From Gracilibacillus orientalis (GTDB taxonomy: Bacteria; Bacillota; Bacilli; Bacillales; Amphibacillaceae): 64,000 nucleotides of DNA. The position numbers and the translations under genes were made by a program. The notes under the pieces are model-generated. The model saw only the letters and a list, made by a program, of their open reading frames with translations. It was not told the DNA's origin and ran no database searches. Each line of letters opens with the position of its first letter. Within the stretch, counting starts at the first letter, position 1. The stretch covers positions 62,001 to 126,000 of the forward strand of contig NZ_FOTR01000002.1 in assembly GCF_900114645.1 (NCBI RefSeq), written 5' to 3'. Shown here one piece after another: positions 1-64,000 of the stretch.

Positions 1-2
1 AC

Positions 3-413
3 AAAGGCTGCTGGGAGCTCTATGCTTCGGAACAAGCCTTATTGGATCAAGCTCAAATAAATGGTTTTGATGACGCTACCGTTGAAAAATTGATCGAAGC
101 TGCTGATCAAGGGGACACTAAAGCAATACAGTTATTAGAAAATGTTGGTGATTATTTAGGTGTTGGTATTACTAATATTATTCATATTTTTAATCCTGAG
201 CAAGTTGTTGTCGGCAACACTTTACGACAAGCAGAAAAATATATTATGCCTGCTATTGAAAAAAGAATTGAGAAAAATGCAATTGGTTTTAACAAGAATG
301 ATGTCGTGTTAAACGTGGCAAAACTAAAAAAACATTCTACTGTAATGGGAATCGCTGCCTTTAATATCGAAAAGTTTTTCGAGGAAACTGGAAGAGAGAC
401 TGTTCTGACTTAA
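3..413 (+). CDS. ROK-family protein, C-terminal part (XylR/NagC-like)
   Basis: The gene is truncated by the window edge; the frame is open from base 3 and ends at a TAA at 411-413. The first visible residues, GCWELYASEQALL, match the ROK signature that follows the zinc-binding cysteines (CxCGxxGCWExYAS). The rest (GVGITNIIHIFNPEQVVVG and a C-terminal TVMGIAAF stretch) is the usual end of ROK kinases and repressors. The GCWELYAS wording resembles the xylose repressor XylR of bacilli, which would suit the xylan genes downstream, but the N-terminal helix-turn-helix that separates repressor from sugar kinase lies outside the window. The ROK fold is near certain; the repressor assignment is inference. 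Confidence 0.8.
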   Translation, partial: KGCWELYASEQALLDQAQINGFDDATVEKLIEAADQGDTKAIQLLENVGDYLGVGITNIIHIFNPEQVVVGNTLRQAEKYIMPAIEKRIEKNAIGFNKNDVVLNVAKLKKHSTVMGIAAFNIEKFFEETGRETVLT

Positions 414-550
414 TTTTTCTTGTTATTAGACAGACTTATACATAAGCTGGACACTTAGATTTATTCTCAAGAATCTCAGTTGCTGTATATCAAAAACTCC
501 AAAACACGGTACCATTTCGTTACCACTTTCCATTTAAATGAACGTAGATA

Positions 551-592
551 ATCACCCCATGTAGGCTTTTTACATATGCTACATGGGGTGAT
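551..592 (+). promoter_or_regulatory. 14-bp perfect hairpin sequestering the sod ribosome binding site
   Basis: Arms ATCACCCCATGTAG (551-564) and CTACATGGGGTGAT (579-592) are perfectly complementary around a 14-nt loop. The right arm contains the GGGGTGAT Shine-Dalgarno of the dismutase gene that starts at 596, so in mRNA the SD would be fully paired. It could also be a protein-binding operator. The inverted repeat is seen directly; its role is inference. Confidence 0.7.
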
Positions 593-595
593 GTC

Positions 596-1468
596 ATGGA
601 TAAAGAATACAAGGAATATCTTGAAGGCATGTTGGATTGGGGAGAAAAGCTCAAACAAACTGTCCAGGGAACTGAGCTTTCAGAAGATGAAAAAATGCAT
701 GCAATACAACAGGTGGAAAAATGGCAGGAAAATATTCATCAATTATTTAAGGAAGGGCAAGACGAAGCCTATCAAGATAGAATGTTAGATTTAAGAGCAG
801 CAGGTGAAAATCTGATAACCGAAATCCAAAGTTCGTCCAGTAGGGAGAGTGTGCCGTACGGAAAGCATAAGTTACCACCTTTACCTTATGCATATGATGC
901 ACTGGAGCCTTATATTAGTGAACAAATTATGTGGTTACATCATACGAAACATCATCAGTCCTATGTAGATGGATTAAATAAAGCCGAAGAAGCATTATAT
1001 ACCGGCAAAAAAGGCAAAGAACCGATCAAGCATTGGCTAAGAGAACAAGCATTTAACGGTTCTGGCCATTATTTGCATACTATCTTTTGGGATAACATGA
1101 CACCAAATAGTAAGAAAAAGCCATCTGGTTCATTACTCAAGCAAATCGAAAAAGATTTTGGTTCATGGAATAGTTTTAAAGCGTTATTTACTAAGGTTGC
1201 AGAATCAGTGGAAGGTAATGGTTGGGCTGTATTGTTGTGGTCACCGAGAAGTGGCAAACTTGCAATCCAATCATTTGAAAAGCATCAGTTATTTCAAGTA
1301 CCAGATACCATACCTTTATTAGTATTAGACGTTTGGGAACATGCGTATTACCTGCAGCACTATAATGATAAAGCGTCTTATATAAAGAATTGGTGGAATG
1401 TAGTAAATTGGGATAATGTGAATGAGAGATTTAACAAAGCAAAAAATCTTAAATGGCAGTTATTCTAA
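596..1468 (+). CDS. sodF: Fe/Mn superoxide dismutase with N-terminal extension
   Basis: Converts superoxide to hydrogen peroxide and oxygen. The 290-aa product has an SOD core starting near residue 93 (LPPLPYAYDALEPYIS). The four expected metal ligands are visible: H115 in HHTKHH, H161 in LHTIFWDN, and D245 and H249 in DVWEHAYYLQHY. The first ~90 residues are a charged helical extension absent from ordinary ~200-aa dismutases but known in the SodF (YojM-neighbour) type of Bacillus. No signal peptide is seen, so it is probably cytoplasmic. ATG 596 is chosen because GGGGTGAT precedes it directly; that SD sits in a 14-bp hairpin. The gene stands alone, followed by its own terminator. Family certain; metal preference (Fe or Mn) cannot be read from the sequence by eye. 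Confidence 0.93.
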   Translation: MDKEYKEYLEGMLDWGEKLKQTVQGTELSEDEKMHAIQQVEKWQENIHQLFKEGQDEAYQDRMLDLRAAGENLITEIQSSSSRESVPYGKHKLPPLPYAYDALEPYISEQIMWLHHTKHHQSYVDGLNKAEEALYTGKKGKEPIKHWLREQAFNGSGHYLHTIFWDNMTPNSKKKPSGSLLKQIEKDFGSWNSFKALFTKVAESVEGNGWAVLLWSPRSGKLAIQSFEKHQLFQVPDTIPLLVLDVWEHAYYLQHYNDKASYIKNWWNVVNWDNVNERFNKAKNLKWQLF

Positions 1469-1469
1469 C

Positions 1470-1509
1470 AAAAAGTCGACGTGATAGCCTTTATTCACGT
1501 CGACTTTTT
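1470..1509 (+). terminator. Intrinsic terminator of sod
   Basis: Perfect 15-bp stem AAAAAGTCGACGTGA (1470-1484) pairing with 1495-1509, 10-nt loop, ending in TTTTT. It starts two bases after the sod stop codon. Confidence 0.9.
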
Positions 1510-1544
1510 GTTCAAAATAAAAAATATACAATAGTGCATATAAA

Positions 1545-2033
1545 ACATAAACTGCGCAGTAACTTTCATGTGAATTTGCTGCTTTCATTCTGATTAATGG
1601 TGAGTGCTAGGAAACGCTACGGCAAGATACTGCGCTTTCCACGGGAACGGCCTCAGCCTCCTCAGAAAACCAAGTACGTTTTCTTGCGGGGTCTTCGGCT
1701 CGCGCTGTTCCCGTAGGAGTCTACGTATCTTACCTCCGCTTTGCGTAGTGTTCTGGTTTTTGAAAGAAGTAATACATGGGAATTGGTTTCCGAGTATTTT
1801 CACTTTAAAAAGATAGAAACATGTTATCAGCGTAGGCAGAATACGCAGACTCCTGTGGGAACAGCACGGGCTGAAGATCCACTTGGTAAAGTGCTTTTAT
1901 TTACCAAGTTAGCTGAAGCCTTGCCCACGGAAAGCGCAGTATTCTGCCGGAGCGATGTTCCAGCACTCTCCACGGAAAGATTGGAAGAAAGTCTCACTCC
2001 GAAAATTTTTACTATTGCGCAGTTTGTATCTAG
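1545..2033. repeat. ~490-bp MITE-like dispersed repeat, copy 1
   Basis: This fills most of the gap between sod and xynB. The left end ATAAACTGCGCAGTAACT (1547-1564) and the inverted right end ACTATTGCGCAGTTTG (2011-2026) are imperfect terminal inverted repeats sharing AAACTGCGCA. Inside are two GC-rich palindromic modules, about 1610-1735 and 1830-1955, each of the form (GCTTTCC.CGGGAACGG ... CTGTTCCCGTAGGAGTC) that is common between genes in Bacillaceae. A second full-length copy is at 36864-37350, with the inner modules in reverse order and orientation. No transposase gene is present, and short reading frames across it are not credible genes. Mobility by a transposase acting in trans is inference. 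Confidence 0.8.
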
Positions 2034-2064
2034 TATGAATAAAATTATATTAGATGAACTTCAA

Positions 2065-3570
2065 TTAATACGAATCAATTAAGCTATCATCTAGGCCTAG
2101 ATATGTTTCTGTTTCATCGTTTACTACTACTATTTCGATTAGCTTCACTTCATTTTTTGTTAATGTAAGATCTAGGGAAAGATCTTCTCCCGTTACATTA
2201 TGTTGAACTGATTCAAATAAAGGTATAGCGCTTTGCTTTAATGTTTCCACTTGATTTTGGGACGGGAATCGTGGGCGTCCCATCTGCTGCCACACTTTCC
2301 ATGGATTCGCATACTTTTCACTAATCGAATGACTAGAAACAAAATACTTCCCTTCACCAAGAGGTAAATGAATATCTAATGGACGATTAAACTCTTCCCC
2401 TTTCTCCATCACTAAATTCCAGACGATCAATACCATACTCCCATCTTCCTTCTCTGTTACAATCACTTGATCATCTCGATATAACAGTCTACTGCCCAAT
2501 CGGTTAAAAAAAGCAAATAAATGATAAGTTGGCTTACGTACTTTCCCTAATCCCATCAACCCAAATCCACCATGGAATTGTGCTTTTGGCACATCCGATT
2601 CCTCAAAAACATCACTGAATGTCCAATAAGAAAAGGAGTCAACATGGTCTCCGCCTTCACTTAGAATTTTTGCTAAATAAGCAGCATTTAATGTTGTGTC
2701 ATGGACTGGGTTTATCGGGCTGTACGACGTATTGTATTCTGTTATATGAAAAGGAAGATCCGAAAAATCGGTGTCCATAATCATTTGTCTAACATCTTTA
2801 AACTCACGTAACATCTTATCTGGTTCTGTCAGCTCCTGATAATAATGATCCGCTGTTACTTTATGTGGTGGACGTGAAGTATAGGCATGACGTGAAACAA
2901 AATCCACTGGCACGTTTTCGTTGTTACAAAATGTAAGAAAGTCTGTAATCCATTCGTCTGAACCACCACAAATAGCAGGTCCACCAACTTGAATGTCACC
3001 ATGGACAGATTTAATTGCCCTTGCTGTCACTTGATATAACCTAAAGTACTCTTCTTTGTCAGCATCCTTCCAGAAGTTAACAAGGTTCGGTTCGTTCCAG
3101 ATTTCGAAAGGCCAAGTTAATACTTCCTCCCTACCGTAACGCTCGATGAAGTGCTCAGTTACTGCTTGGATTAAGTCTTCCCATTTGTGATAATCATTTG
3201 GTGGTGTTACATTTCCTTCCCAGGCAAAAATAGTTTGATCATCAGAAGCTAATAGCTTGGGCATAAATCCAATTTCAATAAATGGCTTTAATCCGAGTTC
3301 CAAGAAAGCATCAAAAATCCGATCAACATATGTAAAGTTATAAAAGGGCTTCTTCTCACCGTCTACTTCGATTTCTCGATAAATCCCGATATCATCATAT
3401 AACAGCCCGTGACCTCTTATGTAAGAAAAGCCAATATCTTCTTGTACTGTTTTTAAATGATCCAAATATTCCTGTTGTAATGCTAATCCTAAGCGACCTG
3501 TCCCGATACACTTTTTCCAATTATCCGGAAATATTTCATCATGTTCTTTGTTCACCTGAATTGTGGTCAT
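2065..3570 (-). CDS. xynB: GH39 beta-xylosidase
   Basis: Releases xylose from xylo-oligosaccharides by a retaining mechanism. The 501-aa length is typical of bacterial GH39 xylosidases. The acid/base E160 lies in [13 protein letters not shown] and the nucleophile E278 in [10 protein letters not shown], both GH39 hallmarks, on a (beta/alpha)8 barrel followed by a beta-sandwich tail from about residue 350. There is no signal peptide, so it acts inside the cell on imported oligosaccharides. It is the last gene of the seven-gene glucuronoxylan operon, and its ATG overlaps the kdgA stop by 4 nt, implying translational coupling. The repeat element begins about 35 bp past its stop. Confidence 0.95.
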
Positions 3571-4211
3571 ACCCCATTCCTCCCTTTTTCCACCGCTTGG
3601 ACAAATTCTTTTGCTTTATTGGTTAGATCGGATAAATAGCTCTCTGTTATCTGATCCGCCTGCTTTACTAATGTACTTCCTGCTCCTACCGCAACTGCGC
3701 CTGCCTGGATATAATCCCTTGTATTATCAATATCAACGCCACCTGTTGGCATTAATGGAATGTGAGGAAGCGGTCCCTTCATATCTTTAAAAAATCCTGG
3801 TCCAACGACACTAGCAGGAAAAACTTTAATCATATCAGCCCCTGTTTCATATGCTGTTAAAATTTCGGTCGGCGTAAAAGCACCGGCAACAGACACAGCA
3901 CCATACCGTTTCGTCATTTCAATCGTTTCTTCTCTTACTGTCGGCGAGAAAATAAACGATGCACCTGCCATTAAGGCTGCACGTGCTGTCACTGCATCCA
4001 GTACAGTGCCTGCCCCGACCATTACCTCATCACCTAGTTCATCTTTTACTTTCTCGATAAGCGTTAACACTTTGGGTGTTTCCACTGTAATTTCAAGCGA
4101 TGTTACTCCTCCATCGCGCAGTGCTTTGGCAATTGGAATAATCGTTTCTGGTGTCGTTTTGCGCATTACTGCTACTACACCACTGTCTAGCATACTTTGT
4201 AATACCGTCAT
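3567..4211 (-). CDS. kdgA: KDPG aldolase (2-keto-3-deoxy-6-phosphogluconate aldolase)
   Basis: Splits KDPG to pyruvate and glyceraldehyde-3-phosphate, the last step of the glucuronate branch. The 214-aa class I aldolase barrel shows the Schiff-base lysine K129 in [10 protein letters not shown], the general base glutamate E40 in [12 protein letters not shown], the GAGTV phosphate-site loop (67-71) and FSP (88-90). It follows kdgK by 11 bp and overlaps xynB by 4 nt, so it sits inside the operon. Length and motifs match the bacterial Eda/KdgA family without gaps. It could also act on other 2-keto-3-deoxy sugar phosphates; in this operon KDPG is the obvious substrate. Confidence 0.94.
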
Positions 4212-4222
4212 TTGTATTCAAC

Positions 4223-5179
4223 CTACCTTTTGACATCGACATTATTTTGTTGGAACATAAACTGATGTAATTCTTCATTATCTGGTAAACCCTCGTAATC
4301 ACCTTTCACTTGGGTTTGCATGGCTCCAATCGCATTCGCTCGTCGTACTGCATCGGTTAACGACAGATCATTAAGCATACCGGATAAAAATCCAGCCACG
4401 AAGCCATCACCAGCTCCAACAGGATCGACTACTTGTTTAACTGGAAAGCCTTCGATATATCCACTTTCATTTTTCGTCTGAAGATATGCTCCCTTTTCCC
4501 CGAGCTTAATAATAACTGTTTCACAACCACGAGCTAAAAATTGATCGGCTGCTGGTGCCATATCTGTTTCTTGAAATAAAAAATCAGCTTCCTCTATACC
4601 TGGAAGAACAATATCTGATAGCGCCACCATTTCTGTTAAAATGGTTCTTGCTTTTTCTTCAGACCACAGCTTACGGCGTAAATTCGGGTCAAATACCACT
4701 TTCACCTTGTGTTTACGGGCTAGCTCCATCATTTTAATCACCGTTTGATAGGCAAAATCACTCAAGGCTGGTGTTATCCCAGTAACATGTAAATACTTTG
4801 CATTCTTTAGATAATCTTCATTGATATCATTGGTCTGAATTGTACTTGCTGCAGATCCTTTGCGATAATAACTGACACGGATATCCTCAGGATTACGAAT
4901 TTCTTTAAAATAAAGACCTGTCGGAAAGTCTGGATCTCGTTTAACTTGGCTGACATCAATTCCTTCCCCACGGACCGTATTTAAAATATACGTTCCAAAT
5001 TCATCGGTACCGAGCTTACTAATCCAACCTACGTTATGGCCTAGTCGAGCCAGACCAATTGCCACGTTAGTCTCGGCTCCACCTACATTTTTAGCAAAGG
5101 TTTCCGCAAAGCGCATCATCGGACTTGATACTGGCGTGAAAACGACCATTGATTCACCTATGGTTATAACATCTTGCAT
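4223..5179 (-). CDS. kdgK: 2-keto-3-deoxygluconate kinase
   Basis: Phosphorylates KDG to KDPG with ATP. This 318-aa PfkB/ribokinase-family protein has the N-terminal substrate-binding stretch GGAETNVAIGLARLG (33-47), the diagnostic DPNLRRKLW (164-172) and the C-terminal anion-hole/catalytic motif DPVGAGDGFVAGF, with D258 as base. The gene begins 2 bp after the uxuB stop and ends 11 bp before kdgA, which places it between mannonate dehydratase and aldolase in pathway order. PfkB members vary in substrate; context and the RR..W pattern make KDG the best call. Confidence 0.93.
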   Translation of the reverse strand: MQDVITIGESMVVFTPVSSPMMRFAETFAKNVGGAETNVAIGLARLGHNVGWISKLGTDEFGTYILNTVRGEGIDVSQVKRDPDFPTGLYFKEIRNPEDIRVSYYRKGSAASTIQTNDINEDYLKNAKYLHVTGITPALSDFAYQTVIKMMELARKHKVKVVFDPNLRRKLWSEEKARTILTEMVALSDIVLPGIEEADFLFQETDMAPAADQFLARGCETVIIKLGEKGAYLQTKNESGYIEGFPVKQVVDPVGAGDGFVAGFLSGMLNDLSLTDAVRRANAIGAMQTQVKGDYEGLPDNEELHQFMFQQNNVDVKR

Positions 5180-5181
5180 GA

Positions 5182-6027
5182 CTACACCCCACTATATGCC
5201 ATAAAACCACCATCGACCGGGATACAAGTACCGGTTACAAAGCCACTTGCTTCCTCATCAACTAGCCATAGCAAAGTTCCTAATAAATCTTCCGGCGAGC
5301 CTAGTCGTCGCATTGGTGTGTGATCAATTATTTTCTGCATACGTGGTGTTGGCGAGCCATCTTCATTGGTTAGAAGAGGTCTGTTCTGATCTGTTAGAAA
5401 GAATCCAGGAGCAATCGCATTGACACGAACATTCGCTTCGGCCATATGAACAGCCAACCATTGCGTAAAGTTGTTGATCGCTGCTTTGGCAGCACTATAT
5501 GCTGGCACCTTAGTCATTGGACTTGGTGCACTCATCGATGAAATGTTAAGAACGGTTGTTTTTCGTTCCATCATCCGTGTAGAGAAGATCTGCGTCGGAA
5601 TTAACGAACCGATAAAATTCAAATTAAATACGGAAGAAAAACCTTCTGTCGTCATATCAAAGAAAGTCCGGATCGAGGGATCTGACATTTCTTCTTTTTT
5701 AAATTTTTCACTTGCAGTAGTTCCATCTGGATGATTACCACCTGCACCATTTATTAGTACGTCACACGCTCCATATTGTTGGAAAACTTTCTTTTCAGCT
5801 GCGAATACCGCATCTCGATCCAGTACATCACAGCCGATCGCCAATGCTTCTCCACCTTGTTCTTTAATATCATCGACTACTTTTTCGGCTTTTTCATAGG
5901 TGCGATTTAATACCGCTACTTTCATCCCTTGGCGTGCTAACTCTTTGGCCATTGCTCCACATAACACACCTCCACCTCCGGTAACTACTGCTACTTTATT
6001 TTTTAAGTTCGAATGGATTGCTAACAT
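5182..6027 (-). CDS. uxuB: D-mannonate oxidoreductase (fructuronate reductase), SDR type
   Basis: Interconverts D-fructuronate and D-mannonate with NAD(H). It is a short-chain dehydrogenase of about 281 aa with a glycine-rich nucleotide loop ([14 protein letters not shown], near residue 15), NGAGGN, a catalytic Y177-x3-K181 in YSAAK and a C-terminal PVDGGF. This is the SDR-type UxuB found in bacilli, unrelated to the long-chain enzyme of E. coli. ATG 6027 is preferred over 6036 because AGGAAAGG lies 8-9 nt upstream of it, while the earlier ATG abuts the SD. It overlaps the uxuA 3' end by 32 bp. SDR class certain; the substrate comes from its place between uxuA and kdgK. Confidence 0.9.
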
Positions 6028-7102
6028 TTGATTCATCCTTTCCTTTGACTAATTGATAGGCATCCCATAATCCCCATATATACATGATGCCAAGTGCTCT
6101 GTCGTAAAGTCCATAACCTGGCCTGCTCTGTTCATCCCAAATATGCCGACCATGGTCCGGTCTTGCGTAGCCATTAAAGTCAATAGACCGATAAGCTCTG
6201 ACAATCTCATCAATACCAATTGAACCCTGATTTGTGCGATGAGATGTCTCAATAAAATCACCGTTTTCAAATAATTTCACATTACGAATATGAGCAAAAT
6301 GAATGCGATCCTGAAACTCATGAATCATCGAGACGATATCATTATCTCTTCGTACCCCTAATGCACCTGAACATAAGGTAATACCATTATATTTGCTTGG
6401 CACCAGGTTCAAAATGTCGCGGAGACGCTGCTGTGTTGTGACAATCCTCGGAAGTCCAAAGATTTCCCATGGTGGATCATCCGGATGAATCGCTAATTTG
6501 ATATCATATTCCTCACATACTGGAATTACTTTTTGTAAAAAGTATCGTAAATGCTCGATTAAATCATCTTCTGTTACATCTAGATATGCTGCAAATAAAT
6601 CCTTCAGTTCCTCTAAACGCTCTGGTTCCCATCCTGGCATGGTATAATCATGATTTGCCGATATTTTTTCGACTAATTCAAGTGGATCCATATCAGTAAC
6701 TTTTGCCTTTTCATAGAAAAGTGCTGTCGATCGATCGGGTAAAGAACCAAATAAATCAGTTCTTACCCAATCAAAAACAGGCATAAAATTATAACAAATC
6801 ACTTTAACATCTACTGACGCTAAATTTTTGATCGTTTCTATATAATTAGTAATATATTGATCGCGATCCGCTCGCCCTAGTTTAATAGATTCATGAATGT
6901 TGACACTCTCCACTACATCTAGATGCAATCCGTAACTCTCTACCTGTTGCTTCACTTCCTGGATACGTGCCTTAGGCCAAATTTCGCCTGGTGGAATATC
7001 ATGCAATGCCCACACAACGCCTTCCACACCGGGAATTTGTTGAATTTGAGATAAGGTTACACTGTCATTTCCTTCTCCAAACCATCGAAATACCATTCGC
7101 AT
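5996..7102 (-). CDS. uxuA: Mannonate dehydratase
   Basis: Dehydrates D-mannonate to 2-keto-3-deoxygluconate in the hexuronate pathway. The 368-aa protein begins [13 protein letters not shown] and carries the family stretches [32 protein letters not shown] (metal and substrate ligands), [11 protein letters not shown] and RPDHGRHIW near the C-terminus. The C-terminal tail runs about 10 codons into uxuB, longer than the family needs. It is 17 bp downstream of aguA and preceded by AAGGGATG. Cytoplasmic. Confidence 0.96.
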
Positions 7103-7119
7103 GTTGTCACATCCCTTCT

Positions 7120-9165
7120 TTAGTAGATGGTTCGTTCATGTTGATCAGAGATACCAGATTTGCGGTAAAAATAGGTATTGATCTGATCACGCCATTCTTT
7201 GGCATTTTCCAGTTGCCGCTCTAAACGAGCCTTTACATTCTCAAAACGATCACTATCAACATGTTTACTTAAACCATTCCATTGATCAATAAGCCATTCT
7301 ACCTGTTCAAAACCTTTGAAATGAGTGTCATAAATATGTTGAATAACCGTCTTCCCACTTTTCAACGTATACTTGTATGGTACATGATGAAAAAATAAAA
7401 GAAGTTCGTCTGGAACTTGTTTTAAATCGTTATAAATGGTTTGATGTGGTTCTTGATATTGTTCGATATAACCGGTTCCTGTCTCTTTCGTACGATCAAC
7501 ACCAATACCATCTCGGTCAGCAAAGTGGTAAGTACCCCATTTGGCATATTCATAACCATCAATGTTAGGTCCGTAATGTACGCCAGGTGTTACCATCCAG
7601 CCTACTCCAAGTGGTGCGGTATAATTTTCATAGATTTCCCAAGCGTTTAATAGCATATCTTCTATTGTGTTTAGTACTTTTTCGTCCATACCAAATGTCT
7701 GTTCAATCCATTCCTGCGCTATTTGTTCTGATGATAACGATGGATTCCAGATCAAACGCCCATACCCGTAGAGGTTGGCTTGTGCTAATGTATTGCCTGT
7801 CCAGTTACCATCATCACCAATGTTAGAAACCGCTGCTATCCCACTGTATTTATAATGATGAATATTCCCAGCTACAATTTCTTCTATTGATGTACCTTCT
7901 CCCTTTAGATACGTATCGAAGGCAAGGACTTCCTTCCATTGTGGAATTAAATAACATAAATCTATTTGTTGCCCGGTATACTCTTGTGCTACCTGAAATT
8001 CGATCATTTGATTCGTATGCGGCATGGCACCCATTAATGGTGATACAGGCTCTCGCACTTGAAAATCCATCGGACCGTTCTTCACTTGTAAAATCACATT
8101 TTCATGGAACCGTCCATCCAATGGTTTAAAGTGATCATAAGCTGCTCTTGCCCGATCTGTTGATCGATCACGCCAATCTTGTAAGTGGTTATACACAAAA
8201 CAGCGCCAGATCACTTTACCTTGAAATGGTTCTAATGCTTCTGCTAACATATTCGAACCATCGGCATGATCACGATCATATGTAAAAGGACCTGGTCTGT
8301 TTTCTGAATCGGCCTTAACTACAAAACCACCAAAGTCAGGAATGTAATCATAGATTTCTTTTGCTTTTTCCTTCCACCAATTTTTCACATCCTCTTCAAA
8401 TGGATCTGCTGTATGTAAATCTCCAATTGTTATCGGACTGGCAAAATTGATACTCAAATAAAGCGTGATACCATATGCACGGAAAATACCAGCTATCGCT
8501 TGTATTTCAGGAAGGTATTTTTTCGTAATAAAAAAGGTTTCCTCTTCCCAAACATTTACATTATTTATCGAAATCGCATTGATACCAACCGAAGATAAGA
8601 ATCTCGCATAATCTTTGATTCTCGTTTTGTCTTCGACGAATTGATTATATTGATAGAAAATCGACCGACCTGAATAACCTCTCTCAATACTGCCATCAAA
8701 ATTATCCCACTGATTCAACATACGAAATTGATTTTTTGGCTGTTCAACTACACTTAATCGTGTGATATCTTCATGAAGTTGCATCCGTCTTAACAAATGG
8801 TGTACCCCATACAACACGGCGACATCAGAATTACCAGCAATGATTAATTGCTTTTCATTTGACACAATGAGGAAGCCTTCATCACTTATATCTGCTAATT
8901 TTGATTGCTGATTGTCATCTAAAAGTTGTGCGAGATCACTTTTGTTACCGATTACAATTTTACTATTATTTATATCTTCAGTAATAGTTAAATCCATGTC
9001 GAGCATTTGTGGTACAGCTGTATGTACTTCATCTTTTGCAGCCTGTACTTGCAACCCCTCACTTAACACACAAACGTGATCAAACAAATGTTGGTATTGC
9101 TCTTTCGTTTTACTGTCTGTTATCGGCTGATACTGTAACCACATATTATATTTTTTGCTATTCAT
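7120..9165 (-). CDS. aguA: GH67 alpha-glucuronidase
   Basis: Removes (4-O-methyl)glucuronic acid from the non-reducing end of aldouronic acids made from glucuronoxylan. The 681-aa length is standard for GH67. Visible family stretches include [35 protein letters not shown] (catalytic acid region), [32 protein letters not shown] (the D/E general base region is just after) and the C-terminal [12 protein letters not shown]. No signal peptide, so it is intracellular. It is the first enzyme gene of the operon, 17 bp after the GntR regulator and with a strong GGAAGGAGAA SD. The aldouronate importer is not next to it, unlike in several other bacilli. Confidence 0.96.
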
Positions 9166-9182
9166 CGCTATTCTCCTTCCCT

Positions 9183-9860
9183 TTATACAAAAAACTCAGG
9201 ATTTTGATCTTTGAGCTGATCTTTTTCAATTTCAACTAGCTGTAAATGTTCCATTGCTGCCGTCTCAGCTCTTTCTAGATCTCTATCAGATATTGCTTCA
9301 AAAATATTGCGGTGCTGGGCCACAATGATCTTCCAATCATGATTTACAGAAAGACGTAGTAAGCGTAAACGGTCAAATTGAACATTCATTCGCTTGACCA
9401 TATGCCACGTTCTATGTTTACCACACCCTCTATACATTAACTGATGGAAATCATCATCCAATTCAAATAAGCGTTGATAGGAGCCTTTTTCTAATGAAAA
9501 TTCTTGTAGTGTTAAATTAGATTCCATTTGCAATAAATCTTCTTTTCCAATTGTTTCAGCTGCTTCTCTTACAATTGCTTTTTCAATATTTTCTCTGACA
9601 AATCTCCCTTCCTCAACTAATGCTAGGTCAATTTTAGTCACAATAGTACCAATTTGAGGATAAACACCTAACAATTCTTCTTGATTTAATTGTAGAAAAG
9701 CTTCTCTTACTGGTGTTCTGCTTACATTTAGCTTATCAGATATTTCCTTCTCAGATAGCTTTGTTCCCGGGGCGATCTCCCCATTCATAATTTGCGTTTT
9801 GATCGTGTTATACACATGATCTCGTGACGATCCTCTTGTTCTTTGTTCTTGAGGGGCCAT
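9183..9860 (-). CDS. GntR/FadR-subfamily regulator of the glucuronoxylan operon
   Basis: 225 aa. The N-terminal winged helix (about 10-75: [36 protein letters not shown]) is a textbook GntR DNA-binding domain. The rest is an alpha-helical FCD ligand domain with conserved acidic and His residues ([19 protein letters not shown]). It is the promoter-proximal gene, so the operon is probably autoregulated. A 10-bp palindrome, ATACTAGTAT, lies between its promoter and its ATG and is a likely operator. The ligand would be a hexuronate intermediate, as for the UxuR/KdgR-type FCD regulators; that is inference. Likely a repressor. Confidence 0.88.
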
Positions 9861-9875
9861 TTTTACACCTTCTTT

Positions 9876-9923
9876 ATACTAGTATGGTAGTTTTATTATA
9901 CGCTCATTATTTTTAAATTTCAA
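9876..9923 (-). promoter_or_regulatory. Promoter and putative operator of the gntR-aguA-uxuAB-kdgKA-xynB operon
   Basis: On the minus strand: -35 TTGAAA (9918-9923), 17-nt spacer, -10 TATAAT (9895-9900), then the perfect palindrome ATACTAGTAT (9876-9885) just past the expected start site. No competing promoter is evident in the tight downstream gene junctions. Operator function is inference. Confidence 0.75.
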
Positions 9924-9936
9924 CATAGAAGACAGA

Positions 9937-10422
9937 TCATTCCTCATATTTCCATAAAATTCTCCATTCTTGATCCTCTTCTGCTAGAATAACTGGTTGA
10001 TCAATTTCTAAATAACCATATTTACTTTGATAAATATAGGTTGCCGTAAGTTGATAAACAGTTTGGGTATTTGCAAGGTTGGTGTTTAATTGGTAATTTT
10101 CTGTTTTTTCCGGATCACTTAACGTAAAATCAAATGTATCAACACCAAAGTGATTGAGAAATACATGGGCCCTATCCTGAATATAGTCACTTTTGTCAAA
10201 CTTGTTCTTCATTGACGAATGGAACATCTCCCAGGAATTCGAGAAGTCTCCATTCTGTTCGTATTCGTAAAACTGCGTCGCTACTTTTTCCACTTCTCGT
10301 TCAGTAGAAAATAAGTATATAATCGCTAAAACAACTAATGTAATGAAAGCTAACGAAAAGATCAAACCTAAAAACAAGATTATTTTTTGGTTTCTTCGAA
10401 AATTATAACGGCGGAATTTCAT
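9937..10422 (-). CDS. Membrane-anchored protein with NTF2-like extracellular domain
   Basis: 161 aa. A basic N-terminus (MKFRRYNFRRNQK) is followed by one hydrophobic segment (about 14-37), which would anchor a C-terminal domain outside the cell. The domain begins VEKVATQFYEYEQNGDFSNSWEMF and resembles the NTF2-like domains found at the N-terminus of MecA-type penicillin-binding proteins and in many small Bacillaceae surface proteins. No catalytic motif is visible. It lies 76 bp upstream of the GntR gene on the same strand; the operon promoter in that gap makes it a separate unit. Function unknown. Confidence 0.7.
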   Translation of the reverse strand: MKFRRYNFRRNQKIILFLGLIFSLAFITLVVLAIIYLFSTEREVEKVATQFYEYEQNGDFSNSWEMFHSSMKNKFDKSDYIQDRAHVFLNHFGVDTFDFTLSDPEKTENYQLNTNLANTQTVYQLTATYIYQSKYGYLEIDQPVILAEEDQEWRILWKYEE

Positions 10423-10540
10423 TTAAATCACCCATTTTTTATAATTTAGTATGCCTTAAAAAAACCTTTATTTAAGCATATTCGCCATCATCAAATTTAG
10501 TATTGACATTATTTATGAATAAAATAGTTCTATATACCTA

Positions 10541-10582
10541 TTGTAATCGCTTACCAAATTTTATATAATGAAATCGGTTACA
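10541..10582 (+). promoter_or_regulatory. Promoter flanked by two cre sites (small RNA)
   Basis: -35-like TTGTAA (10541-10546), 17-nt spacer, -10 TATAAT (10564-10569). Two sequences fit the CcpA cre consensus TGWNANCGNTNWCA: TGTAATCGCTTACC at 10542-10555 (13 of 14, over the -35) and TGAAATCGGTTACA at 10569-10582 (14 of 14, over the start site). Binding at these positions would be expected to repress. Another LacI-family protein could use them. Confidence 0.72.
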
Positions 10583-10634
10583 ATAATAGTTGTTGTGTAC
10601 ATATACTGTTCACATCTTTCTGAGGTGTGGATAC

Positions 10635-10691
10635 ATGTACAGTATTTTGAATCAAAATAGATTGTCCCCCTTTGCATCCTATTTTTTATAG
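10635..10691 (+). CDS. 18-codon small ORF inside the small RNA
   Basis: ATG at 10635 with GAGGTG (10622-10627) seven nt upstream encodes MYSILNQNRLSPFASYFL and stops with TAG at 10689-10691, inside the right arm of the terminator. The SD and start codon fall in the RNA stems described above, so translation could be structure-controlled. It has no recognisable family. It might be a leader peptide, a small functional peptide like SR1P, or chance. Confidence 0.3.
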   Translation: MYSILNQNRLSPFASYFL

Positions 10692-10704
10692 GGTGCCTTT
10701 TTTT
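10674..10704 (+). terminator. Intrinsic terminator of the small RNA
   Basis: Stem GCATCCTA (10674-10681) pairs with TAGGGTGC (10689-10696) with one G-U pair and a 7-nt loop, followed by CC and a run of seven T. Confidence 0.75.
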
Positions 10705-10890
10705 GTCAAAGAAGGAAAATTCATTTTTATCGACCCTTATTACTTCTTAAGACGCTTTGACCAGAACGACTTCTTTTAACAGTTATCTGAATTGATTTTT
10801 CAAAATAAGACTTTTCAAAGGAAATTAGATGTTTAACAAGGAGTATATGCAGTGATTGTAGAAATTAATAGTAACTAGGAGGTGATAAGA

Positions 10891-11241
10891 ATGAAAGTCA
10901 AAAGGATTGTTGCCAATGTAGAAACACAAGATATTACCAAAGCAAGGTACTTCTACCAGGAAGTACTTGGACTTGATCAATTAATGAGTCTGGACTTTAT
11001 TGCAACCTACGGCTCACATGAGAAGATGGATACACAAATTAGTTTTCTTTCAGAAGGTGGTTCCGGGACGCCGGTACCTGATTTGTCAATTGAAGTTGAT
11101 GACCTTGATAATGCACTAACTTGCATAAAAGAAGCTGGAATTCCAATTGAGTATGGACCTGCTAAAGAGCCATGGGGTGTAAGGCGTTTTTACGTTAGAG
11201 ATCCATTCGGGAAACTTATCAATATCTTAATCCATCTATAA
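10891..11241 (+). CDS. VOC (glyoxalase/bleomycin-resistance fold) protein
   Basis: 116 aa from ATG 10891, chosen because AGGAGGTGA (10877-10885) is correctly spaced for it; the in-frame GTG at 10882 lies inside that SD. The protein has the two-halved beta-alpha-beta-beta-beta layout of a VOC domain: a DITKARYFYQEVLGLDQ helix, a central PDLSIEVDDLDNAL strand and helix, and a C-terminal WGVRRFYVRDPFGKLINILIH motif containing the usual metal-side Asp/Pro-Phe-Gly. Such single-domain proteins act as lyases, dioxygenases or antibiotic-binding proteins; the substrate cannot be told. It may be read through from the small RNA promoter if that terminator leaks. Confidence 0.85.
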   Translation: MKVKRIVANVETQDITKARYFYQEVLGLDQLMSLDFIATYGSHEKMDTQISFLSEGGSGTPVPDLSIEVDDLDNALTCIKEAGIPIEYGPAKEPWGVRRFYVRDPFGKLINILIHL

Positions 11242-11340
11242 TGGGTAAACCTTTGTGTTAGCATGTTTCTTTTTCTTAACTGGTAATTGCGTAACCCTGT
11301 TACACGAAATTTTGACTCCTTGATTTTATTATCGAATGTA

Positions 11341-11953
11341 TTTTGCGACCCGTCACATTGGGGGTACCTTTGAGATTGTCCACAAGTACAATCTTTTAAT
11401 CCCTTACCATTAAGAATTCGCTGCTTATATTTTAACCCTTGACGATTTTTTGGTTTTAGAAAAATAAAGGATGTATTCTCTTTGTCGACCCGGCGTCAAT
11501 CCTTCAGATGCAGTTTCCAAAGCAGGGATCTCATCGAATTTATTTTGTAGTTCTGCAGGAATAACGAATTCTTTATTCTTTTTAATACTTACTTCCAAAC
11601 CGGCTTTTTCAACTTCAATGGCTTCATTAATATAGGCTTTTAAGATGGTTTCCATTTCAACTATTTCTTGAACATTGGTAAACCGAATCTGGCGCGCCGC
11701 CTGTACATTCTCCGTTTGTTGGATTAGAATCCCATTGGCATCCTTTAACAACGCACCTTTGTGAAACAGAAGCGCACAATATTCTTTAAATCCATGTATT
11801 AAAGCTATGTTTTTTTCCTCAAATGTGTAACAAGGTTGCTTCCACTTAAATTCTTCGGTCAGCTCACAATCAAGGACAATATTTCTCAAATTCTTCATTC
11901 CATTTTTGGGCTTTGCTTAAAAACTCATCAACCTTAGGATTCATTTTTGTCAT
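11341..11953 (-). pseudogene. YdeI-family (DUF1801-like) gene broken by two frameshifts
   Basis: An intact-looking core (11425-11898) encodes RNIVLDCELTEEFKWKQPCYTFEEKN ... ALLFHKGALLKD ... PGRQREYILYFSK, typical of YdeI. The natural start is ATG 11953: that frame gives MTKMNPKVDEFLSKAQKWNE and then stops soon after a shift near 11885-11895, where about 8 nt of a TGAGAAAT-like direct repeat seem lost. At the 3' end the core frame stops after SRVKI, but one base over, past an AAAA run near 11430, the frame continues KYKQRILNGKGLKDCTCG and ends in a CDGSQ motif like a small iron-sulfur CDGSH end. The gene is therefore decayed, or the assembly has indels. Some translation of the core is possible from ATG 11898. 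Confidence 0.8.
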
Positions 11954-12118
11954 CAAGGAACCCCCTCTTCATTCTAAAATGATCATTTACAATCATTAGA
12001 GGTACTCTTTTTCGACACACCCCACAACCAAACAAATGTTCTTGTTATTCTATCATATTATACTATTTAATCCCTATTTTCAACCCACTTTTTATTAATA
12101 AATCATGGAAAAAGAAAA

Positions 12119-12151
12119 GGATAGTTAGCCATCATATGGAACCAACTATCC
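12119..12151 (-). terminator. Intrinsic terminator downstream of the doxX gene
   Basis: Arms GGATAGTT (12119-12126) and AACTATCC (12144-12151); on the minus strand the hairpin is followed by TTTTCTTTTT. The remaining bases between 11954 and 12279 hold only a weak hairpin (ACTTATTT/AAATAAGT, 12205-12226) and nothing else I can support. Confidence 0.7.
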
Positions 12152-12279
12152 GATAAATAAATATTTGATTATATTTTTTTATGTTTGTACTGCTAAACTA
12201 GAATACTTATTTAGCTAGAAATAAGTTTACGCAGGCGCCTCTAGCTAGATGAATCCTTAAGCGGCGATCCTGAGTTTTT

Positions 12280-12807
12280 TTAGTGTGTTTCTGCTGGCTT
12301 AATAAACCTATCTTCATTTTGGTGGAAAACTTTTTCTTTAATGAATGGAATAACATATCTGTCTAATCCAAATCTTCCCGCGTTATAGCCTGCTACAAGT
12401 AAGAATAAGGTGAGTAATATCATTTGAGCATTTGTGCTGATTGTGCCACTGAACAAGAATGCGAAGTTCATCATGATTCCCATTAATGCTGCAAAGTTAG
12501 TAAATAAACCTAGAATTAACGCGATACCAACTAGAAATTCCCCCCACATGACGAGGAATGTAAATATATCTGCTCCAGGAATTGCAACTGCTTCTAAAAA
12601 TACTGCCCACCATCCTTGAACAGTTGGATTCTCACCACTTGCATTTGCTACAGCTCCTTGCAAAAAACCACTTGCATCAAATTCCCCACCAGTAATTTTA
12701 CCCCAGCCACCTGTCATCCATTGATACCCGAGATAGACTCTAATGAAAGTTAATATTCCGGCTACTAATTTATTATTTCTTAATAAGTTTACAAACATTT
12801 CATCCAC
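12280..12807 (-). CDS. DoxX-family membrane protein
   Basis: 175 aa with four hydrophobic segments (about 15-33, 68-90, 93-115, 122-142) and the DoxX opening FIRVYLGYQWMTGGWGKITGG. DoxX proteins are small quinone-linked or redox-stress membrane proteins; some are subunits of thiosulfate:quinone oxidoreductase, and others are of unknown role in thiol-stress loci. No partner subunit is adjacent. The gene is monocistronic with its own terminator. The C-terminal tail is hydrophilic (FIKEKVFHQNEDRFIKPAETH). Confidence 0.87.
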   Translation of the reverse strand: MDEMFVNLLRNNKLVAGILTFIRVYLGYQWMTGGWGKITGGEFDASGFLQGAVANASGENPTVQGWWAVFLEAVAIPGADIFTFLVMWGEFLVGIALILGLFTNFAALMGIMMNFAFLFSGTISTNAQMILLTLFLLVAGYNAGRFGLDRYVIPFIKEKVFHQNEDRFIKPAETH

Positions 12808-13042
12808 TCCTTTTATTGTTCAATACTTCACATTAAATAGTGTTTTGTTATCCTTATTACACTTAAATCATAACATATTTAAATTTTTATTCAATATCTT
12901 TGTTCATCATTTCACATTATAGACAAACCATTGTGTCAAAGTTGTGACATTGCATCCTTTTTGAGTTATGCTAAAGATACATGCTTTCATTATCAAGGGC
13001 AAAACTATAATTTATATCCAAAAAAGAGATGAGGTGCAGAGA

Positions 13043-13963
13043 ATGAAATATCGTCGACTCGGAAAAACAAATTTAGATGTTTCGGTTGTAGGGATAGGCA
13101 CTTGGCAATTCGGTGGTGAATGGGGAAAAGACTTTACTCAAGCGGAAGTTGATCAAATTCTCGATCAGGCTAAACAAGAAGGAATCAACCTGATTGACAC
13201 TGCTGAATGCTATGGTGATCATCTATCCGAACAATTTATTGGAGATTATTTGCGTAGAAAAAATCGTGAAGATTGGATTGTTGCAACCAAATTCGGCCAC
13301 CATTTCCATCGTAATTTTGAACGGACGCGCCAATGGTCTGCTGAAGATGTGTTAAAACAATTAGATGATTCCTTGAGGTCTTTAAAAACGGATTACATCG
13401 ATGTTTATCAAGCCCATTCTTGTACTGATGAAGAATTTAACAATGATGATTTATGGACAATGCTGGATAAACAGAAACAGGCGGGTAAAATATGACACTT
13501 GGCAGTTTCATTAGCAGGAAATGAAGATAACTATCAGACTGATAAAGCAACAGAGGTCGGAGCTGAAGCGATTCAAGTTGTTTATAATCGTCTAGACCGT
13601 GCTCCAGAAGAGAAGATATATCCTTCCACCCTCAAACAGGATATGGGCGTTTTGGCGCGAGTTCCTTTAGCTAGTGGTTATTTAAGTGGTAAATATAAAC
13701 CAGGGTCTACATTTGATCAAAATGATGTACGTTCCAGACACGATAGCGAAAAAACAGACCGCTTACTAAGAATGGTAGAAGAAATTGCACGTCATGAAGT
13801 TCCTGAAGGGATAAATATGGCAAGTTGGGCGCTTGCTTGGTGTTTAAAGCATGATGCAGTAACAACCGTTATACCTGGTTGTAAAAATCCGGAACAAGTC
13901 ATTTCTAATGCGAGAGCAGCTGATTTAGAAATTGTTTCTGAAAATCATCCACAAGCAAGATAA
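13043..13963 (+). pseudogene. Aldo/keto reductase interrupted by an in-frame TGA
   Basis: Starting at ATG 13043 (GAGGTGCAGAG upstream), the frame encodes an AKR barrel: YRRLGKTNLDVSVVGIGTWQFGGEWG, the catalytic Asp/Tyr region NLIDTAECYGDH, the lysine in ATKFGHHFH, and the His-containing YIDVYQAHS. A TGA at 13493-13495 stops it after QKQAGKI. The same frame continues at once with HLAVSLAGNEDNYQ, then QVVYNRLD, GVLARVPLASGYLSGKYK and a C-terminal VIPGCKNPEQV, ending at 13963. The expected residue at the stop is Arg (CGA), so one C-to-T change explains it. Together the halves make a normal ~306-aa reductase. Recent nonsense mutation, sequencing error or programmed readthrough are the options, in that order. 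Confidence 0.85.
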
Positions 13964-14008
13964 AGTAAGACTTCCATAAATTATATAAAGCATATCTGTC
14001 GCATAATA

Positions 14009-14048
14009 AAAAAACAACTACTTCATTTTTTAGAAGCTGTTGTTTTTT
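14009..14048. terminator. Bidirectional terminator
   Basis: AAAAAACAACTACTTC (14009-14024) pairs with GAAGCTGTTGTTTTTT (14033-14048) with one mismatch. It serves the reductase gene on the plus strand and the convergent acidic-protein gene on the minus strand. Confidence 0.85.
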
Positions 14049-14057
14049 TATTTGTAG

Positions 14058-14504
14058 TTATCCGCCATATACATCATCACGAACTGTACCATTGTCACTG
14101 TTATTACTACTATTGTTACTACTGTAATCGCTGCTAGAAGCTTCATTATTATCTTGATAATAATAACTATTATTATTGCCTAATTCTACTTGTTCGGTTC
14201 CTTGATATAGATCCTCTTCACTTTCTTGTACAGCTATCTCAGGACTTTCTTCCTCATCTTCCATTACTTCATCTTCTTCGCTTTCGTCTTCATCGTCTTC
14301 ATCATCTTCTTGACTTAATACCTCTAATCCCTTAGGTAAATATATATTTAGCGAGCTTAATGCTTTTGGCTGATGAAGATCATAGGCATATTGTTGAATC
14401 GAATTGTTATTAAAGACTGTTTTGCCATCAAAATAACTCTTAACAAACCAACCTATGCCAATTAGTAAGGTAATTCCTATTGCGATTGTGATGTATACGG
14501 CCAT
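14058..14504 (-). CDS. Small membrane-anchored acidic protein, unknown function
   Basis: 148 aa from ATG 14504. One hydrophobic segment at the very N-terminus (AVYITIAIGITLLIGIGWFV) is followed by a short linker, a highly acidic block (EDDEDDEDESEEDEVMEDEE) and an Asn/Ser/Tyr-rich low-complexity tail ending VRDDVYGG. The body is likely outside the cell and disordered. Start uncertain: the only good SD, GGAGGGGAGAG (near 14528-14538), is about 21 nt from ATG 14504 but 6 nt from an in-frame CTG at 14525. A TTG at 14540 lacks an SD. I recognise no family. Confidence 0.6.
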   Translation of the reverse strand: MAVYITIAIGITLLIGIGWFVKSYFDGKTVFNNNSIQQYAYDLHQPKALSSLNIYLPKGLEVLSQEDDEDDEDESEEDEVMEDEEESPEIAVQESEEDLYQGTEQVELGNNNSYYYQDNNEASSSDYSSNNSSNNSDNGTVRDDVYGG

Positions 14505-14775
14505 TGAATCTTGATTATTTCTCAGGGCTCTCCCCTCCAAGCATACGACATTCTTAATACTAAATTACCATTGAATGATAAAAATGTAAATATATCTAAT
14601 TCAATCCATTCAAAATATGTAGTATTATTAGTTTTTAAGTCGAATGTAATGTCAGACTTTTATCCCAGTGATAAGTGGGTATTCCTTTTAAATCTCTAAT
14701 ACAAATTACAATTGGATCGGCAACATCATAATGATACTGGAGCTTTTTATTGCAATGTCGAGATTTTTTATATGA

Positions 14776-14806
14776 AAGGAGTGTACCTCCAAGAGATACA
14801 CTCCTT
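14776..14806 (-). terminator. Hairpin terminator after the isomerase gene
   Basis: AAGGAGTGTA (14776-14785) and TACACTCCTT (14797-14806) form a perfect 10-bp stem with an 11-nt loop, 21 bp past the stop of the isomerase operon. On the minus strand it is followed by a T-rich but broken tract. Confidence 0.65.
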
Positions 14807-14826
14807 CTCCCCATCCTTATCTGCTG

Positions 14827-15648
14827 TTATACATGTTTAGCAAAGCTTTGCTTGATCTCTTGTACTACATCGTCCCCGTCTCGATCCCATATCGATTGAT
14901 TAATGATTTCTACTTCAATCGGACCATGATAACCTGCTGCTTCTACTGCCTTTCTCATTCTGTTAATTTCGATTACACCGTCTCCCATCATGAAACGGCC
15001 TTTAAACATATCGTCCATAGGTACTTTCCAATCAGACACGTGAAATCCTAATATTCTGCCTTTTGCCCGTTCGATTTCCACATAGAGATTTGGATCCCAC
15101 CAAACATGGTAGACATCGACAATGACACCTACCTCACTTGGATCATATTTTTCAGCGATGGTTGTCGCTTGATTCATCGTGTTAATCACCGATCTGTCTG
15201 CTGCAAACATCGGATGCAATGGTTCAATTGCAAGTTTTACACCATAATCTTTTGCAAAAGGGACTAATTGGTCAATACCCTCTGCTACTTGTTCTCTTGC
15301 CGAATCAATATTTTTATCGGCACTTGGTCCACAAACTAATACTAATGTATCCGTCCCTAACTCAGCAGCTTCTTCTACTGCTCGTTTATTGTCATCAATT
15401 CTTTCTGCTCTTTCTTTTGCAGTAGCTGCTGGAAACATACCACCACGGCACACACTAGATACTTGTAAACCAGCATCCTTGATCAATTGCTTAGATTTAT
15501 TCAAACCAATTTCCTTCATTTTATGACGCCAAACCGAAATCCATGGTACATCATGACGCACACAACCTTCAACCGCTTCCTCTAGATTCCATTGTTCCGT
15601 TGTGATTTGGTTCAAACTGAGACGACTCATTAATTTCTCATCTGTCAT
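14827..15648 (-). CDS. Sugar phosphate isomerase/epimerase family TIM barrel
   Basis: 273 aa of the AP-endonuclease-2/xylose-isomerase-like barrel (IolE/IolI type). Metal-ligand positions are visible: LAIEPLHPMFAADRS (Glu), GVIVDVYHVWWDPN (Asp, His), GFHVSDWKVPMDD (His) and GPIEVEIINQSIWD (Glu). It is the last gene of a three-gene operon and overlaps the DUF993 gene by 4 nt. With a Gfo/Idh/MocA oxidoreductase upstream, the set looks like oxidation followed by isomerisation or beta-elimination of a cyclitol, keto-sugar or glycoside. The exact reaction is not deducible. Confidence 0.88.
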   Translation of the reverse strand: MTDEKLMSRLSLNQITTEQWNLEEAVEGCVRHDVPWISVWRHKMKEIGLNKSKQLIKDAGLQVSSVCRGGMFPAATAKERAERIDDNKRAVEEAAELGTDTLVLVCGPSADKNIDSAREQVAEGIDQLVPFAKDYGVKLAIEPLHPMFAADRSVINTMNQATTIAEKYDPSEVGVIVDVYHVWWDPNLYVEIERAKGRILGFHVSDWKVPMDDMFKGRFMMGDGVIEINRMRKAVEAAGYHGPIEVEIINQSIWDRDGDDVVQEIKQSFAKHV

Positions 15649-16823
15649 CGTGCACCCTCCTGCTTCACACCTGCTAATTCTAACGTCAGACGCATTCTTT
15701 CTGTTGCTAATTCCGGATTTCTTAATAAGCCTGCTTCATCTGCCATCACGAATAAATCGGAAAAATGAATGACTGAACGCGCACTTTCCTTTCCACCGAT
15801 CATACGGAAATGGTCCTGATGCCCATTGAGATATGCCATAAAGACCACACCTGTTTTGTAAGAAAAAGTTGGTGATTGGAAAATATGACGAGATAATGGT
15901 ACCGTTTTTTCTAATAACTGATCATATGTTGCCAGATCATCCGCATCCAAAGCATGTATTGCAGCTGCCGCCGCCGGGGCAATCGCATCAAAGATTCCTA
16001 ACAAGGCATGGCTGTACCCTTGTTCATCTCCCTTGATTAACTCAGGATAGTTAAAGTCATCCCCGGTATACATTCTTACACTGTCGGGTAAAAGGCGACG
16101 CATTTGAATTTCTTTTTGGTCATCTAAAAGGGAAATTTTAATTCCATCTACTTTTGATTCATTGTCACGAATAATTTGTAGGCAAACTTCCATCGCCTCT
16201 TCCAAATCTTCATGTCCCCAGTATCCTTTCAAAGCTGGATCGAACATATCTCCTAACCAGTGTAAAATAACCGGTTGCGAAACATTTTGCAAAATTTTAT
16301 TATAGACACGTTGATAATCCTCCGGTCCTTTTGCACAAGCAGCAAGCGCTCTACTCGCCATTAAAATAATCTTTCCGCCTTCACCTTCAACAAAAGAGAC
16401 CTGCTCTTCATATGCTCTTTCCACGTCTTCCAATGTCACGGAAGGAGAAGGTTTCAAATGATCCGTCCCTACTCCGTTGGCAATATTTCCGCCAACCGAT
16501 TTTGCTTCTTTCATTGAGCGTGAAATTAATTCTTTTGCACCTTCCCAGCTTAATCCCATTCCACGCTGTGCGGTATCCATTGCTTCTGCGACCGATAATC
16601 CCATTGACCATAAATAATGGCGATACTCCATCGTTTTATCCCAATCAATTTGAGAGTTAAGAGTTGGATCAACGTCAGCTAATGGATCGGCTACCACATG
16701 GGCAGCCGAGTATGCAGTTCTTTTTTCAAAGGGTTGATCTGTCGGAATATCAAAAGGTGTATAATTACTAGCTTGATAAGTATATAGTTTGCGTTCCTTG
16801 TTCGGCAAAATTAGCTTTGTCAT
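15645..16823 (-). CDS. DUF993 family protein (dihydrodipicolinate synthase-like)
   Basis: 392 aa, beginning MTKLILPNKERKLYTYQ after a clear AAGGAGG SD. Stretches such as GGNIANGVGTDHL, GKIILMASRALAACAKGPEDY, QPVILHWLGDMFDPALKGYWGH and YTGDDFNYPELIKGDEQGYSHALLGIFDAIAP identify the DUF993 group, a distant branch of the class I aldolase/DapA-like barrels. The family usually occurs beside Gfo/Idh/MocA dehydrogenases and TIM-barrel isomerases in sugar-catabolic operons, exactly as here, but no activity is known to me. A retro-aldol or dehydration step on an oxidised sugar is a reasonable guess. Confidence 0.88.
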   Translation of the reverse strand: MTKLILPNKERKLYTYQASNYTPFDIPTDQPFEKRTAYSAAHVVADPLADVDPTLNSQIDWDKTMEYRHYLWSMGLSVAEAMDTAQRGMGLSWEGAKELISRSMKEAKSVGGNIANGVGTDHLKPSPSVTLEDVERAYEEQVSFVEGEGGKIILMASRALAACAKGPEDYQRVYNKILQNVSQPVILHWLGDMFDPALKGYWGHEDLEEAMEVCLQIIRDNESKVDGIKISLLDDQKEIQMRRLLPDSVRMYTGDDFNYPELIKGDEQGYSHALLGIFDAIAPAAAAAIHALDADDLATYDQLLEKTVPLSRHIFQSPTFSYKTGVVFMAYLNGHQDHFRMIGGKESARSVIHFSDLFVMADEAGLLRNPELATERMRLTLELAGVKQEGAR

Positions 16824-16835
16824 TTGTGTACCTCC

Positions 16836-17987
16836 TTACAGTTTAATTTCTGGTACCTCTAACCAACGTCTTTCTTCCCATGATTGTAAGCCAAGGTCAG
16901 AAAGTTGCGTTCCTTTCGCTCCTTCAAGCAGATCCCAAGGGAATTCCTCGTCGGCAAAAACATGCTTTAGGAATAACTCCCACTGAACTTTGAAACCATT
17001 GTCAAACACATCATTTGCTGGTACTTCCTGCCATTGCTCTTGGAAATCAAACGGATTATCAATATCTGGATTCCATGTTGGCTTCGGTGTATTTACACGG
17101 TGTTGTGCTTTACAGTCACGAAGACCTGCCACCGCACTGCCTTCTGTCCCATCTACTTGAATTGTTAATAAATCATCACGGTTCACACGTACTGCCCATG
17201 AAGAGTTCGCTTGTACGATGACACCATTATCTAATTCAAACGTTCCATAAGCTGCATCATCTGCAGTTGCTTTGTATGTTTCACCATTTTCATCGACACG
17301 CTCTGGGATATGCGTAGCACCTAGGCATGACACTGATTGCACATTGCCAAAAAGATTGTCAATTACATAGCGCCAGTGAGCAAACATATCGACGATAATA
17401 CCACCGCCATCTTCTTTACGGTAGTTCCAAGATGGACGTTGCCCTTCTTGCCAATCCCCTTCAAATACCCAATAACCAAATTCCATTCTTACCGATAGCA
17501 TTTTTCCAAAGAAACCGGAGTCGATAAGTCGCTTCAATTTTAATAAACCGGGCAAGAATAATTTGTCTTGTACCACACCATTTTTTACCCCTGCTTCATT
17601 TGCTAGTTTTGCTAACTCAACGGATCCTTCCAGGTTAGTAGCAGTTGGCTTTTCACAATAAATATGTTTTCCAGCCGCTATCGCTTGTTTAATGTTCTCA
17701 GCACGTCTAACGGTTGTTTGTGAGTCAAAATAGATCTCATTATAATCATCTGCAAGTGCTGCCTCTAAATCTGTGGAATAACGCTCAACGCCATGCGCTT
17801 CTGCTAGCGTTTTCAATTTCTTTTCATTGCGACCTACTAAAATAGGATCCGGCATTAACGTATCATCATTTTGTAACAAAACGCCACCTTGTTCTCTTAT
17901 TGCTTTAATAGAACGAATTAAGTGTTGATTCGTCCCCATCCTTCCTGTAACCCCATTCATAATAATACCAATTTTATGCTCTGCCAT
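16836..17987 (-). CDS. Gfo/Idh/MocA family NAD(P)-dependent oxidoreductase
   Basis: 383 aa. An N-terminal Rossmann domain (IGIIMNGVTGRMGTNQHLIRSI, an unusual glycine loop for the family), the family EKP signature in HIYCEKPTATNLEGSVELA (nicotinamide-side Lys) and a C-terminal beta-sheet domain with DMFAHWRYVIDNLFG. It is the first gene of the operon with DUF993 and the isomerase (12-bp gap, then 4-nt overlap). It likely oxidises a hydroxyl of a sugar, cyclitol or glycoside. The promoter region lies between it and the 21-bp array; the neighbouring AraC gene is the natural regulator. Confidence 0.9.
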   Translation of the reverse strand: MAEHKIGIIMNGVTGRMGTNQHLIRSIKAIREQGGVLLQNDDTLMPDPILVGRNEKKLKTLAEAHGVERYSTDLEAALADDYNEIYFDSQTTVRRAENIKQAIAAGKHIYCEKPTATNLEGSVELAKLANEAGVKNGVVQDKLFLPGLLKLKRLIDSGFFGKMLSVRMEFGYWVFEGDWQEGQRPSWNYRKEDGGGIIVDMFAHWRYVIDNLFGNVQSVSCLGATHIPERVDENGETYKATADDAAYGTFELDNGVIVQANSSWAVRVNRDDLLTIQVDGTEGSAVAGLRDCKAQHRVNTPKPTWNPDIDNPFDFQEQWQEVPANDVFDNGFKVQWELFLKHVFADEEFPWDLLEGAKGTQLSDLGLQSWEERRWLEVPEIKL

Positions 17988-18039
17988 TTTCTGTTCCCCT
18001 TTCAGTTGCTTGATTACCTTTAGTTTATCGCAATAAAAA

Positions 18040-18070
18040 AAATTCGTCTTATTAATCTAAGAACGAATTT
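18040..18070 (-). terminator. Terminator of the AraC transcript
   Basis: AAATTCGTCTTA (18040-18051) pairs with TAAGAACGAATTT (18058-18070, one bulge). On the minus strand it is followed by TTTTTTTATTG. It separates the araC gene and its repeat array from the oxidoreductase operon. Confidence 0.75.
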
Positions 18071-18118
18071 CTTAAAATCGGAAATGAATTTGCAAGATTA
18101 CTAGTATTTTGGTGGTTA

Positions 18119-18253
18119 CTGGCAACTTTTCATGATTTACTGGCAACTTCGGCTAGTTCTCTGGCAACTTTCATGGGTTACTGGCAACTTCAGCTAGTTC
18201 TCTGGCAACTTCCCATGATTTACTGGCAACTTCGGCTAGTTTTCTGGCAACTT
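18119..18253. repeat. 21-bp tandem repeat array, seven copies
   Basis: CTGGCAACTT occurs at 18119, 18140, 18161, 18181, 18202, 18223 and 18244, a 21-bp period with one 20-bp step. The 11-nt spacers alternate between a CATGATTTA-like and a CGGCTAGTT-like form, giving a 42-bp higher-order unit. On the minus strand each unit reads AAGTTGCCAG, and the first copies make up the last codons of the AraC gene. Confidence 0.9.
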
Positions 18254-19069
18254 CCACTTTTGATAGTTCTGTTCTGTTGTGCGATATTTGTTTGGTGAAA
18301 GCGAGGTATTATTTTTGAATGATCGATAAAAAGTAGATATTGACTCAAAACCTACTTCAAAACAGATCGAGGCAATGTCTTTATCTGTCTCGACTAGCAT
18401 TTTCTTTGCTAAACCAATCCTTATCTCAGTTAAGTATTGCATCGGTGTCATTTTGTATGTATCTTTGAAAATAGTATTTATATGTCGTGTACTGATTCCC
18501 AGCCGTAATGCTAAATCTTCTGCCTGGATCCAGTCAAAATAATGAGAATCAATATAATCCTTTAATCGCTCTGCTCTCAACGTATTTGCATCGACTTTTT
18601 CATTGTTCTCCTCGCCACGTGCAATTAACAATAGAAGCTGTGATAAATACGTTCGTAGCGCCGTCTCCTGATGAAGGCTATGATGAGCTTGTTCATATAG
18701 CATTGTACGCAACAACTGACGAATTTCACTGCTATTAAAGGGGGTTAAACCTATAAATTTAGATTCATATAATGTTTTCTCAAATAAATTTGTATTTGTA
18801 CCATCTTTGATTCGTCCATCAAAGGCGAGCACCAAGACAGTTAATTTGTGATCTGAGATAATCGCATGTGGTGTTAATGGTGTAATAAATGTTACATGAT
18901 CCTGTTCAAGAAGATATTCTTTGCCATCTAAGTTGATTTTACCTGTTCCTTCAAGCGCATAAAGTAGTTGATAAAATTGATGATGATGCTCTTCAATACG
19001 GTCACCAGCGTGGTGCTTACTTTCATATAATTGTATACCGAATGGCTCGATTCTAATATCTTTTAGCAT
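18236..19069 (-). CDS. AraC-family transcriptional regulator with cupin sensor domain
   Basis: 277 aa from ATG 19069, chosen for the GGAGG SD 7 nt upstream. The N-terminal cupin region (IEEHHHQFYQLLYALEGTGKI ... HVTFITPLTPHAI) binds a small ligand. The C-terminal double helix-turn-helix (about 175-270) contains LALRLGISTRHINTIFKDTYKMTPMQYLTEIRI and ICFEVGFESISTFYRSFKNNTSLSPNKYR. The last five residues, KLPEN, are encoded by the tandem array. It is divergent from a Gfo/Idh/MocA gene and upstream of the other one; both are probably its targets. Confidence 0.92.
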   Translation of the reverse strand: MLKDIRIEPFGIQLYESKHHAGDRIEEHHHQFYQLLYALEGTGKINLDGKEYLLEQDHVTFITPLTPHAIISDHKLTVLVLAFDGRIKDGTNTNLFEKTLYESKFIGLTPFNSSEIRQLLRTMLYEQAHHSLHQETALRTYLSQLLLLIARGEENNEKVDANTLRAERLKDYIDSHYFDWIQAEDLALRLGISTRHINTIFKDTYKMTPMQYLTEIRIGLAKKMLVETDKDIASICFEVGFESISTFYRSFKNNTSLSPNKYRTTEQNYQKWKLPEN

Positions 19070-19211
19070 GAAACTTCCTCCACATTTCAGATTTTTTTGT
19101 TTAATTTTCCAGTAATTTATAATCATATACTGCGAAAATCAGGAAGTTGTGATATATTGCTATTATATCGTATCTATAAAAAAAAAAGCAAAAAGTGAGG
19201 AGATTTTCCCT

Positions 19212-20393
19212 ATGGTTAACCAGATTTCCATTTTATTAGTTGGTATTGGTGGTTATGGTAATGTATATGTAAGAAACCTTTTTCAAAGGAACGATGAAAG
19301 CGCATTCGTTAAAGGTGTAGTCGATGTCGCACCTGAACGGTCTAATTCCTATCAGGAAATCAAAGATAAAAATATACCAATCTATGATTCAATGGACCAA
19401 TTCTATCAAGAAAATCAAGCTGATCTTGCGATTATTTCAACACCTATCCATTTACATAAAGAACAAGCATGCCTCGCAATGGAAAATGGCAGCCATGTAC
19501 TTTGTGAAAAGCCAGCCACAGCTAATCCAGACCATCTGCAGCAAATGATTGAAACAAGAGATCGTACAAATAAAAAATTAGCAATTGGCTTTAACTGGTC
19601 ATTCACTGATTCTATTCAGTCTTTAAAACAAGATATTTTAGCTGGAGAATTCGGCCGACCAATCAGGATGAAAAGTCTTGTACTGTGGCCAAGAAACGCT
19701 GATTATTTTAACCGGACTGGATGGGCTGGGAAAAAATATAGTCCGGATGGAGAAATGATTTTTGATAGTGTAGCAAATAATGCAACTGCTCACTTCCTGC
19801 ATCACCTTCTCTATTTATCCGGTGATTCTATCGAAACAAGTGCGGAACTGGATCAAATATCGGCTGAATTGTACAAAGCAAATCCAGTAGAAACATTTGA
19901 TACCTGTGCGATTCATCTTCATACAAAGAATGATGTAGAAATTGTTTATCTCGCTTCACATGCGGTGGCTGATAAACATGAGCCTAAGTATACATTAGAG
20001 TTTGAAGATGCGACAATCACTTATCACCCTGAAGGCGAGCAAGGGGATATCGTAGCCAAATGGCATGATGGCCGGGAAAAGGTATATGAATATCCTGAAA
20101 ATATTCATGCTGTAAAATTGGAAGTAATGATTGAAGCAGTACGGAATGAAAAGCAAAGTATCTTATGTGGACCCGAAGCTGCAAGTGCTCATGTTCATGC
20201 TATTCACGGTATACACCAGTCTGTTAAGGACATACCAAAATTCCCTAAACATTGGATTGCCTATGATGAAGAAAGTAAACTAACAACTGTTCAAGGATTA
20301 GATGAAACGTTAAAGCAATGCTATCAACAATTCTGTCTGCCAAATGATTTAGGTGTCGAATGGAGCAAATCAGGAGAAATTGTAAAACTGTAA
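19212..20393 (+). CDS. Second Gfo/Idh/MocA family oxidoreductase
   Basis: 393 aa from ATG 19212 (GTGAGGAGA about 12 nt upstream); longer upstream starts lack an SD. Rossmann loop VGIGGYGNVYVRNLF, family signature GSHVLCEKPATANPDHL with the Lys, and a catalytic-domain stretch VANNATAHFLHHLLYLSG. It differs clearly from the oxidoreductase at 16836-17987, so it is not a recent duplicate. It is transcribed divergently from araC, which suggests it acts in the same pathway on another hydroxyl or reverses an oxidation, as in paired oxidoreductase schemes for glycoside cleavage (inference). Followed by a hairpin terminator. Confidence 0.9.
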   Translation: MVNQISILLVGIGGYGNVYVRNLFQRNDESAFVKGVVDVAPERSNSYQEIKDKNIPIYDSMDQFYQENQADLAIISTPIHLHKEQACLAMENGSHVLCEKPATANPDHLQQMIETRDRTNKKLAIGFNWSFTDSIQSLKQDILAGEFGRPIRMKSLVLWPRNADYFNRTGWAGKKYSPDGEMIFDSVANNATAHFLHHLLYLSGDSIETSAELDQISAELYKANPVETFDTCAIHLHTKNDVEIVYLASHAVADKHEPKYTLEFEDATITYHPEGEQGDIVAKWHDGREKVYEYPENIHAVKLEVMIEAVRNEKQSILCGPEAASAHVHAIHGIHQSVKDIPKFPKHWIAYDEESKLTTVQGLDETLKQCYQQFCLPNDLGVEWSKSGEIVKL

Positions 20394-20414
20394 AAGGCCA
20401 ATTTGTCGCTTTTT

Positions 20415-20442
20415 AAGTCGCAGTTAACATAAACTGCGACTT
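20415..20442 (+). terminator. Hairpin terminator after the second oxidoreductase
   Basis: AAGTCGCAGTT (20415-20425) and AACTGCGACTT (20432-20442) form an 11-bp stem 21 nt after the stop codon; the downstream tract CTTCATTT is only moderately T-rich. It lies between convergent genes. Confidence 0.65.
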
Positions 20443-20475
20443 CTTCATTTCTGTTAGAGATAGGTGCTAGTCCAA

Positions 20476-20865
20476 CTACATCTGCTCTAATTGAATTTTG
20501 GCTAAACTGGTAATGATTTCATCGAGGGATTTGCCCATATTTGCTTCTACAGCTGCTATGTAAGAACCCTCAACCAATGGAATACGGTCTGCTATTTTCA
20601 CATCTGATTTTCCTGAAAATTCAATTGCCATTTCTGCATTCATCTTTGCACTTCCTAAATCATACAGTAGCAATACCCCATTGCCATGATCTGCTCTTTC
20701 AATAGCTGTCATAATTTTCTCCATACTGGTACCAATATCTTCTTGATCCGTTCCTGCTGCTACTTCAATCGGTACATCTGATATTACCTGGTCAATTAAT
20801 TCGACTACTCCTTGACCTATCTTGGCACTATGAGAAATAATGACAACCCCTGTCTTTTCTGCCAT
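20476..20865 (-). CDS. dhaM: DhaM, PTS-EIIA-type phosphoryl donor for dihydroxyacetone kinase
   Basis: 129 aa, a single mannose-class EIIA domain. The phospho-accepting His is H9 in VVIISHSAKIGQGVVELI, and the domain ends with the usual LLLYDLGSAKMNAEMA helix. It lacks the HPr and EI domains fused to E. coli DhaM, as is normal for Firmicutes, so it takes phosphate from general HPr. It passes phosphate to ADP bound in DhaL. Last gene of dhaKLM, 2 bp from dhaL, with SD GGAGGTTT. Confidence 0.94.
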   Translation of the reverse strand: MAEKTGVVIISHSAKIGQGVVELIDQVISDVPIEVAAGTDQEDIGTSMEKIMTAIERADHGNGVLLLYDLGSAKMNAEMAIEFSGKSDVKIADRIPLVEGSYIAAVEANMGKSLDEIITSLAKIQLEQM

Positions 20866-20867
20866 TT

Positions 20868-21488
20868 TTAAACCTCCAGTTCTAAAACTGAGACTAATGC
20901 TTCAAACATATAAAAAGATGACATCGAACCTGGGTCGACATGACCGATGGCACGTTCTTTCAAATACGAAGCTCGCCCTTTTGTAGCAATCAGTGCTCTT
21001 GTATCTTCAATGGTTGCTTGGCATGCTTCGATCAATTCTTGCCAATCTTCCACCTTTTCTGAATCAAGAAATGCTGCAGCCTGATACCAGACATCATACA
21101 TCGTCTTTTCACCAAATTCAGCTTTGCCTCGCATCTTAATACCTTCTAAGGCCTCATCTATTGCTACTTTAAAGTTTTGCTGGTTTACTTCTTTATCCTG
21201 TAAGGCTGTGGCCATTTTTAAAAATGCCGTTCCATACAATGGTCCGGAAGCACCACCAACCTTCGCAGTTAACGTCATGGCAGCAGATTTCAGCACATCA
21301 GCAACCGTATCGTAATCTGTGTTATTTATTTTATCAACTACCTCAGCAAACCCCCGTTCCATATTAATCCCGTGGTCACCATCTCCTATGGCTTGATCTA
21401 AAGTTGTCAACTGCTCTTTGTTGACTTCCATTCGTTTGTGAATTTCCTTCATCCATTGTATCGTTTGTTCAACTGTTAAAATGATCAT
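20868..21488 (-). CDS. dhaL: DhaL, ADP-binding subunit of PTS-dependent dihydroxyacetone kinase
   Basis: Holds a permanently bound ADP that is phosphorylated by DhaM and transfers phosphate to DhaK-bound dihydroxyacetone. About 206 aa from ATG 21488, chosen for GAAGGAG 6 nt upstream. Diagnostic stretches: AIGDGDHGINMERGF (Mg-binding Asp), AMTLTAKVGGASGPLYGTAF and RASYLKERAIGHVDPGS. Between dhaK and dhaM in the usual order. Confidence 0.95.
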   Translation of the reverse strand: MIILTVEQTIQWMKEIHKRMEVNKEQLTTLDQAIGDGDHGINMERGFAEVVDKINNTDYDTVADVLKSAAMTLTAKVGGASGPLYGTAFLKMATALQDKEVNQQNFKVAIDEALEGIKMRGKAEFGEKTMYDVWYQAAAFLDSEKVEDWQELIEACQATIEDTRALIATKGRASYLKERAIGHVDPGSMSSFYMFEALVSVLELEV

Positions 21489-21515
21489 AAAATACTCCTT
21501 CATATTACAATTTAG

Positions 21516-22508
21516 TTAGAGTCGAAAAGCAATTGCATCTGATTGTCCATCTAATGCTTCTTTTAACTGGTCGTCCAATTTTAATAAACTAATAGAGAAT
21601 CCTGTCATTTCAAGAGATGTCATATATTCTCCTACCCATGTTTTATATATATTAATCCCTTTCTCTCCTAGCATCTTAGCTACTTGACGATGTACAATAA
21701 AAAGCTCCATTTCTGGGGTCGCACCCATACCATTGACTAATACAGCTACCTCACTGTTCGTATAATCAATGTCTGCTAAAATTTTAGCTACTAAAGTGGA
21801 TGTGATCTCATTAGCGGATTGCAGTGGTACACGCTCAATTCCTGGTTCGCCATGGATACCAATGCCGATTTCCACTTCGTCTTCTTTCAACGTAAAGCTC
21901 GGTTTTCCCGCCGCAGGAACAGTACACGATTCTAAAGCAACTCCCATCGATCGGACATTTTTTATAACCTTTTCGGCAGCAGCTTTAACCTCTGCTAAAC
22001 TGGCTCCTGATTCTGCAATCGCTCCTGCTATCTTATGAACAAAAACTGTACCAGCAATACCGCGGCGGCCAGTAGTAAAAGTACTATCCTCTACTGCTAC
22101 ATCGTCATTTACAATTACTTTTTCAACGGTGATACCTTCCGCTTCTGCTAACTCAGCGGCCATATCGAAGTTCATCACATCACCAGTATAATTTTTGATA
22201 ATAAGTAATACACCTGAACCACTATCTGTTGCTTTAATTCCTTCCAAAACTTGATCTGGTGTTGGTGAAGTAAATACTTCACCGACTACTGCTGCATCCA
22301 ACATGCCTTTCCCTACATATCCACCGTGAGCTGGTTCATGTCCGCTGCCCCCACCACTAACTAAACCTACTTTACCTGATACAGGGGCATCTTTTCTCGC
22401 TATTACTGTTGTATCGGGTATTCTTTTAACTGAATCAGCATGTGCTGTAACAAAACCATCCAGCATTTCTTCTACTACTTGGTCTGTACTGTTTAACACC
22501 TTTTTCAC
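21516..22508 (-). CDS. dhaK: DhaK, dihydroxyacetone-binding kinase subunit
   Basis: 330 aa with a GTG start (GAGGTGATC SD upstream). GLVSGGGSGHEPAHGGYVGKG forms the sugar-binding loop, and the His that binds dihydroxyacetone covalently is in GIGIHGEPGIERV. Product is dihydroxyacetone phosphate. The dhaKLM genes follow the glpFKD genes, separated by 128 bp that include the glpD hairpin. No glycerol dehydrogenase is in the window to supply dihydroxyacetone, so it is made elsewhere or taken up. Confidence 0.95.
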   Translation of the reverse strand: MKKVLNSTDQVVEEMLDGFVTAHADSVKRIPDTTVIARKDAPVSGKVGLVSGGGSGHEPAHGGYVGKGMLDAAVVGEVFTSPTPDQVLEGIKATDSGSGVLLIIKNYTGDVMNFDMAAELAEAEGITVEKVIVNDDVAVEDSTFTTGRRGIAGTVFVHKIAGAIAESGASLAEVKAAAEKVIKNVRSMGVALESCTVPAAGKPSFTLKEDEVEIGIGIHGEPGIERVPLQSANEITSTLVAKILADIDYTNSEVAVLVNGMGATPEMELFIVHRQVAKMLGEKGINIYKTWVGEYMTSLEMTGFSISLLKLDDQLKEALDGQSDAIAFRL

Positions 22509-22614
22509 AACAGATCACCTCTTCATTTAGTGTATAGTTTCATAGTAAACAAAAATGAGCAATATTTCCAAAAATAAGAGAAGCTTTTTGCAATTATCTA
22601 CTTATCTTGGTACA

Positions 22615-22648
22615 ACAAAGCCGTGAGGCTAAGACCTCACGACTTTGT
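22615..22648 (-). terminator. Hairpin overlapping the glpD stop codon
   Basis: ACAAAG-CCGTGAGG (22615-22628) pairs with CCTCACG-ACTTTGT (22635-22648), about 13 bp with a 6-nt loop; the glpD stop lies in its first arm. No long T run follows on the minus strand, so it may be only a partial terminator or an mRNA-stabilising end. Confidence 0.5.
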
Positions 22649-24289
22649 TGGATGTACTGCTTCATACATCAATTGCTCTAATTCTTCTGTATATTGTTCA
22701 GTATCTTCATTTGACCAATTGAACAATTGTGCCATTTCCTTAATAACAGCATCTTTTTCTTGCTTTACCCAATTAATATCAAAGAACAGTGCTCCTGTTC
22801 TGCGAATAAAAAAGTCAATCGGTTTACATGTTGCTTCATGCTCAATACTATAGTGAAGCATTGCATATGTCACCGGAGAAAGGGGATTTTCATTACCTAA
22901 TGCTTCCTGGTAGTAATCATAGACAACCGGAATATTGGAACCATAACGTTGCACAAGAATTGCAGCTTTTTCTTCCGATAAACCTAATTCTACCCCTTTT
23001 GCGATTTGTTCTTTCTTATATTCTTTAAAGCCTTTTGATCCACCAACATCACCGCCTGAAATCGGTAAATGTTTTGTATCACTTGGATAAAAGACTCTTT
23101 TCTCTGCCTGAACCAATTTATCATGTATTACTTTAACGACATCTTCTGCCATTTTACGGTATCCTGTCAGTTTACCACCAGCAATAGAAATCAGCCCTGA
23201 ATCCGATTCAAAAATTTCATCCTTACGTGAAATTTCAGAAGGATCCTTTCCATCTTCATGAATTAATGGTCGTAAACCTGACCAACTGGACTCGACATCG
23301 TCTACTGTAATTTTCTGACCAGGAAACATAAACTCAATCGCATCCAACACATAATCCCGATCAGACTCTGTCATGGTTGGGTGTGCGATATTTCCTTCGT
23401 AAACGGTATCTGTTGTTCCTACATATGTCTTACCATCTCTTGGTATCGCAAATACCATTCGACCATCTGGTGTATCAAAATAGATCGCTTGTTTTAAAGG
23501 AAAACGAGATTGATCAAAAACAAGATGAATTCCTTTAGTAAGTTTTAATGTTTTTCCTTTTTTCGACTTATCTTTCTCACGGATAGTATCTACCCATGGT
23601 CCAGCAGCATTAACAATATATTTTGCCTTGATTTCATGGACTTCATTTGTTAATTGATCGACTACTTCGACACCATTGACACGATCGTTCTCATAAAGCA
23701 GTTCTGAAACTTTTGCATAGTTTAAAGCAAGTGCTCCGTTCTCAACAGCTTTTTTCATTACTTCCATCGTAAGCCTTGCATCATCTGTACGATATTCTAC
23801 ATAATATCCTGCACCTTTTAAACCTTCATCTTTCAATAAAGGTTCACGTCTTACAGCTTCTTCACTACTAAGCATTTTGCGACGTTCAGATTTTTTGACA
23901 CCGGCAAGGAAATCGTACACTCGTAATCCGATATTAGTTGAAAAAGGACCGAAGTTACCATCTTGATAAAATGGAAGCATCATCCACTCAGGTGTTGTCA
24001 CATGAGGACCATTTTCATAAACAATTTCTCTTTCTTTTCCTACTTCAGCGACCATTTTTACTTCAAATTGTTTTAAGTAGCGTAAACCACCATGAACAAG
24101 CTTAGTAGACCTGCTTGAAGTACCTGCAGCAAAATCCTGCATTTCAATAACTGCCACTTTTAATCCTCGTAAGACAGCGTCAAGTGCAATACCTGCACCT
24201 GTAATACCGCCGCCAATGATAATCATATCTACTTGATCTGTTTTTATTTGTTGATATGTCTCTATACGTTTTTTACTTGAGAATGTCAT
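22637..24289 (-). CDS. glpD: Aerobic glycerol-3-phosphate dehydrogenase
   Basis: FAD enzyme that oxidises glycerol-3-P to dihydroxyacetone phosphate and passes electrons to quinone at the membrane face. About 550 aa from ATG 24289, preferred because GGGGGA lies 9 nt upstream; ATG 24304 would place that motif inside the gene. N-terminal FAD loop MIIIGGGITGAGIALDAVLR, GTSSRSTKLVHGGLRYLK, and a C-terminal IAGGKLTGYRKMAEDVV, all GlpD hallmarks. It follows glpK closely. Confidence 0.96.
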   Translation of the reverse strand: MTFSSKKRIETYQQIKTDQVDMIIIGGGITGAGIALDAVLRGLKVAVIEMQDFAAGTSSRSTKLVHGGLRYLKQFEVKMVAEVGKEREIVYENGPHVTTPEWMMLPFYQDGNFGPFSTNIGLRVYDFLAGVKKSERRKMLSSEEAVRREPLLKDEGLKGAGYYVEYRTDDARLTMEVMKKAVENGALALNYAKVSELLYENDRVNGVEVVDQLTNEVHEIKAKYIVNAAGPWVDTIREKDKSKKGKTLKLTKGIHLVFDQSRFPLKQAIYFDTPDGRMVFAIPRDGKTYVGTTDTVYEGNIAHPTMTESDRDYVLDAIEFMFPGQKITVDDVESSWSGLRPLIHEDGKDPSEISRKDEIFESDSGLISIAGGKLTGYRKMAEDVVKVIHDKLVQAEKRVFYPSDTKHLPISGGDVGGSKGFKEYKKEQIAKGVELGLSEEKAAILVQRYGSNIPVVYDYYQEALGNENPLSPVTYAMLHYSIEHEATCKPIDFFIRRTGALFFDINWVKQEKDAVIKEMAQLFNWSNEDTEQYTEELEQLMYEAVHPTKS

Positions 24290-24309
24290 AGATTTGTCCC
24301 CCATAACTT

Positions 24310-25830
<1,521 letters not shown>

Positions 25831-26673
25831 TTAAACAGCTTCTTTTTCATTAGAGCTATTAGATGATTTGATTGGTCCGTTATGTTTTTTTAATTCGGTA
25901 GTTAACGCTGTTGCAAATATTACTGCTATCACTGCGGACATCACCCAAAACAATCCATCAACCTCACCAACAAACATGGTGTTATAGAACACTGCTCCAT
26001 AAACACCACCGATAATCGGACCTAATACCGGTATCCAAGCATATTTCCAATTGGAATCTCCTTTTCCAATAATCGGCAAAATAGCATGAGCAATTCGAGG
26101 TCCTAAGTCTCTGGCTGGATTAATAGCATAGCCTGTTGTTCCACCCAGTGATACCCCGATTGCTAGAATTAATAAACCTACAATTGCAGGGTTTAAACCT
26201 TCTGTAAATTGATTGGCACCGATAAATAGAAGTCCCATAACTAATACAAACGTACCAATTATTTCACTGACTAAATTGGAAGGTGCGCTCTTTACTGCAG
26301 GGTCTGTAGAAAATACCCCTAACTTTGCACCTTTATCTTCTGTTTCCTTCCAGTGAGGCAGGTATTGGAAAAAGACAATAACCGCACCAACAAACGCCCC
26401 AATCAGTTGAGCTCCTAGATACATTGGAACCTTTGCCCATGGAAATTCACCAATAGAAGCAAAACCAATAGTCACCGCAGGATTAAGATGTGCTCCTGAA
26501 ACACTTCCTACAGCATAAACCCCCATTGCAACACCTAACCCCCAACCTATTGAGATAACGATCCAACCTGCACCTTCTGCTTTTGATTTCTTTAAAACTA
26601 CACCACCGATAACACCGCCTCCTAAGATAATCAGTATCATCGTTCCTATGATCTCAGCTAAAAACTCAGACAT
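25831..26673 (-). CDS. glpF: Glycerol uptake facilitator (aquaglyceroporin)
   Basis: 280 aa with six membrane helices and the two half-helix signatures of the MIP family, HLNPAVTIG and INPARDLGPR; the Asp after the second NPAR is the mark of glycerol-type rather than water-type channels. The C-terminal tail is hydrophilic (TTELKKHNGPIKSSN). First gene of glpF-glpK-glpD, with a GlpP-type leader and attenuator upstream. Confidence 0.96.
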   Translation of the reverse strand: MSEFLAEIIGTMILIILGGGVIGGVVLKKSKAEGAGWIVISIGWGLGVAMGVYAVGSVSGAHLNPAVTIGFASIGEFPWAKVPMYLGAQLIGAFVGAVIVFFQYLPHWKETEDKGAKLGVFSTDPAVKSAPSNLVSEIIGTFVLVMGLLFIGANQFTEGLNPAIVGLLILAIGVSLGGTTGYAINPARDLGPRIAHAILPIIGKGDSNWKYAWIPVLGPIIGGVYGAVFYNTMFVGEVDGLFWVMSAVIAVIFATALTTELKKHNGPIKSSNSSNEKEAV

Positions 26674-26737
26674 TTTGTTCCACCCCGCATCTAATAATAA
26701 GTTCCACTTTTAACAAGAGATGCACGTGCAATGTCAG

Positions 26738-26814
26738 AAAAAAAAAGTCCACACAGCCAGTACGTACCACTTCCTAGGAAGGTACGTAGCTTGCTGTGTG
26801 GACTCCTTGTCTCC
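26738..26814 (-). promoter_or_regulatory. glpF leader: GlpP-type attenuator
   Basis: On the minus strand, about 20 nt after the expected start, lies GGAGACAAGGAGTCC (26800-26814). It is followed by a long hairpin: arms at 26793-26804 and 26746-26757 (12 bp), plus inner arms at 26781-26788 and 26761-26768. A nine-T run (26738-26746) comes next, 65 bp before the glpF ATG. GlpP is known to prevent termination in such glp leaders of bacilli when glycerol-3-P is bound, and a glpP gene lies at 32651-33193. The structure is seen; GlpP action is by analogy. Confidence 0.82.
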
Positions 26815-26840
26815 GACACGTTCTTAACTTGTTATCTATA

Positions 26841-26869
26841 ATAATAAACATAATGTAAAGCGCTGTCAA
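26841..26869 (-). promoter_or_regulatory. glpFKD promoter with cre-like overlap
   Basis: -35 TTGACA (26864-26869), 17-nt spacer, -10 TATTAT (26841-26846). TGACAGCGCTTTAC (26855-26868, 12 of 14 to the cre consensus) overlaps the -35, consistent with CcpA repression. Confidence 0.8.
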
Positions 26870-26964
26870 TGATTTTCTTCTATTTTTTTCACTAAGACCG
26901 TATGGAGCATACTTTAAATCATTTATTAGATCAGGATGGAAAAATCCACCGGTTTCCGATACGA

Positions 26965-29349
26965 TTAAACATTCAGTACGAATGGATGGAGGTTCGTGAT
27001 GATTTGACCATTTACTTTCACTTTTCTCTGTTCTAGTTTCGGTAAGTAACAGGTTATTTTTTCGTAAGGGAGTTTATATTCCCCCTCTACTTCCGTGTTA
27101 ATATCAATGAGTTCATCATTACATTCCATCTTAATTTTGATATACGTATATTCTCCATCTTTATAATGAATGGTTTGCCCATCATCTTCATAAATATATT
27201 CTTCTGTAACCCCATTATTTTTATAAGGGAAAAGAAGCACACCTCTCTCCTCTATATTATTGTGGAAGGCTATTTCTCCATCTCTAATTGGAAGGATAGA
27301 CCCTGCTTGAGCATACATAGGAATGGTATCCAGTGGTGCATCAGTTTTTAAGTTTGTTCTACCTGGATAGAATTTGTCTGAATTAATATCGTACCATCCA
27401 TGTTTATTATCAGGCAAATAAACGTCACGGTGACGTGCACCCTCTTCTACCACATTACAAATCAACAATTGATCACCTACGATAAAATCATCATTTTCTT
27501 CGAAGGTTTGTTTATCGTGATCAAACTGATAGAAAGTAGGAGTTAAAATTGGTTTATAATCTTTATGAGCCTTATGCAATGCTTGGTATAGAAATGGAAT
27601 CCATTTGACACGTTCTTTCATTAATCCTCTGATAAGATCGAGATACTCCGGATACATCCAAGGAACATTTACTGTTTTATCTTCATTCCAAGAATGAATG
27701 GTAAATCGCGGGTGGAAAATGCCATTTTGTATCCAACGAATAAATAATTCAGGATCAGGAGCTTTACCTGAAAAACCTCCCACATCATGTCCAAAATTAT
27801 AAACACCACTCATACTGAGACTTAATCCCATTTTAATATTGAAACGGATAGTCTTCCATTCTGTAAAATTGTCCCCAGACCATGTTTGTACATATTTCTG
27901 CATGCCAGCTGCTCCGGATCGGGAAATTAGATAAGGACGTACATCAGGGAAAAATTCACGTTGTGCTTCATAAGAAGCTTTCATCATTAGCATTGTTTGA
28001 ATTGGTTTAATATAACTAACTGAAATAGGGTCTCCAAATCCTAAGGCCTTCGCATTCTCATCCCATATTTCATATTCATTGTTGTCGTTCCATGTCGAGT
28101 CAATGCCATATGACAGCAGCTGTGTTTTTATTTTATCTTTCCACCAGTCAAATGTTTGATCATTAGTAAAATCCAGGTAAGAGCCAATATCATCCCAGAA
28201 TTGAGAAACTTCAGGTTCATCAAGATCTTTAGACATAATAAAATAATTGTTCTCTGCTAATTCATTATATAATGGGTGCCCTTTTAGTAATACTGGTTTA
28301 ATATTTGCGCATAATTTAATGCCATTATTCTGGAAGTTTTCGATCATTTCATCTGGTGATGGAATTTTGGAATAATCCCAATTAAAAACATAACGTTTAT
28401 CACCTATACTAGTATAACCAGATGACAGTTGAAATGAATCACAAGGTATATCATATTCTCTGCAAGACTCAACAAATTTTTTCAACTGCTCTTGTGCGTC
28501 TGGTGCATCGGTATAAGTCATCGTAGAACCTGAATATCCTAAACTCCATTTTGGTGGCATGATCGTTTTTCCAGTTAATCTTGAAAAAGTCTCCACGACA
28601 TTTTTTATTCGTGGACCTAACATAAAGTAATAATCTAAATTACCTTTAGTCGCATGATAATATCGATATAAACCATGGTAATTATCCAGTTCATTACCTA
28701 AGTCGAAAATAGCGTCACTGTAATTATCATAGTATAAACCGTAAGCAATTTCTGTATCATCATTATAGGTTATATAGTAAGGGATATGTTTGTACAATGG
28801 ATCTGTATGCTCTGCATCGTATCCCATCGCATCTATTGTCTTCATTCGATACCGTTTACCAACTTTATTTAAAGGACCGCCTTTTTCACCGAGTCCGTAA
28901 TAATGATCATTTGTGTTTCTTTCCAAATAATGATAAACACCTGTACCTAAACTTTTATTAAAGTTATAATTTTGCGTTTGTCTATCATTGGCAATATTAA
29001 TCCATTGTTCATTAACTTTTGCAAACCAATGAAATTTTAAACCGTTTAATTCAATCACAATCCTTAATTTATCTGTAAAAATCTCTATCTCATTTTTAGA
29101 CTCATGAAGTTGAAAATGAGGTAAAGTAAATGGTGATAAATCTGATTTTTCTCTCCCTTCTTTAGCTACATCCTCCGCTTCTGGTGTAATTGTCCATGTT
29201 CTATTTAATAATGGATGCTGCTCCTCAGGGATATATACTCTAAAAACATCTTCTTCTAAAATGTACACATGAGCAATCGTATCCCCTCCACGTAAAATAA
29301 TCGTATTATTTTCAACTGCATTTATACTAAATTTAATATCTTTTATCAT
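26965..29349 (-). CDS. GH31 alpha-glycosidase
   Basis: 794 aa, cytoplasmic (no signal peptide). N-terminal galactose-mutarotase-like sandwich, then a barrel with GYSGSTMTYTDAPDAQEQL, the nucleophile Asp in STWNDNNEYEIW, the acid/base Asp in QTWSGDNFTEWKTI, and SGVYNFGHDVGGFSG. GH31 covers alpha-glucosidases, alpha-xylosidases, alpha-galactosidases and lyases; the subtype cannot be settled by eye. It is the last gene of a TRAP transporter operon, 22 bp after dctM, whose leader resembles that of glpF. A substrate combining an alpha-linked sugar with glycerol or glycerate is therefore plausible (inference). Confidence 0.92.
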   Translation of the reverse strand: MIKDIKFSINAVENNTIILRGGDTIAHVYILEEDVFRVYIPEEQHPLLNRTWTITPEAEDVAKEGREKSDLSPFTLPHFQLHESKNEIEIFTDKLRIVIELNGLKFHWFAKVNEQWINIANDRQTQNYNFNKSLGTGVYHYLERNTNDHYYGLGEKGGPLNKVGKRYRMKTIDAMGYDAEHTDPLYKHIPYYITYNDDTEIAYGLYYDNYSDAIFDLGNELDNYHGLYRYYHATKGNLDYYFMLGPRIKNVVETFSRLTGKTIMPPKWSLGYSGSTMTYTDAPDAQEQLKKFVESCREYDIPCDSFQLSSGYTSIGDKRYVFNWDYSKIPSPDEMIENFQNNGIKLCANIKPVLLKGHPLYNELAENNYFIMSKDLDEPEVSQFWDDIGSYLDFTNDQTFDWWKDKIKTQLLSYGIDSTWNDNNEYEIWDENAKALGFGDPISVSYIKPIQTMLMMKASYEAQREFFPDVRPYLISRSGAAGMQKYVQTWSGDNFTEWKTIRFNIKMGLSLSMSGVYNFGHDVGGFSGKAPDPELFIRWIQNGIFHPRFTIHSWNEDKTVNVPWMYPEYLDLIRGLMKERVKWIPFLYQALHKAHKDYKPILTPTFYQFDHDKQTFEENDDFIVGDQLLICNVVEEGARHRDVYLPDNKHGWYDINSDKFYPGRTNLKTDAPLDTIPMYAQAGSILPIRDGEIAFHNNIEERGVLLFPYKNNGVTEEYIYEDDGQTIHYKDGEYTYIKIKMECNDELIDINTEVEGEYKLPYEKITCYLPKLEQRKVKVNGQIITNLHPFVLNV

Positions 29350-29371
29350 AACTAAACCTCGCTTCTGAAAT

Positions 29372-30685
29372 TTACATCAAACCAAATAACCTAGGTATAA
29401 ATAAACTGATCCATTCAAAATAAGTTACTAGTAATAATGCAATAACTAGTGGTATATACAATTTTAATAATGGTTTTGTAATCGATTCAATTGAAACGTT
29501 GGCTACACTACTACCAACAAATAGCGCACTTCCTACCGGTGGAGTAGTAATACCGATACAAAGATTAAAAACTAAAATAACCCCAAAGTGAACCGGATCT
29601 ACACCTATGTTTGTAACAATAGGAAGAAATATTGGTGTAAAGATTAGAATAGCAGGTGTAATATCCATAAAAATCCCCACTGCAAGTAAAATAATATTCA
29701 TTAATAGAAGAATGATAATTGGATTATCAGAAATTGATAATAAAATACTAGTAATTTGCTGTGGAATTCCAGCATATGCCATTACCCAAGACATAATAGA
29801 AGAAGCTCCAACCAAAAACAATACAATCCCTGTCATCACAATAGCCTCTTTTAAAATCCCCGGGACCTCTGAGATCTTTATCTCCCGGTAGATAGCTGCC
29901 AGAATAGCAGAATATAATACCGCAACTGCTGCACCTTCTGTAGCAGTAAAAATCCCTGCTACAATCCCGCCAATTACAACTACTATTAAAGAAAGACTTG
30001 GAAGGGCATCTAATACAACACGGACTCCTTGTTTAAAGGTAACCTTTTCAGAGATAGGATAATTTTCTTTTTTGGCAATAAAATATGCCACAACCATAAT
30101 TGATAATCCCATTAAAATACCTGGTAAGTAACCAGCCATAAACAAGGCAGATATCGACGTACCACCACTAACTAAAGAATAAACAATAAAAGCAGTGGTA
30201 GGAGGAATTAATAAACCAGTAGGTGCTGAAGCTATATTTACTGCTGCAGAGAAAGAAGGATCATATTTTTCCTTTTTTTGCAATGGATTCATTACACTTC
30301 CTATAGCTGCAGCGGATGCAACCGCTGAACCGGAAATAGATCCGAATAACATGTTACCTACAACATTAGTATGTGCTAATGCTCCTGGCATTCTACCAAC
30401 AAAAAGCTTTGCTAAATTAATCAAACGGATAGCAATTCCACCATTATTCATAATACTGCCAGATAGCATAAAAAAGATGATGGCTAGTAATGTAAAGCTA
30501 TCTATACCTTGAAAAAGTTTTTGGGCTGCCGTAAAAGCAATCATGTCTAAAGGAACTAAGGTTAATGCAGCTAATACGGAAGAAATTCCAATTCCTACTG
30601 GTATTGGTAAACCTATGACTAATAAAATTAAAAAGGAACCAAATAAAACGATTGTTGCCAGTAAACTAGCATCCACCTTATCCAC
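29372..30685 (-). CDS. dctM: TRAP transporter large permease (DctM)
   Basis: 437 aa, about twelve hydrophobic segments, with family motifs IGLPIPVGIGISSV, SGSAVASAAAIGSVMNPL, GLLIPPTTAFIVYSLVSGGTS and ITPPVGSALFVGSSVANVS. It forms the Na+-driven membrane unit with DctQ and receives substrate from DctP. It overlaps dctQ by 8 nt. TRAP systems mostly carry carboxylates or sugar acids, which bears on the GH31 substrate question. Confidence 0.95.
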   Translation of the reverse strand: MDKVDASLLATIVLFGSFLILLVIGLPIPVGIGISSVLAALTLVPLDMIAFTAAQKLFQGIDSFTLLAIIFFMLSGSIMNNGGIAIRLINLAKLFVGRMPGALAHTNVVGNMLFGSISGSAVASAAAIGSVMNPLQKKEKYDPSFSAAVNIASAPTGLLIPPTTAFIVYSLVSGGTSISALFMAGYLPGILMGLSIMVVAYFIAKKENYPISEKVTFKQGVRVVLDALPSLSLIVVVIGGIVAGIFTATEGAAVAVLYSAILAAIYREIKISEVPGILKEAIVMTGIVLFLVGASSIMSWVMAYAGIPQQITSILLSISDNPIIILLLMNIILLAVGIFMDITPAILIFTPIFLPIVTNIGVDPVHFGVILVFNLCIGITTPPVGSALFVGSSVANVSIESITKPLLKLYIPLVIALLLVTYFEWISLFIPRLFGLM

Positions 30686-31166
30686 CTTCTTCCTGACTGA
30701 TTTTTTTATACTCTTTAATACCTAGTAATTTATATATAATAATGATCACACCACTGATTGGCAAAATGGAATATACAATCCCTTTTGGGACTCCTAAGAT
30801 AGGTGTGGTTTGTGACATTGTCATACTAACAGCTTCCATACCACCATTTAATAAAATAACAACGGCGAAAAGAATGACAAAGATATCGTTAATAACAGTG
30901 ATAATCATTCCTCTCATTCCTGTTAATTTATTTGTGATAAAAGTTAATGCTAAATGTTTATTTGCACCAAAAGCATAGCTAGCTCCTAATAAGGAAGTCC
31001 ACACTAATAAGAATCCTAATAATTCATTGGTGAATGTACTTGGATTCTTTAATACATAGCGTGTAAAAACCTGCCAAAGGGCCCCTAGTACTAATATGAT
31101 CAGCAATGAGGAAGCTACAAATAAAATGCTCCGGTCCAACAACTTTTTTATTTTATCTACCATCAT
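30678..31166 (-). CDS. dctQ: TRAP transporter small permease (DctQ)
   Basis: 162 aa with four membrane helices and the DctQ pattern QVFTRYVLKNPSTFTNELLGFLLVWTSLLGASYAF. AAGGAGAAG precedes the start. Together with DctM it makes the permease; the two genes overlap, so translation is probably coupled. Confidence 0.93.
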   Translation of the reverse strand: MMVDKIKKLLDRSILFVASSLLIILVLGALWQVFTRYVLKNPSTFTNELLGFLLVWTSLLGASYAFGANKHLALTFITNKLTGMRGMIITVINDIFVILFAVVILLNGGMEAVSMTMSQTTPILGVPKGIVYSILPISGVIIIIYKLLGIKEYKKISQEEGG

Positions 31167-31219
31167 AGCGTAACTTCTCCTTCTTTATCATGACTTATAA
31201 ACGTATGAATGGGAATGGC

Positions 31220-31281
31220 CTGTCTCATAAGCTGAATTTATACGATATCACTAGACTTGCGAGTATTCGCTTATGAGACAG
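31220..31281. repeat. Inverted repeat between dctP and dctQ
   Basis: CTGTCTCATAAGC (31220-31232) and GCTTATGAGACAG (31269-31281) are perfect 13-bp inverted repeats 36 nt apart. In the transcript this would form a stable stem after dctP, which could act as a 3'-end stabiliser or partial terminator to give more binding protein than permease. It also looks like the ends of a very small mobile element. Confidence 0.75.
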
Positions 31282-31295
31282 TCTTTCATAAAATT

Positions 31296-32306
31296 CTATT
31301 CATCTAGTTCGTTGATTGCATTCATAATCTCAGCTAATCTTTCGTCTTTTTTATATTCTTCATGTAATGGTTGTACTAGTTCGATAAATGGCTCTTTATC
31401 TACTTCGTTAAATTCTACACCCATTTCTTTAGCCTCTGATACAGATTCTTCAATTGCTTGATTCCATAACTCTGTATGCTCTTTTCTCGTTTCATCCGCT
31501 GCTTCTTTAAATATTTCTCGTTCTTCATCTGAAAGACTATTCCATAAGTCAGTACTCACAACTAAAATATCCGGAATATTTGTATGTTCAGAATAAGAGA
31601 AATTCTTAGCTACTTCTCCGTGCTGACCTGTTGTTAAAGCAGTCGGGTTACTCTCGGCACCATCAATAACTCCTTGCTGTAAGGAAGTATAAATTTCATT
31701 GTATCCTAATGGTGTAGGAGTTCCACCTAAAAGATCCACCATATCAATGGCTGTTTGACTGTCCATAACTCGAACATTTAAGCCTTGCAGATCTTCAGGG
31801 GTTTTAATCGGCGTATCTACAGTATAGAAACTGCGAGCACCTGAATCAAAATAGGAAATACCTACAAAACCTTTATCTTCAGTAGATTGGTATATTTCTT
31901 CTACAACATCTGATTCCATTACATTTCTATAATGTGTATCACTTGTGAAAATGTAAGGTATTGAAAATACAGCGTATTCATCGGAGAAAGACTCTAACGC
32001 TCCGGCACTTACCTTAGTCATATCAACACTGCCGTTCTGTACTTGCTCTAATACATCAGATTCACTCCCTAACACACCATTCGGGAATATTTTGAAAGTA
32101 ATACTGCCATCTGTTTTTTCTTCAACACTATCAACAAACGTTGTTAATGCCTGATGGATTGGGTGATCCTCACTTAAGTTATGCGCTAATCTTAATTCTT
32201 TTGAATCGTTGGTTGTTGCAGAATCAGTATCACCTGATTCATTGTTGCCACAAGCTACTAGTACTCCTAATATTAAAAACAAAATTCCAATTTTAAGCCC
32301 TTTCAT
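31296..32306 (-). CDS. dctP: TRAP transporter solute-binding lipoprotein (DctP)
   Basis: 336 aa. Signal peptide with lipobox LVAC (lipidated Cys19), then the DctP domain: ELRLAHNLSEDHPIHQALTTF, FKIFPNGVLGSESDVLEQVQNGSVDM, and LNVRVMDSQTAIDMVDLLGGTPTPL with the conserved Arg (R-x-M) that binds a ligand carboxylate. The retained Arg argues for an acidic ligand. First gene of dctP-dctQ-dctM-GH31, with a strong promoter and a ~215-nt leader. Confidence 0.94.
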   Translation of the reverse strand: MKGLKIGILFLILGVLVACGNNESGDTDSATTNDSKELRLAHNLSEDHPIHQALTTFVDSVEEKTDGSITFKIFPNGVLGSESDVLEQVQNGSVDMTKVSAGALESFSDEYAVFSIPYIFTSDTHYRNVMESDVVEEIYQSTEDKGFVGISYFDSGARSFYTVDTPIKTPEDLQGLNVRVMDSQTAIDMVDLLGGTPTPLGYNEIYTSLQQGVIDGAESNPTALTTGQHGEVAKNFSYSEHTNIPDILVVSTDLWNSLSDEEREIFKEAADETRKEHTELWNQAIEESVSEAKEMGVEFNEVDKEPFIELVQPLHEEYKKDERLAEIMNAINELDE

Positions 32307-32480
32307 AATTTATCCTCCCCAATTGTTTTGTTTATGCTACAAAAACTTAATTAAATGACTTAATAAACTAATTATTGAAACGATATCCCTCCATTCATCT
32401 TTAACACAATAAAAAAAGAGAACCATCACTAAAATTAGGTACGCGTTTTCAAAAATGTTACGCTCTACCGAATATAGATT

Positions 32481-32551
32481 GGATCTCCATTTCTCCACAA
32501 TAATATTATTAACTTATGGTAAATAATATATCATTACTAAAACGCTGTCAA
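32481..32551 (-). promoter_or_regulatory. dctP promoter and glp-like leader motif
   Basis: -35 TTGACA (32546-32551), 17-nt spacer, -10 TATTAT (32523-32528), with cre-like TGACAGCGTTTTAG (12 of 14) over the -35. The leader carries GGAGAAATGGAGATCC (32481-32496), 26 nt past the -10, the same distance as the similar GGAGACAAGGAGTCC of glpF. Downstream, GGTA-GCGT/ACGC-TACC can pair and a TTTTTTT run follows CTC, a weak terminator candidate. The rest of 32307-32650 shows no gene. Confidence 0.75.
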
Positions 32552-32650
32552 CGATATTTAAACTGTTAATATTTGAAACTATTAACTGAATACTATAATA
32601 ACGGGATTTGTCAATAAAACTCGTTTTTTGTCAAAGTTGACTTTTCCTAT

Positions 32651-33193
32651 TTACAAATCAAATAGTTCTTTATTGGATGTTGTAATAGCAACCGCACCAC
32701 TACTTAAGGCATTTCTGATATGTTCTTCTTTTTTAATTAAACCACCTGCTATCACTGGAATGCCGGTTCGTTCTGTAATTTCACTAATCACAGATGGAAT
32801 AATTCCCGGTAGTACTTCGATATAATCCGGTTTTGTTTTTTTTATGAGTTCAATGTTTTTTTCAATTGCTGAACTATCAATAGCAAATAGACGTTGAATA
32901 GCGACAATATTACTTTTCTTAGCCATGGAAATCACATTTGCTCTAGTAGAAATAATGCCATCTACTCTTACATGACGCACTAAAAACTCCATTCCATATT
33001 GATCAACTTTCAAGCCATTTATTAAATCAGCGTGAACTAGAATCTTTTTATTAGATTTTCTTGCGTACTGAGCTATTTGCGGTAATTGCGCAATTCTTGA
33101 TTCTAATATAATAAATAATGGATGATTACTTTCTAAGATAAATTCAAAATCTTTCATATTACGGATTGCTGGCAGAACCCCTTCTAGCCTCAT
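32651..33193 (-). CDS. glpP: Glycerol-3-phosphate-responsive antiterminator
   Basis: 180 aa, matching GlpP: LPAIRNMKDFEFILESNHPLFIILESRI, KILVHADLINGLKVDQYGMEFL, DGIISTRANVI and PDYIEVLPGIIPSVISEITERTGIPVIAGGLI, a small TIM-like barrel that binds glycerol-3-P. It prevents termination in glp leaders. Here it lies directly upstream of, and on the same strand as, the TRAP-GH31 operon, and about 6 kb from the glpFKD leader it should control. Confidence 0.94.
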   Translation of the reverse strand: MRLEGVLPAIRNMKDFEFILESNHPLFIILESRIAQLPQIAQYARKSNKKILVHADLINGLKVDQYGMEFLVRHVRVDGIISTRANVISMAKKSNIVAIQRLFAIDSSAIEKNIELIKKTKPDYIEVLPGIIPSVISEITERTGIPVIAGGLIKKEEHIRNALSSGAVAITTSNKELFDL

Positions 33194-33563
33194 TTACTTA
33201 CACCCTTTTCGTGAAAAAATTTGCGATATTCTTTCATATAGCATAAACTTATTATAGGAATAGACACAACTATTTTACATATACATGCATGATTTTCAGA
33301 TAATTAAGATAATAAAGCGAAATCATTATTCAATTTACAAAATTCATGGTATTATAATAAATGTGTCTATTTTTATGTCGTATTTTCATTTATTATTTAT
33401 GACGATTCTAAGGTAGCGTAGGATCGTTTGTCCAGTTTAAGTCCTCTAACCAATTCCAGCCAACTATCAATTGCAAGCTATTCAAAGCACGACACTTTGA
33501 ATGCATACTTAAAATTCAAACCATCTTATATTGAATGAAAAACTTGAAAGGAAGTGGGACAAT
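33194..33563. other. Intergenic region between divergent glpP and ppc
   Basis: 370 bp. A TATAAT on the minus strand (33251-33256) may serve glpP and one on the plus strand (33353-33358) may serve ppc, but neither has a convincing -35. No hairpin, repeat or small gene stands out. Confidence 0.4.
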
Positions 33564-36317
33564 ATGACAACAACATCTGATGAGAAAATTAATGTATCGT
33601 TGTTAAAAGATGTCGAATACTTAACGAAGATTTTAGATGACGTATTGCTTCATGAAGGTGGCGATACACTGTTAGTTACAGTTAAAGAGATTCGTGCGCT
33701 TTCCACAGAATTTAGAGAGACACAAGATGCAGTGACACAAGATAAAATCAAACAAAAAATTAACGAGCTGGAACCTGGATTGAGAAAAAATGTAATTCGT
33801 GCTTTCTCTATTCACTTGCATTTGTTAAACATTGCCGAGCAAAATTACCGTTCAAGAAGACGTCGTGAATATCAGGCACAGGATGCAAATATTATCCAAC
33901 CTGGTTCACTGGAAGCTGGTGTAAAAACGTTAATTGATAACAATGTAAGTCCAGATCAGATTACAGACTTACTTGGGAAACTTTCATTAGAATTGATTAT
34001 GACAGCACACCCAACAGAGGCAACGAGAAGAAGTATCTTACAAATTCATAAGAGAATCGCTCGTTTATTAACACAGTGGGATTATTCCTATACAAGATAT
34101 GAGAAAAAAATGATTAAAGAGCGTATTGCCAATGAAATTACTTTCTTATGGCAGACTCAAGAAATCAGACAAAAGAAGCCATCTGTTATGAAAGAGGTTT
34201 CTAACGGATTATACTACTTTGACCGTGTGTTATTTGATGTTTTACCTAAAATCCATGACGATCTTGAAGATTTATTATTTGAAAAATATAATCAACGTTG
34301 GCACATTCCTTCCTTCTTACGATTTGGATCCTGGATCGGTGGTGACCGTGACGGTAACCCGAATGTAAAAGCTACGACAACATTCGAAACGTTAAAACGC
34401 CAGCGTGAATTAGTATTGAGAAAATATAAAGATGCACTTATTACATTACAAGACCGTCTAAGTCATTCTGATTCCAAAATAGAAGTAAGTGAAGAGTTAA
34501 GAGCATCTATTGAACAAGATCGTAAGGTATTAGCTATTAATGGCTGGTATAAAGAAGATGAAGTATATCGACTTAAGCTTTCACTCATGCTGAAAAAACT
34601 TGAATATACAGAGCAAGATGATGAACGCGGTTATGCGAAAGCAGAAGAATTACTAGAAGATTTATATATTATCCGTGAAAGCATGAAAGTACATCATCCA
34701 AATCACAATCCTGTAAAGCTTTTACGTAAGGTAATTCGCCAAGTTGATTTATTCGGTTTCCACCTTGCATCATTAGATATTCGAAATCATAGTGGTGAGC
34801 ACGAATCAGCGCTTACAGAAGTTTTCCATGAAGTAGGTATAACTAATGAATATGCAGCATTAGATGAAAAAGACAAAGTGGAGACACTTGTTTCTGTTCT
34901 GGAAAATCCTCGTCCACTAATTTCTATTTATGATGAGTACAGTCCTGAAACATTAGAAGTAATCGATACTTTCCGCATGATTAAGCGTGCACAGGACACA
35001 TTCGGTTTACGTGCGATTGAAGTTTACTTAATTAGTATGACCGACAACGTAAGTGACCTTTTAGAAGTTTTAGTACTAGCAAAAGAAGCTGGACTTTATC
35101 GTGTATATCCAGATGGAAAAGTAGTCAGTCGCATTCATGCGGCACCACTTCTGGAAACAATTGATGACTTAAAGAACGGTCCTGAAATGATTAAAAAATT
35201 ATTCGATATTCCTTTATATCGTAAACATCTTGAAGCACGTGGTAACTTGCAGGAAGTAATGCTTGGATACTCTGACAGTAGTAAAGATGGTGGTAACATC
35301 ACAGCAAACTGGGAGTTATATCAAGCACAACAAGAAATTCATGACATTGCATCCACCTATGGAGTGAAATTAAAATACTTCCACGGCCGCGGTGGTTCAC
35401 TGGGACGTGGTGGCGGACCATTATATTCTAGTCTACTATCACAACCGGCTGTAACTCTTGGTGATGGTGTTAAAATTACAGAGCAAGGGGAAGTATTATC
35501 TTCTCGTTATCTACTGGAAGATATCGCGTACCGTAGTTTAGAACAAGCTACTTCTACCCTACTTACTGGTATCATGGGATTAAATGATGACAATACCAAT
35601 ATGAAGCCATCACAAGAAGAAGTAGATGCAATGAGTGTTATTTCTGAATACGCGTTGAAAAAATATCAATCATTAGTTTTTGAAGACTCTGGATTTATTA
35701 AATACTTTAACCAGGCAACACCTTTACATGAATTAGGTGACTTAAATATTGGTTCTCGTCCAATGAAACGTAAAGGTAGTGACCGCTTTGAGGACTTACG
35801 AGCGATCCCTTGGGTATTTGCTTGGACCCAAAGTCGTCAATTACTACCAGCTTGGTATGCTGCAGGTACTGGCTTTAAGAAATATCTTGATGAAACAGGT
35901 AACCTGAAATTATTGAAAAAAATGTATGAAAAATGGCCGTTCTTTAACGCAACAATCAATAACTTACAAATGGCCTTAACGAAAGCGGATATTCAAACGG
36001 CACAAGAATATGCCAATATGATGCAAGATAATGAAATTAGTTCCCGTATCTTTAACTCTATTAAAGAAGAACATGCGCAAACAAAAGAAATCGTCTTAAA
36101 AATCACAGGACAAGATGCGTTACTAGATAACCGTCAGAACATTAAAGATTCCGTGAGACTGCGTAATCCTTTAGTAGATCCGTTGAATTTATTACAAGTT
36201 CAACTCGTTTCACAACTACGCAACCAAGAAGAAGAAAGCCATCAATATGATGAACTGTTAATCGAAGCTCTGCTTACCATTAATGGTGTTGCTGCTGGTC
36301 TTCGTAATACAGGTTAA
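33564..36317 (+). CDS. ppc: Phosphoenolpyruvate carboxylase
   Basis: Makes oxaloacetate from PEP and bicarbonate to refill the TCA cycle. 917 aa from ATG 33564 (GAAAGGAAGTGGG upstream); an earlier ATG at 33531 lacks an SD. Active-site motifs in order: LIMTAHPTEATRRS (catalytic His), GSWIGGDRDGNPNV, FHLASLDIRNHSGEH, GYSDSSKDGGN, FHGRGGSLGRGGGP, GSRPMKRKG and the C-terminal LLTINGVAAGLRNTG. Complete and monocistronic, with a strong terminator. Confidence 0.97.
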   Translation: MTTTSDEKINVSLLKDVEYLTKILDDVLLHEGGDTLLVTVKEIRALSTEFRETQDAVTQDKIKQKINELEPGLRKNVIRAFSIHLHLLNIAEQNYRSRRRREYQAQDANIIQPGSLEAGVKTLIDNNVSPDQITDLLGKLSLELIMTAHPTEATRRSILQIHKRIARLLTQWDYSYTRYEKKMIKERIANEITFLWQTQEIRQKKPSVMKEVSNGLYYFDRVLFDVLPKIHDDLEDLLFEKYNQRWHIPSFLRFGSWIGGDRDGNPNVKATTTFETLKRQRELVLRKYKDALITLQDRLSHSDSKIEVSEELRASIEQDRKVLAINGWYKEDEVYRLKLSLMLKKLEYTEQDDERGYAKAEELLEDLYIIRESMKVHHPNHNPVKLLRKVIRQVDLFGFHLASLDIRNHSGEHESALTEVFHEVGITNEYAALDEKDKVETLVSVLENPRPLISIYDEYSPETLEVIDTFRMIKRAQDTFGLRAIEVYLISMTDNVSDLLEVLVLAKEAGLYRVYPDGKVVSRIHAAPLLETIDDLKNGPEMIKKLFDIPLYRKHLEARGNLQEVMLGYSDSSKDGGNITANWELYQAQQEIHDIASTYGVKLKYFHGRGGSLGRGGGPLYSSLLSQPAVTLGDGVKITEQGEVLSSRYLLEDIAYRSLEQATSTLLTGIMGLNDDNTNMKPSQEEVDAMSVISEYALKKYQSLVFEDSGFIKYFNQATPLHELGDLNIGSRPMKRKGSDRFEDLRAIPWVFAWTQSRQLLPAWYAAGTGFKKYLDETGNLKLLKKMYEKWPFFNATINNLQMALTKADIQTAQEYANMMQDNEISSRIFNSIKEEHAQTKEIVLKITGQDALLDNRQNIKDSVRLRNPLVDPLNLLQVQLVSQLRNQEEESHQYDELLIEALLTINGVAAGLRNTG

Positions 36318-36330
36318 TGCAATAATCGAA

Positions 36331-36365
36331 AAGCCTTTAAGCAAATTCAAATTGCTTAAAGGCTT
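36331..36365 (+). terminator. Intrinsic terminator of ppc
   Basis: AAGCCTTTAAGCAA (36331-36344) pairs perfectly with TTGCTTAAAGGCTT (36352-36365), 7-nt loop, T run. Confidence 0.92.
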
Positions 36366-36515
36366 TTTTATCTGGAGAATAATATAAATTAGTCGACTGC
36401 CTGATAGCACTTACAAATTTGTGTCTAAAAAATGAACTAATTGTTACAAAAATATGAACTTTATGTTATAATATTACTGAAAACACTTACAAATTAAAAC
36501 TTGAGGTGACTCGGT

Positions 36516-36797
36516 ATGAGCATATTGTTAATTTTCTTGCTAATTTTTAGTTTTACTCCTTTTTTATTATGGGGAGATAAATGGAAAAAAACTGCAATCG
36601 GACAAATTCCTTTTGTTATTGGTGCTTGGTTTACCTTCACAAAATTCGTAACAGTCGGCATTGGACCTGGAGAAGTTTATTTATGGGGTCTATTTATTGC
36701 AAATCTCGTATACGGTCATATTGCCTTTACGATCGTATTACTTGAAATGAGAAAGTCTATCAAAATACGTCAGCCAATGGTAGGACAAAATAATTAA
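36516..36797 (+). CDS. Small membrane protein, unknown function
   Basis: 93 aa with three hydrophobic segments (1-19, 27-48, 55-78) and a short basic tail (MRKSIKIRQPMVGQNN). TTGAGGTGA precedes the ATG. A promoter-like TTACAA (36444-36449), 17 nt, TATAAT (36467-36472) lies upstream, so it is its own unit between ppc and the repeat element. I do not recognise the family. Confidence 0.7.
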   Translation: MSILLIFLLIFSFTPFLLWGDKWKKTAIGQIPFVIGAWFTFTKFVTVGIGPGEVYLWGLFIANLVYGHIAFTIVLLEMRKSIKIRQPMVGQNN

Positions 36798-36863
36798 GCA
36801 AAAGATGATGTCAATAATACATCATCTTTTTTTTGATACAAAAGAAAGCAACAAATGATCCAT

Positions 36864-37350
36864 AAAAAACATAAACTGCGCAGTAACTCTATAAAGGATT
36901 TGCTTGCTTCCTTCTTTCTTGTAGAGATTGTTATGTCACCGCTGCGGCAGAATACTTCGCTTTCCGTGGGCACGGCATCAGCTAACTTGGTAAAGAAAAT
37001 CACTTTACCAAGTGGATCTTCAGCCCGTGCTGTTCCCACAGGAGTCTGCGTATTCTGCCTACGCTGGTAAGGATTCATTGATGATTGAAAGGATAAAATC
37101 CATGGAATATATCTTTTGACTTTCTTCTCACTTCATTAAAAAAACTACTCTAGGCTGCGGAAAAATGCGAGACTCCTGTGGGAAAGGAACAGTCAGAAGA
37201 CCCCACAGGAAGCGGTTTTTGGCTTCCGAGGAGGCTGAAGCGTTCCCCACGGAAAGCGAGTGTTTTTCCGCAGCTGGCGAATTAGCAGTCAACCATAATT
37301 AGAACGGAAGAAAGCAAATCTTAACTTTCACTATTGCGCAGTTTATATCT
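36864..37350. repeat. ~490-bp MITE-like dispersed repeat, copy 2
   Basis: Same ends as copy 1: ACATAAACTGCGCAGTAACT (36869-36888) on the left and ACTATTGCGCAGTTTATATC on the right (37330-37349). The first inner module (about 36940-37070) is nearly identical to the second module of copy 1 read in the opposite direction, and the second (about 37150-37275) resembles the first module inverted. It fills most of the 36798-37467 gap; only the promoter of the glycerate kinase gene follows. Confidence 0.8.
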
Positions 37351-37402
37351 ACTTTTAATCAGATAACAGACCAGGTGCGGGTGTCTTTGTTCGGTTTATT
37401 TA

Positions 37403-37431
37403 TTGATTGTAAGCGATATCTACATTATAAT
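37403..37431 (+). promoter_or_regulatory. Glycerate kinase promoter with cre in the spacer
   Basis: -35 TTGATT (37403-37408), 17-nt spacer, -10 TATAAT (37426-37431). TGTAAGCGATATCT (37408-37421) matches the cre consensus at 13 of 14 positions and fills the spacer, which predicts carbon catabolite repression. Confidence 0.72.
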
Positions 37432-37467
37432 TTACTGAAAAGTATATTGTTCATTGGAGGAAATGTC

Positions 37468-38598
37468 ATGAAAATTGTTGTAGCACCTGATTCTTATAAA
37501 GGAAGCCTTTCCGCTACCGAAGTGGCACATACGATAAAGATAGCAATCCAGACAAGCGGAGATCACGAAGTTATCACAAAACCAATGGCAGATGGTGGTG
37601 AGGGAACGATCGAAGCGATATTATCAGCTACTTCGGGGGAACGAGTTCAACTTTCCACAGTCGGTCCATTAGGTAATTCGATAGAAACCAGTTATGCCAT
37701 CGTTAATCAGACTATTGCAGTAATTGAAACGGCAATGCATGCTGGCTTGTATCAAGTCCCCGATGAAAAGCGAAATCCGGACTTAACTACGACTTACGGA
37801 ATGGGACAAGCTATTGTCGATGCATTGGATAGAGGCTGTCAGCAAATCATTATTGGTCTCGGTGGTAGTGCTACGAATGATGGTGGATTAGGGTTATTGC
37901 AAGCTCTTGGTTTAAAAGCATTTGATACAAATGGTAATCGATTAGATAAATTTGGTGATGACCTATTACATACCGACTCTGTTCAGCTTGATGATTTAGA
38001 TCCTCGCTTACAAGATGTTGACTTCCGAATTGCTTGTGATGTAGACAATCCTTTATGTGGGGAACTTGGCGCAAGTACTATATACGGTCCACAAAAAGGA
38101 GCATCCTCTGAGCAAATTCGTTTATACGATGAAGCTTTACACAAATTTGCTAACTTGATTGAAGCTCAATTAAGCAACAATTGGCAACAGACTGCTGGAG
38201 CCGGGGCTGCTGGTGGTTTGGGATTCGCTTTCTTAACACTCGGGGCAAAATTGGAATCTGGAGCCTCTCTAATTGCTGAAGCTATTCATCTTGAGCAAAG
38301 CATTGAAACAGCTGACCTTATTTTTACTGGTGAAGGACAAAGTGACGAACAAACCTTATATGGAAAAGCACCAGGTTTTGTGGCAGATACCGGAAATAAA
38401 TATAATAAGCCAACTATTTTGTTATCCGGTAGTTTAGGAGGTAATACTGCAAGATTAAGGGAACAATTTGCAGGCTGTTTTTCAATTGTTAACAAGCCTC
38501 TAAGTCTGGCTGAATGCATGGAAAATACCTCCACACTTTTAAAAGAACAAACGATGCAAATTATGACACTAATTCAAGCAATGAAAGAAGATAGATAA
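37468..38598 (+). CDS. glxK: Glycerate kinase
   Basis: Phosphorylates D-glycerate. 376 aa from ATG 37468 (GGAGG SD 8 nt upstream). Family stretches: KIVVAPDSYKGSLSATEVA, KPMADGGEGTIEAIL, IIGLGGSATNDGGLGLLQALGL, GAGAAGGLGFAFLTLGA and FTGEGQSDEQTLYGKAPG. Whether it yields 2- or 3-phosphoglycerate is not visible. No glycerate-forming gene is adjacent; a glucosylglycerate-type substrate of the TRAP-GH31 operon would be one possible source (speculative). Confidence 0.95.
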   Translation: MKIVVAPDSYKGSLSATEVAHTIKIAIQTSGDHEVITKPMADGGEGTIEAILSATSGERVQLSTVGPLGNSIETSYAIVNQTIAVIETAMHAGLYQVPDEKRNPDLTTTYGMGQAIVDALDRGCQQIIIGLGGSATNDGGLGLLQALGLKAFDTNGNRLDKFGDDLLHTDSVQLDDLDPRLQDVDFRIACDVDNPLCGELGASTIYGPQKGASSEQIRLYDEALHKFANLIEAQLSNNWQQTAGAGAAGGLGFAFLTLGAKLESGASLIAEAIHLEQSIETADLIFTGEGQSDEQTLYGKAPGFVADTGNKYNKPTILLSGSLGGNTARLREQFAGCFSIVNKPLSLAECMENTSTLLKEQTMQIMTLIQAMKEDR

Positions 38599-38662
38599 CT
38601 TGTTTCATTTGTCGCTTTTTGCGATAATAAAAGAAACATACATCTATTAGGAGGGCTTTTGC

Positions 38663-39613
38663 TTGAGCAACACATATAATAATAGCAAATTAAAAGTTTT
38701 TTCATTAAACTCCAACCTATCACTCGCTGAAGAAATCGTACATCATATTGGTATTGATTTAGGACAGTCTTCAGTTAAAACATTCAGTGATGGAGAAATA
38801 CAAATTAATATTGAAGAAAGCATCAGAGGTTGTGATGTATTTGTCATTCAATCTACCTATGATCCAGTAGAAGATCATATTATGGAGTTATTAATTATGA
38901 TTGATGCTTTAAAAAGGGCTTCTGCAGCATCAATAAATGTCGTGATTCCCTATTATGGTTATGCACGTCAAGATCGAAAATCTCGTGCACGGGAACCAAT
39001 TACAGCGAAACTAATTGCTGATTTAATACAAAAAGCTGGTGCAAACCGGATTATTTCCATCGATTTGCATGCACCTCAAGCACAGGGATTTTTCAATATT
39101 CCCGTAGATCCTATTTCAGCTGTTCCTATCATCGGAAGCTATTTGGATGCAAAACAACTAGAAGATATCGTTGTAGTGGCACCTGACCATAGTAGTGTAT
39201 CACGCGCTAGACATTTGGCTGATCAGTTAAAAGCAACGATAGCTATAGTAGATCGACGTGGTCCAAAAGATAATGCCTCAACTATTAATATCGTTGGTGA
39301 AGTAGAAAACAAAACAGCTATTATTATTGATGATATAATTGATACTGGGCGACGTATTACTTCAAGTGCAGAGGCGTTAAAAATTCACGGAACAAAGCAG
39401 ATTTATGCATGTACTACTCACCCTGTACTTTCAGGTATTGCCGTCGAAAAAATCGCTGAATCCGATATAAAAGAATTAATTGTTACCAATACGATCCCAT
39501 TATCAGAAGAAAAACAAATCGATAAAATTACTCAATTGACTGTCGGTCCTGTTGTTGCAGAAGGTATTATCCGCTTATATGAACATCAATCTGTCAGCTC
39601 ATTGTATAACTAA
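38663..39613 (+). CDS. prs: Ribose-phosphate pyrophosphokinase (PRPP synthetase) paralog
   Basis: Makes PRPP from ribose-5-P and ATP. 316 aa, start TTG 38663 behind AGGAGGG. Motifs: [45 protein letters not shown] (ATP loop), [25 protein letters not shown] and the PRPP loop [13 protein letters not shown]. Housekeeping prs of bacilli normally follows glmU; this context is different, so it is probably a second copy. The GmaR-like stretches are complete and it looks active. Confidence 0.93.
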
Positions 39614-39631
39614 AAGCATCCTTTAATGATG

Positions 39632-39668
39632 GTAACTGGAATATAGGAACGTTCTTTATCCCAGTTAC
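39632..39668. terminator. Bidirectional terminator
   Basis: GTAACTGG (39632-39639) and CCAGTTAC (39661-39668), with a structured loop and TTTTTTC following on the plus strand, between prs and a convergent gene. Confidence 0.6.
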
Positions 39669-39686
39669 CTGAATTTTTTCTACCCT

Positions 39687-40109
39687 TCATTGTATCCAAA
39701 GCGCTCCCCTTCCCAATTCAATTGCTTCCAATTTAGTAAGTGTTTCTTGGCCTAATTCAATCACAAATGTCCTCATGATCCCTACGTCATTACAATTGGT
39801 ACCTCGCCTTTTTGTTTCAATTTGAAATACTCCCTCTTCTGTTATAGTAGTTTGTTCAATACTTTTCTCACAAGAGTTTTCCATTGTATAAGCAACAATC
39901 ATTGCTTCACCATCATTTATCGTAGGTGCGGATTTTTGAAAATCCACTTCTTCCCATACTTCATTCAATGCATCTTGATCCGTAATAACTTGAACATCTT
40001 TTTCTCCATCTATGCCTGCTTACTCACTAAGATATAACTCTCCTTCTCCCACATCTGAAAGACAACTGATTAGCAAAATAACAAGAAGAAAAGCCATTAT
40101 TTTTCTCAT
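39687..40109 (-). pseudogene. Small lipoprotein gene with an in-frame TAA
   Basis: The natural start is ATG 40109, behind AGGAGGAGG. It encodes a lipoprotein signal (MRKIMAFLLVILLISCLS, Cys after LLIS) and then DVGEGELYLSE. A TAA (40020-40022) stops it at codon 30, and the same frame continues as AGIDGEKDVQVITDQDALNEVWEEV to 39687. Joined, it is a ~140-aa exported protein. The downstream part could start at a TTG (39968) but has no SD. I recognise no family; the second part has Cys residues (SCEKS, NCND) that could form a disulfide. Confidence 0.72.
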
Positions 40110-40207
40110 CGTCCTCCTCCTTTTTTGTCAGTTTAGCATACACACTTTTTTTGCACACCTTTTGGGCGAATACATATGATAGCCATATAAAGAGAGGAAG
40201 AGATGTC

Positions 40208-40963
40208 ATGCAAAAAAAAGTATCTATACCACAATTAATTACCATCTTCTCCCCCATCTGTTTACTACTATTATGGGAATTTTGTTCTCAATTCGCGATA
40301 CTAGATCCGCGTTTTTTTCCGGCACCAACTTTAATTATACAAACACTAGTGCAGATGGGAGAGTCTGGGGAGCTTTTTACACACATCACAGTCAGTTTAA
40401 CTCGGATTATAATTGGGTTTTTACTCGGGGTTATTCCTGCGATCTGTATTGGGCTGTTAATGGGGATGTATCGGTATTTTCGACATTTTTTCTCGCCTAT
40501 CATTATGATTTTTATGCCGATTCCAACAATAGCGATGCTTCCTATTATCTTGATTTTATTTGGTATCGGAGAATTCTCGAAAGTAATTACGATTGCGATA
40601 AGCGTCTTTTTTCCAGTAGCTATTAATACCGCAGCAGGTGTTGCCAATATCGATAAAATCTACTTGGAAGTAGCAAAAAATTATCAAGCCAATGCGAAAG
40701 ACTTCTTTTTCAAAATTGCTCTGCCAGGTTCATTACCAGTTATGTTGGAAGGTATCCAAATGGGCCAGGCGATTGCATTATTGACGATAGTAGCGGCGGA
40801 AATGATTGGTGCATCTTCCGGGATCGGTTATTTAATTTGGATGAATTACAAAGCTTTTTTACTGCCACAGATGTATGTTGGATTACTACTTATTTCGTTT
40901 TTTGGTTACTTTTTCTCCTTATCGCTAAGAGGAATAGAACGAAAATTATTGCCCTGGAAATAA
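40208..40963 (+). CDS. ABC transporter permease, nitrate/sulfonate/thiamine-precursor type
   Basis: 251 aa from ATG 40208 (AGAGAGGAAGAG upstream). About six helices and the SsuC/TauC-like coupling motif VAKNYQANAKDFFFKIALPGSLPVMLEGIQMGQAIAL, followed by GASSGIGYLIW. First gene of a three-gene importer. No thiamine or other riboswitch is visible upstream, so the substrate (aromatic sulfonate, taurine, pyrimidine precursor) stays open. Confidence 0.9.
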   Translation: MQKKVSIPQLITIFSPICLLLLWEFCSQFAILDPRFFPAPTLIIQTLVQMGESGELFTHITVSLTRIIIGFLLGVIPAICIGLLMGMYRYFRHFFSPIIMIFMPIPTIAMLPIILILFGIGEFSKVITIAISVFFPVAINTAAGVANIDKIYLEVAKNYQANAKDFFFKIALPGSLPVMLEGIQMGQAIALLTIVAAEMIGASSGIGYLIWMNYKAFLLPQMYVGLLLISFFGYFFSLSLRGIERKLLPWK

Positions 40964-40983
40964 TGTAGAAAAGAGGGATAAAG

Positions 40984-41757
40984 TTGTCAAAAATTGAGAT
41001 TAATCAATTATCAAAAAAATTCATCAAACGAGATAAGTTTATAGATGCTTTACAAGATATCACATTATCGATTCAACAAGGTGAATTCGTTTGTTTATTA
41101 GGGCCGAGTGGCTGTGGAAAAACAACGTTACTTAGAATTTTAGCTAATTTAGAAAAAACGACTACTGGTGATGTATTCATTCAACAATTAGATAAAGAAA
41201 AGCCATTACAATCAATGGTTTTTCAGGAAAATGGTATCATTCCTTGGCTCACTGTCGAAGAAAATGTTGCGTTCGGATTAAAAATGAGACATTTACCAAG
41301 AGCTTACATTAAGGAGCGGACAGAGTTTTATTTATCCAAAGTTGGGTTAACCAATTTTAAACGTCTGTACCCTAAAGAACTTTCAGGCGGAATGAAACAA
41401 CGCGTCAGTATTGCGCGTGCTTTCGCTAATGACCCGGAAATTCTATTAATGGATGAACCATTTGCTGCCCTGGATGAACAAAATAAATTTATTTTACAAG
41501 AAGAATTACTTTCGATTTGGCAGGAAACAAAGAAAACTGTTCTTTTTATTACGCACAGTATTGATGAAGCATTGTTGCTAAGTGATCGAATTTTACTGAT
41601 GAGCTCACAGCCAGGAACAATTGTCAAAGACATTACGATTGAGATGGAACGGCCACGGTCTATCGAAAAAGTGCGGTCAGATTCAACCATGACAGACATT
41701 TTCTTAGATGTATGGGAGCACCTACAAAGTGAAGTAAAGCAAGCTAGGCTAAAGTGA
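40984..41757 (+). CDS. ABC transporter ATP-binding protein, SsuB/TauB type
   Basis: 257 aa with a TTG start (AAGAGGGA 5 nt upstream). Walker A GPSGCGKTT, Q-loop MVFQENGIIPW, signature LSGGMKQRVS, Walker B ILLMDEPFAALDE and the switch His in LFITHSIDEALLLSDRI. It drives the permease encoded 20 bp upstream. Confidence 0.94.
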   Translation: MSKIEINQLSKKFIKRDKFIDALQDITLSIQQGEFVCLLGPSGCGKTTLLRILANLEKTTTGDVFIQQLDKEKPLQSMVFQENGIIPWLTVEENVAFGLKMRHLPRAYIKERTEFYLSKVGLTNFKRLYPKELSGGMKQRVSIARAFANDPEILLMDEPFAALDEQNKFILQEELLSIWQETKKTVLFITHSIDEALLLSDRILLMSSQPGTIVKDITIEMERPRSIEKVRSDSTMTDIFLDVWEHLQSEVKQARLK

Positions 41758-41780
41758 GTAATATTAATGGAGGAATATCG

Positions 41781-42851
41781 ATGAAAAAGTTTCTATTTTT
41801 TATAATAACAGTTGTCGCGTTTTTGATTGTAAGTGGTTGTCAATCATCTGATTCTAGTCAACAAGATGGCGAAGAAAATACCGATTCATTATCTCCACTT
41901 GAAGAAACCTCCAAAGTCATCATTGCAGAAGATGGATCTGCTTCTGGAGCAGGTTTTTACATCGCAAAGGATAAAGGTTACTTTGAAGAATATAACATCG
42001 AAGTAGAATTTGCGACTTTTGGCAACAGTGATGAAATGCTACCTGCTGTTGCAGCGGGTGAAGTAGATGTAGCTGGTGGGATATCTTCCGCCTCTTTCTT
42101 CAATTCGATCGCACAAGGTATCGACGTACGCTTTATTGCCGACAAAGGTCATAACAATGACGGTAGCTCTTATTTTACCTTTGTCGTAAGAGATGATTTG
42201 AAAAATGAAATGACAGATTATCCAGATGTGAAGGGTAAGAAAATTGCCGTATCAACTGAAAATGGTGTGGATCATTATATTTACAATGAAATGCTAAAAC
42301 ATGCTGGAGTTTCTACAGACGAAGTTGAATTTGTCTTAATGAGTGACTTTAGTAATATGATGGCAGCAATGGGAAATAAACAAATTGACCTTGCTTTGCA
42401 GATTGAACCACTGATTACACAAGGGGAAAATCAAGACATTCACCAACGGTTCCTGGATGCAACAGATTATGCTCCTGAAGCACAAATAGCAATGGTTTTA
42501 GGTTCACCTAAGTTTTTAACAGAACGTCGGGATGTAGCAGTTCGTTTTATGGCAGCATATTTAAGAGGCGTACGTGATTACCATGATATCTTTATGAAGG
42601 AAGTCGATGACGAAGGTGAGGTTGTCTCCATCATGGCCAATCACACGGCATTAAAAGATGAAGAGTTGTGGACGGAAGTTGGGGTGACTGGCTTAAATCC
42701 TAATGGATACATTTTTGAAGAAGATGTAGAAAACCAATATCAATTCTATCAAGAAAATGGTGCGATTCAAGGTGAGCTAGATTTTGACAAAATTATAGAT
42801 ATGTCACTCGTTGAAGAAGCGCTAGATTTAATTGGAACATATGAAGAATAA
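41781..42851 (+). CDS. ABC transporter substrate-binding lipoprotein, NMT1/SsuA-like
   Basis: 356 aa from ATG 41781 (GGAGG SD). Lipobox VSGC (Cys20), an acidic linker, then the periplasmic-binding fold: ASGAGFYIAKDKGYFEEYNIEVEF, LPAVAAGEVDVAGGISSASFFN and MMAAMGNKQIDLALQIEPL. This is the NMT1/THI5-like and sulfonate-binding class. Third gene of the importer; the gap to the ATPase stop is 23 bp. Confidence 0.92.
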   Translation: MKKFLFFIITVVAFLIVSGCQSSDSSQQDGEENTDSLSPLEETSKVIIAEDGSASGAGFYIAKDKGYFEEYNIEVEFATFGNSDEMLPAVAAGEVDVAGGISSASFFNSIAQGIDVRFIADKGHNNDGSSYFTFVVRDDLKNEMTDYPDVKGKKIAVSTENGVDHYIYNEMLKHAGVSTDEVEFVLMSDFSNMMAAMGNKQIDLALQIEPLITQGENQDIHQRFLDATDYAPEAQIAMVLGSPKFLTERRDVAVRFMAAYLRGVRDYHDIFMKEVDDEGEVVSIMANHTALKDEELWTEVGVTGLNPNGYIFEEDVENQYQFYQENGAIQGELDFDKIIDMSLVEEALDLIGTYEE

Positions 42852-42983
42852 CGAACTCCTTCCTATTTTGATCTAATGAATCGATATCCCAAATTGTAAC
42901 AATGCAGGAAGTGGAAATAGGAGGGGATGAATGTACTTGATATTCCTTTTATGATAGACCATTTTTGTGGTTTTCCGCATCAT

Positions 42984-43096
42984 TTGTCCTTCATTTGCTC
43001 TATGAAGGACAATTCTTCTTCTATTCCACTTCTTTTGTCCTTCATTCTTCCTATGAAGGACAAATTTTTCAATGTTGCCCCTTTTTTGTCCTTCAT
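42984..43096. repeat. 51-bp repeat made of hairpins, 2.2 copies
   Basis: TTGTCCTTCAT starts at 42984, 43035 and 43086, exactly 51 bp apart. In the first two units it pairs with ATGAAGGACAA (43002-43012 and 43053-43063) across a 7-nt loop, giving two 11-bp hairpins; the third unit keeps only the left arm. It lies between convergent genes and may help end transcription. The remaining bases of 42852-43129 hold nothing I can support. Confidence 0.85.
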
Positions 43097-43129
43097 TCTA
43101 TCAATCATTCAAAAACAACAACTGCAAAG

Positions 43130-44923
43130 TTACTGTTGCAACAATTCTTCGACTACCCATTTTTTGCTTCTGTAGTAAATAACACCATTTTCTAAAACAG
43201 GTGCTTTTTCCTCATCTGTAGCAGGTGAACCATAAAACATATGAATAAATTGATGCTCACCTGGTTCAATTCTTGCTTTTATGGTCGGGATAACTGTTCT
43301 TTTTGTCATTATATTAGTATTGGCATTTGGAAATATGTGTGTCCCCTCACCTTTTCCAGCTAAGGATTGTGCCACAACACTACCATAAGGTGTTTGAGCA
43401 TTAGTTAGTGTCATTTTATTGTGCTGATCTTGGTTTGCTAAACCTAGTGCAAATCCGCCATCGGCAATATCCAAAGGTCTGGCTGTGTCGATTTGATGAA
43501 TGCGAACATGCCACGGAACTCCGGGAATAATCCATGTTTTAATCGTCACATCGTGCCATGGTTTCCATTTAAAATAAATCACATCTTCGATCCATGCTTT
43601 CTCTGTCACTGATCGCTTCACTCGATAAAGTTCGTCCTGTTCACTAACCGCAAGCATACAATCATATGCTCCTTGGTCTAATCCCCACTCTGCTCTGGGT
43701 ACACTAAACCCGAAATGGTTGGAATAAGCAAATTTTTCATATTTAGCTGAGGTGTGTGTATGGCCATTCGTATGCTGGTAGCCTGGTGTAAAAGCAACTA
43801 CATGATCAGATTTTTGATCACGTTCTAGTATAAATGACGCTTTTTCCTGAAATGATGTCGATGGCAAGGTTGGGAAACTATCTTCTTTCACTTGCCAAAA
43901 AGGATGTTCATCTGACAATGCTAAAATAAGAAACGTTTTAAACGCCCAATATGGAGAACCTGGTGCATTATAATTTTCAGCCATTAGTAGATTCGGATAT
44001 TGATAGCCAATCGATAATGTGCCATCTGGCAAAAGAATGTCCTGCTTACTCCAATAACGAAGATGTCTGAGAATGATCCCCTTGATAGTACGTAAAGGAA
44101 TGTCATCAAGTCCTGCATAGACATAAGCACTCCAAAATGAACACTGAGCAAAGCGATAAGTTAGACTGCGTCCGTATGGAAGTGCACGACCATCTTCACT
44201 AAACCAGTGGAGAAAATCTTTGGCAAACAAAGTAGCCCTGTCTTTATATACTTTCGAACGTTGTGGATCATCCTTTTCCATCATGGCAGCATAGAACAAC
44301 CCATAATAATGGAGTGCAAAAGGGGTGTAATAATCTACATGAGCTATTTCGCCATCCTTGTACCAGCCATCACCTAAATAAAAGTCTTCGAATCTATTTA
44401 AGTTTCGTTCGATGGTTGCCTGATCGTAAGGAGCATCAACTTTTTTCAATCCGATGTTGACGATTACAGCAAAAAATAACCAGTTACAATCATGTGCAGA
44501 ATGTTTATTTATTTGAGATAACCAGTTTACCAGATTTTCTTTCTGTTCTTCGGTGAGTGGTTCCCAAACGTGTTCTGGTGCTAAACACAACGTGTAACCA
44601 AATGCCGCCATCTCCACAATTCGTTGATCATAGTCTTGAATTTGACCCCAGTACCCCTTGCTTTGCGGATCAGTACCATTGATAATACCTTGCAAATGTT
44701 TAGACCATAAACCTGTACTGCCATTAGAAGCAAGTAAAGGTGCGGCTCCCCATAAAACTCTTGAAAAACATTCCAGACCTGCTACGTCCTCCGAATAAGC
44801 TGCAGCAGTCTGGCCAACGCGTATTCGTGAACTCGTTTCATCATAATATGGTGTGAGCGGTTCCCACATATCTGTTAATAATTTCTCGATATCTTGTTTC
44901 GTCTCTAAAGGATTCTGCTTCAT
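43130..44923 (-). CDS. DUF2264 family protein, probable intracellular glycoside hydrolase
   Basis: 597 aa, no signal peptide. The N-terminal two thirds are alpha-helical with YSEDVAGLECFSRVLWGAAPL, HDCNWLFFAVIVNIGL, FYLGDGWYKDGEIAHVDYYTPFALHYYGL and FSEDGRALPYGRSLTYRFAQCSFWSA, an (alpha/alpha)6 toroid as in several uronate-active enzymes. A beta-sandwich tail follows. DUF2264 proteins are found in polysaccharide loci, and I recall some being assigned beta-glucuronidase activity (GH154), but I cannot verify that here. Overlaps the heparinase-like gene (TAATG). Last gene of the locus. Confidence 0.85.
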   Translation of the reverse strand: MKQNPLETKQDIEKLLTDMWEPLTPYYDETSSRIRVGQTAAAYSEDVAGLECFSRVLWGAAPLLASNGSTGLWSKHLQGIINGTDPQSKGYWGQIQDYDQRIVEMAAFGYTLCLAPEHVWEPLTEEQKENLVNWLSQINKHSAHDCNWLFFAVIVNIGLKKVDAPYDQATIERNLNRFEDFYLGDGWYKDGEIAHVDYYTPFALHYYGLFYAAMMEKDDPQRSKVYKDRATLFAKDFLHWFSEDGRALPYGRSLTYRFAQCSFWSAYVYAGLDDIPLRTIKGIILRHLRYWSKQDILLPDGTLSIGYQYPNLLMAENYNAPGSPYWAFKTFLILALSDEHPFWQVKEDSFPTLPSTSFQEKASFILERDQKSDHVVAFTPGYQHTNGHTHTSAKYEKFAYSNHFGFSVPRAEWGLDQGAYDCMLAVSEQDELYRVKRSVTEKAWIEDVIYFKWKPWHDVTIKTWIIPGVPWHVRIHQIDTARPLDIADGGFALGLANQDQHNKMTLTNAQTPYGSVVAQSLAGKGEGTHIFPNANTNIMTKRTVIPTIKARIEPGEHQFIHMFYGSPATDEEKAPVLENGVIYYRSKKWVVEELLQQ

Positions 44924-46638
44924 TATTTCCCTCCTAAAAGGTTACATTCAAATCTAAGCGAAACCTGTTTATTCAGGCTTACCACTTCACATAAAATATG
45001 TAAATAACATTCGATTTCTCCCTGGTGATTTCGAAAGCTTTTTCTTTTCACAGTCGGAAGTACTATATCTTTTTCATATGAGATTTCCAACGTTTCTTTA
45101 TCGCCTTCTAAATAAAGCTTATTATCTTGCAAGTCAAAAGGAAGATCTTCTGCAATAAAAGATTCGACCAAGGACGATGGGGATTCATTAAATAAAAAAT
45201 TATCGATGATCACTAATTTAGGATGTTCTGTTTTATAGTACTGAAAACTGCGGGTAAATTGCAGTTGACCCGGGTATGCTCTGCTTAAATCCAGTTCAAT
45301 TTCATCATAATTATTGTTTTGCTCCGCATGGATTATTTCACCATAAAATCTCGCACCTTCTTGCTGATAGAACCCATTAACGACAGGAACTGAATGCCCT
45401 TCTGCACTATTGCAAATAAACTGATATCGTTTGTCACTAAAATAATCTTTATGATATTGGCCAGACCCTAAATCTCGCAAAAAAACATTTCCACGACTGT
45501 AAAGGATAAATTGACCAATATCATTATGATTGTGTGGTTCATGATTGTGTCCTGCCTTCACAGCAAATGCGTGTTGTTCGATACGCGATAGAAAGATAGA
45601 CGAATCTTCCATCAGGCAGCTCCCTGTAGGCCAATTTCTTCCTTTTAGCTTTGGATCATACCAGCATAATTCGCGTATTGCAGGAGCCCATCTTCCACAG
45701 TGATCGACAATGGATGTCGTTGCCAAACTCTCGGTTGGTACATGTACCTCAGAGAATTTTTTATGCAAATAATGTGTAAATCCAATCATCGGTGCCGCAG
45801 TTGGTGCTGCATCTGAGAAATTAACCACGGTATTGTCCGCTAAAAAGACTTTTTGCTGAAACAGTGCAACCGCTTTAACTTTCGGATATTCAAATAAATC
45901 GATATTCCGATAACGTTTTAAAAGATCAGCAAAATAGACAAAATAACCAAACCCATATTGCCAGTAACCATAGCCTTCAGTACAAGCTCCATCTTCTTCA
46001 AATCCTGCTAAATAATAATTCATCGTTTGTATCACTCGGTCGATAATTAGACTTTGTTTACGGTCTCCGTTCATCAAGTATAAAGCAGCTGCGCCGATCG
46101 ATCCTCCACACACAGAAGCCCAATTATGTGTCGCCTTTTCCCAATGAAAAGAACCATCTAAAAAAGGAATGAACACACGACGATCAATTTCAATTTTTAC
46201 TTTCTCCACAAGGAAATCGTCCAAATGCTCCCCGAAGAAATGGATCATTTCCGCTAAAGTAAATGCTGTCTCTGCCGCAAAAAGGTCAACAGTGTATTGC
46301 AGTTGATTAGTTTGTTGATAGGTTTTATAGTCTTGCTCCTCGAATTGCCTATCCAAATGTGCAGGAAGACACCATGTAAATTCATTACAAACCTGCCATA
46401 TTTCATTTTCTAACGCTTCTGTGTACGCTTGCCTTTCTGGATAAAGGAATTGGAGTAAACCAAATGTCGTTAACCTTTTTCGCTGCAAAAAATATAGTGC
46501 TTCGTAACTTTGACGATCACCGTTACGCATAAATTTTCGGTACGTATCAAAGCTAATGCTAACAGTAGATGTCTGCAGAAACTGCTCCGCCTCTTTCTCC
46601 AGTTGTGCTATAACGCTACTTCTCCAATCTGTCTTCAT
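44923..46638 (-). CDS. Heparinase II/III-like protein
   Basis: 571 aa, no signal peptide. N-terminal helical toroid (WEKATHNWASVCGGSIGAAALY, CTEGYGYWQYGFGYFVYFADLL) and a C-terminal beta-sandwich starting around KAGHNHEPHNHNDIGQFILYSRG, the conserved His/Asn cluster of heparinase II/III-type lyases. Such enzymes cleave at uronic acids by beta-elimination. Without a secretion signal it should act on imported oligosaccharides. Paired with the DUF2264 gene downstream and overlapping the response-regulator gene by 4 nt upstream. Confidence 0.88.
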   Translation of the reverse strand: MKTDWRSSVIAQLEKEAEQFLQTSTVSISFDTYRKFMRNGDRQSYEALYFLQRKRLTTFGLLQFLYPERQAYTEALENEIWQVCNEFTWCLPAHLDRQFEEQDYKTYQQTNQLQYTVDLFAAETAFTLAEMIHFFGEHLDDFLVEKVKIEIDRRVFIPFLDGSFHWEKATHNWASVCGGSIGAAALYLMNGDRKQSLIIDRVIQTMNYYLAGFEEDGACTEGYGYWQYGFGYFVYFADLLKRYRNIDLFEYPKVKAVALFQQKVFLADNTVVNFSDAAPTAAPMIGFTHYLHKKFSEVHVPTESLATTSIVDHCGRWAPAIRELCWYDPKLKGRNWPTGSCLMEDSSIFLSRIEQHAFAVKAGHNHEPHNHNDIGQFILYSRGNVFLRDLGSGQYHKDYFSDKRYQFICNSAEGHSVPVVNGFYQQEGARFYGEIIHAEQNNNYDEIELDLSRAYPGQLQFTRSFQYYKTEHPKLVIIDNFLFNESPSSLVESFIAEDLPFDLQDNKLYLEGDKETLEISYEKDIVLPTVKRKSFRNHQGEIECYLHILCEVVSLNKQVSLRFECNLLGGK

Positions 46639-48242
46639 TTAGCATTAGCTCCATTCCATTTTCGTCCTCTATATTCTAGCGGCGTACACCCTGCCTGCTT
46701 TTTAAATATTTTAATAAAATAACTTTGATTATCATATCCGAGTTGTTCACATATTTGTCCAACGGAGTCACTTGTTAATTCTAGTAATTCTTTGGCTCTT
46801 TCTACTTTTCTTTGTTTGACATATTCTACAAAAGTAATGTCCATCTCTTTTTTAAAAAGCCTGCTAAAATAACTAGCATTTAAATATAAATATTCCGCCA
46901 CATCATCTAAAGATAGTTTTTTTTGTATATTATCTGCAACATAGTAACATGCTTGAACAACATCTTTATGATAATTGTTTTTCAATTGTTGTGTTGTTTC
47001 TTTCAAGCATTTTTCGGCATAGTGATTAAACCATCCGTGTAGTTCATATATGGTATCTAACAGAAAAACCTCTTCTTGTATAGATTCCGCATGATAATTA
47101 GATTGAAAATACGGGATCGTTCGCAATCGCATATTTACATCTAAAATCATTCGAAGAAACCATTCTTTGACTACCTTTGGTTCATACTGCTTCGATATAC
47201 AAAAACCTATCCATTTGGTCAGGTTTTCTTTAAATGACAAAAGATTGCGTTGAAACATCGCTTTTTTTAGTTCGTTCGTTACATCCTGATAATAATTAAA
47301 AATCTCTTGTCCATGATAGGTTGGAGCTGTTTTCTCTAGAGTAGCAATCGAATTATTATCAGTGAAAAAAATCTGTTTTTCACTATTTATTAACGACAGG
47401 ATTTCTGATTTTAATAAGGATAGATCACTTTTATTTCCTATCAAAAAGCTTACTTGTATATTTAAATAATGATTCAGAGATTGTTGCAGTTCTTTCAATA
47501 AATCACGTAATTCAGCAAAAATATCATACTTAATGGTTAAATAATCAGGATAAAATAGAAAACCTTTGTTTTGCTCATAATGAATGCAGAATACCTTATC
47601 CATTTCTTTTTCATCAATTATTTCTCTCATAATATTATAGATTGCGAATTGTAATGTATCATCAGAAATAAAGTTTTTCTTCACCTGATAATAATCATTT
47701 ATAAAAAAATAAGCCGGAATATAAGGCATACTCTGATCCAATATATCCAATAATTTATTGGATGAGTCTTGAACAAACTGACGCAAATGCTTTTGATTTT
47801 CCATATCATAATTCATTTTTATTTTATGTCGTAATTGTTTTACTTCTACCACTTTTGAAGTGTCATTATCTAATCGTCTTTTACAGGCAATTAAAATCTC
47901 TTCTAAATCTTCCGGGTTAAGTGATTCCTTTAATATATAGTCTTTTACATCTAATTTAATCGCTTGCTGGGCATATGAGAATTCATTATGACAGGAGATG
48001 ATCGCTACTTGTATATTGGACTTCTTTTTTTTCAGTGCTTTTGTAAGCTCAATTCCATCCATTTTAGGCATACCTATATCCGTAATTAGAATGTCTGGCA
48101 TCTCTTCTTTTGCATAATGGAAGGCTTGCAATCCATTCTCATGTGTACTCACTAATTCTAAACCTAGCTGCTCCCAATTAATTGTTTCAGATAAAAACTC
48201 AATCGTTGGATAATCATCATCAACTAACATGACTTTGTACAT
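46635..48242 (-). CDS. YesN-type response regulator with AraC DNA-binding domain
   Basis: About 535 aa from ATG 48242 (GGTGGTGAAGG upstream). N-terminal receiver: VMLVDDDYPT and the phospho-Asp in PDILITDIGMPKMDGIEL, with switch Lys in DYILKE. A long central region of unknown fold, and a C-terminal AraC helix-turn-helix pair (LSLDDVAEYLYLNASYFSRLFKKEMDITF, ICEQLGYDNQSYFIKIFKKQAGCTPLEYRG). Partner of the adjacent YesM-type kinase; likely activator of this locus. Confidence 0.94.
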   Translation of the reverse strand: MYKVMLVDDDYPTIEFLSETINWEQLGLELVSTHENGLQAFHYAKEEMPDILITDIGMPKMDGIELTKALKKKKSNIQVAIISCHNEFSYAQQAIKLDVKDYILKESLNPEDLEEILIACKRRLDNDTSKVVEVKQLRHKIKMNYDMENQKHLRQFVQDSSNKLLDILDQSMPYIPAYFFINDYYQVKKNFISDDTLQFAIYNIMREIIDEKEMDKVFCIHYEQNKGFLFYPDYLTIKYDIFAELRDLLKELQQSLNHYLNIQVSFLIGNKSDLSLLKSEILSLINSEKQIFFTDNNSIATLEKTAPTYHGQEIFNYYQDVTNELKKAMFQRNLLSFKENLTKWIGFCISKQYEPKVVKEWFLRMILDVNMRLRTIPYFQSNYHAESIQEEVFLLDTIYELHGWFNHYAEKCLKETTQQLKNNYHKDVVQACYYVADNIQKKLSLDDVAEYLYLNASYFSRLFKKEMDITFVEYVKQRKVERAKELLELTSDSVGQICEQLGYDNQSYFIKIFKKQAGCTPLEYRGRKWNGANAK

Positions 48243-50040
48243 GACCTTCACCACCTAAAGGAATCTTTATTGTTACGGTTGTACCCACATTCGGATCACT
48301 TTCTATGACCATTCCCGGACTAACGCGATAAGAAAGTTGCAATCGTTCATACACATTGGTCATACCAATACTGGAAAATCCTTTATTCGAACGTTTAGTA
48401 GTTTTGGATGAACATAATGCTTCATTTAATTTATCTAATTGATGCCTGCTGATACCTTCTCCATTATCAGATATGCTAAGTTGAAACGCTTCATTATTTA
48501 CATCCGCTTTTATAATAATATTTCCTGACCCCTGGTTCAGACCATGGATAATCGAATTCTCGATCAAAGGCTGTAACAAAAACCTTGGTACTAATTGTTG
48601 ATAGGCTTCTGTAGTCACATCTACCTCTAACACCACGTTATTTTTTTGCCTCATATTCATCAAGTTAATATAATCTTTCATTAAGCTTATTTCATCAAAT
48701 AAAGGGATTTGATCCTCTTTAAATTCAATGGTCCAACGTAACAGCTTTGAAAGTGACTGAATCATGCTAGCACTTTCCCTATCACCAAACTTAAAAACTT
48801 TCATTCTTATTGAATTCAATACATTGAATAAAAAATGGGGGTTAATCTGCGCCTGAAGCATAGCTAATTCTGCTTTCCTTTTTCTTTTATGCGTTTGATT
48901 TACTTCATCAATCATGGTATTTACTCGATCGAGCATATGATTTAATGAATGTGAGAATTGACCAACCTCATCATTACTGTTTACGTTTGATCGAACACTT
49001 AAATCTCCTGTTTGCACCTTCTTCACAACTTTATCCAAATGTCTTAACGGTTTTGTGATTCTGTTCATTAAATATGCTAAGATAACAAAAAATATCGCAA
49101 AAGATACAGCTAATAACAAAAACACTTCGGAAAAGATCGAATTAATATTAGAAGTTGCTGCTTTATATGGAATAACGGACAGAAGTATCCAATCATTAAA
49201 GCTTAATGATTTATGCGTAATGACATATTTTTGTCCATTCCATTCTGCTATTTGAGAACTATTAGATAAAGGAATATCAGCCAAAATTGGTGCTTTTTCA
49301 CCGATCAGTTCCGGATCTTTATGTGATAACACCTGATTCTGACCATCGACTAGCATGATTTCTTCTGATGGGTTTCGATTATTTAGGATGTTGCGAATCT
49401 TTGTTTCCAGTAAGGTGACAATAACATATCCGTAAATTCCGCTATTACTGTCACGTAAAGTCCTTGCGACAGAGAATTGGTAGGGACTCTGGATCCGTTC
49501 ATACGTCAACATCGTCGGTTCCACACCAGACCAGTAGGATTCAAATCCATTTAACGAATCCAATTCCTTAAACCATTGCTCTTGATAAAGCGAATTAGGA
49601 TCATATTGACCAGTAGAATAATTCGTATAATACTGGCCATTCTTCAACAATATCGTTACATAGGATTTTTCACCTAACAGCGTAATATTTTCGATGATTT
49701 TCCTAACTTGACGGTCTTCTAAATATTCCGTATAACTCTGATTATCGATTTCATTTAGTGCCAGATTTGATTTATTTTTCAGTATTGTATTGAGTTCCGA
49801 GTCAATCTGAACAAAATTAGATGCGTTGATGACATCATCTATTACTCTAGCAACGTTTTCTTCGGTTAGATCAAGTTCTTTCTTGGCATTCTGCATCGCT
49901 TGTTCTTCTACCGCATCTCTAGTTAAATAGCTATATATAGATAATGTCAATAAAACTGGAATTCCAATACATATAAAAGATGCAAGGAAGACTTTGGAAC
50001 GAAAAGAAGGAGACGTTAATCTCCGGTATTTAGTCCTCAT
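48220..50040 (-). CDS. YesM-type sensor histidine kinase
   Basis: About 606 aa from ATG 50040, favoured because AAGGAGG sits 6 nt upstream while ATG 50046 touches the SD. Two membrane helices (about 16-38 and 300-322) enclose a large extracellular Cache-like sensor. HAMP (YLMNRITKPLRHLDKVVKKVQTGDL), phospho-His in QAQINPHFLFNVLNSIRMK, ATPase N-box LLQPLIENSIIHGL and G-box DNGEGIS. Overlaps the regulator gene by 23 bp. Probably senses the ABC transporter's substrate or its loaded binding protein. Confidence 0.94.
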   Translation of the reverse strand: MRTKYRRLTSPSFRSKVFLASFICIGIPVLLTLSIYSYLTRDAVEEQAMQNAKKELDLTEENVARVIDDVINASNFVQIDSELNTILKNKSNLALNEIDNQSYTEYLEDRQVRKIIENITLLGEKSYVTILLKNGQYYTNYSTGQYDPNSLYQEQWFKELDSLNGFESYWSGVEPTMLTYERIQSPYQFSVARTLRDSNSGIYGYVIVTLLETKIRNILNNRNPSEEIMLVDGQNQVLSHKDPELIGEKAPILADIPLSNSSQIAEWNGQKYVITHKSLSFNDWILLSVIPYKAATSNINSIFSEVFLLLAVSFAIFFVILAYLMNRITKPLRHLDKVVKKVQTGDLSVRSNVNSNDEVGQFSHSLNHMLDRVNTMIDEVNQTHKRKRKAELAMLQAQINPHFLFNVLNSIRMKVFKFGDRESASMIQSLSKLLRWTIEFKEDQIPLFDEISLMKDYINLMNMRQKNNVVLEVDVTTEAYQQLVPRFLLQPLIENSIIHGLNQGSGNIIIKADVNNEAFQLSISDNGEGISRHQLDKLNEALCSSKTTKRSNKGFSSIGMTNVYERLQLSYRVSPGMVIESDPNVGTTVTIKIPLGGEGHVQSHVS

Positions 50041-50133
50041 ATTCATCCTCCTTTTTCACAAGAATGTCAGGGGACAACGGAAATAACGTCCCTTACTTTA
50101 ATTGTAAACGCTTCAACTCAATCAATTCAAGAT

Positions 50134-51546
50134 TTATTGATTATTTTCGATAATTTCCCCCGCTTGTTTATGCATCGCTTCAATCGTTTCATCGATATTT
50201 TGTTCTTCGTAAATTAGTTTTTCATATTCGTCATTTGCCATTTGATAAATTTCTGCTTGATAAGGTGCTGGTGTAATTAATTTCGATGCTTTTGAGTTTT
50301 TTAACACAGAAATCAATGCATCCGTATCTACTTTTTCTGGATTATTGGTATCCTCTAGAATAGTATTAACAATATTCTCAAGTTCGTCATCACCTACACC
50401 ATTCCAAGAAGGAATATTTTTACCTTGAACAACCTGACCTTCCGTTGTATACCAACGAATGAACTCGTAGGCTGCTTCTTTATGTTCCGAATTAGAAGCC
50501 ACTGCCATATAGTCTGTTGTAACTGGTGTATAACCACCTTCATCATCTGAATTATTTTTCGGATACGGCGCTACACCTACATTAAAATCTAATGGGAATT
50601 GATCAGTACCACCAAGTTCTGTGTTCATCCAGCTTCCAATCATAACGAGACTGGCATCTTGATTAAAGAAAGTATCACGATAATGTAATTGTTGTGACAT
50701 AATGTCTGTGTATGGTGTGGCAGATTTATCTTCTTTCTCCATTTGCCAGCGAAGTTCTAATGTTTTCTTGAACATTGGATCCTTAAAATTTGAGCTTCCA
50801 TCCTCTTTTAATAACTCGGTTTCTTCCGGTTGACTTGCTAATGCTAATTTTAAGTACTCCATCCATCCACCATTTTGTGGTCCGTGAAAGAACGTTCCAT
50901 AATGTTCGTCTGTTGTTAATTGTTTGGCATAGTCAGCATATTCATCCCAAGTCCAATCCGTAGGCATCTCTAATCCAGTTTCATCTAAATGGTCTTTATT
51001 GACCAGTACATACCATGGATTAAATTTACCCGGAAGTGCATAATAGTGATCTCCCAATTGTGTATTTACTTTGTACTCTTCAGTCAGTTCATATCCGTCT
51101 TCTTCAATAAATTCATCAATTGGTGCAACCATTCCTAAATCTACACGTTGCGCATAGGAAGCTGGGTCACTAAACATCAAAACATCTAATTGCTCACCAG
51201 AGGAGGCTGCCAGATCTAATTTTTGTAACGCTTCGTTCGTATCTCCTTTTTCACTTAAAATGACCAGCTCCACCTCAATATTTGGATGTTCTTCTTCAAA
51301 TGCTGGAATGGTTTCAGACCAGTTATATGATGCTTCATTTCCATGCGTATGGAACTTAAGCTTAACAGGTTCATCAGAACTCGCTTCTTCTTCCCCATCA
51401 TTTTCACTTTGTTGTTCGGTATTATCTCCTTCTTCTGAATCGGAACCTGCAGCAGATTCGTCATCACCACTACTACAAGCTACCAACATACTAAGAAATA
51501 ATGTCATACTTAATAATAAGAGCAACAACTTAAGCTTGCTTTTCAT
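50134..51546 (-). CDS. Sugar ABC transporter substrate-binding lipoprotein
   Basis: About 470 aa from ATG 51546 (GAGGGGG 7 nt upstream). Lipobox LVAC, then a very acidic Ser/Glu linker and a family-1 extracellular solute-binding fold (KLKFHTHGNEASYNWSETIPAFEEEHPNIEVELV, GSWMNTELG, VTTDYMAVASNSEHKEAAYEFIRWYTT). Typical for oligosaccharide importers of the MalE/LplA kind. Separated from the permease gene by about 195 bp that carry a possible extra promoter with a YesN box. No ATPase gene is local; a shared MsmX-type ATPase is the usual solution. Confidence 0.92.
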   Translation of the reverse strand: MKSKLKLLLLLLSMTLFLSMLVACSSGDDESAAGSDSEEGDNTEQQSENDGEEEASSDEPVKLKFHTHGNEASYNWSETIPAFEEEHPNIEVELVILSEKGDTNEALQKLDLAASSGEQLDVLMFSDPASYAQRVDLGMVAPIDEFIEEDGYELTEEYKVNTQLGDHYYALPGKFNPWYVLVNKDHLDETGLEMPTDWTWDEYADYAKQLTTDEHYGTFFHGPQNGGWMEYLKLALASQPEETELLKEDGSSNFKDPMFKKTLELRWQMEKEDKSATPYTDIMSQQLHYRDTFFNQDASLVMIGSWMNTELGGTDQFPLDFNVGVAPYPKNNSDDEGGYTPVTTDYMAVASNSEHKEAAYEFIRWYTTEGQVVQGKNIPSWNGVGDDELENIVNTILEDTNNPEKVDTDALISVLKNSKASKLITPAPYQAEIYQMANDEYEKLIYEEQNIDETIEAMHKQAGEIIENNQ

Positions 51547-51616
51547 TTTCATACCCCCTCATTTTTTGAAAACCCTTACACTTTGATGCTAACAAATTAA
51601 TATCATGAATACATAT

Positions 51617-51628
51617 CACTATTTTTAC
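51617..51628 (-). promoter_or_regulatory. Putative YesN-type regulator box upstream of the binding-protein gene
   Basis: GTAAAAATAGTG on the minus strand (plus: CACTATTTTTAC). The same 12 bases occur upstream of the DUF624 gene (54268-54279) and a 10-of-12 version upstream of the GH59 gene (58295-58306). Nearby minus-strand TTGTCA and TATGTA-like boxes could be an internal promoter. Confidence 0.5.
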
Positions 51629-51741
51629 CTTTGACAACACTTTTTTTACTTTATACTATCAGAAAGTAAAATCATTTAATGTAGATAGTATAAGAAAACT
51701 GAAGACTTTCGCCAATACTTGACGATAAGCCTAGTTTTACT

Positions 51742-52581
51742 TTATCCTTTCACACCTCCTAAAGCAATACCATCGATAACATGTTTTTGACCTAATATAA
51801 AGACAATTAAGAGTGGTAAGATAGCTGATACCGCTGCTGCCATAATTAAGGTGTAAAAACTGCCATTAATCGTTGTGAATTTTTGCATCGCTAATTGAAT
51901 CGTATACAATGCATCGGTACGCAAGAAAATTAACGGATTTTGATAATCATTCCATGTCCATATAAACCGAAGGATTGCATACGTAGCGACTGCTGGTCGT
52001 ACAACCGGCAATGCGATTTGCCAAAAAATTCGCCAATGTCCTGCACCATCTATCTTTGCTGCATCAATAAAGTCATTGTGAATACCTATAAAAAATTGAC
52101 GAAGCATGAATGTCCCTAGCACACTAAAACTTCCTAATAAAATTAAACCGATATGTGTATCAAATAAACCTAAATAACGATATAAGATAAACTGTGGTAC
52201 CAGACTTGCTTGTGGTGGGACCATATAGGTTGCTAATACAATAATAAACAACCAAGCACCTGCCGGAAATCGTACCTTTGAAAATCCATAAGCAGCTAAT
52301 GAAGATACGACTACAGAAATAGCGGTGGTACATATGGCAACCTTAATCGAATTCCAATAATATAAATAAAAAGGATGATCACCAAACCATACTTCCTGAT
52401 AGTTACTGGCAGCATTCCATCTTGTTGGAATCCATTCAATTGGATATTTAAAAACATCCGCTTCAATTTTTAATGACGTTGATAGCATCCAGACAAACGG
52501 TAATAAGAATGCAATACTACAAAAGAATAAAATAATGGTAGTGATGATTTTTTTTACATTCCAATTTCTTTGTTTTTGCAT
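51742..52581 (-). CDS. Sugar ABC transporter permease, MalG/LplC type
   Basis: About 279 aa, six membrane helices, with the EAA coupling loop DFIDAAKIDGAGHWRIFWQIALPVVRPAVATYAI. ATG 52581 is preferred over the adjoining TTG. The second permease, 18 bp after the MalF-type gene; the pair forms the channel for the substrate-binding protein encoded next. Confidence 0.93.
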   Translation of the reverse strand: MQKQRNWNVKKIITTIILFFCSIAFLLPFVWMLSTSLKIEADVFKYPIEWIPTRWNAASNYQEVWFGDHPFYLYYWNSIKVAICTTAISVVVSSLAAYGFSKVRFPAGAWLFIIVLATYMVPPQASLVPQFILYRYLGLFDTHIGLILLGSFSVLGTFMLRQFFIGIHNDFIDAAKIDGAGHWRIFWQIALPVVRPAVATYAILRFIWTWNDYQNPLIFLRTDALYTIQLAMQKFTTINGSFYTLIMAAAVSAILPLLIVFILGQKHVIDGIALGGVKG

Positions 52582-52599
52582 CAAAACACACCCTTTCTC

Positions 52600-53553
52600 T
52601 TAGTAATTCACCCATTTTTTCTGTCCGATCCACTGAATAATCGTGATCGAAAACACGAATAAGAATAATACGACAGCTATTGCCGAAGCATAACCTACAT
52701 CTAGATCAAGGAAGGCTCTTTCATATAAATGCCAAACAAGCATCGTTGTTGAATTTAATGGCCCACCTTCTGTTAATACAGCTATAAGATCAAACACTTT
52801 AAATGAAGCAATGATCCCTGTTATTAACAAAAAGAATGATGTTGGTGATATTAATGGAAACGTGATATTTCTAAATTTATACCAACTATTAGCGCCATCA
52901 ATATCAGCAGCTTCATAAAGTTCCTTAGGGATAGACTGTAATCCTGCAATATAGACAATTAAACTAAAGCCTATTGAAATCCAAGTATGAATAATCATTA
53001 ATGAAATTAAGGCAAAATTCGGATCGGAAATCCATGTTGGCGGATTCTCAATTCCGAATGTCATTAACACCTGATTAATCGGCCCCTGAGATGGATGGAA
53101 AAGCACCTGCCATACAACAGCAATTGCTACAACACTTGATATATATGGCATAAAAAAAGCTACTTTAAAATAACTTTTTAAATAGACATTTTTATCAATA
53201 ATAACCGCTAAGAAAAGGGCACAGAACATGGTAATCGGAACGGTAAAAATAAAGATTGCATTATTGATTACCGATTTAGTAAATTTCTCATCACTGGTTA
53301 ATGCGATAAAGTTATCAAATCCTACCCATTGTAACTGATCAATTCCTGTGACAAACTTCCAATCCGCAAATGCCAAGATAAATGTTGCTACAATCGGGAA
53401 TAGCACAATAACGGATATGCCTAATAGCATAGGTGAAACGAAAAGAAAACCGACTAAATTTTCGCTTTTTTCGATTTTTGATTTTTTGCTTTTTTTCATT
53501 GTTCTTGGTGATTCTTGCAGTTCCCCTGCTGTCGTAGATGATTTACTCGCCAT
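52600..53553 (-). CDS. Sugar ABC transporter permease, MalF/LplB type
   Basis: About 317 aa from ATG 53553 (AGAGGTG upstream). Basic, Ser-rich N-terminus, six helices, EAA loop PKELYEAADIDGANSWYKFRNITFPLISPTSFFL. Overlaps the DUF624 gene by 11 bp and precedes the MalG-type gene. Confidence 0.93.
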   Translation of the reverse strand: MASKSSTTAGELQESPRTMKKSKKSKIEKSENLVGFLFVSPMLLGISVIVLFPIVATFILAFADWKFVTGIDQLQWVGFDNFIALTSDEKFTKSVINNAIFIFTVPITMFCALFLAVIIDKNVYLKSYFKVAFFMPYISSVVAIAVVWQVLFHPSQGPINQVLMTFGIENPPTWISDPNFALISLMIIHTWISIGFSLIVYIAGLQSIPKELYEAADIDGANSWYKFRNITFPLISPTSFFLLITGIIASFKVFDLIAVLTEGGPLNSTTMLVWHLYERAFLDLDVGYASAIAVVLFLFVFSITIIQWIGQKKWVNY

Positions 53554-54211
53554 GAAGAGCACCTCTTTCTTCTATAATTCTTACATTGGATGGTAAAGTT
53601 TTGTATTTGTCTAACCTTTTCAGTGCGAACTGGCTAAAATACATTGCAATAAAGGTTAATCCGCTTCCCAAAAACAAAAATGCAAAGCCTGGTATCACCC
53701 AACAGATAAAAAGAAAACTAACTAATGATAATCCCATCCAGATCGTTTGCAACGGGAATAGTGTGCTTACTTGTATTGCCCTTTTGATTTGTTTCATCAG
53801 ACCATTGTCTGGAAATTCAATCATTAGGCTAAACACATATAATAAAACAATAAAGCTTAAAACTAATACCGTCGCACTACTGCTAAGAATTAAATAATAA
53901 AGAATTCCGTTAAAGTTCTGAACTAATACAAAATCAATATACAGAGCTGTCGCAGTAACTACAATAAGCCCTCCAAGTAGATTACTTTTTACAAATTGTT
54001 GCTTATAAGCCTTCCAAAATTCTTTCATAATCGGAAATTCTTCCGTTTTCAGCCATTTATTATTTAATGAAAACATTGCGGTGATTGCTGGGAAAAACCC
54101 GAGTACAATCCCTCCTAGTAAGGTAAACCCAATAGCAAGCATATTCAGCAGTGCTAGACGATAAAGCCATTCACAAATTTTAAATAAGCCACCTGATGTA
54201 TCAAACTGCAT
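53543..54211 (-). CDS. DUF624 (YesL-like) membrane protein
   Basis: About 222 aa from ATG 54211, chosen for the AAGGGGGAGG SD; the longer frame would run through the promoter. Four to five hydrophobic segments, with ICEWLYRLALLNMLAIGFTLLGGIVLGFFPAITAMF. YesL/DUF624 proteins occur with lacto/oligo-type ABC permeases and YesMN pairs in bacilli; the function is unknown and a role in transporter assembly or sensing is suspected. First gene of the importer operon. Confidence 0.88.
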   Translation of the reverse strand: MQFDTSGGLFKICEWLYRLALLNMLAIGFTLLGGIVLGFFPAITAMFSLNNKWLKTEEFPIMKEFWKAYKQQFVKSNLLGGLIVVTATALYIDFVLVQNFNGILYYLILSSSATVLVLSFIVLLYVFSLMIEFPDNGLMKQIKRAIQVSTLFPLQTIWMGLSLVSFLFICWVIPGFAFLFLGSGLTFIAMYFSQFALKRLDKYKTLPSNVRIIEERGALHGE

Positions 54212-54235
54212 CTGGCCTCCCCCTTTCCTTATTAA

Positions 54236-54279
54236 AATTATAAACGCTTTCATTCTGATGAAAATAGCACTATTTTTAC
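54236..54279 (-). promoter_or_regulatory. Promoter, cre site and YesN-type box of the GH59-locus importer operon
   Basis: On the minus strand: box GTAAAAATAGTG (54268-54279), weak -35 TTTTCA, 16-nt spacer, -10 TATAAT (54236-54241), and TGAAAGCGTTTATA (54239-54252, 13 of 14 to the cre consensus) over the -10. This fits activation by the local regulator and catabolite repression. The weak -35 is typical of activator-dependent promoters. Confidence 0.62.
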
Positions 54280-54393
54280 TTTTATCAATATATATTTGAC
54301 TTTGATATATACCATTTGCACTTATATGTAAGTATAGTAAACATGTTGTTAGCTAGCTCTATATCAGTTCGGGAAACAGCTTTTATACACAGA

Positions 54394-54427
54394 AAAAGCT
54401 AGCTTAACGTTTGTTTAGCTAGCTTTT
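54394..54427 (-). terminator. Intrinsic terminator of the GH59 gene
   Basis: AAAAGCTAGCT (54394-54404) and AGCTAGCTTTT (54417-54427) form a perfect 11-bp stem; TTTTTCTG follows on the minus strand. Confidence 0.88.
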
Positions 54428-54454
54428 CTGCTGGTGAAATTTTAGAATATCTAA

Positions 54455-57400
54455 TTAATTCTTATCTTTACTTTTATCTTTGTCTTTCTCCTTCTCTTTA
54501 TGCTTTTCTTTGTCTTTATCTTTGTCATCTTCTGCTGGACTAGCACCTGTAATAATATCAATTCCATCCAACACATAGCTGCCAGCTTTCACTACTATTT
54601 TTGCTGTATGCTTCTGTTTTTTCAGACCTCGAATATTATAAGAAGTTTGTCTATCACCCTTTGCATATACTCGATAATCCTCTTCGATCATCTGATCATC
54701 AATATACACATCAATTAACGCATCTGAAGTTGCACCAAATAAATTGAAGCCACTTCCTTTAAAGTCAAAAAGAATGGTATGTTCACTTTCTTTCGGTGTA
54801 CTGTAGATATTTACACCTCTATAATCCATAAATTGTTCTTTCACTTCATTATCACCTAATGATACTTTTAATGTATGAGGCTTTTCTTCGAGATCTCTCA
54901 CAGAATATCTGATACCATCTGGCTCTACATCAAAGTTTCCAACACTTTCGCCATCGAGTTCAAAGTGATAGGTGGTTTCATCACCACTACCAGCAAGGTA
55001 ATCAATTCCTGTACCTGTGAAATTGATGAAGATATAAGGATTATCATTGAAGTCAGCCCAGGCATTTGTATTATTTGCTCCCCAAGTGTTGCCATTCTCA
55101 CGATAAGCATACACCGTATTCTCGGCATCGCCTACTTCTGAATCAGCAGCTATGGCAGTAATGTTATTTGGAGCTAATGTATTCATAGTTTCTAAATCTA
55201 CAGGGTCATCTGTTTCTATCTCTGCTCGAACAAAACTTGTAAAGCTTTCTTTAGCAACGACTTTGAGTGTGTGATTTGTGTCTTCAAGATTGGTCGCTTC
55301 CCAAACCTTTTTTACAATCGAACTATTGTTTAAATAATTGGCTTCATCGACAAGCTCTCCATCTAAGTAAATATCAGCAGTACCATTCGATGGATTTGCT
55401 TCACCATATAATCTGATAGCATTCCCTTTAAAGTTAATCTCAAAAGAGTCACCATCACTTCCCCAAGCGTTTCTACTGTTGGATCCCCAATCTCCAGAGT
55501 AATAAACCTTGTTTAATGTTCCTTGCTCATTAGTCGTATCCGTATGCTCTACTGTTACACCATTCCAAACCGGATAGTCACTTGATGCGCTCATTTGTGT
55601 ACGATTATAGTGTCCATATCCAGCCTGGATAAATTCCCAGTCTCCTACATATCCAATCGGGTTCCATTGATCATCATTGTTAAATGCTTCTTCTTCTGTC
55701 CCATAAATCTTACCTTGGGCATTATCGAGTTTCAATGATTCATATGCATAACCCTTAATTGGCTCAATTTTCAAATTATCGATAAGTGTTTCGTAATAAC
55801 CTGAGCCTAATGTCACTCTACCAGACATGACAGTTGAATCCTCATCTGTGTAAGAGGCTATTTCTTCATCATCAAGATAAAGGGTAAAGATATTTCCTTT
55901 TGCTTCAAATGCTAAGTTGTGCCATATAGTATTATCAAACGATTCTATTGTTCCTTCTTCAACCACATCACCAAGTTTCAAAATTTCGTACTTTCCATCC
56001 TTGTAGATCCGGGCATTATAAGGTGCCTGTGAATCAGACCAATCGGCTTTTACTTGACGAACACCGATTAAAGCATAATTATTTCTGCCTTCTTCTTCAG
56101 GAGTATGCGAATCTAATAAAAAGTCATAAGACACTTTATAGTTCACCCAACGGAAATCTCCAATATTGGTGTTAGGATTTACACCCGCCTCCGTTCCATC
56201 TGTTCCACCCCAAACAGCCCAGTCAGCTCCGATAATATCTGGTGTAATTTTTTGTTGGAGCATATTGCCATGTTTTTTTGCATCTGGGATGTCTCGCTCT
56301 ACTCTTTCAAAGCTTCCGATCGCAGCTGGCTTTGTTGCCTCTTTCACTACCTCAAAAGCACCGATTTGATCTGTAGTATATCTTGGTGTCCCTCCTCGAC
56401 GTTCTACATAATCTCTTCCTTCATCATCCTTACCATATTGATTATATTCAAAATCATCTGTGTATGGTAAAGGCATAATCTTGTCTTTTGATAAATCTAT
56501 CGGATCTGATTGATATGCAAAATCATCAACCTCCGCTTCTTTATCTAATGTAGAAATGGTCACGATCGAATAAGGTTTAACTTCAACCTCATACGTACCA
56601 TCAACTGGTGTAATCGTGTCGATGTTCTTAAACCAATTCTCATCATAGGCTTGTCCCTGATCAGGACCTTGTGTTTCCCAAATGAAAACATCTGCATTTT
56701 CTTTCCCACTTAAATTTTGTGCTTCAATCGTATATTTTCTTGTTTCTTTTGTATTGTTCGCAAAAATTGTTGTGTAATCGTCTGTCTCCGGATCTTTCAA
56801 TGTCATATAATTATGTGTGCTTGTATCCACATCTACGCCACCATCAAAGAAGTTTCCATCACTATAAGTTGCATCTTTTATATATTGCCAACGTTCATTT
56901 TCTGATGTCGTATGATCATCATACCCAACAAAATTCATCACATGTCTGACACCTTGTAGACCACCATCCACTTCATAAAAACCAGACCATGGATCAAACG
57001 CACTAATTAAATGTTTCGGATTGTATTGTGTCCCCTGATAGAAAGCAGCGACAGATGGTTGGAAATCAAATGAAACTGCATTTAATGGCAGATCACCTGC
57101 TCCTTCCCACGAATACACAGAGATAATTCGAGAAGTAACGTCAATAATCCCTGCACGTCCTCCAAGTCCATTATAATCTGGTTCCATGTTTTCCCGGTAT
57201 CTTGCATTAATCATTGGTGAAATACCTTCTGATACCCAGACTTCTTTTGGTTGTTTACCTTCAGCGATTAATTTATCTTGCAACTCCGAAAGTTCATTAG
57301 TACCAGTTAGACCATAATGAGAACTAATCACATCTATTTCGTCTATTAAATCAGGATTGTCTAGTAATGTACGACTAATTGTGGCTGTATCTCGATATCC

Positions 57401-58129
57401 ATCAGCTGCAACTAATTTAATATCTTTATAATCTGTTTGATAATTCGGTTCTTCTTTTATATTAGAAGTAAAATATTCTAACCACTCCACTTCATCTCTA
57501 CCATTTCCATTTTGTGCTCTCTCATTTTGAGATATTCCTATATAATCCAAACGAAAACCATACTCTTCATAAACGGCATCAATTGTTTGTTTATACCACT
57601 GGTAGCGATTTTGATATGCCTTATCAGCCACTCCATTCCAAGTCCAACGAGGTTCTCCCCATCGTAAGATTTCTGTTGTAATATCTGGATTAATAGATTT
57701 CGCGTCTGCGGCAAACTGAAAACCTGCTCCTCTTAATACATTAACAGGTTCATCTTCATAACGCATGGTCGCCGGTTCAGTTCCGGACGATGAATTAATA
57801 TCTCCACCTAATTCCACTTTAACATGCGCTAATCCTGCTCCAGTCTCTTTATTAAATAATTGATTCATAATTTCCCAGTACTTTTCTGGATGCTCTTCTT
57901 TGTAATCGAGTAATAACCGAGATGTATTATTTCCTGATACTGTACCAAAACCTTTAAAGCGATTATGTTCATCAACATCACTGCCGTCGATCGTAATTGT
58001 TTCTGACATTTCCTCGGCTTTGGAATTATTCACTCCAATCAGCATTCCTAACACTAGCAATATCAAAGTAATAGCTACTAATCCAATAGATTGTTTAAAA
58101 ATATTCTTAGCAATCATACCTTTAATCAT
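54455..58129 (-). CDS. Secreted GH59 family glycosidase with C-terminal sugar-binding-like domains
   Basis: 1224 aa. Signal peptide (about 1-38, hydrophobic core SIGLVAITLILLVLGMLIG). The catalytic part follows galactocerebrosidase (GH59): RFKGFGTVSGNNTSRLL, AHVKVELGGDINSSSGTEP, acid/base E203 in YIGISQNERAQN, nucleophile E301 in EVWVSEGISPM. It is followed by the beta-sandwich and the concanavalin-like domain usual for the family (to about 790). Two more beta-sandwich units follow (about 800-960 and 985-1190, each with an NAW and HTLKV pattern), probably carbohydrate-binding. The last ~25 residues are a Lys/Asp/Glu repeat tail (DKDKDKEKHKEKEKDKDKSK) that may hold the protein to the wall. Likely a beta-galactosidase or galactanase acting outside the cell. 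Confidence 0.88.
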   Translation of the reverse strand: MIKGMIAKNIFKQSIGLVAITLILLVLGMLIGVNNSKAEEMSETITIDGSDVDEHNRFKGFGTVSGNNTSRLLLDYKEEHPEKYWEIMNQLFNKETGAGLAHVKVELGGDINSSSGTEPATMRYEDEPVNVLRGAGFQFAADAKSINPDITTEILRWGEPRWTWNGVADKAYQNRYQWYKQTIDAVYEEYGFRLDYIGISQNERAQNGNGRDEVEWLEYFTSNIKEEPNYQTDYKDIKLVAADGYRDTATISRTLLDNPDLIDEIDVISSHYGLTGTNELSELQDKLIAEGKQPKEVWVSEGISPMINARYRENMEPDYNGLGGRAGIIDVTSRIISVYSWEGAGDLPLNAVSFDFQPSVAAFYQGTQYNPKHLISAFDPWSGFYEVDGGLQGVRHVMNFVGYDDHTTSENERWQYIKDATYSDGNFFDGGVDVDTSTHNYMTLKDPETDDYTTIFANNTKETRKYTIEAQNLSGKENADVFIWETQGPDQGQAYDENWFKNIDTITPVDGTYEVEVKPYSIVTISTLDKEAEVDDFAYQSDPIDLSKDKIMPLPYTDDFEYNQYGKDDEGRDYVERRGGTPRYTTDQIGAFEVVKEATKPAAIGSFERVERDIPDAKKHGNMLQQKITPDIIGADWAVWGGTDGTEAGVNPNTNIGDFRWVNYKVSYDFLLDSHTPEEEGRNNYALIGVRQVKADWSDSQAPYNARIYKDGKYEILKLGDVVEEGTIESFDNTIWHNLAFEAKGNIFTLYLDDEEIASYTDEDSTVMSGRVTLGSGYYETLIDNLKIEPIKGYAYESLKLDNAQGKIYGTEEEAFNNDDQWNPIGYVGDWEFIQAGYGHYNRTQMSASSDYPVWNGVTVEHTDTTNEQGTLNKVYYSGDWGSNSRNAWGSDGDSFEINFKGNAIRLYGEANPSNGTADIYLDGELVDEANYLNNSSIVKKVWEATNLEDTNHTLKVVAKESFTSFVRAEIETDDPVDLETMNTLAPNNITAIAADSEVGDAENTVYAYRENGNTWGANNTNAWADFNDNPYIFINFTGTGIDYLAGSGDETTYHFELDGESVGNFDVEPDGIRYSVRDLEEKPHTLKVSLGDNEVKEQFMDYRGVNIYSTPKESEHTILFDFKGSGFNLFGATSDALIDVYIDDQMIEEDYRVYAKGDRQTSYNIRGLKKQKHTAKIVVKAGSYVLDGIDIITGASPAEDDKDKDKEKHKEKEKDKDKSKDKN

Positions 58130-58242
58130 TCCTTCCCATGTTAATATGGATTGAATTCTTCACTTCATATCCTTTAACTATGCATCCTCTTGCTAACAAT
58201 GTAAGTGCAAAATCACTATCAATACTCCCCCCTAAAATTTAT

Positions 58243-58306
58243 TGGATGCGCTTACATTATTTCATACTAGCATTAAATTATTTGTAAATATATTGACTCT
58301 TTTTAC
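58243..58306 (-). promoter_or_regulatory. Promoter region of the GH59 gene
   Basis: On the minus strand: GTAAAAAGAGTC (58295-58306), 10 of 12 to the box at the importer promoter; -35 TTTACA (58283-58288); 16 nt; -10 TATGAA (58261-58266); and cre-like TGTAAGCGCATCCA (58243-58256, 12 of 14). Same order of elements as at 54236-54279. Confidence 0.5.
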
Positions 58307-58337
58307 TATTATTTTGACTTTTTCCATATACACATAA

Positions 58338-58369
58338 AAAACAGCCAAACCAAAAAATTTGACTGTTTT
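58338..58369 (-). terminator. Terminator of the thioesterase unit
   Basis: AAAACAGCCAAA (58338-58349) and TTTGACTGTTTT (58358-58369), one mismatch; T-rich on the minus strand. It ends four bases before the stop of the 58373-58744 gene. Confidence 0.75.
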
Positions 58370-58372
58370 TCT

Positions 58373-58744
58373 CTATCTCACAACCATCGGCCCTATTAAC
58401 ATTTCCATTTCTTTACCTAATATTAATTTACAAATATGATGATAGCTAACCTCTTGGTAAGTCGCAAGCAGTTGTTGTACTTTATCTAGACAATACTCTT
58501 TTTTTAATTTATCTATTTCTTGTTGATAAATGGACAACACATAACTATTCTGAACTTCCGGAGAAAATTCACTTGCATCTTCATCCATAATTAAACAGCC
58601 TAAATATTGAAAACTATATTGTAACTGGCGAGTGAGTGATATAACATTTTTAAATTGTACAAATTGAGCCGGATCTTCTGCTTTCAAATCTTGAATGGCA
58701 TATTGAACATCTTGTAAATTCTTTTTATTTGCTGAAATAAGCAT
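58373..58744 (-). CDS. Small helical protein, unknown function
   Basis: 123 aa from ATG 58744 (GGAGAGGG SD). Mostly amphipathic helix, no signal peptide or membrane segment. Notable stretches: NLQDVQYAIQDLKAEDPAQFVQFKNVISLTRQLQYSF and QQEIDKLKKEYCLDKVQQLL. It starts 12 bp after the thioesterase gene and shares its terminator, so it is cotranscribed. The layout is faintly like the helical YlbF/YmcA group, but I would not assign it. Confidence 0.6.
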   Translation of the reverse strand: MLISANKKNLQDVQYAIQDLKAEDPAQFVQFKNVISLTRQLQYSFQYLGCLIMDEDASEFSPEVQNSYVLSIYQQEIDKLKKEYCLDKVQQLLATYQEVSYHHICKLILGKEMEMLIGPMVVR

Positions 58745-58755
58745 AATCCCTCTCC

Positions 58756-59271
58756 TTAATCCCATGGTTTATCTAAAGATACCCTAGAAATGACCTCTTT
58801 ATTTTGTTGTCTTTTCATATCTCTAATTTTCACACGCTCACTGCTTGTTTCATATAGATATTGTTCTTCATCAGATTCGGGTTCTACTTTTGGAACTTGG
58901 ACTGGTTTCTTGTCCGGTCCGATTGCCACAAACGTAAAAAATGCAGTCGCAGCGAAACGTCTTTCTCCTGTCTCTAAATCTTCAGCTGTTACCTTACAAA
59001 AAATTTCCATTGAACTTGTACCTGTATATGTGACAAAAGACTCTATACAAACAGAATCCGATTGACGAACTGGTGCAATAAAATGAACAGAGTCTGTAGA
59101 TGCTGTGACACATTCTTTAATTCGTGAATGCCTTCTTGCCGATAATGTCGCACATCCATCCATCTTTTTCATTAACACACCACCAAAAAGCGAATGATAA
59201 TTATTTAAGTCGTTGATTAGCACTTGATCAGTTTGTACTACGCGCGTTTCTCGCATTTTCTTTGTTTCCAT
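58756..59271 (-). CDS. Acyl-CoA thioesterase, hotdog fold (YkhA-like)
   Basis: Hydrolyses acyl-CoA to free acid and CoA. About 171 aa from ATG 59271 (GGGGTGAC SD). Hotdog motif NDLNNYHSLFGGVLMKKMDGCATLSARRHS with the catalytic Asp/Asn region, SVHFIAPVRQSDSVCIESFVTYTGTSSMEIFCKV, and FAATAFFTFVAIG. Matches the cytosolic single-domain BFIT-type thioesterases of bacilli. Confidence 0.92.
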   Translation of the reverse strand: METKKMRETRVVQTDQVLINDLNNYHSLFGGVLMKKMDGCATLSARRHSRIKECVTASTDSVHFIAPVRQSDSVCIESFVTYTGTSSMEIFCKVTAEDLETGERRFAATAFFTFVAIGPDKKPVQVPKVEPESDEEQYLYETSSERVKIRDMKRQQNKEVISRVSLDKPWD

Positions 59272-59422
59272 ATTGTCACCCCTGTAACTTTTCTCTCGTT
59301 TCATCGCGTACTTCTAGATTATAATCCCAGAACATGGGTAAAGTACAATTCCGATCTAGTATGCCTAAGATAACAAAAATGTATGTAAACGATTTTAATA
59401 TTTTGAATCTTCTTACAAAAAT

Positions 59423-59445
59423 AACCCGCCCAATAAGGACAGGTT
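59423..59445 (-). terminator. Terminator of the LysR gene
   Basis: AACCCGCCC (59423-59431) with GGACAGGTT (59437-59445), 9 bp including two G-U pairs, 5-nt loop, then ATTTTTG on the minus strand; it touches the stop codon. Confidence 0.6.
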
Positions 59446-60341
59446 CAGGTTTCTTTATGCTTGATTAGTTTCTCTTTAGTAAACGTAATAAATTGTTTAT
59501 TAATTTGTGATAGATAGGTATCCTTTTTCCAAATAAAAGCGAGATTCCAGGAAATAGTCGGATTTATGATTGGAATTCTTTTAATATGCTTTGTGAATGA
59601 TTGACTTGTACTGTCTGGTAAAAGAGTGACACCTAAATTCGTTGCTACCATTTCTTCCAAAAAATCGATTTGCGATGTTTCAGAAACAATCTTCGGTTCA
59701 AATCCAGATTGCTTACATGCTTGGATGATAATATTTCTTGATTCAAAATCCTGATTAAACATAATAAAAGATTCATCTTTTAAATCTTGTATTTGTATTT
59801 GTTTTTTATTTTCATTAGCTAATGAATGCTGATTAGACACAACAAGATTTAAATTATCTTCCACAAATGTATAATAATCTGCTGATAGATGATTGTTCAG
59901 CACCACCACACCACAGTCCAATTCCCCATCCAAAACCTTTTCTTCAATTACTTTTGATCCGTTTTCTTCTAAATGAAAGGTGACTCCTGGATACTGTAGA
60001 TGAAAATCAGCTATTAATTGAGAAAAAAAGAAGGAATTAACAACAGTCGGTAGACCAATACGTATATGGCCAGTTTTTAAGGTGCGTATCTGATCGATTT
60101 CCTGCTCCAATTCCGTTATTTGAGCTGCTATTTTTGATGCATGCTTATGTAGTACTTTCCCTGCATCTGTGAGCGTGATTTTCTTTCTTGATCGATGAAA
60201 TAGAGCAACACCCAAATCACCTTCTAATGTTTTAACAATTCGACTAAGTGCCGGCTGGGTAATATATAAATTTTCTGCTGCTTGGGTGAAATTTTCTGTT
60301 TTACTCACTTCTAAAAAATATTGTAGATGCTTGATATCCAA
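59445..60341 (-). CDS. LysR-family transcriptional regulator
   Basis: 298 aa with a TTG start behind GAGGAGG. N-terminal helix-turn-helix: MDIKHLQYFLEVSKTENFTQAAENLYITQPALSRIVKTLEGDLGVALFHR. C-terminal two-lobed effector domain (GHIRIGLPTVVNSFFFSQLI, GELDCGVVVLNNHLS). It resembles the CitR/YwbI-like acid-responsive group. No divergent partner gene is adjacent, so the target is unclear. Confidence 0.92.
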   Translation of the reverse strand: MDIKHLQYFLEVSKTENFTQAAENLYITQPALSRIVKTLEGDLGVALFHRSRKKITLTDAGKVLHKHASKIAAQITELEQEIDQIRTLKTGHIRIGLPTVVNSFFFSQLIADFHLQYPGVTFHLEENGSKVIEEKVLDGELDCGVVVLNNHLSADYYTFVEDNLNLVVSNQHSLANENKKQIQIQDLKDESFIMFNQDFESRNIIIQACKQSGFEPKIVSETSQIDFLEEMVATNLGVTLLPDSTSQSFTKHIKRIPIINPTISWNLAFIWKKDTYLSQINKQFITFTKEKLIKHKET

Positions 60342-60427
60342 GCCGGATCCTCCTCTGATCTTTTTAATTAGATAGTATCATATCTTGTAATGTAATGTGT
60401 GGAATTCTAATACTTTCCCATTCACAC

Positions 60428-60459
60428 AAAAAAGGACTACCCTAAGGTAGCCCTTTTTC
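60428..60459 (-). terminator. Intrinsic terminator of the esterase-glucosidase operon
   Basis: AAAAAGGACTACC (60429-60441) pairs with GGTAGCCCTTTTT (60446-60458) with one mismatch and a 4-nt loop, starting four bases after the beta-glucosidase stop. Confidence 0.85.
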
Positions 60460-60462
60460 CTC

Positions 60463-61806
60463 TTAATTCTCAAACCAATTATTTTCAATGGTTTGCTTAT
60501 ACCAGTAAAAGCTATCTTTCTTCGTACGTTCTAATGTACGGTAGTTGACATGTACGATACCGAAACGCATCGTATAACCTTCTGCCCACTCGAAGTTATC
60601 CATTAACGACCATGTAATATATCCTTTAATATTAACACCTGATTCGATTGCGCGACTCAGTGCTGTTAAATGCTGCTCAAGATAATTAATACGGCCTGAA
60701 TCTTTTACACGTCCATTTTCTGGTTCATCATTATAACAAGAACCATTTTCCGTAATATAAATGGGAATATCACCGTAGCTATCTTTGATACGCGTCAATA
60801 CTTGATAGAATCCTTCAGGGAAGATTGGCCAGCCGATATCTGTCCGGTCATAATTCATTTCAACCATCTCCCAATCCAGTAATCCTTCATTCTCTTTATA
60901 ACGGCCAATGTGTCCAGTGTAATAGTTAATACCGAGGAAATCTACTGGTTGATTAATAGTTTCCATATCTCCATCCTGAATATCTAATTCCACACCCTTT
61001 TTCTTGAACCAATCTACCATAAAATCTGGATATGTTCCTTTAAATACCGGATCCATGAACCATTCGATATACCAGCCGATTTCACGATTACATGCATCAA
61101 TGTCTTCTTGTCGATTACTATAAGGCTCTAGCCATGTCGTATTCGGAGCAAAACCAATTTCTCCATCCACTGCAAGCTCACGAAATTTTTGTACTGTTTT
61201 ACCATGAGTAACAAGTAAATGATGTGAAATTTGCGTTGCTAATTGAAGGTCTTGGTTACCTGGTGCATGAACACCAATATAGTTTGATAAAAAGGAGATA
61301 CACCATGGTTCGTTTAATGTTAACCATTTTTTGATTTTTCCCGAAAACTCTTTGAACATTAATTCCGCATAATCTACAAATGCATCAATTGTTTCTCTGT
61401 TATGCCAACCACCTTTATCTTGCAACGCTTGTGGTAAATCCCAGTGATACAAGGTACACATTGGTTCAATACCGTTTTCTAATAATTTATCAACTAATCG
61501 GTGATAATAGTCTAATCCTTCTTGGTTGACTTCTCCTGTACCATTAGGGAAAATACGTGTCCATGATACGGAAAAACGATATACATCAATGCCAAGGTCT
61601 TTCATCAATTCTACATCTTCTTCATAACGGTGATAACTATCACACGCAACATCCCCGTTATCCCCATTTACGACATTTCCAGGTGTTTTCGAAAACGTAT
61701 CCCAAATCGAAACGCCTCGACCACCTTCATTGGCAGCACCTTCGATTTGATAAGATGCTGTAGCAGTTCCCCATTTCATATCTTTCGGAAATTGAATAAT
61801 TGCCAT
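60463..61806 (-). CDS. bglA: GH1 beta-glucosidase
   Basis: 447 aa, the standard GH1 length, cytoplasmic. N-terminal FPKDMKWGTATASYQIEGAANEGGRGVSIWD, acid/base Glu in WLTLNEPWCISFLS, nucleophile Glu in PIYITENGSCYND, and WSLMDNFEWAEGYTMRFG. The lack of the phosphate-binding 6-phospho-glycosidase pattern favours unphosphorylated cellobiose or other beta-glucosides, some members also taking beta-xylosides or galactosides. Second gene after acetylxylan esterase (20-bp gap). Confidence 0.95.
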   Translation of the reverse strand: MAIIQFPKDMKWGTATASYQIEGAANEGGRGVSIWDTFSKTPGNVVNGDNGDVACDSYHRYEEDVELMKDLGIDVYRFSVSWTRIFPNGTGEVNQEGLDYYHRLVDKLLENGIEPMCTLYHWDLPQALQDKGGWHNRETIDAFVDYAELMFKEFSGKIKKWLTLNEPWCISFLSNYIGVHAPGNQDLQLATQISHHLLVTHGKTVQKFRELAVDGEIGFAPNTTWLEPYSNRQEDIDACNREIGWYIEWFMDPVFKGTYPDFMVDWFKKKGVELDIQDGDMETINQPVDFLGINYYTGHIGRYKENEGLLDWEMVEMNYDRTDIGWPIFPEGFYQVLTRIKDSYGDIPIYITENGSCYNDEPENGRVKDSGRINYLEQHLTALSRAIESGVNIKGYITWSLMDNFEWAEGYTMRFGIVHVNYRTLERTKKDSFYWYKQTIENNWFEN

Positions 61807-61826
61807 TGCTAAACCCCTCCAAATAT

Positions 61827-62780
61827 CTATAATCTCGTTAAAAATTGTTGAAATGCTTTATCTGCATGATGTGGCAAATGCTCATGCCCATACTCATGGT
61901 ATAGTGTCATCTGTTTTTCAGAACGAATTTTGTTATATGCTGCAAACTGTGTAGATGGCGGGCAAATGTGATCTCTCATTGCTGTTACCCATTCTACCGA
62001 TGCCTGAATCCGATCTGTTAAATGTTGAATATCAATATATCCTAATTTCGCAAAAATTTCTTGATGCCTCTGATGTGTCGGATCAAAGCACCGGAAAAAA
62101 TAGGCGATTTCTTCGTAAGCACTATTTTGGATATCCATATTCCATGCTCTTTCATAATCTGATAGAAACGGATAAACTGCATATAAATGTGTGACTGTTG
62201 GCTCTAGTGCTGCACAAGCAGTGGCTAATGCCCCTCCTTGTGATTGTCCATAAACACCGATACGGTTTTCGTCAACATCTTCTAGCGATTGTAAGATTCT
62301 AACGGTTTGTACGGTATCAAGAAATACTTGCCGATAATACAGAAGATCAGGATTATCATCTAACCCTCTAATAATATGCCCTTTTAATGTTGGACCTTTT
62401 GTTTGGAGTGAATCTTCTGATAAACCACCCTGTCCCCGGCAATCTAATGCCATAACCGTGATTCCTTGAGCTGCAAAAGCAAGTTTATCAAGCCAGTCGC
62501 CACTATCCACTGAGTAACCGTGAAAAATAGCGATTGCTTGACCAGTTGGATTTTTAGGCTTAACCAATTTAGCGTGAACCCGTGCTCCACCAACCCCTGT
62601 AAAATATAAATGATAGCAGTTTGCAAAATGAGGCGTGATATCCGCTTCCTCTAAGTCGTATGCTAATGAATAATGTTCTAATTCTTCTAAAGCTCGTTTC
62701 CAATAATCATCAAAATCATCAGGTTTCGGATTGGTGCCATAATAGTTTTCTAACTTCTTGAGCGGCATATCTACGTGCAT
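61827..62780 (-). CDS. axeA: Acetylxylan esterase / cephalosporin-C deacetylase family
   Basis: 317 aa alpha/beta hydrolase of the AXE1 family (CE7). Start YGTNPKPDDFDDYWKRAL is the family N-terminus. Oxyanion/acid region ALDCRGQGG, nucleophile elbow GVYGQSQGGALA, catalytic Asp in MRDHICPPSTQFAAYN, and His in YHEYGHEHLPHH. No signal peptide, so it deacetylates imported xylo-oligosaccharides. It supports the xylan theme of 2-10 kb although it is far from that operon. Confidence 0.95.
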   Translation of the reverse strand: MHVDMPLKKLENYYGTNPKPDDFDDYWKRALEELEHYSLAYDLEEADITPHFANCYHLYFTGVGGARVHAKLVKPKNPTGQAIAIFHGYSVDSGDWLDKLAFAAQGITVMALDCRGQGGLSEDSLQTKGPTLKGHIIRGLDDNPDLLYYRQVFLDTVQTVRILQSLEDVDENRIGVYGQSQGGALATACAALEPTVTHLYAVYPFLSDYERAWNMDIQNSAYEEIAYFFRCFDPTHQRHQEIFAKLGYIDIQHLTDRIQASVEWVTAMRDHICPPSTQFAAYNKIRSEKQMTLYHEYGHEHLPHHADKAFQQFLTRL

Positions 62781-63239
62781 ATGTGTGTCCCCCCCTTTTT
62801 CTAACCGAGAATTTCCCCGACCTCTTGGATTTCCTCATCTGTAACTGTTTTCATATTTTTAATCTTTCGAATACCTATTAACGATAGAGAAACCGGTTTC
62901 CTTTTTGACAAATAAGTAATGGTCAAATAAATGGCTTCTATTGTCTGCTCTTACTTTTTATTGCTGCACTTTAGCAATTCGATCAGGTTAAATTTATAAG
63001 GCGTTTTTTTACCAACATTACTTTATAAACCCAAAGATATCGCCGGCAGTATCAAACCACAACCATTTCTTGATTTGTTATGTATAACCCAATCGTCCGT
63101 CTGATTTTAGGGATACCGATTTCATTATATCATATAAGTAAGTTAATTATTATATAATTAGCTAAATATTGCAATCGTTTTTTTAAGACTTTTGAATATT
63201 TCTAGTTATTTTAGATTAAAAATAATATAAAAACTCCCC
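62781..63239. other. Intergenic region upstream of the axeA operon
   Basis: No gene seen. Minus-strand TATAAT boxes at 63124-63129 and 63149-63154 without clear -35 boxes. TTGCAATCGTTTTTT (63169-63183) has a cre-like left half. Direct repeats of TGACAAATAA-like sequence occur around 62905-62935. Confidence 0.35.
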
Positions 63240-63274
63240 CTTTGGAGTACATTTGTATGTTTTGTACTCCAAAG
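63240..63274 (-). terminator. Hairpin after the GDSL esterase gene
   Basis: CTTTGGAGTACA (63240-63251) and TGTACTCCAAAG (63263-63274), perfect 12-bp stem with an 11-nt loop; GGGGGAG then TTTTTATATT on the minus strand. Confidence 0.65.
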
Positions 63275-63302
63275 CTGAACTACTTATCCCTTATCGGTCA
63301 CG

Positions 63303-63908
63303 TTATTCTACCGCTTCTATCCATGTCTTTGCCATCAGTGTGTTTCCTGCACTGTTCATATGAACACCGTCTGTTGTTAGTGGATATCCACTGTTTTTTT
63401 CTAAATAACGGACGAAAGCCTCGTGTGTAGGTACTAATACTGCCTTGTATTCATTAGCTAGACTTTGAACTACCTCTACATATTTCTTAAGAAGTTGATT
63501 TCCTTTTGCATTTTCATCCTCTTCAATAACTGTTGGTTCCATTAATACTAATTGACATGATTTTACCTGCTCTAACAAATGGCGATAGGTTGCCTCAAAC
63601 GCTTCCGGTGAAACCTGTTCTATTTCAGGCTGATCTAATTGACGCCAAACATCATTTATACCAATTGATACTGAAACAACGTCAGGCGCCAGATCGATAA
63701 CATCTTGTTCCCAACGTTCTTTCAAATTGATAATTCGGTCACCACCAACACCCCGATTAAAAATTTCATGTTTTTTCTCAGGTGCTATTACACGTAAATA
63801 ATCATGAAGAAGTCGTACATAACCTGTTCCTATTCCTTCTTGATCCTCGTACCTTCCCCATTCTGTTATACTGTCGCCGATAAAAACAATGCGCTTTCCT
63901 ATATCCAT
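63303..63908 (-). CDS. SGNH/GDSL hydrolase, probable carbohydrate esterase
   Basis: 201 aa, cytoplasmic. Block I FIGDSITEWGRY (nucleophile Ser), block II GVGGDRI (Gly), block III GINDVW (Asn) and block V DGVHMNSAGN (Asp, His) are all present. This compact form resembles acetylxylan esterases of the SGNH fold (CE3/GDSL type, such as Geobacillus Axe2). It starts 11 bp after the gene cut by the window edge, behind AAGGAGAA, so it belongs to an operon that continues past the end. Confidence 0.9.
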   Translation of the reverse strand: MDIGKRIVFIGDSITEWGRYEDQEGIGTGYVRLLHDYLRVIAPEKKHEIFNRGVGGDRIINLKERWEQDVIDLAPDVVSVSIGINDVWRQLDQPEIEQVSPEAFEATYRHLLEQVKSCQLVLMEPTVIEEDENAKGNQLLKKYVEVVQSLANEYKAVLVPTHEAFVRYLEKNSGYPLTTDGVHMNSAGNTLMAKTWIEAVE

Positions 63909-63919
63909 CGCAATTCTCC

Positions 63920-64000
63920 TTATGGTTTACTAATGAGAGTTTTTTCTTTATTGTACCATTGTCTGACAATCTGCTCCGCTTTTTTACCGTAGATATCAAA
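63920..64000 (-). CDS. C-terminal fragment of a gene cut by the window end
   Basis: Open frame from the edge to TAA (63920-63922), encoding FDIYGKKAEQIVRQWYNKEK then TLISKP. Too short for a family call. Its 11-bp distance to the GDSL gene suggests one operon. Confidence 0.6.
   Translation of the reverse strand, partial: FDIYGKKAEQIVRQWYNKEKTLISKP

Follow-up and report, generated by a model that had tools for sequence, protein, structure and literature searches.

A conserved small RNA family with cre sites and a C-rich segment in Gracilibacillus and its relatives, putatively directed at Shine-Dalgarno sequences

The window analysed here, a 64,000-nt stretch of the genome of the salt-tolerant soil bacterium Gracilibacillus orientalis, holds a unit of about 125 nt made up of a promoter, two cre sites and an intrinsic terminator, which belongs to a family of small RNA (sRNA) genes that is uncatalogued in Rfam. 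Across this family the promoter/cre/terminator architecture, a C-rich seed and the RNA structure are conserved and no open reading frame is, while RoxS-like genes are found elsewhere in the nine genomes re-searched for them. Based on these comparisons, the RNA is probably a CcpA-repressed, trans-acting, non-coding sRNA that occludes G-rich Shine-Dalgarno (SD) sequences through its C-rich segment. The unit is flanked by a gene for a 161-aa protein without a Pfam match and by a VOC (glyoxalase-fold) gene, and comprises the following features, numbered by position in the window.

10525-10539, + strand: degenerate form of a palindrome-like element (approximately GGWCTTTAGWCC in many relatives), adjoining the -35 box upstream at a spacing fixed across the family; a possible activator site
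10541-10546, + strand: -35 box TTGTAA, its position kept in the family as WTGWAA
10542-10555, + strand: upstream cre, 13/14, over the -35 box (pattern match and family comparison)
10564-10569, + strand: -10 box TATAAT (promoter search and family comparison)
10569-10582, + strand: cre, 14/14 to TGWNANCGNTNWCA, over the predicted transcription start (exact pattern match)
10577-10704, + strand: predicted sRNA, its start placed by the -10 box
10596-10602, + strand: 5' arm of stem A, partner 10635-10641 (pairing comparison)
10603-10609, + strand: 5' arm of stem B, partner 10639-10645 (pairing comparison; two pairs with compensatory change)
10607-10633, + strand: apical hairpin with compensatory changes, 49% identical within Gracilibacillus
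10635-10641, + strand: 3' arm of stem A, of which 10639-10641 is common to stem B
10635-10691, + strand: 18-codon frame, judged non-coding, its end falling inside the terminator
10639-10645, + strand: 3' arm of stem B
10660-10674, + strand: C-rich seed GATTGTCCCCCTTTG, recognised by conservation
10674-10704, + strand: intrinsic terminator with stem 10674-10696 and T-run 10698-10704 (search; compensatory changes)

A first-pass annotation of this DNA had described a promoter with one cre match over the -35 box (13/14) and another over the start (14/14), an intrinsic terminator behind it, and two mutually exclusive stems sharing 10639-10641. All of these were recovered, the promoter being of the sigma-A type (TTGTAA-17-TATAAT, 10541-10569), and the invariant C-rich stretch at 10660-10674 was absent from that annotation. 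Exact matches to TGWNANCGNTNWCA number two in the 64-kb window versus 0.28 expected, a count reached by 4 of 100 shuffles; the other one lies at 8943-8956, inside a 681-aa frame (7120-9165). By count alone, neither promoter matches (10 versus a mean of 9.0) nor terminator matches (2 versus 1.2) exceed those in shuffles, and it is because of its conservation that the unit as a whole stands above chance. Further sites of the GGWCTTTAGWCC type did not exceed the control in 16 genomes (47 matches, nine of them the RNA's own promoters, versus 56 for the reversed pattern).

With the 183-bp region as query, one full copy was detected in 16 of 17 Gracilibacillus genomes, including 15 of 15 high-quality ones; the genome without a copy (G008) is 73% complete, and one other (G016) has an additional 28-nt match to the terminator. 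No Rfam family was found for the RNA, and a DNA search together with a custom model (R1) placed the sRNA in at least 42 of 159 genomes of the bacterial family. The DNA search matched 34 of the 159, three of them (G077, G143 and G019) over the promoter only; an R1 search of 40 family genomes confirmed G019 and added G020, G024, G026, G032, G038, G039, G040, G061 and G106; and G025 came from an R1 search that covered 397 genomes of the order and thereby part of this family. A misaligned terminator left R1 without base pairs, making it a sequence model. Beyond the family, no R1 match reached 24 bits among the 397 genomes of that search. Eleven weak matches beyond the family were judged by eye, most being unlike the sRNA; in three below 24 bits (L286, L292 and L304) a hairpin comes after ATTTTCCCCCTTTT, and these may represent either different C-rich sRNAs or ordinary terminators. 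A scan of 84,980 species for the seed-terminator pattern returned 30 stretches, 29 of them in related genera (Gracilibacillus, Aquibacillus, Amphibacillus, Halolactibacillus, Paraliobacillus and Saliterribacillus) or a Bacilli MAG. The remaining stretch, from a Nitratireductor MAG, was taken as a chance match, showing by eye no cre and no T-run. At both gathering and permissive thresholds, no Rfam family lay over the RNA itself in the window, and likewise in 16 relatives.

Conservation is confined to the unit, with an RNA core 95-98% identical among the 16 Gracilibacillus sequences and flanks only 24-44% identical. Mean pairwise identity in these 16 rows is 0.44 upstream, 0.79 in the promoter, 0.90 in the leader and 0.95 in GTGTACATATACTGTTC, then 0.49 in the apical hairpin, 0.98 from ATGTACAGTAT through CCCCCTTT, 0.73 in the terminator and 0.24 downstream. 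The invariant part, GAUUGUCCCCC, lies immediately 5' of the terminator. Within it, GATTGTCCCCC is present in 36 of 36 aligned and 42 of 42 distinct members, an invariance that is partly built in because part of the member set was picked by this motif, the members from the DNA search and the R1 model not having been selected by it. Conservation of the cre matches, raised as a check in the first pass, was borne out at the start site, where 39 of the 42 distinct members have a 14/14 match (13/14 in L012 and L026, 10/14 in L015). The upstream cre reaches 12/14 or better in every one of the 16 Gracilibacillus and in five members outside the genus (L019, L020, L022, L026 and L040), and is degenerate in the others; in the rows of L012, L014 and L015 it is the best-scoring site.

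The RNA is also predicted to be stably folded, at -34.4 kcal/mol with a z-score of -4.19 (0 of 200 dinucleotide shuffles as good), and 11 members folded gave z-scores between -2.0 and -5.4. RNAalifold drew 37 pairs from the 16 genus sequences, seven of them with two-sided changes (three in the apical hairpin, four in the terminator). Stems A (10596-10602/10635-10641) and B (10603-10609/10639-10645) are each paired in most of 21 members compared. For stem B, compensatory change occurs in two pairs, which 2 of 500 shuffles reach, and 98.6% of cells are paired; its further pair types are reached by 49 of 500 shuffles, leaving two events as the compensatory evidence. Stem A, lacking any two-sided change, does not differ from its shuffles and offers covariation nothing to test; thermodynamically, A is favoured over B (-35.2 versus -31.9 kcal/mol, with pair probabilities up to 0.93 versus 0.01). 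In Amphibacillus-like members the stems differ in sequence. Across 34 members (L037 and L055 left out), the mean predicted unpaired fraction is 0.61 for UCCCCC, 0.37 for the adjoining GAUUG and 0.38 for the whole RNA, and in the best A-form fold, as in folds of several relatives, the 5'-end ACAAU pairs with AUUGU of the seed.

From this arrangement we infer that the RNA is transcribed, that CcpA binds its promoter, in which direction it is regulated, and that it pairs with SDs in a set of targets headed by acs1. In the presence of a preferred sugar, CcpA occupying the start-site cre, together with the one over the -35 box, would block transcription, and in its absence the sRNA would be transcribed. 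The C-rich segment GAUUGUCCCCCUU, which lies between the 5' structured domain and the terminator hairpin, would then pair with G-rich SDs of the type AAGGGGGAYAAUC-AUG and block translation, a mode of action like that of RoxS/RsaE and FsrA but under CcpA control. Were a target itself catabolite-repressed, which is a guess, the circuit would form an incoherent loop.

Among possible targets, the acyl-CoA synthetase gene acs1 appears the best candidate. In 17 genomes, the reverse complement of the seed with up to two mismatches gave 114 sites, 16 of them the RNA gene (98 non-self), versus 76 for the reversed pattern. The motif AAGGGGGA-N4-8-ATG showed no genome-wide excess, at 39.2 sites per genome in the genus versus 53.6 in 17 sRNA-negative genomes (667 versus 911), sRNA-negative meaning without a seed-holding match in the family DNA search (eight of the 17 were also searched with R1, of which G083 gave a weak 18.9-bit match). 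The pattern AAGGGGGAYAAN1-7ATG yielded 69 sites in 19 of 20 sRNA-positive genomes versus 11 for its reverse, as expected of an SD-like pattern. Genes recurring behind it include acs1 (four genomes, two genera), an antiporter-like gene (three), a gene for a PhnD-like binding protein (three) and others; names other than acs1, which has AMP-binding domains, are readings of the protein sequences.

In acs1-like ribosome-binding sites (RBSs), a five-G run is present in 20 of 26 sRNA-positive versus 4 of 23 sRNA-negative genomes (49 copies), the six positive exceptions being G005, G013, G018, G038, G109 and G126, and the mean seed duplex energy is -17.6 versus -11.9 kcal/mol; this comparison is biased, the gene having been chosen from the pattern search, the genomes being related and the start codons picked automatically. 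Up to 14 consecutive pairs form between seed and acs1 RBS (G006, G009). A C-rich piece of RoxS placed on the acs1 RBSs also pairs better in sRNA-positive genomes (-14.5 versus -10.2). A 30-locus comparison gave the G-run in 13 of 15 versus 5 of 15 and duplexes of -19.2 versus -12.0 kcal/mol (17 versus 13 loci, G025 and G026 counted as sRNA-positive), a difference weakened on adding 19 acs1 copies (nine sRNA-positive, ten sRNA-negative), some of them about 60% identical and perhaps not orthologous. The gene is seemingly missing in 6 of 17 Gracilibacillus genomes (G001, G004, G008, G010, G015 and G016, where the best match is at the level of the paralogue), and no acs1 match passed E 1e-150 in the sRNA-positive genomes G019-G022 and G105-G108. 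On this account acs1 is not the family-wide target.

The acsA paralogue, about 57% identical, was considered as a target and rejected, with no five-G run within 40 nt upstream of its start in 19 of 19 sRNA-positive genomes. Of 19 genomes, 13 (L260, L262-L264, L267, L268 and L270-L276) carry cre-like sites in the 80 nt preceding the acsA start, the window genome's own copy (L258) having none. By eye, an ABC-ATPase-like frame ends just 5' of acs1 in the window's genome.

That matching RBSs show no genome-wide enrichment would suit a conserved sRNA whose C-rich element bound a protein or other RNA regions instead of SDs, with stems A and B possibly forming a switch, as the pairing of both exclusive stems in most members might suggest. 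We regard this as unlikely, given the complementarity of acs1 RBSs to the seed and a seed whose form and position resemble those of known C-rich SD-binding sRNAs.

Several such sRNAs invite comparison. RsaI of Staphylococcus aureus is described in part of one report as CcpA-repressed and as pairing at SDs to repress translation (PMC9266662), and passages of another give it a C-rich region for mRNA targets along with G-rich regions, interactions with RsaD, RsaE and RsaG, and conservation in Staphylococcus, not Bacilli (PMC8216469). The RNA described here is similar in its C-rich region and in a conserved cre that would place it, like RsaI, under CcpA, but it lacks the G-rich part and has no Rfam match. 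FsrA and CsfG, C-rich sRNAs of B. subtilis according to the same passages, are controlled by Fur and by sigma-F/G, respectively (PMC8216469); a C-rich region is conserved here too, whereas their control differs from that predicted for this RNA and no Rfam family matches it at cut-off. SR1 is presented in sections of a further paper as a trans-acting sRNA of 205 nt, controlled by CcpN and CcpA, that encodes the 39-aa SR1P and whose promoter is preceded by a cre at a distance of some 260 bp (PMC8464778). The first-pass view that the RNA is not recognisably homologous with SR1 agrees with our search, in which SR1 (RF02376) gave no Rfam match over the RNA, and unlike SR1 it has no conserved small-protein ORF. 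We found no sRNA study for this halophilic lineage (Gracilibacillus, Amphibacillus) in the openly accessible literature, which leaves room for an earlier publication on the RNA.

RoxS itself, 115 nt long and controlled by ResD and Rex according to part of PMC8464778, has likely counterparts in the same bacteria, as its model (RF01820, RoxS/RsaE) gave matches in 142 of 159 family genomes, the window's own included, all below cut-off. The RoxS-like gene was on a different contig from the sRNA in 9 of 9 genomes re-searched, again including the window's own, and the eleven RoxS-like sequences that we looked at hold ACCCCTTTGTTTGA. The RF01820 model did not match this sRNA up to E 10. Both RNAs have a C-rich pairing region and both contain CCCCUUUG / CCCCTTTG, but RoxS has several C-rich regions and this RNA one.

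A more elaborate reading, which we put forward as speculative and rather improbable, makes the RNA a partner of RoxS that answers to CcpA and carries its own switch. The CCCCUUUG that its seed has in common with RoxS would let glucose status (through CcpA) and redox status (through RoxS) converge on some of the same SDs; the seed would be masked by the RNA's own 5' end (the transcribed half of the cre, ACAAU with AUUGU), with stems A and B setting its opening. If true, a single element would serve as both repressor operator and seed lock. The main reading, CcpA-repressed occlusion of SDs, would for its part place a C-rich, RoxS-like sRNA of a halophilic lineage under catabolite control, beyond the Staphylococcus case, and would suggest that CcpA came to govern C-rich or RoxS-linked sRNAs along unrelated routes (RsaI, RosA and this RNA).

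Returning to SD occlusion in trans, a cis-acting role as leader or attenuator of a downstream gene is very unlikely by comparison with the neighbourhoods of other members, whether for the VOC gene in the window, as the first pass had offered, or ancestrally for an aldo/keto reductase gene. The latter is the next same-strand ORF, 42-280 nt past the RNA's T-run, in 12 of 36 loci; in the window, however, it begins 2.3 kb from the RNA, and downstream of the RNA, 12 of 16 Gracilibacillus 3-kb loci have an opposite-strand ORF of the DoxX type (12280-12807 in the window). When the two nearest ORFs per side were compared in the other 35 loci, the VOC gene had no BLASTP homologue (1e-8) among them although RNA and terminator are retained there, leaving the attenuator proposal unsupported; in 6 of these 35, the opposite strand upstream encodes a different protein read as VOC-like (cluster F5). 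The neighbouring ORFs indicate vertical inheritance near the aldo/keto reductase gene and, in many loci, the DoxX-type gene.

Within the window, the aldo/keto reductase gene (12968-13963) is split by an in-frame TGA at 13493-13495, through which the longest neighbouring copies in relatives read. A GntR/FCD regulator gene, whose homologues precede the sRNA in 14 of 16 Gracilibacillus loci, lies at 9183-9860, and the ORFs beside it at 5182-9165 are read as a glucuronate degradation cluster.

RosA of B. subtilis is, according to passages of PMC8216469, CcpA-repressed with a cre over its start (-1 to +12), and this start-overlapping cre, together with RoxS-like genes in the same genomes, would suit a RoxS sponge. 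RosA is G-rich, however, and sequesters RoxS and FsrA, whereas the present RNA is C-rich without conserved G-runs (a GGG run precedes the seed in 4 of 36 members and GGGG in none) and, in each of nine genomes, its predicted pairing with the RoxS of that genome does not improve on shuffles (z -0.71 to +1.89), making a sponge highly improbable.

An equally slim chance attaches to the RNA being dual-function in the manner of SR1, base-pairing and also encoding an 18-residue peptide. The 18-codon frame noted in the first pass is present in the window (10635-10691), preceded by an SD-like GAGGTG and opening on an in-frame ATG, and its first 14 codons are alike in most members of the genus. It is nonetheless without a stop before the terminator's end in 11 of 16 Gracilibacillus species, and its ATG is replaced by TTG or GTG in 2 of 16, an insertion of 1 nt in the C-run being present in one of these two as well. 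Among 20 members outside the genus, two (L018, L020) have a frame running through the seed that starts with ATG and stops within the RNA, and 4 more have one that starts with GTG or TTG, whereas 11 lack any in-frame start codon. No synonymous signal is seen at the codon positions, whose comparison had been suggested, as the region is nearly invariant in nucleotides. On the sequence evidence, no ORF is conserved in the sRNA and the frame is not kept as a gene. The earlier proposal of a catabolite-controlled, dual-function RNA thus holds for a stand-alone, structured sRNA gene with a conserved cre, and its peptide half is unsupported.

The promoter region also draws a sub-cut-off Rfam match to malK-II (RF03008) at 10534-10580, scoring 30.3 bits versus a cut-off of 52.9 and covering the promoter, the cre and the first nucleotides only. 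As the RF03008 consensus has TATAAT between inverted half-sites, we would guess that this Rfam family may be promoter/operator DNA rather than RNA.
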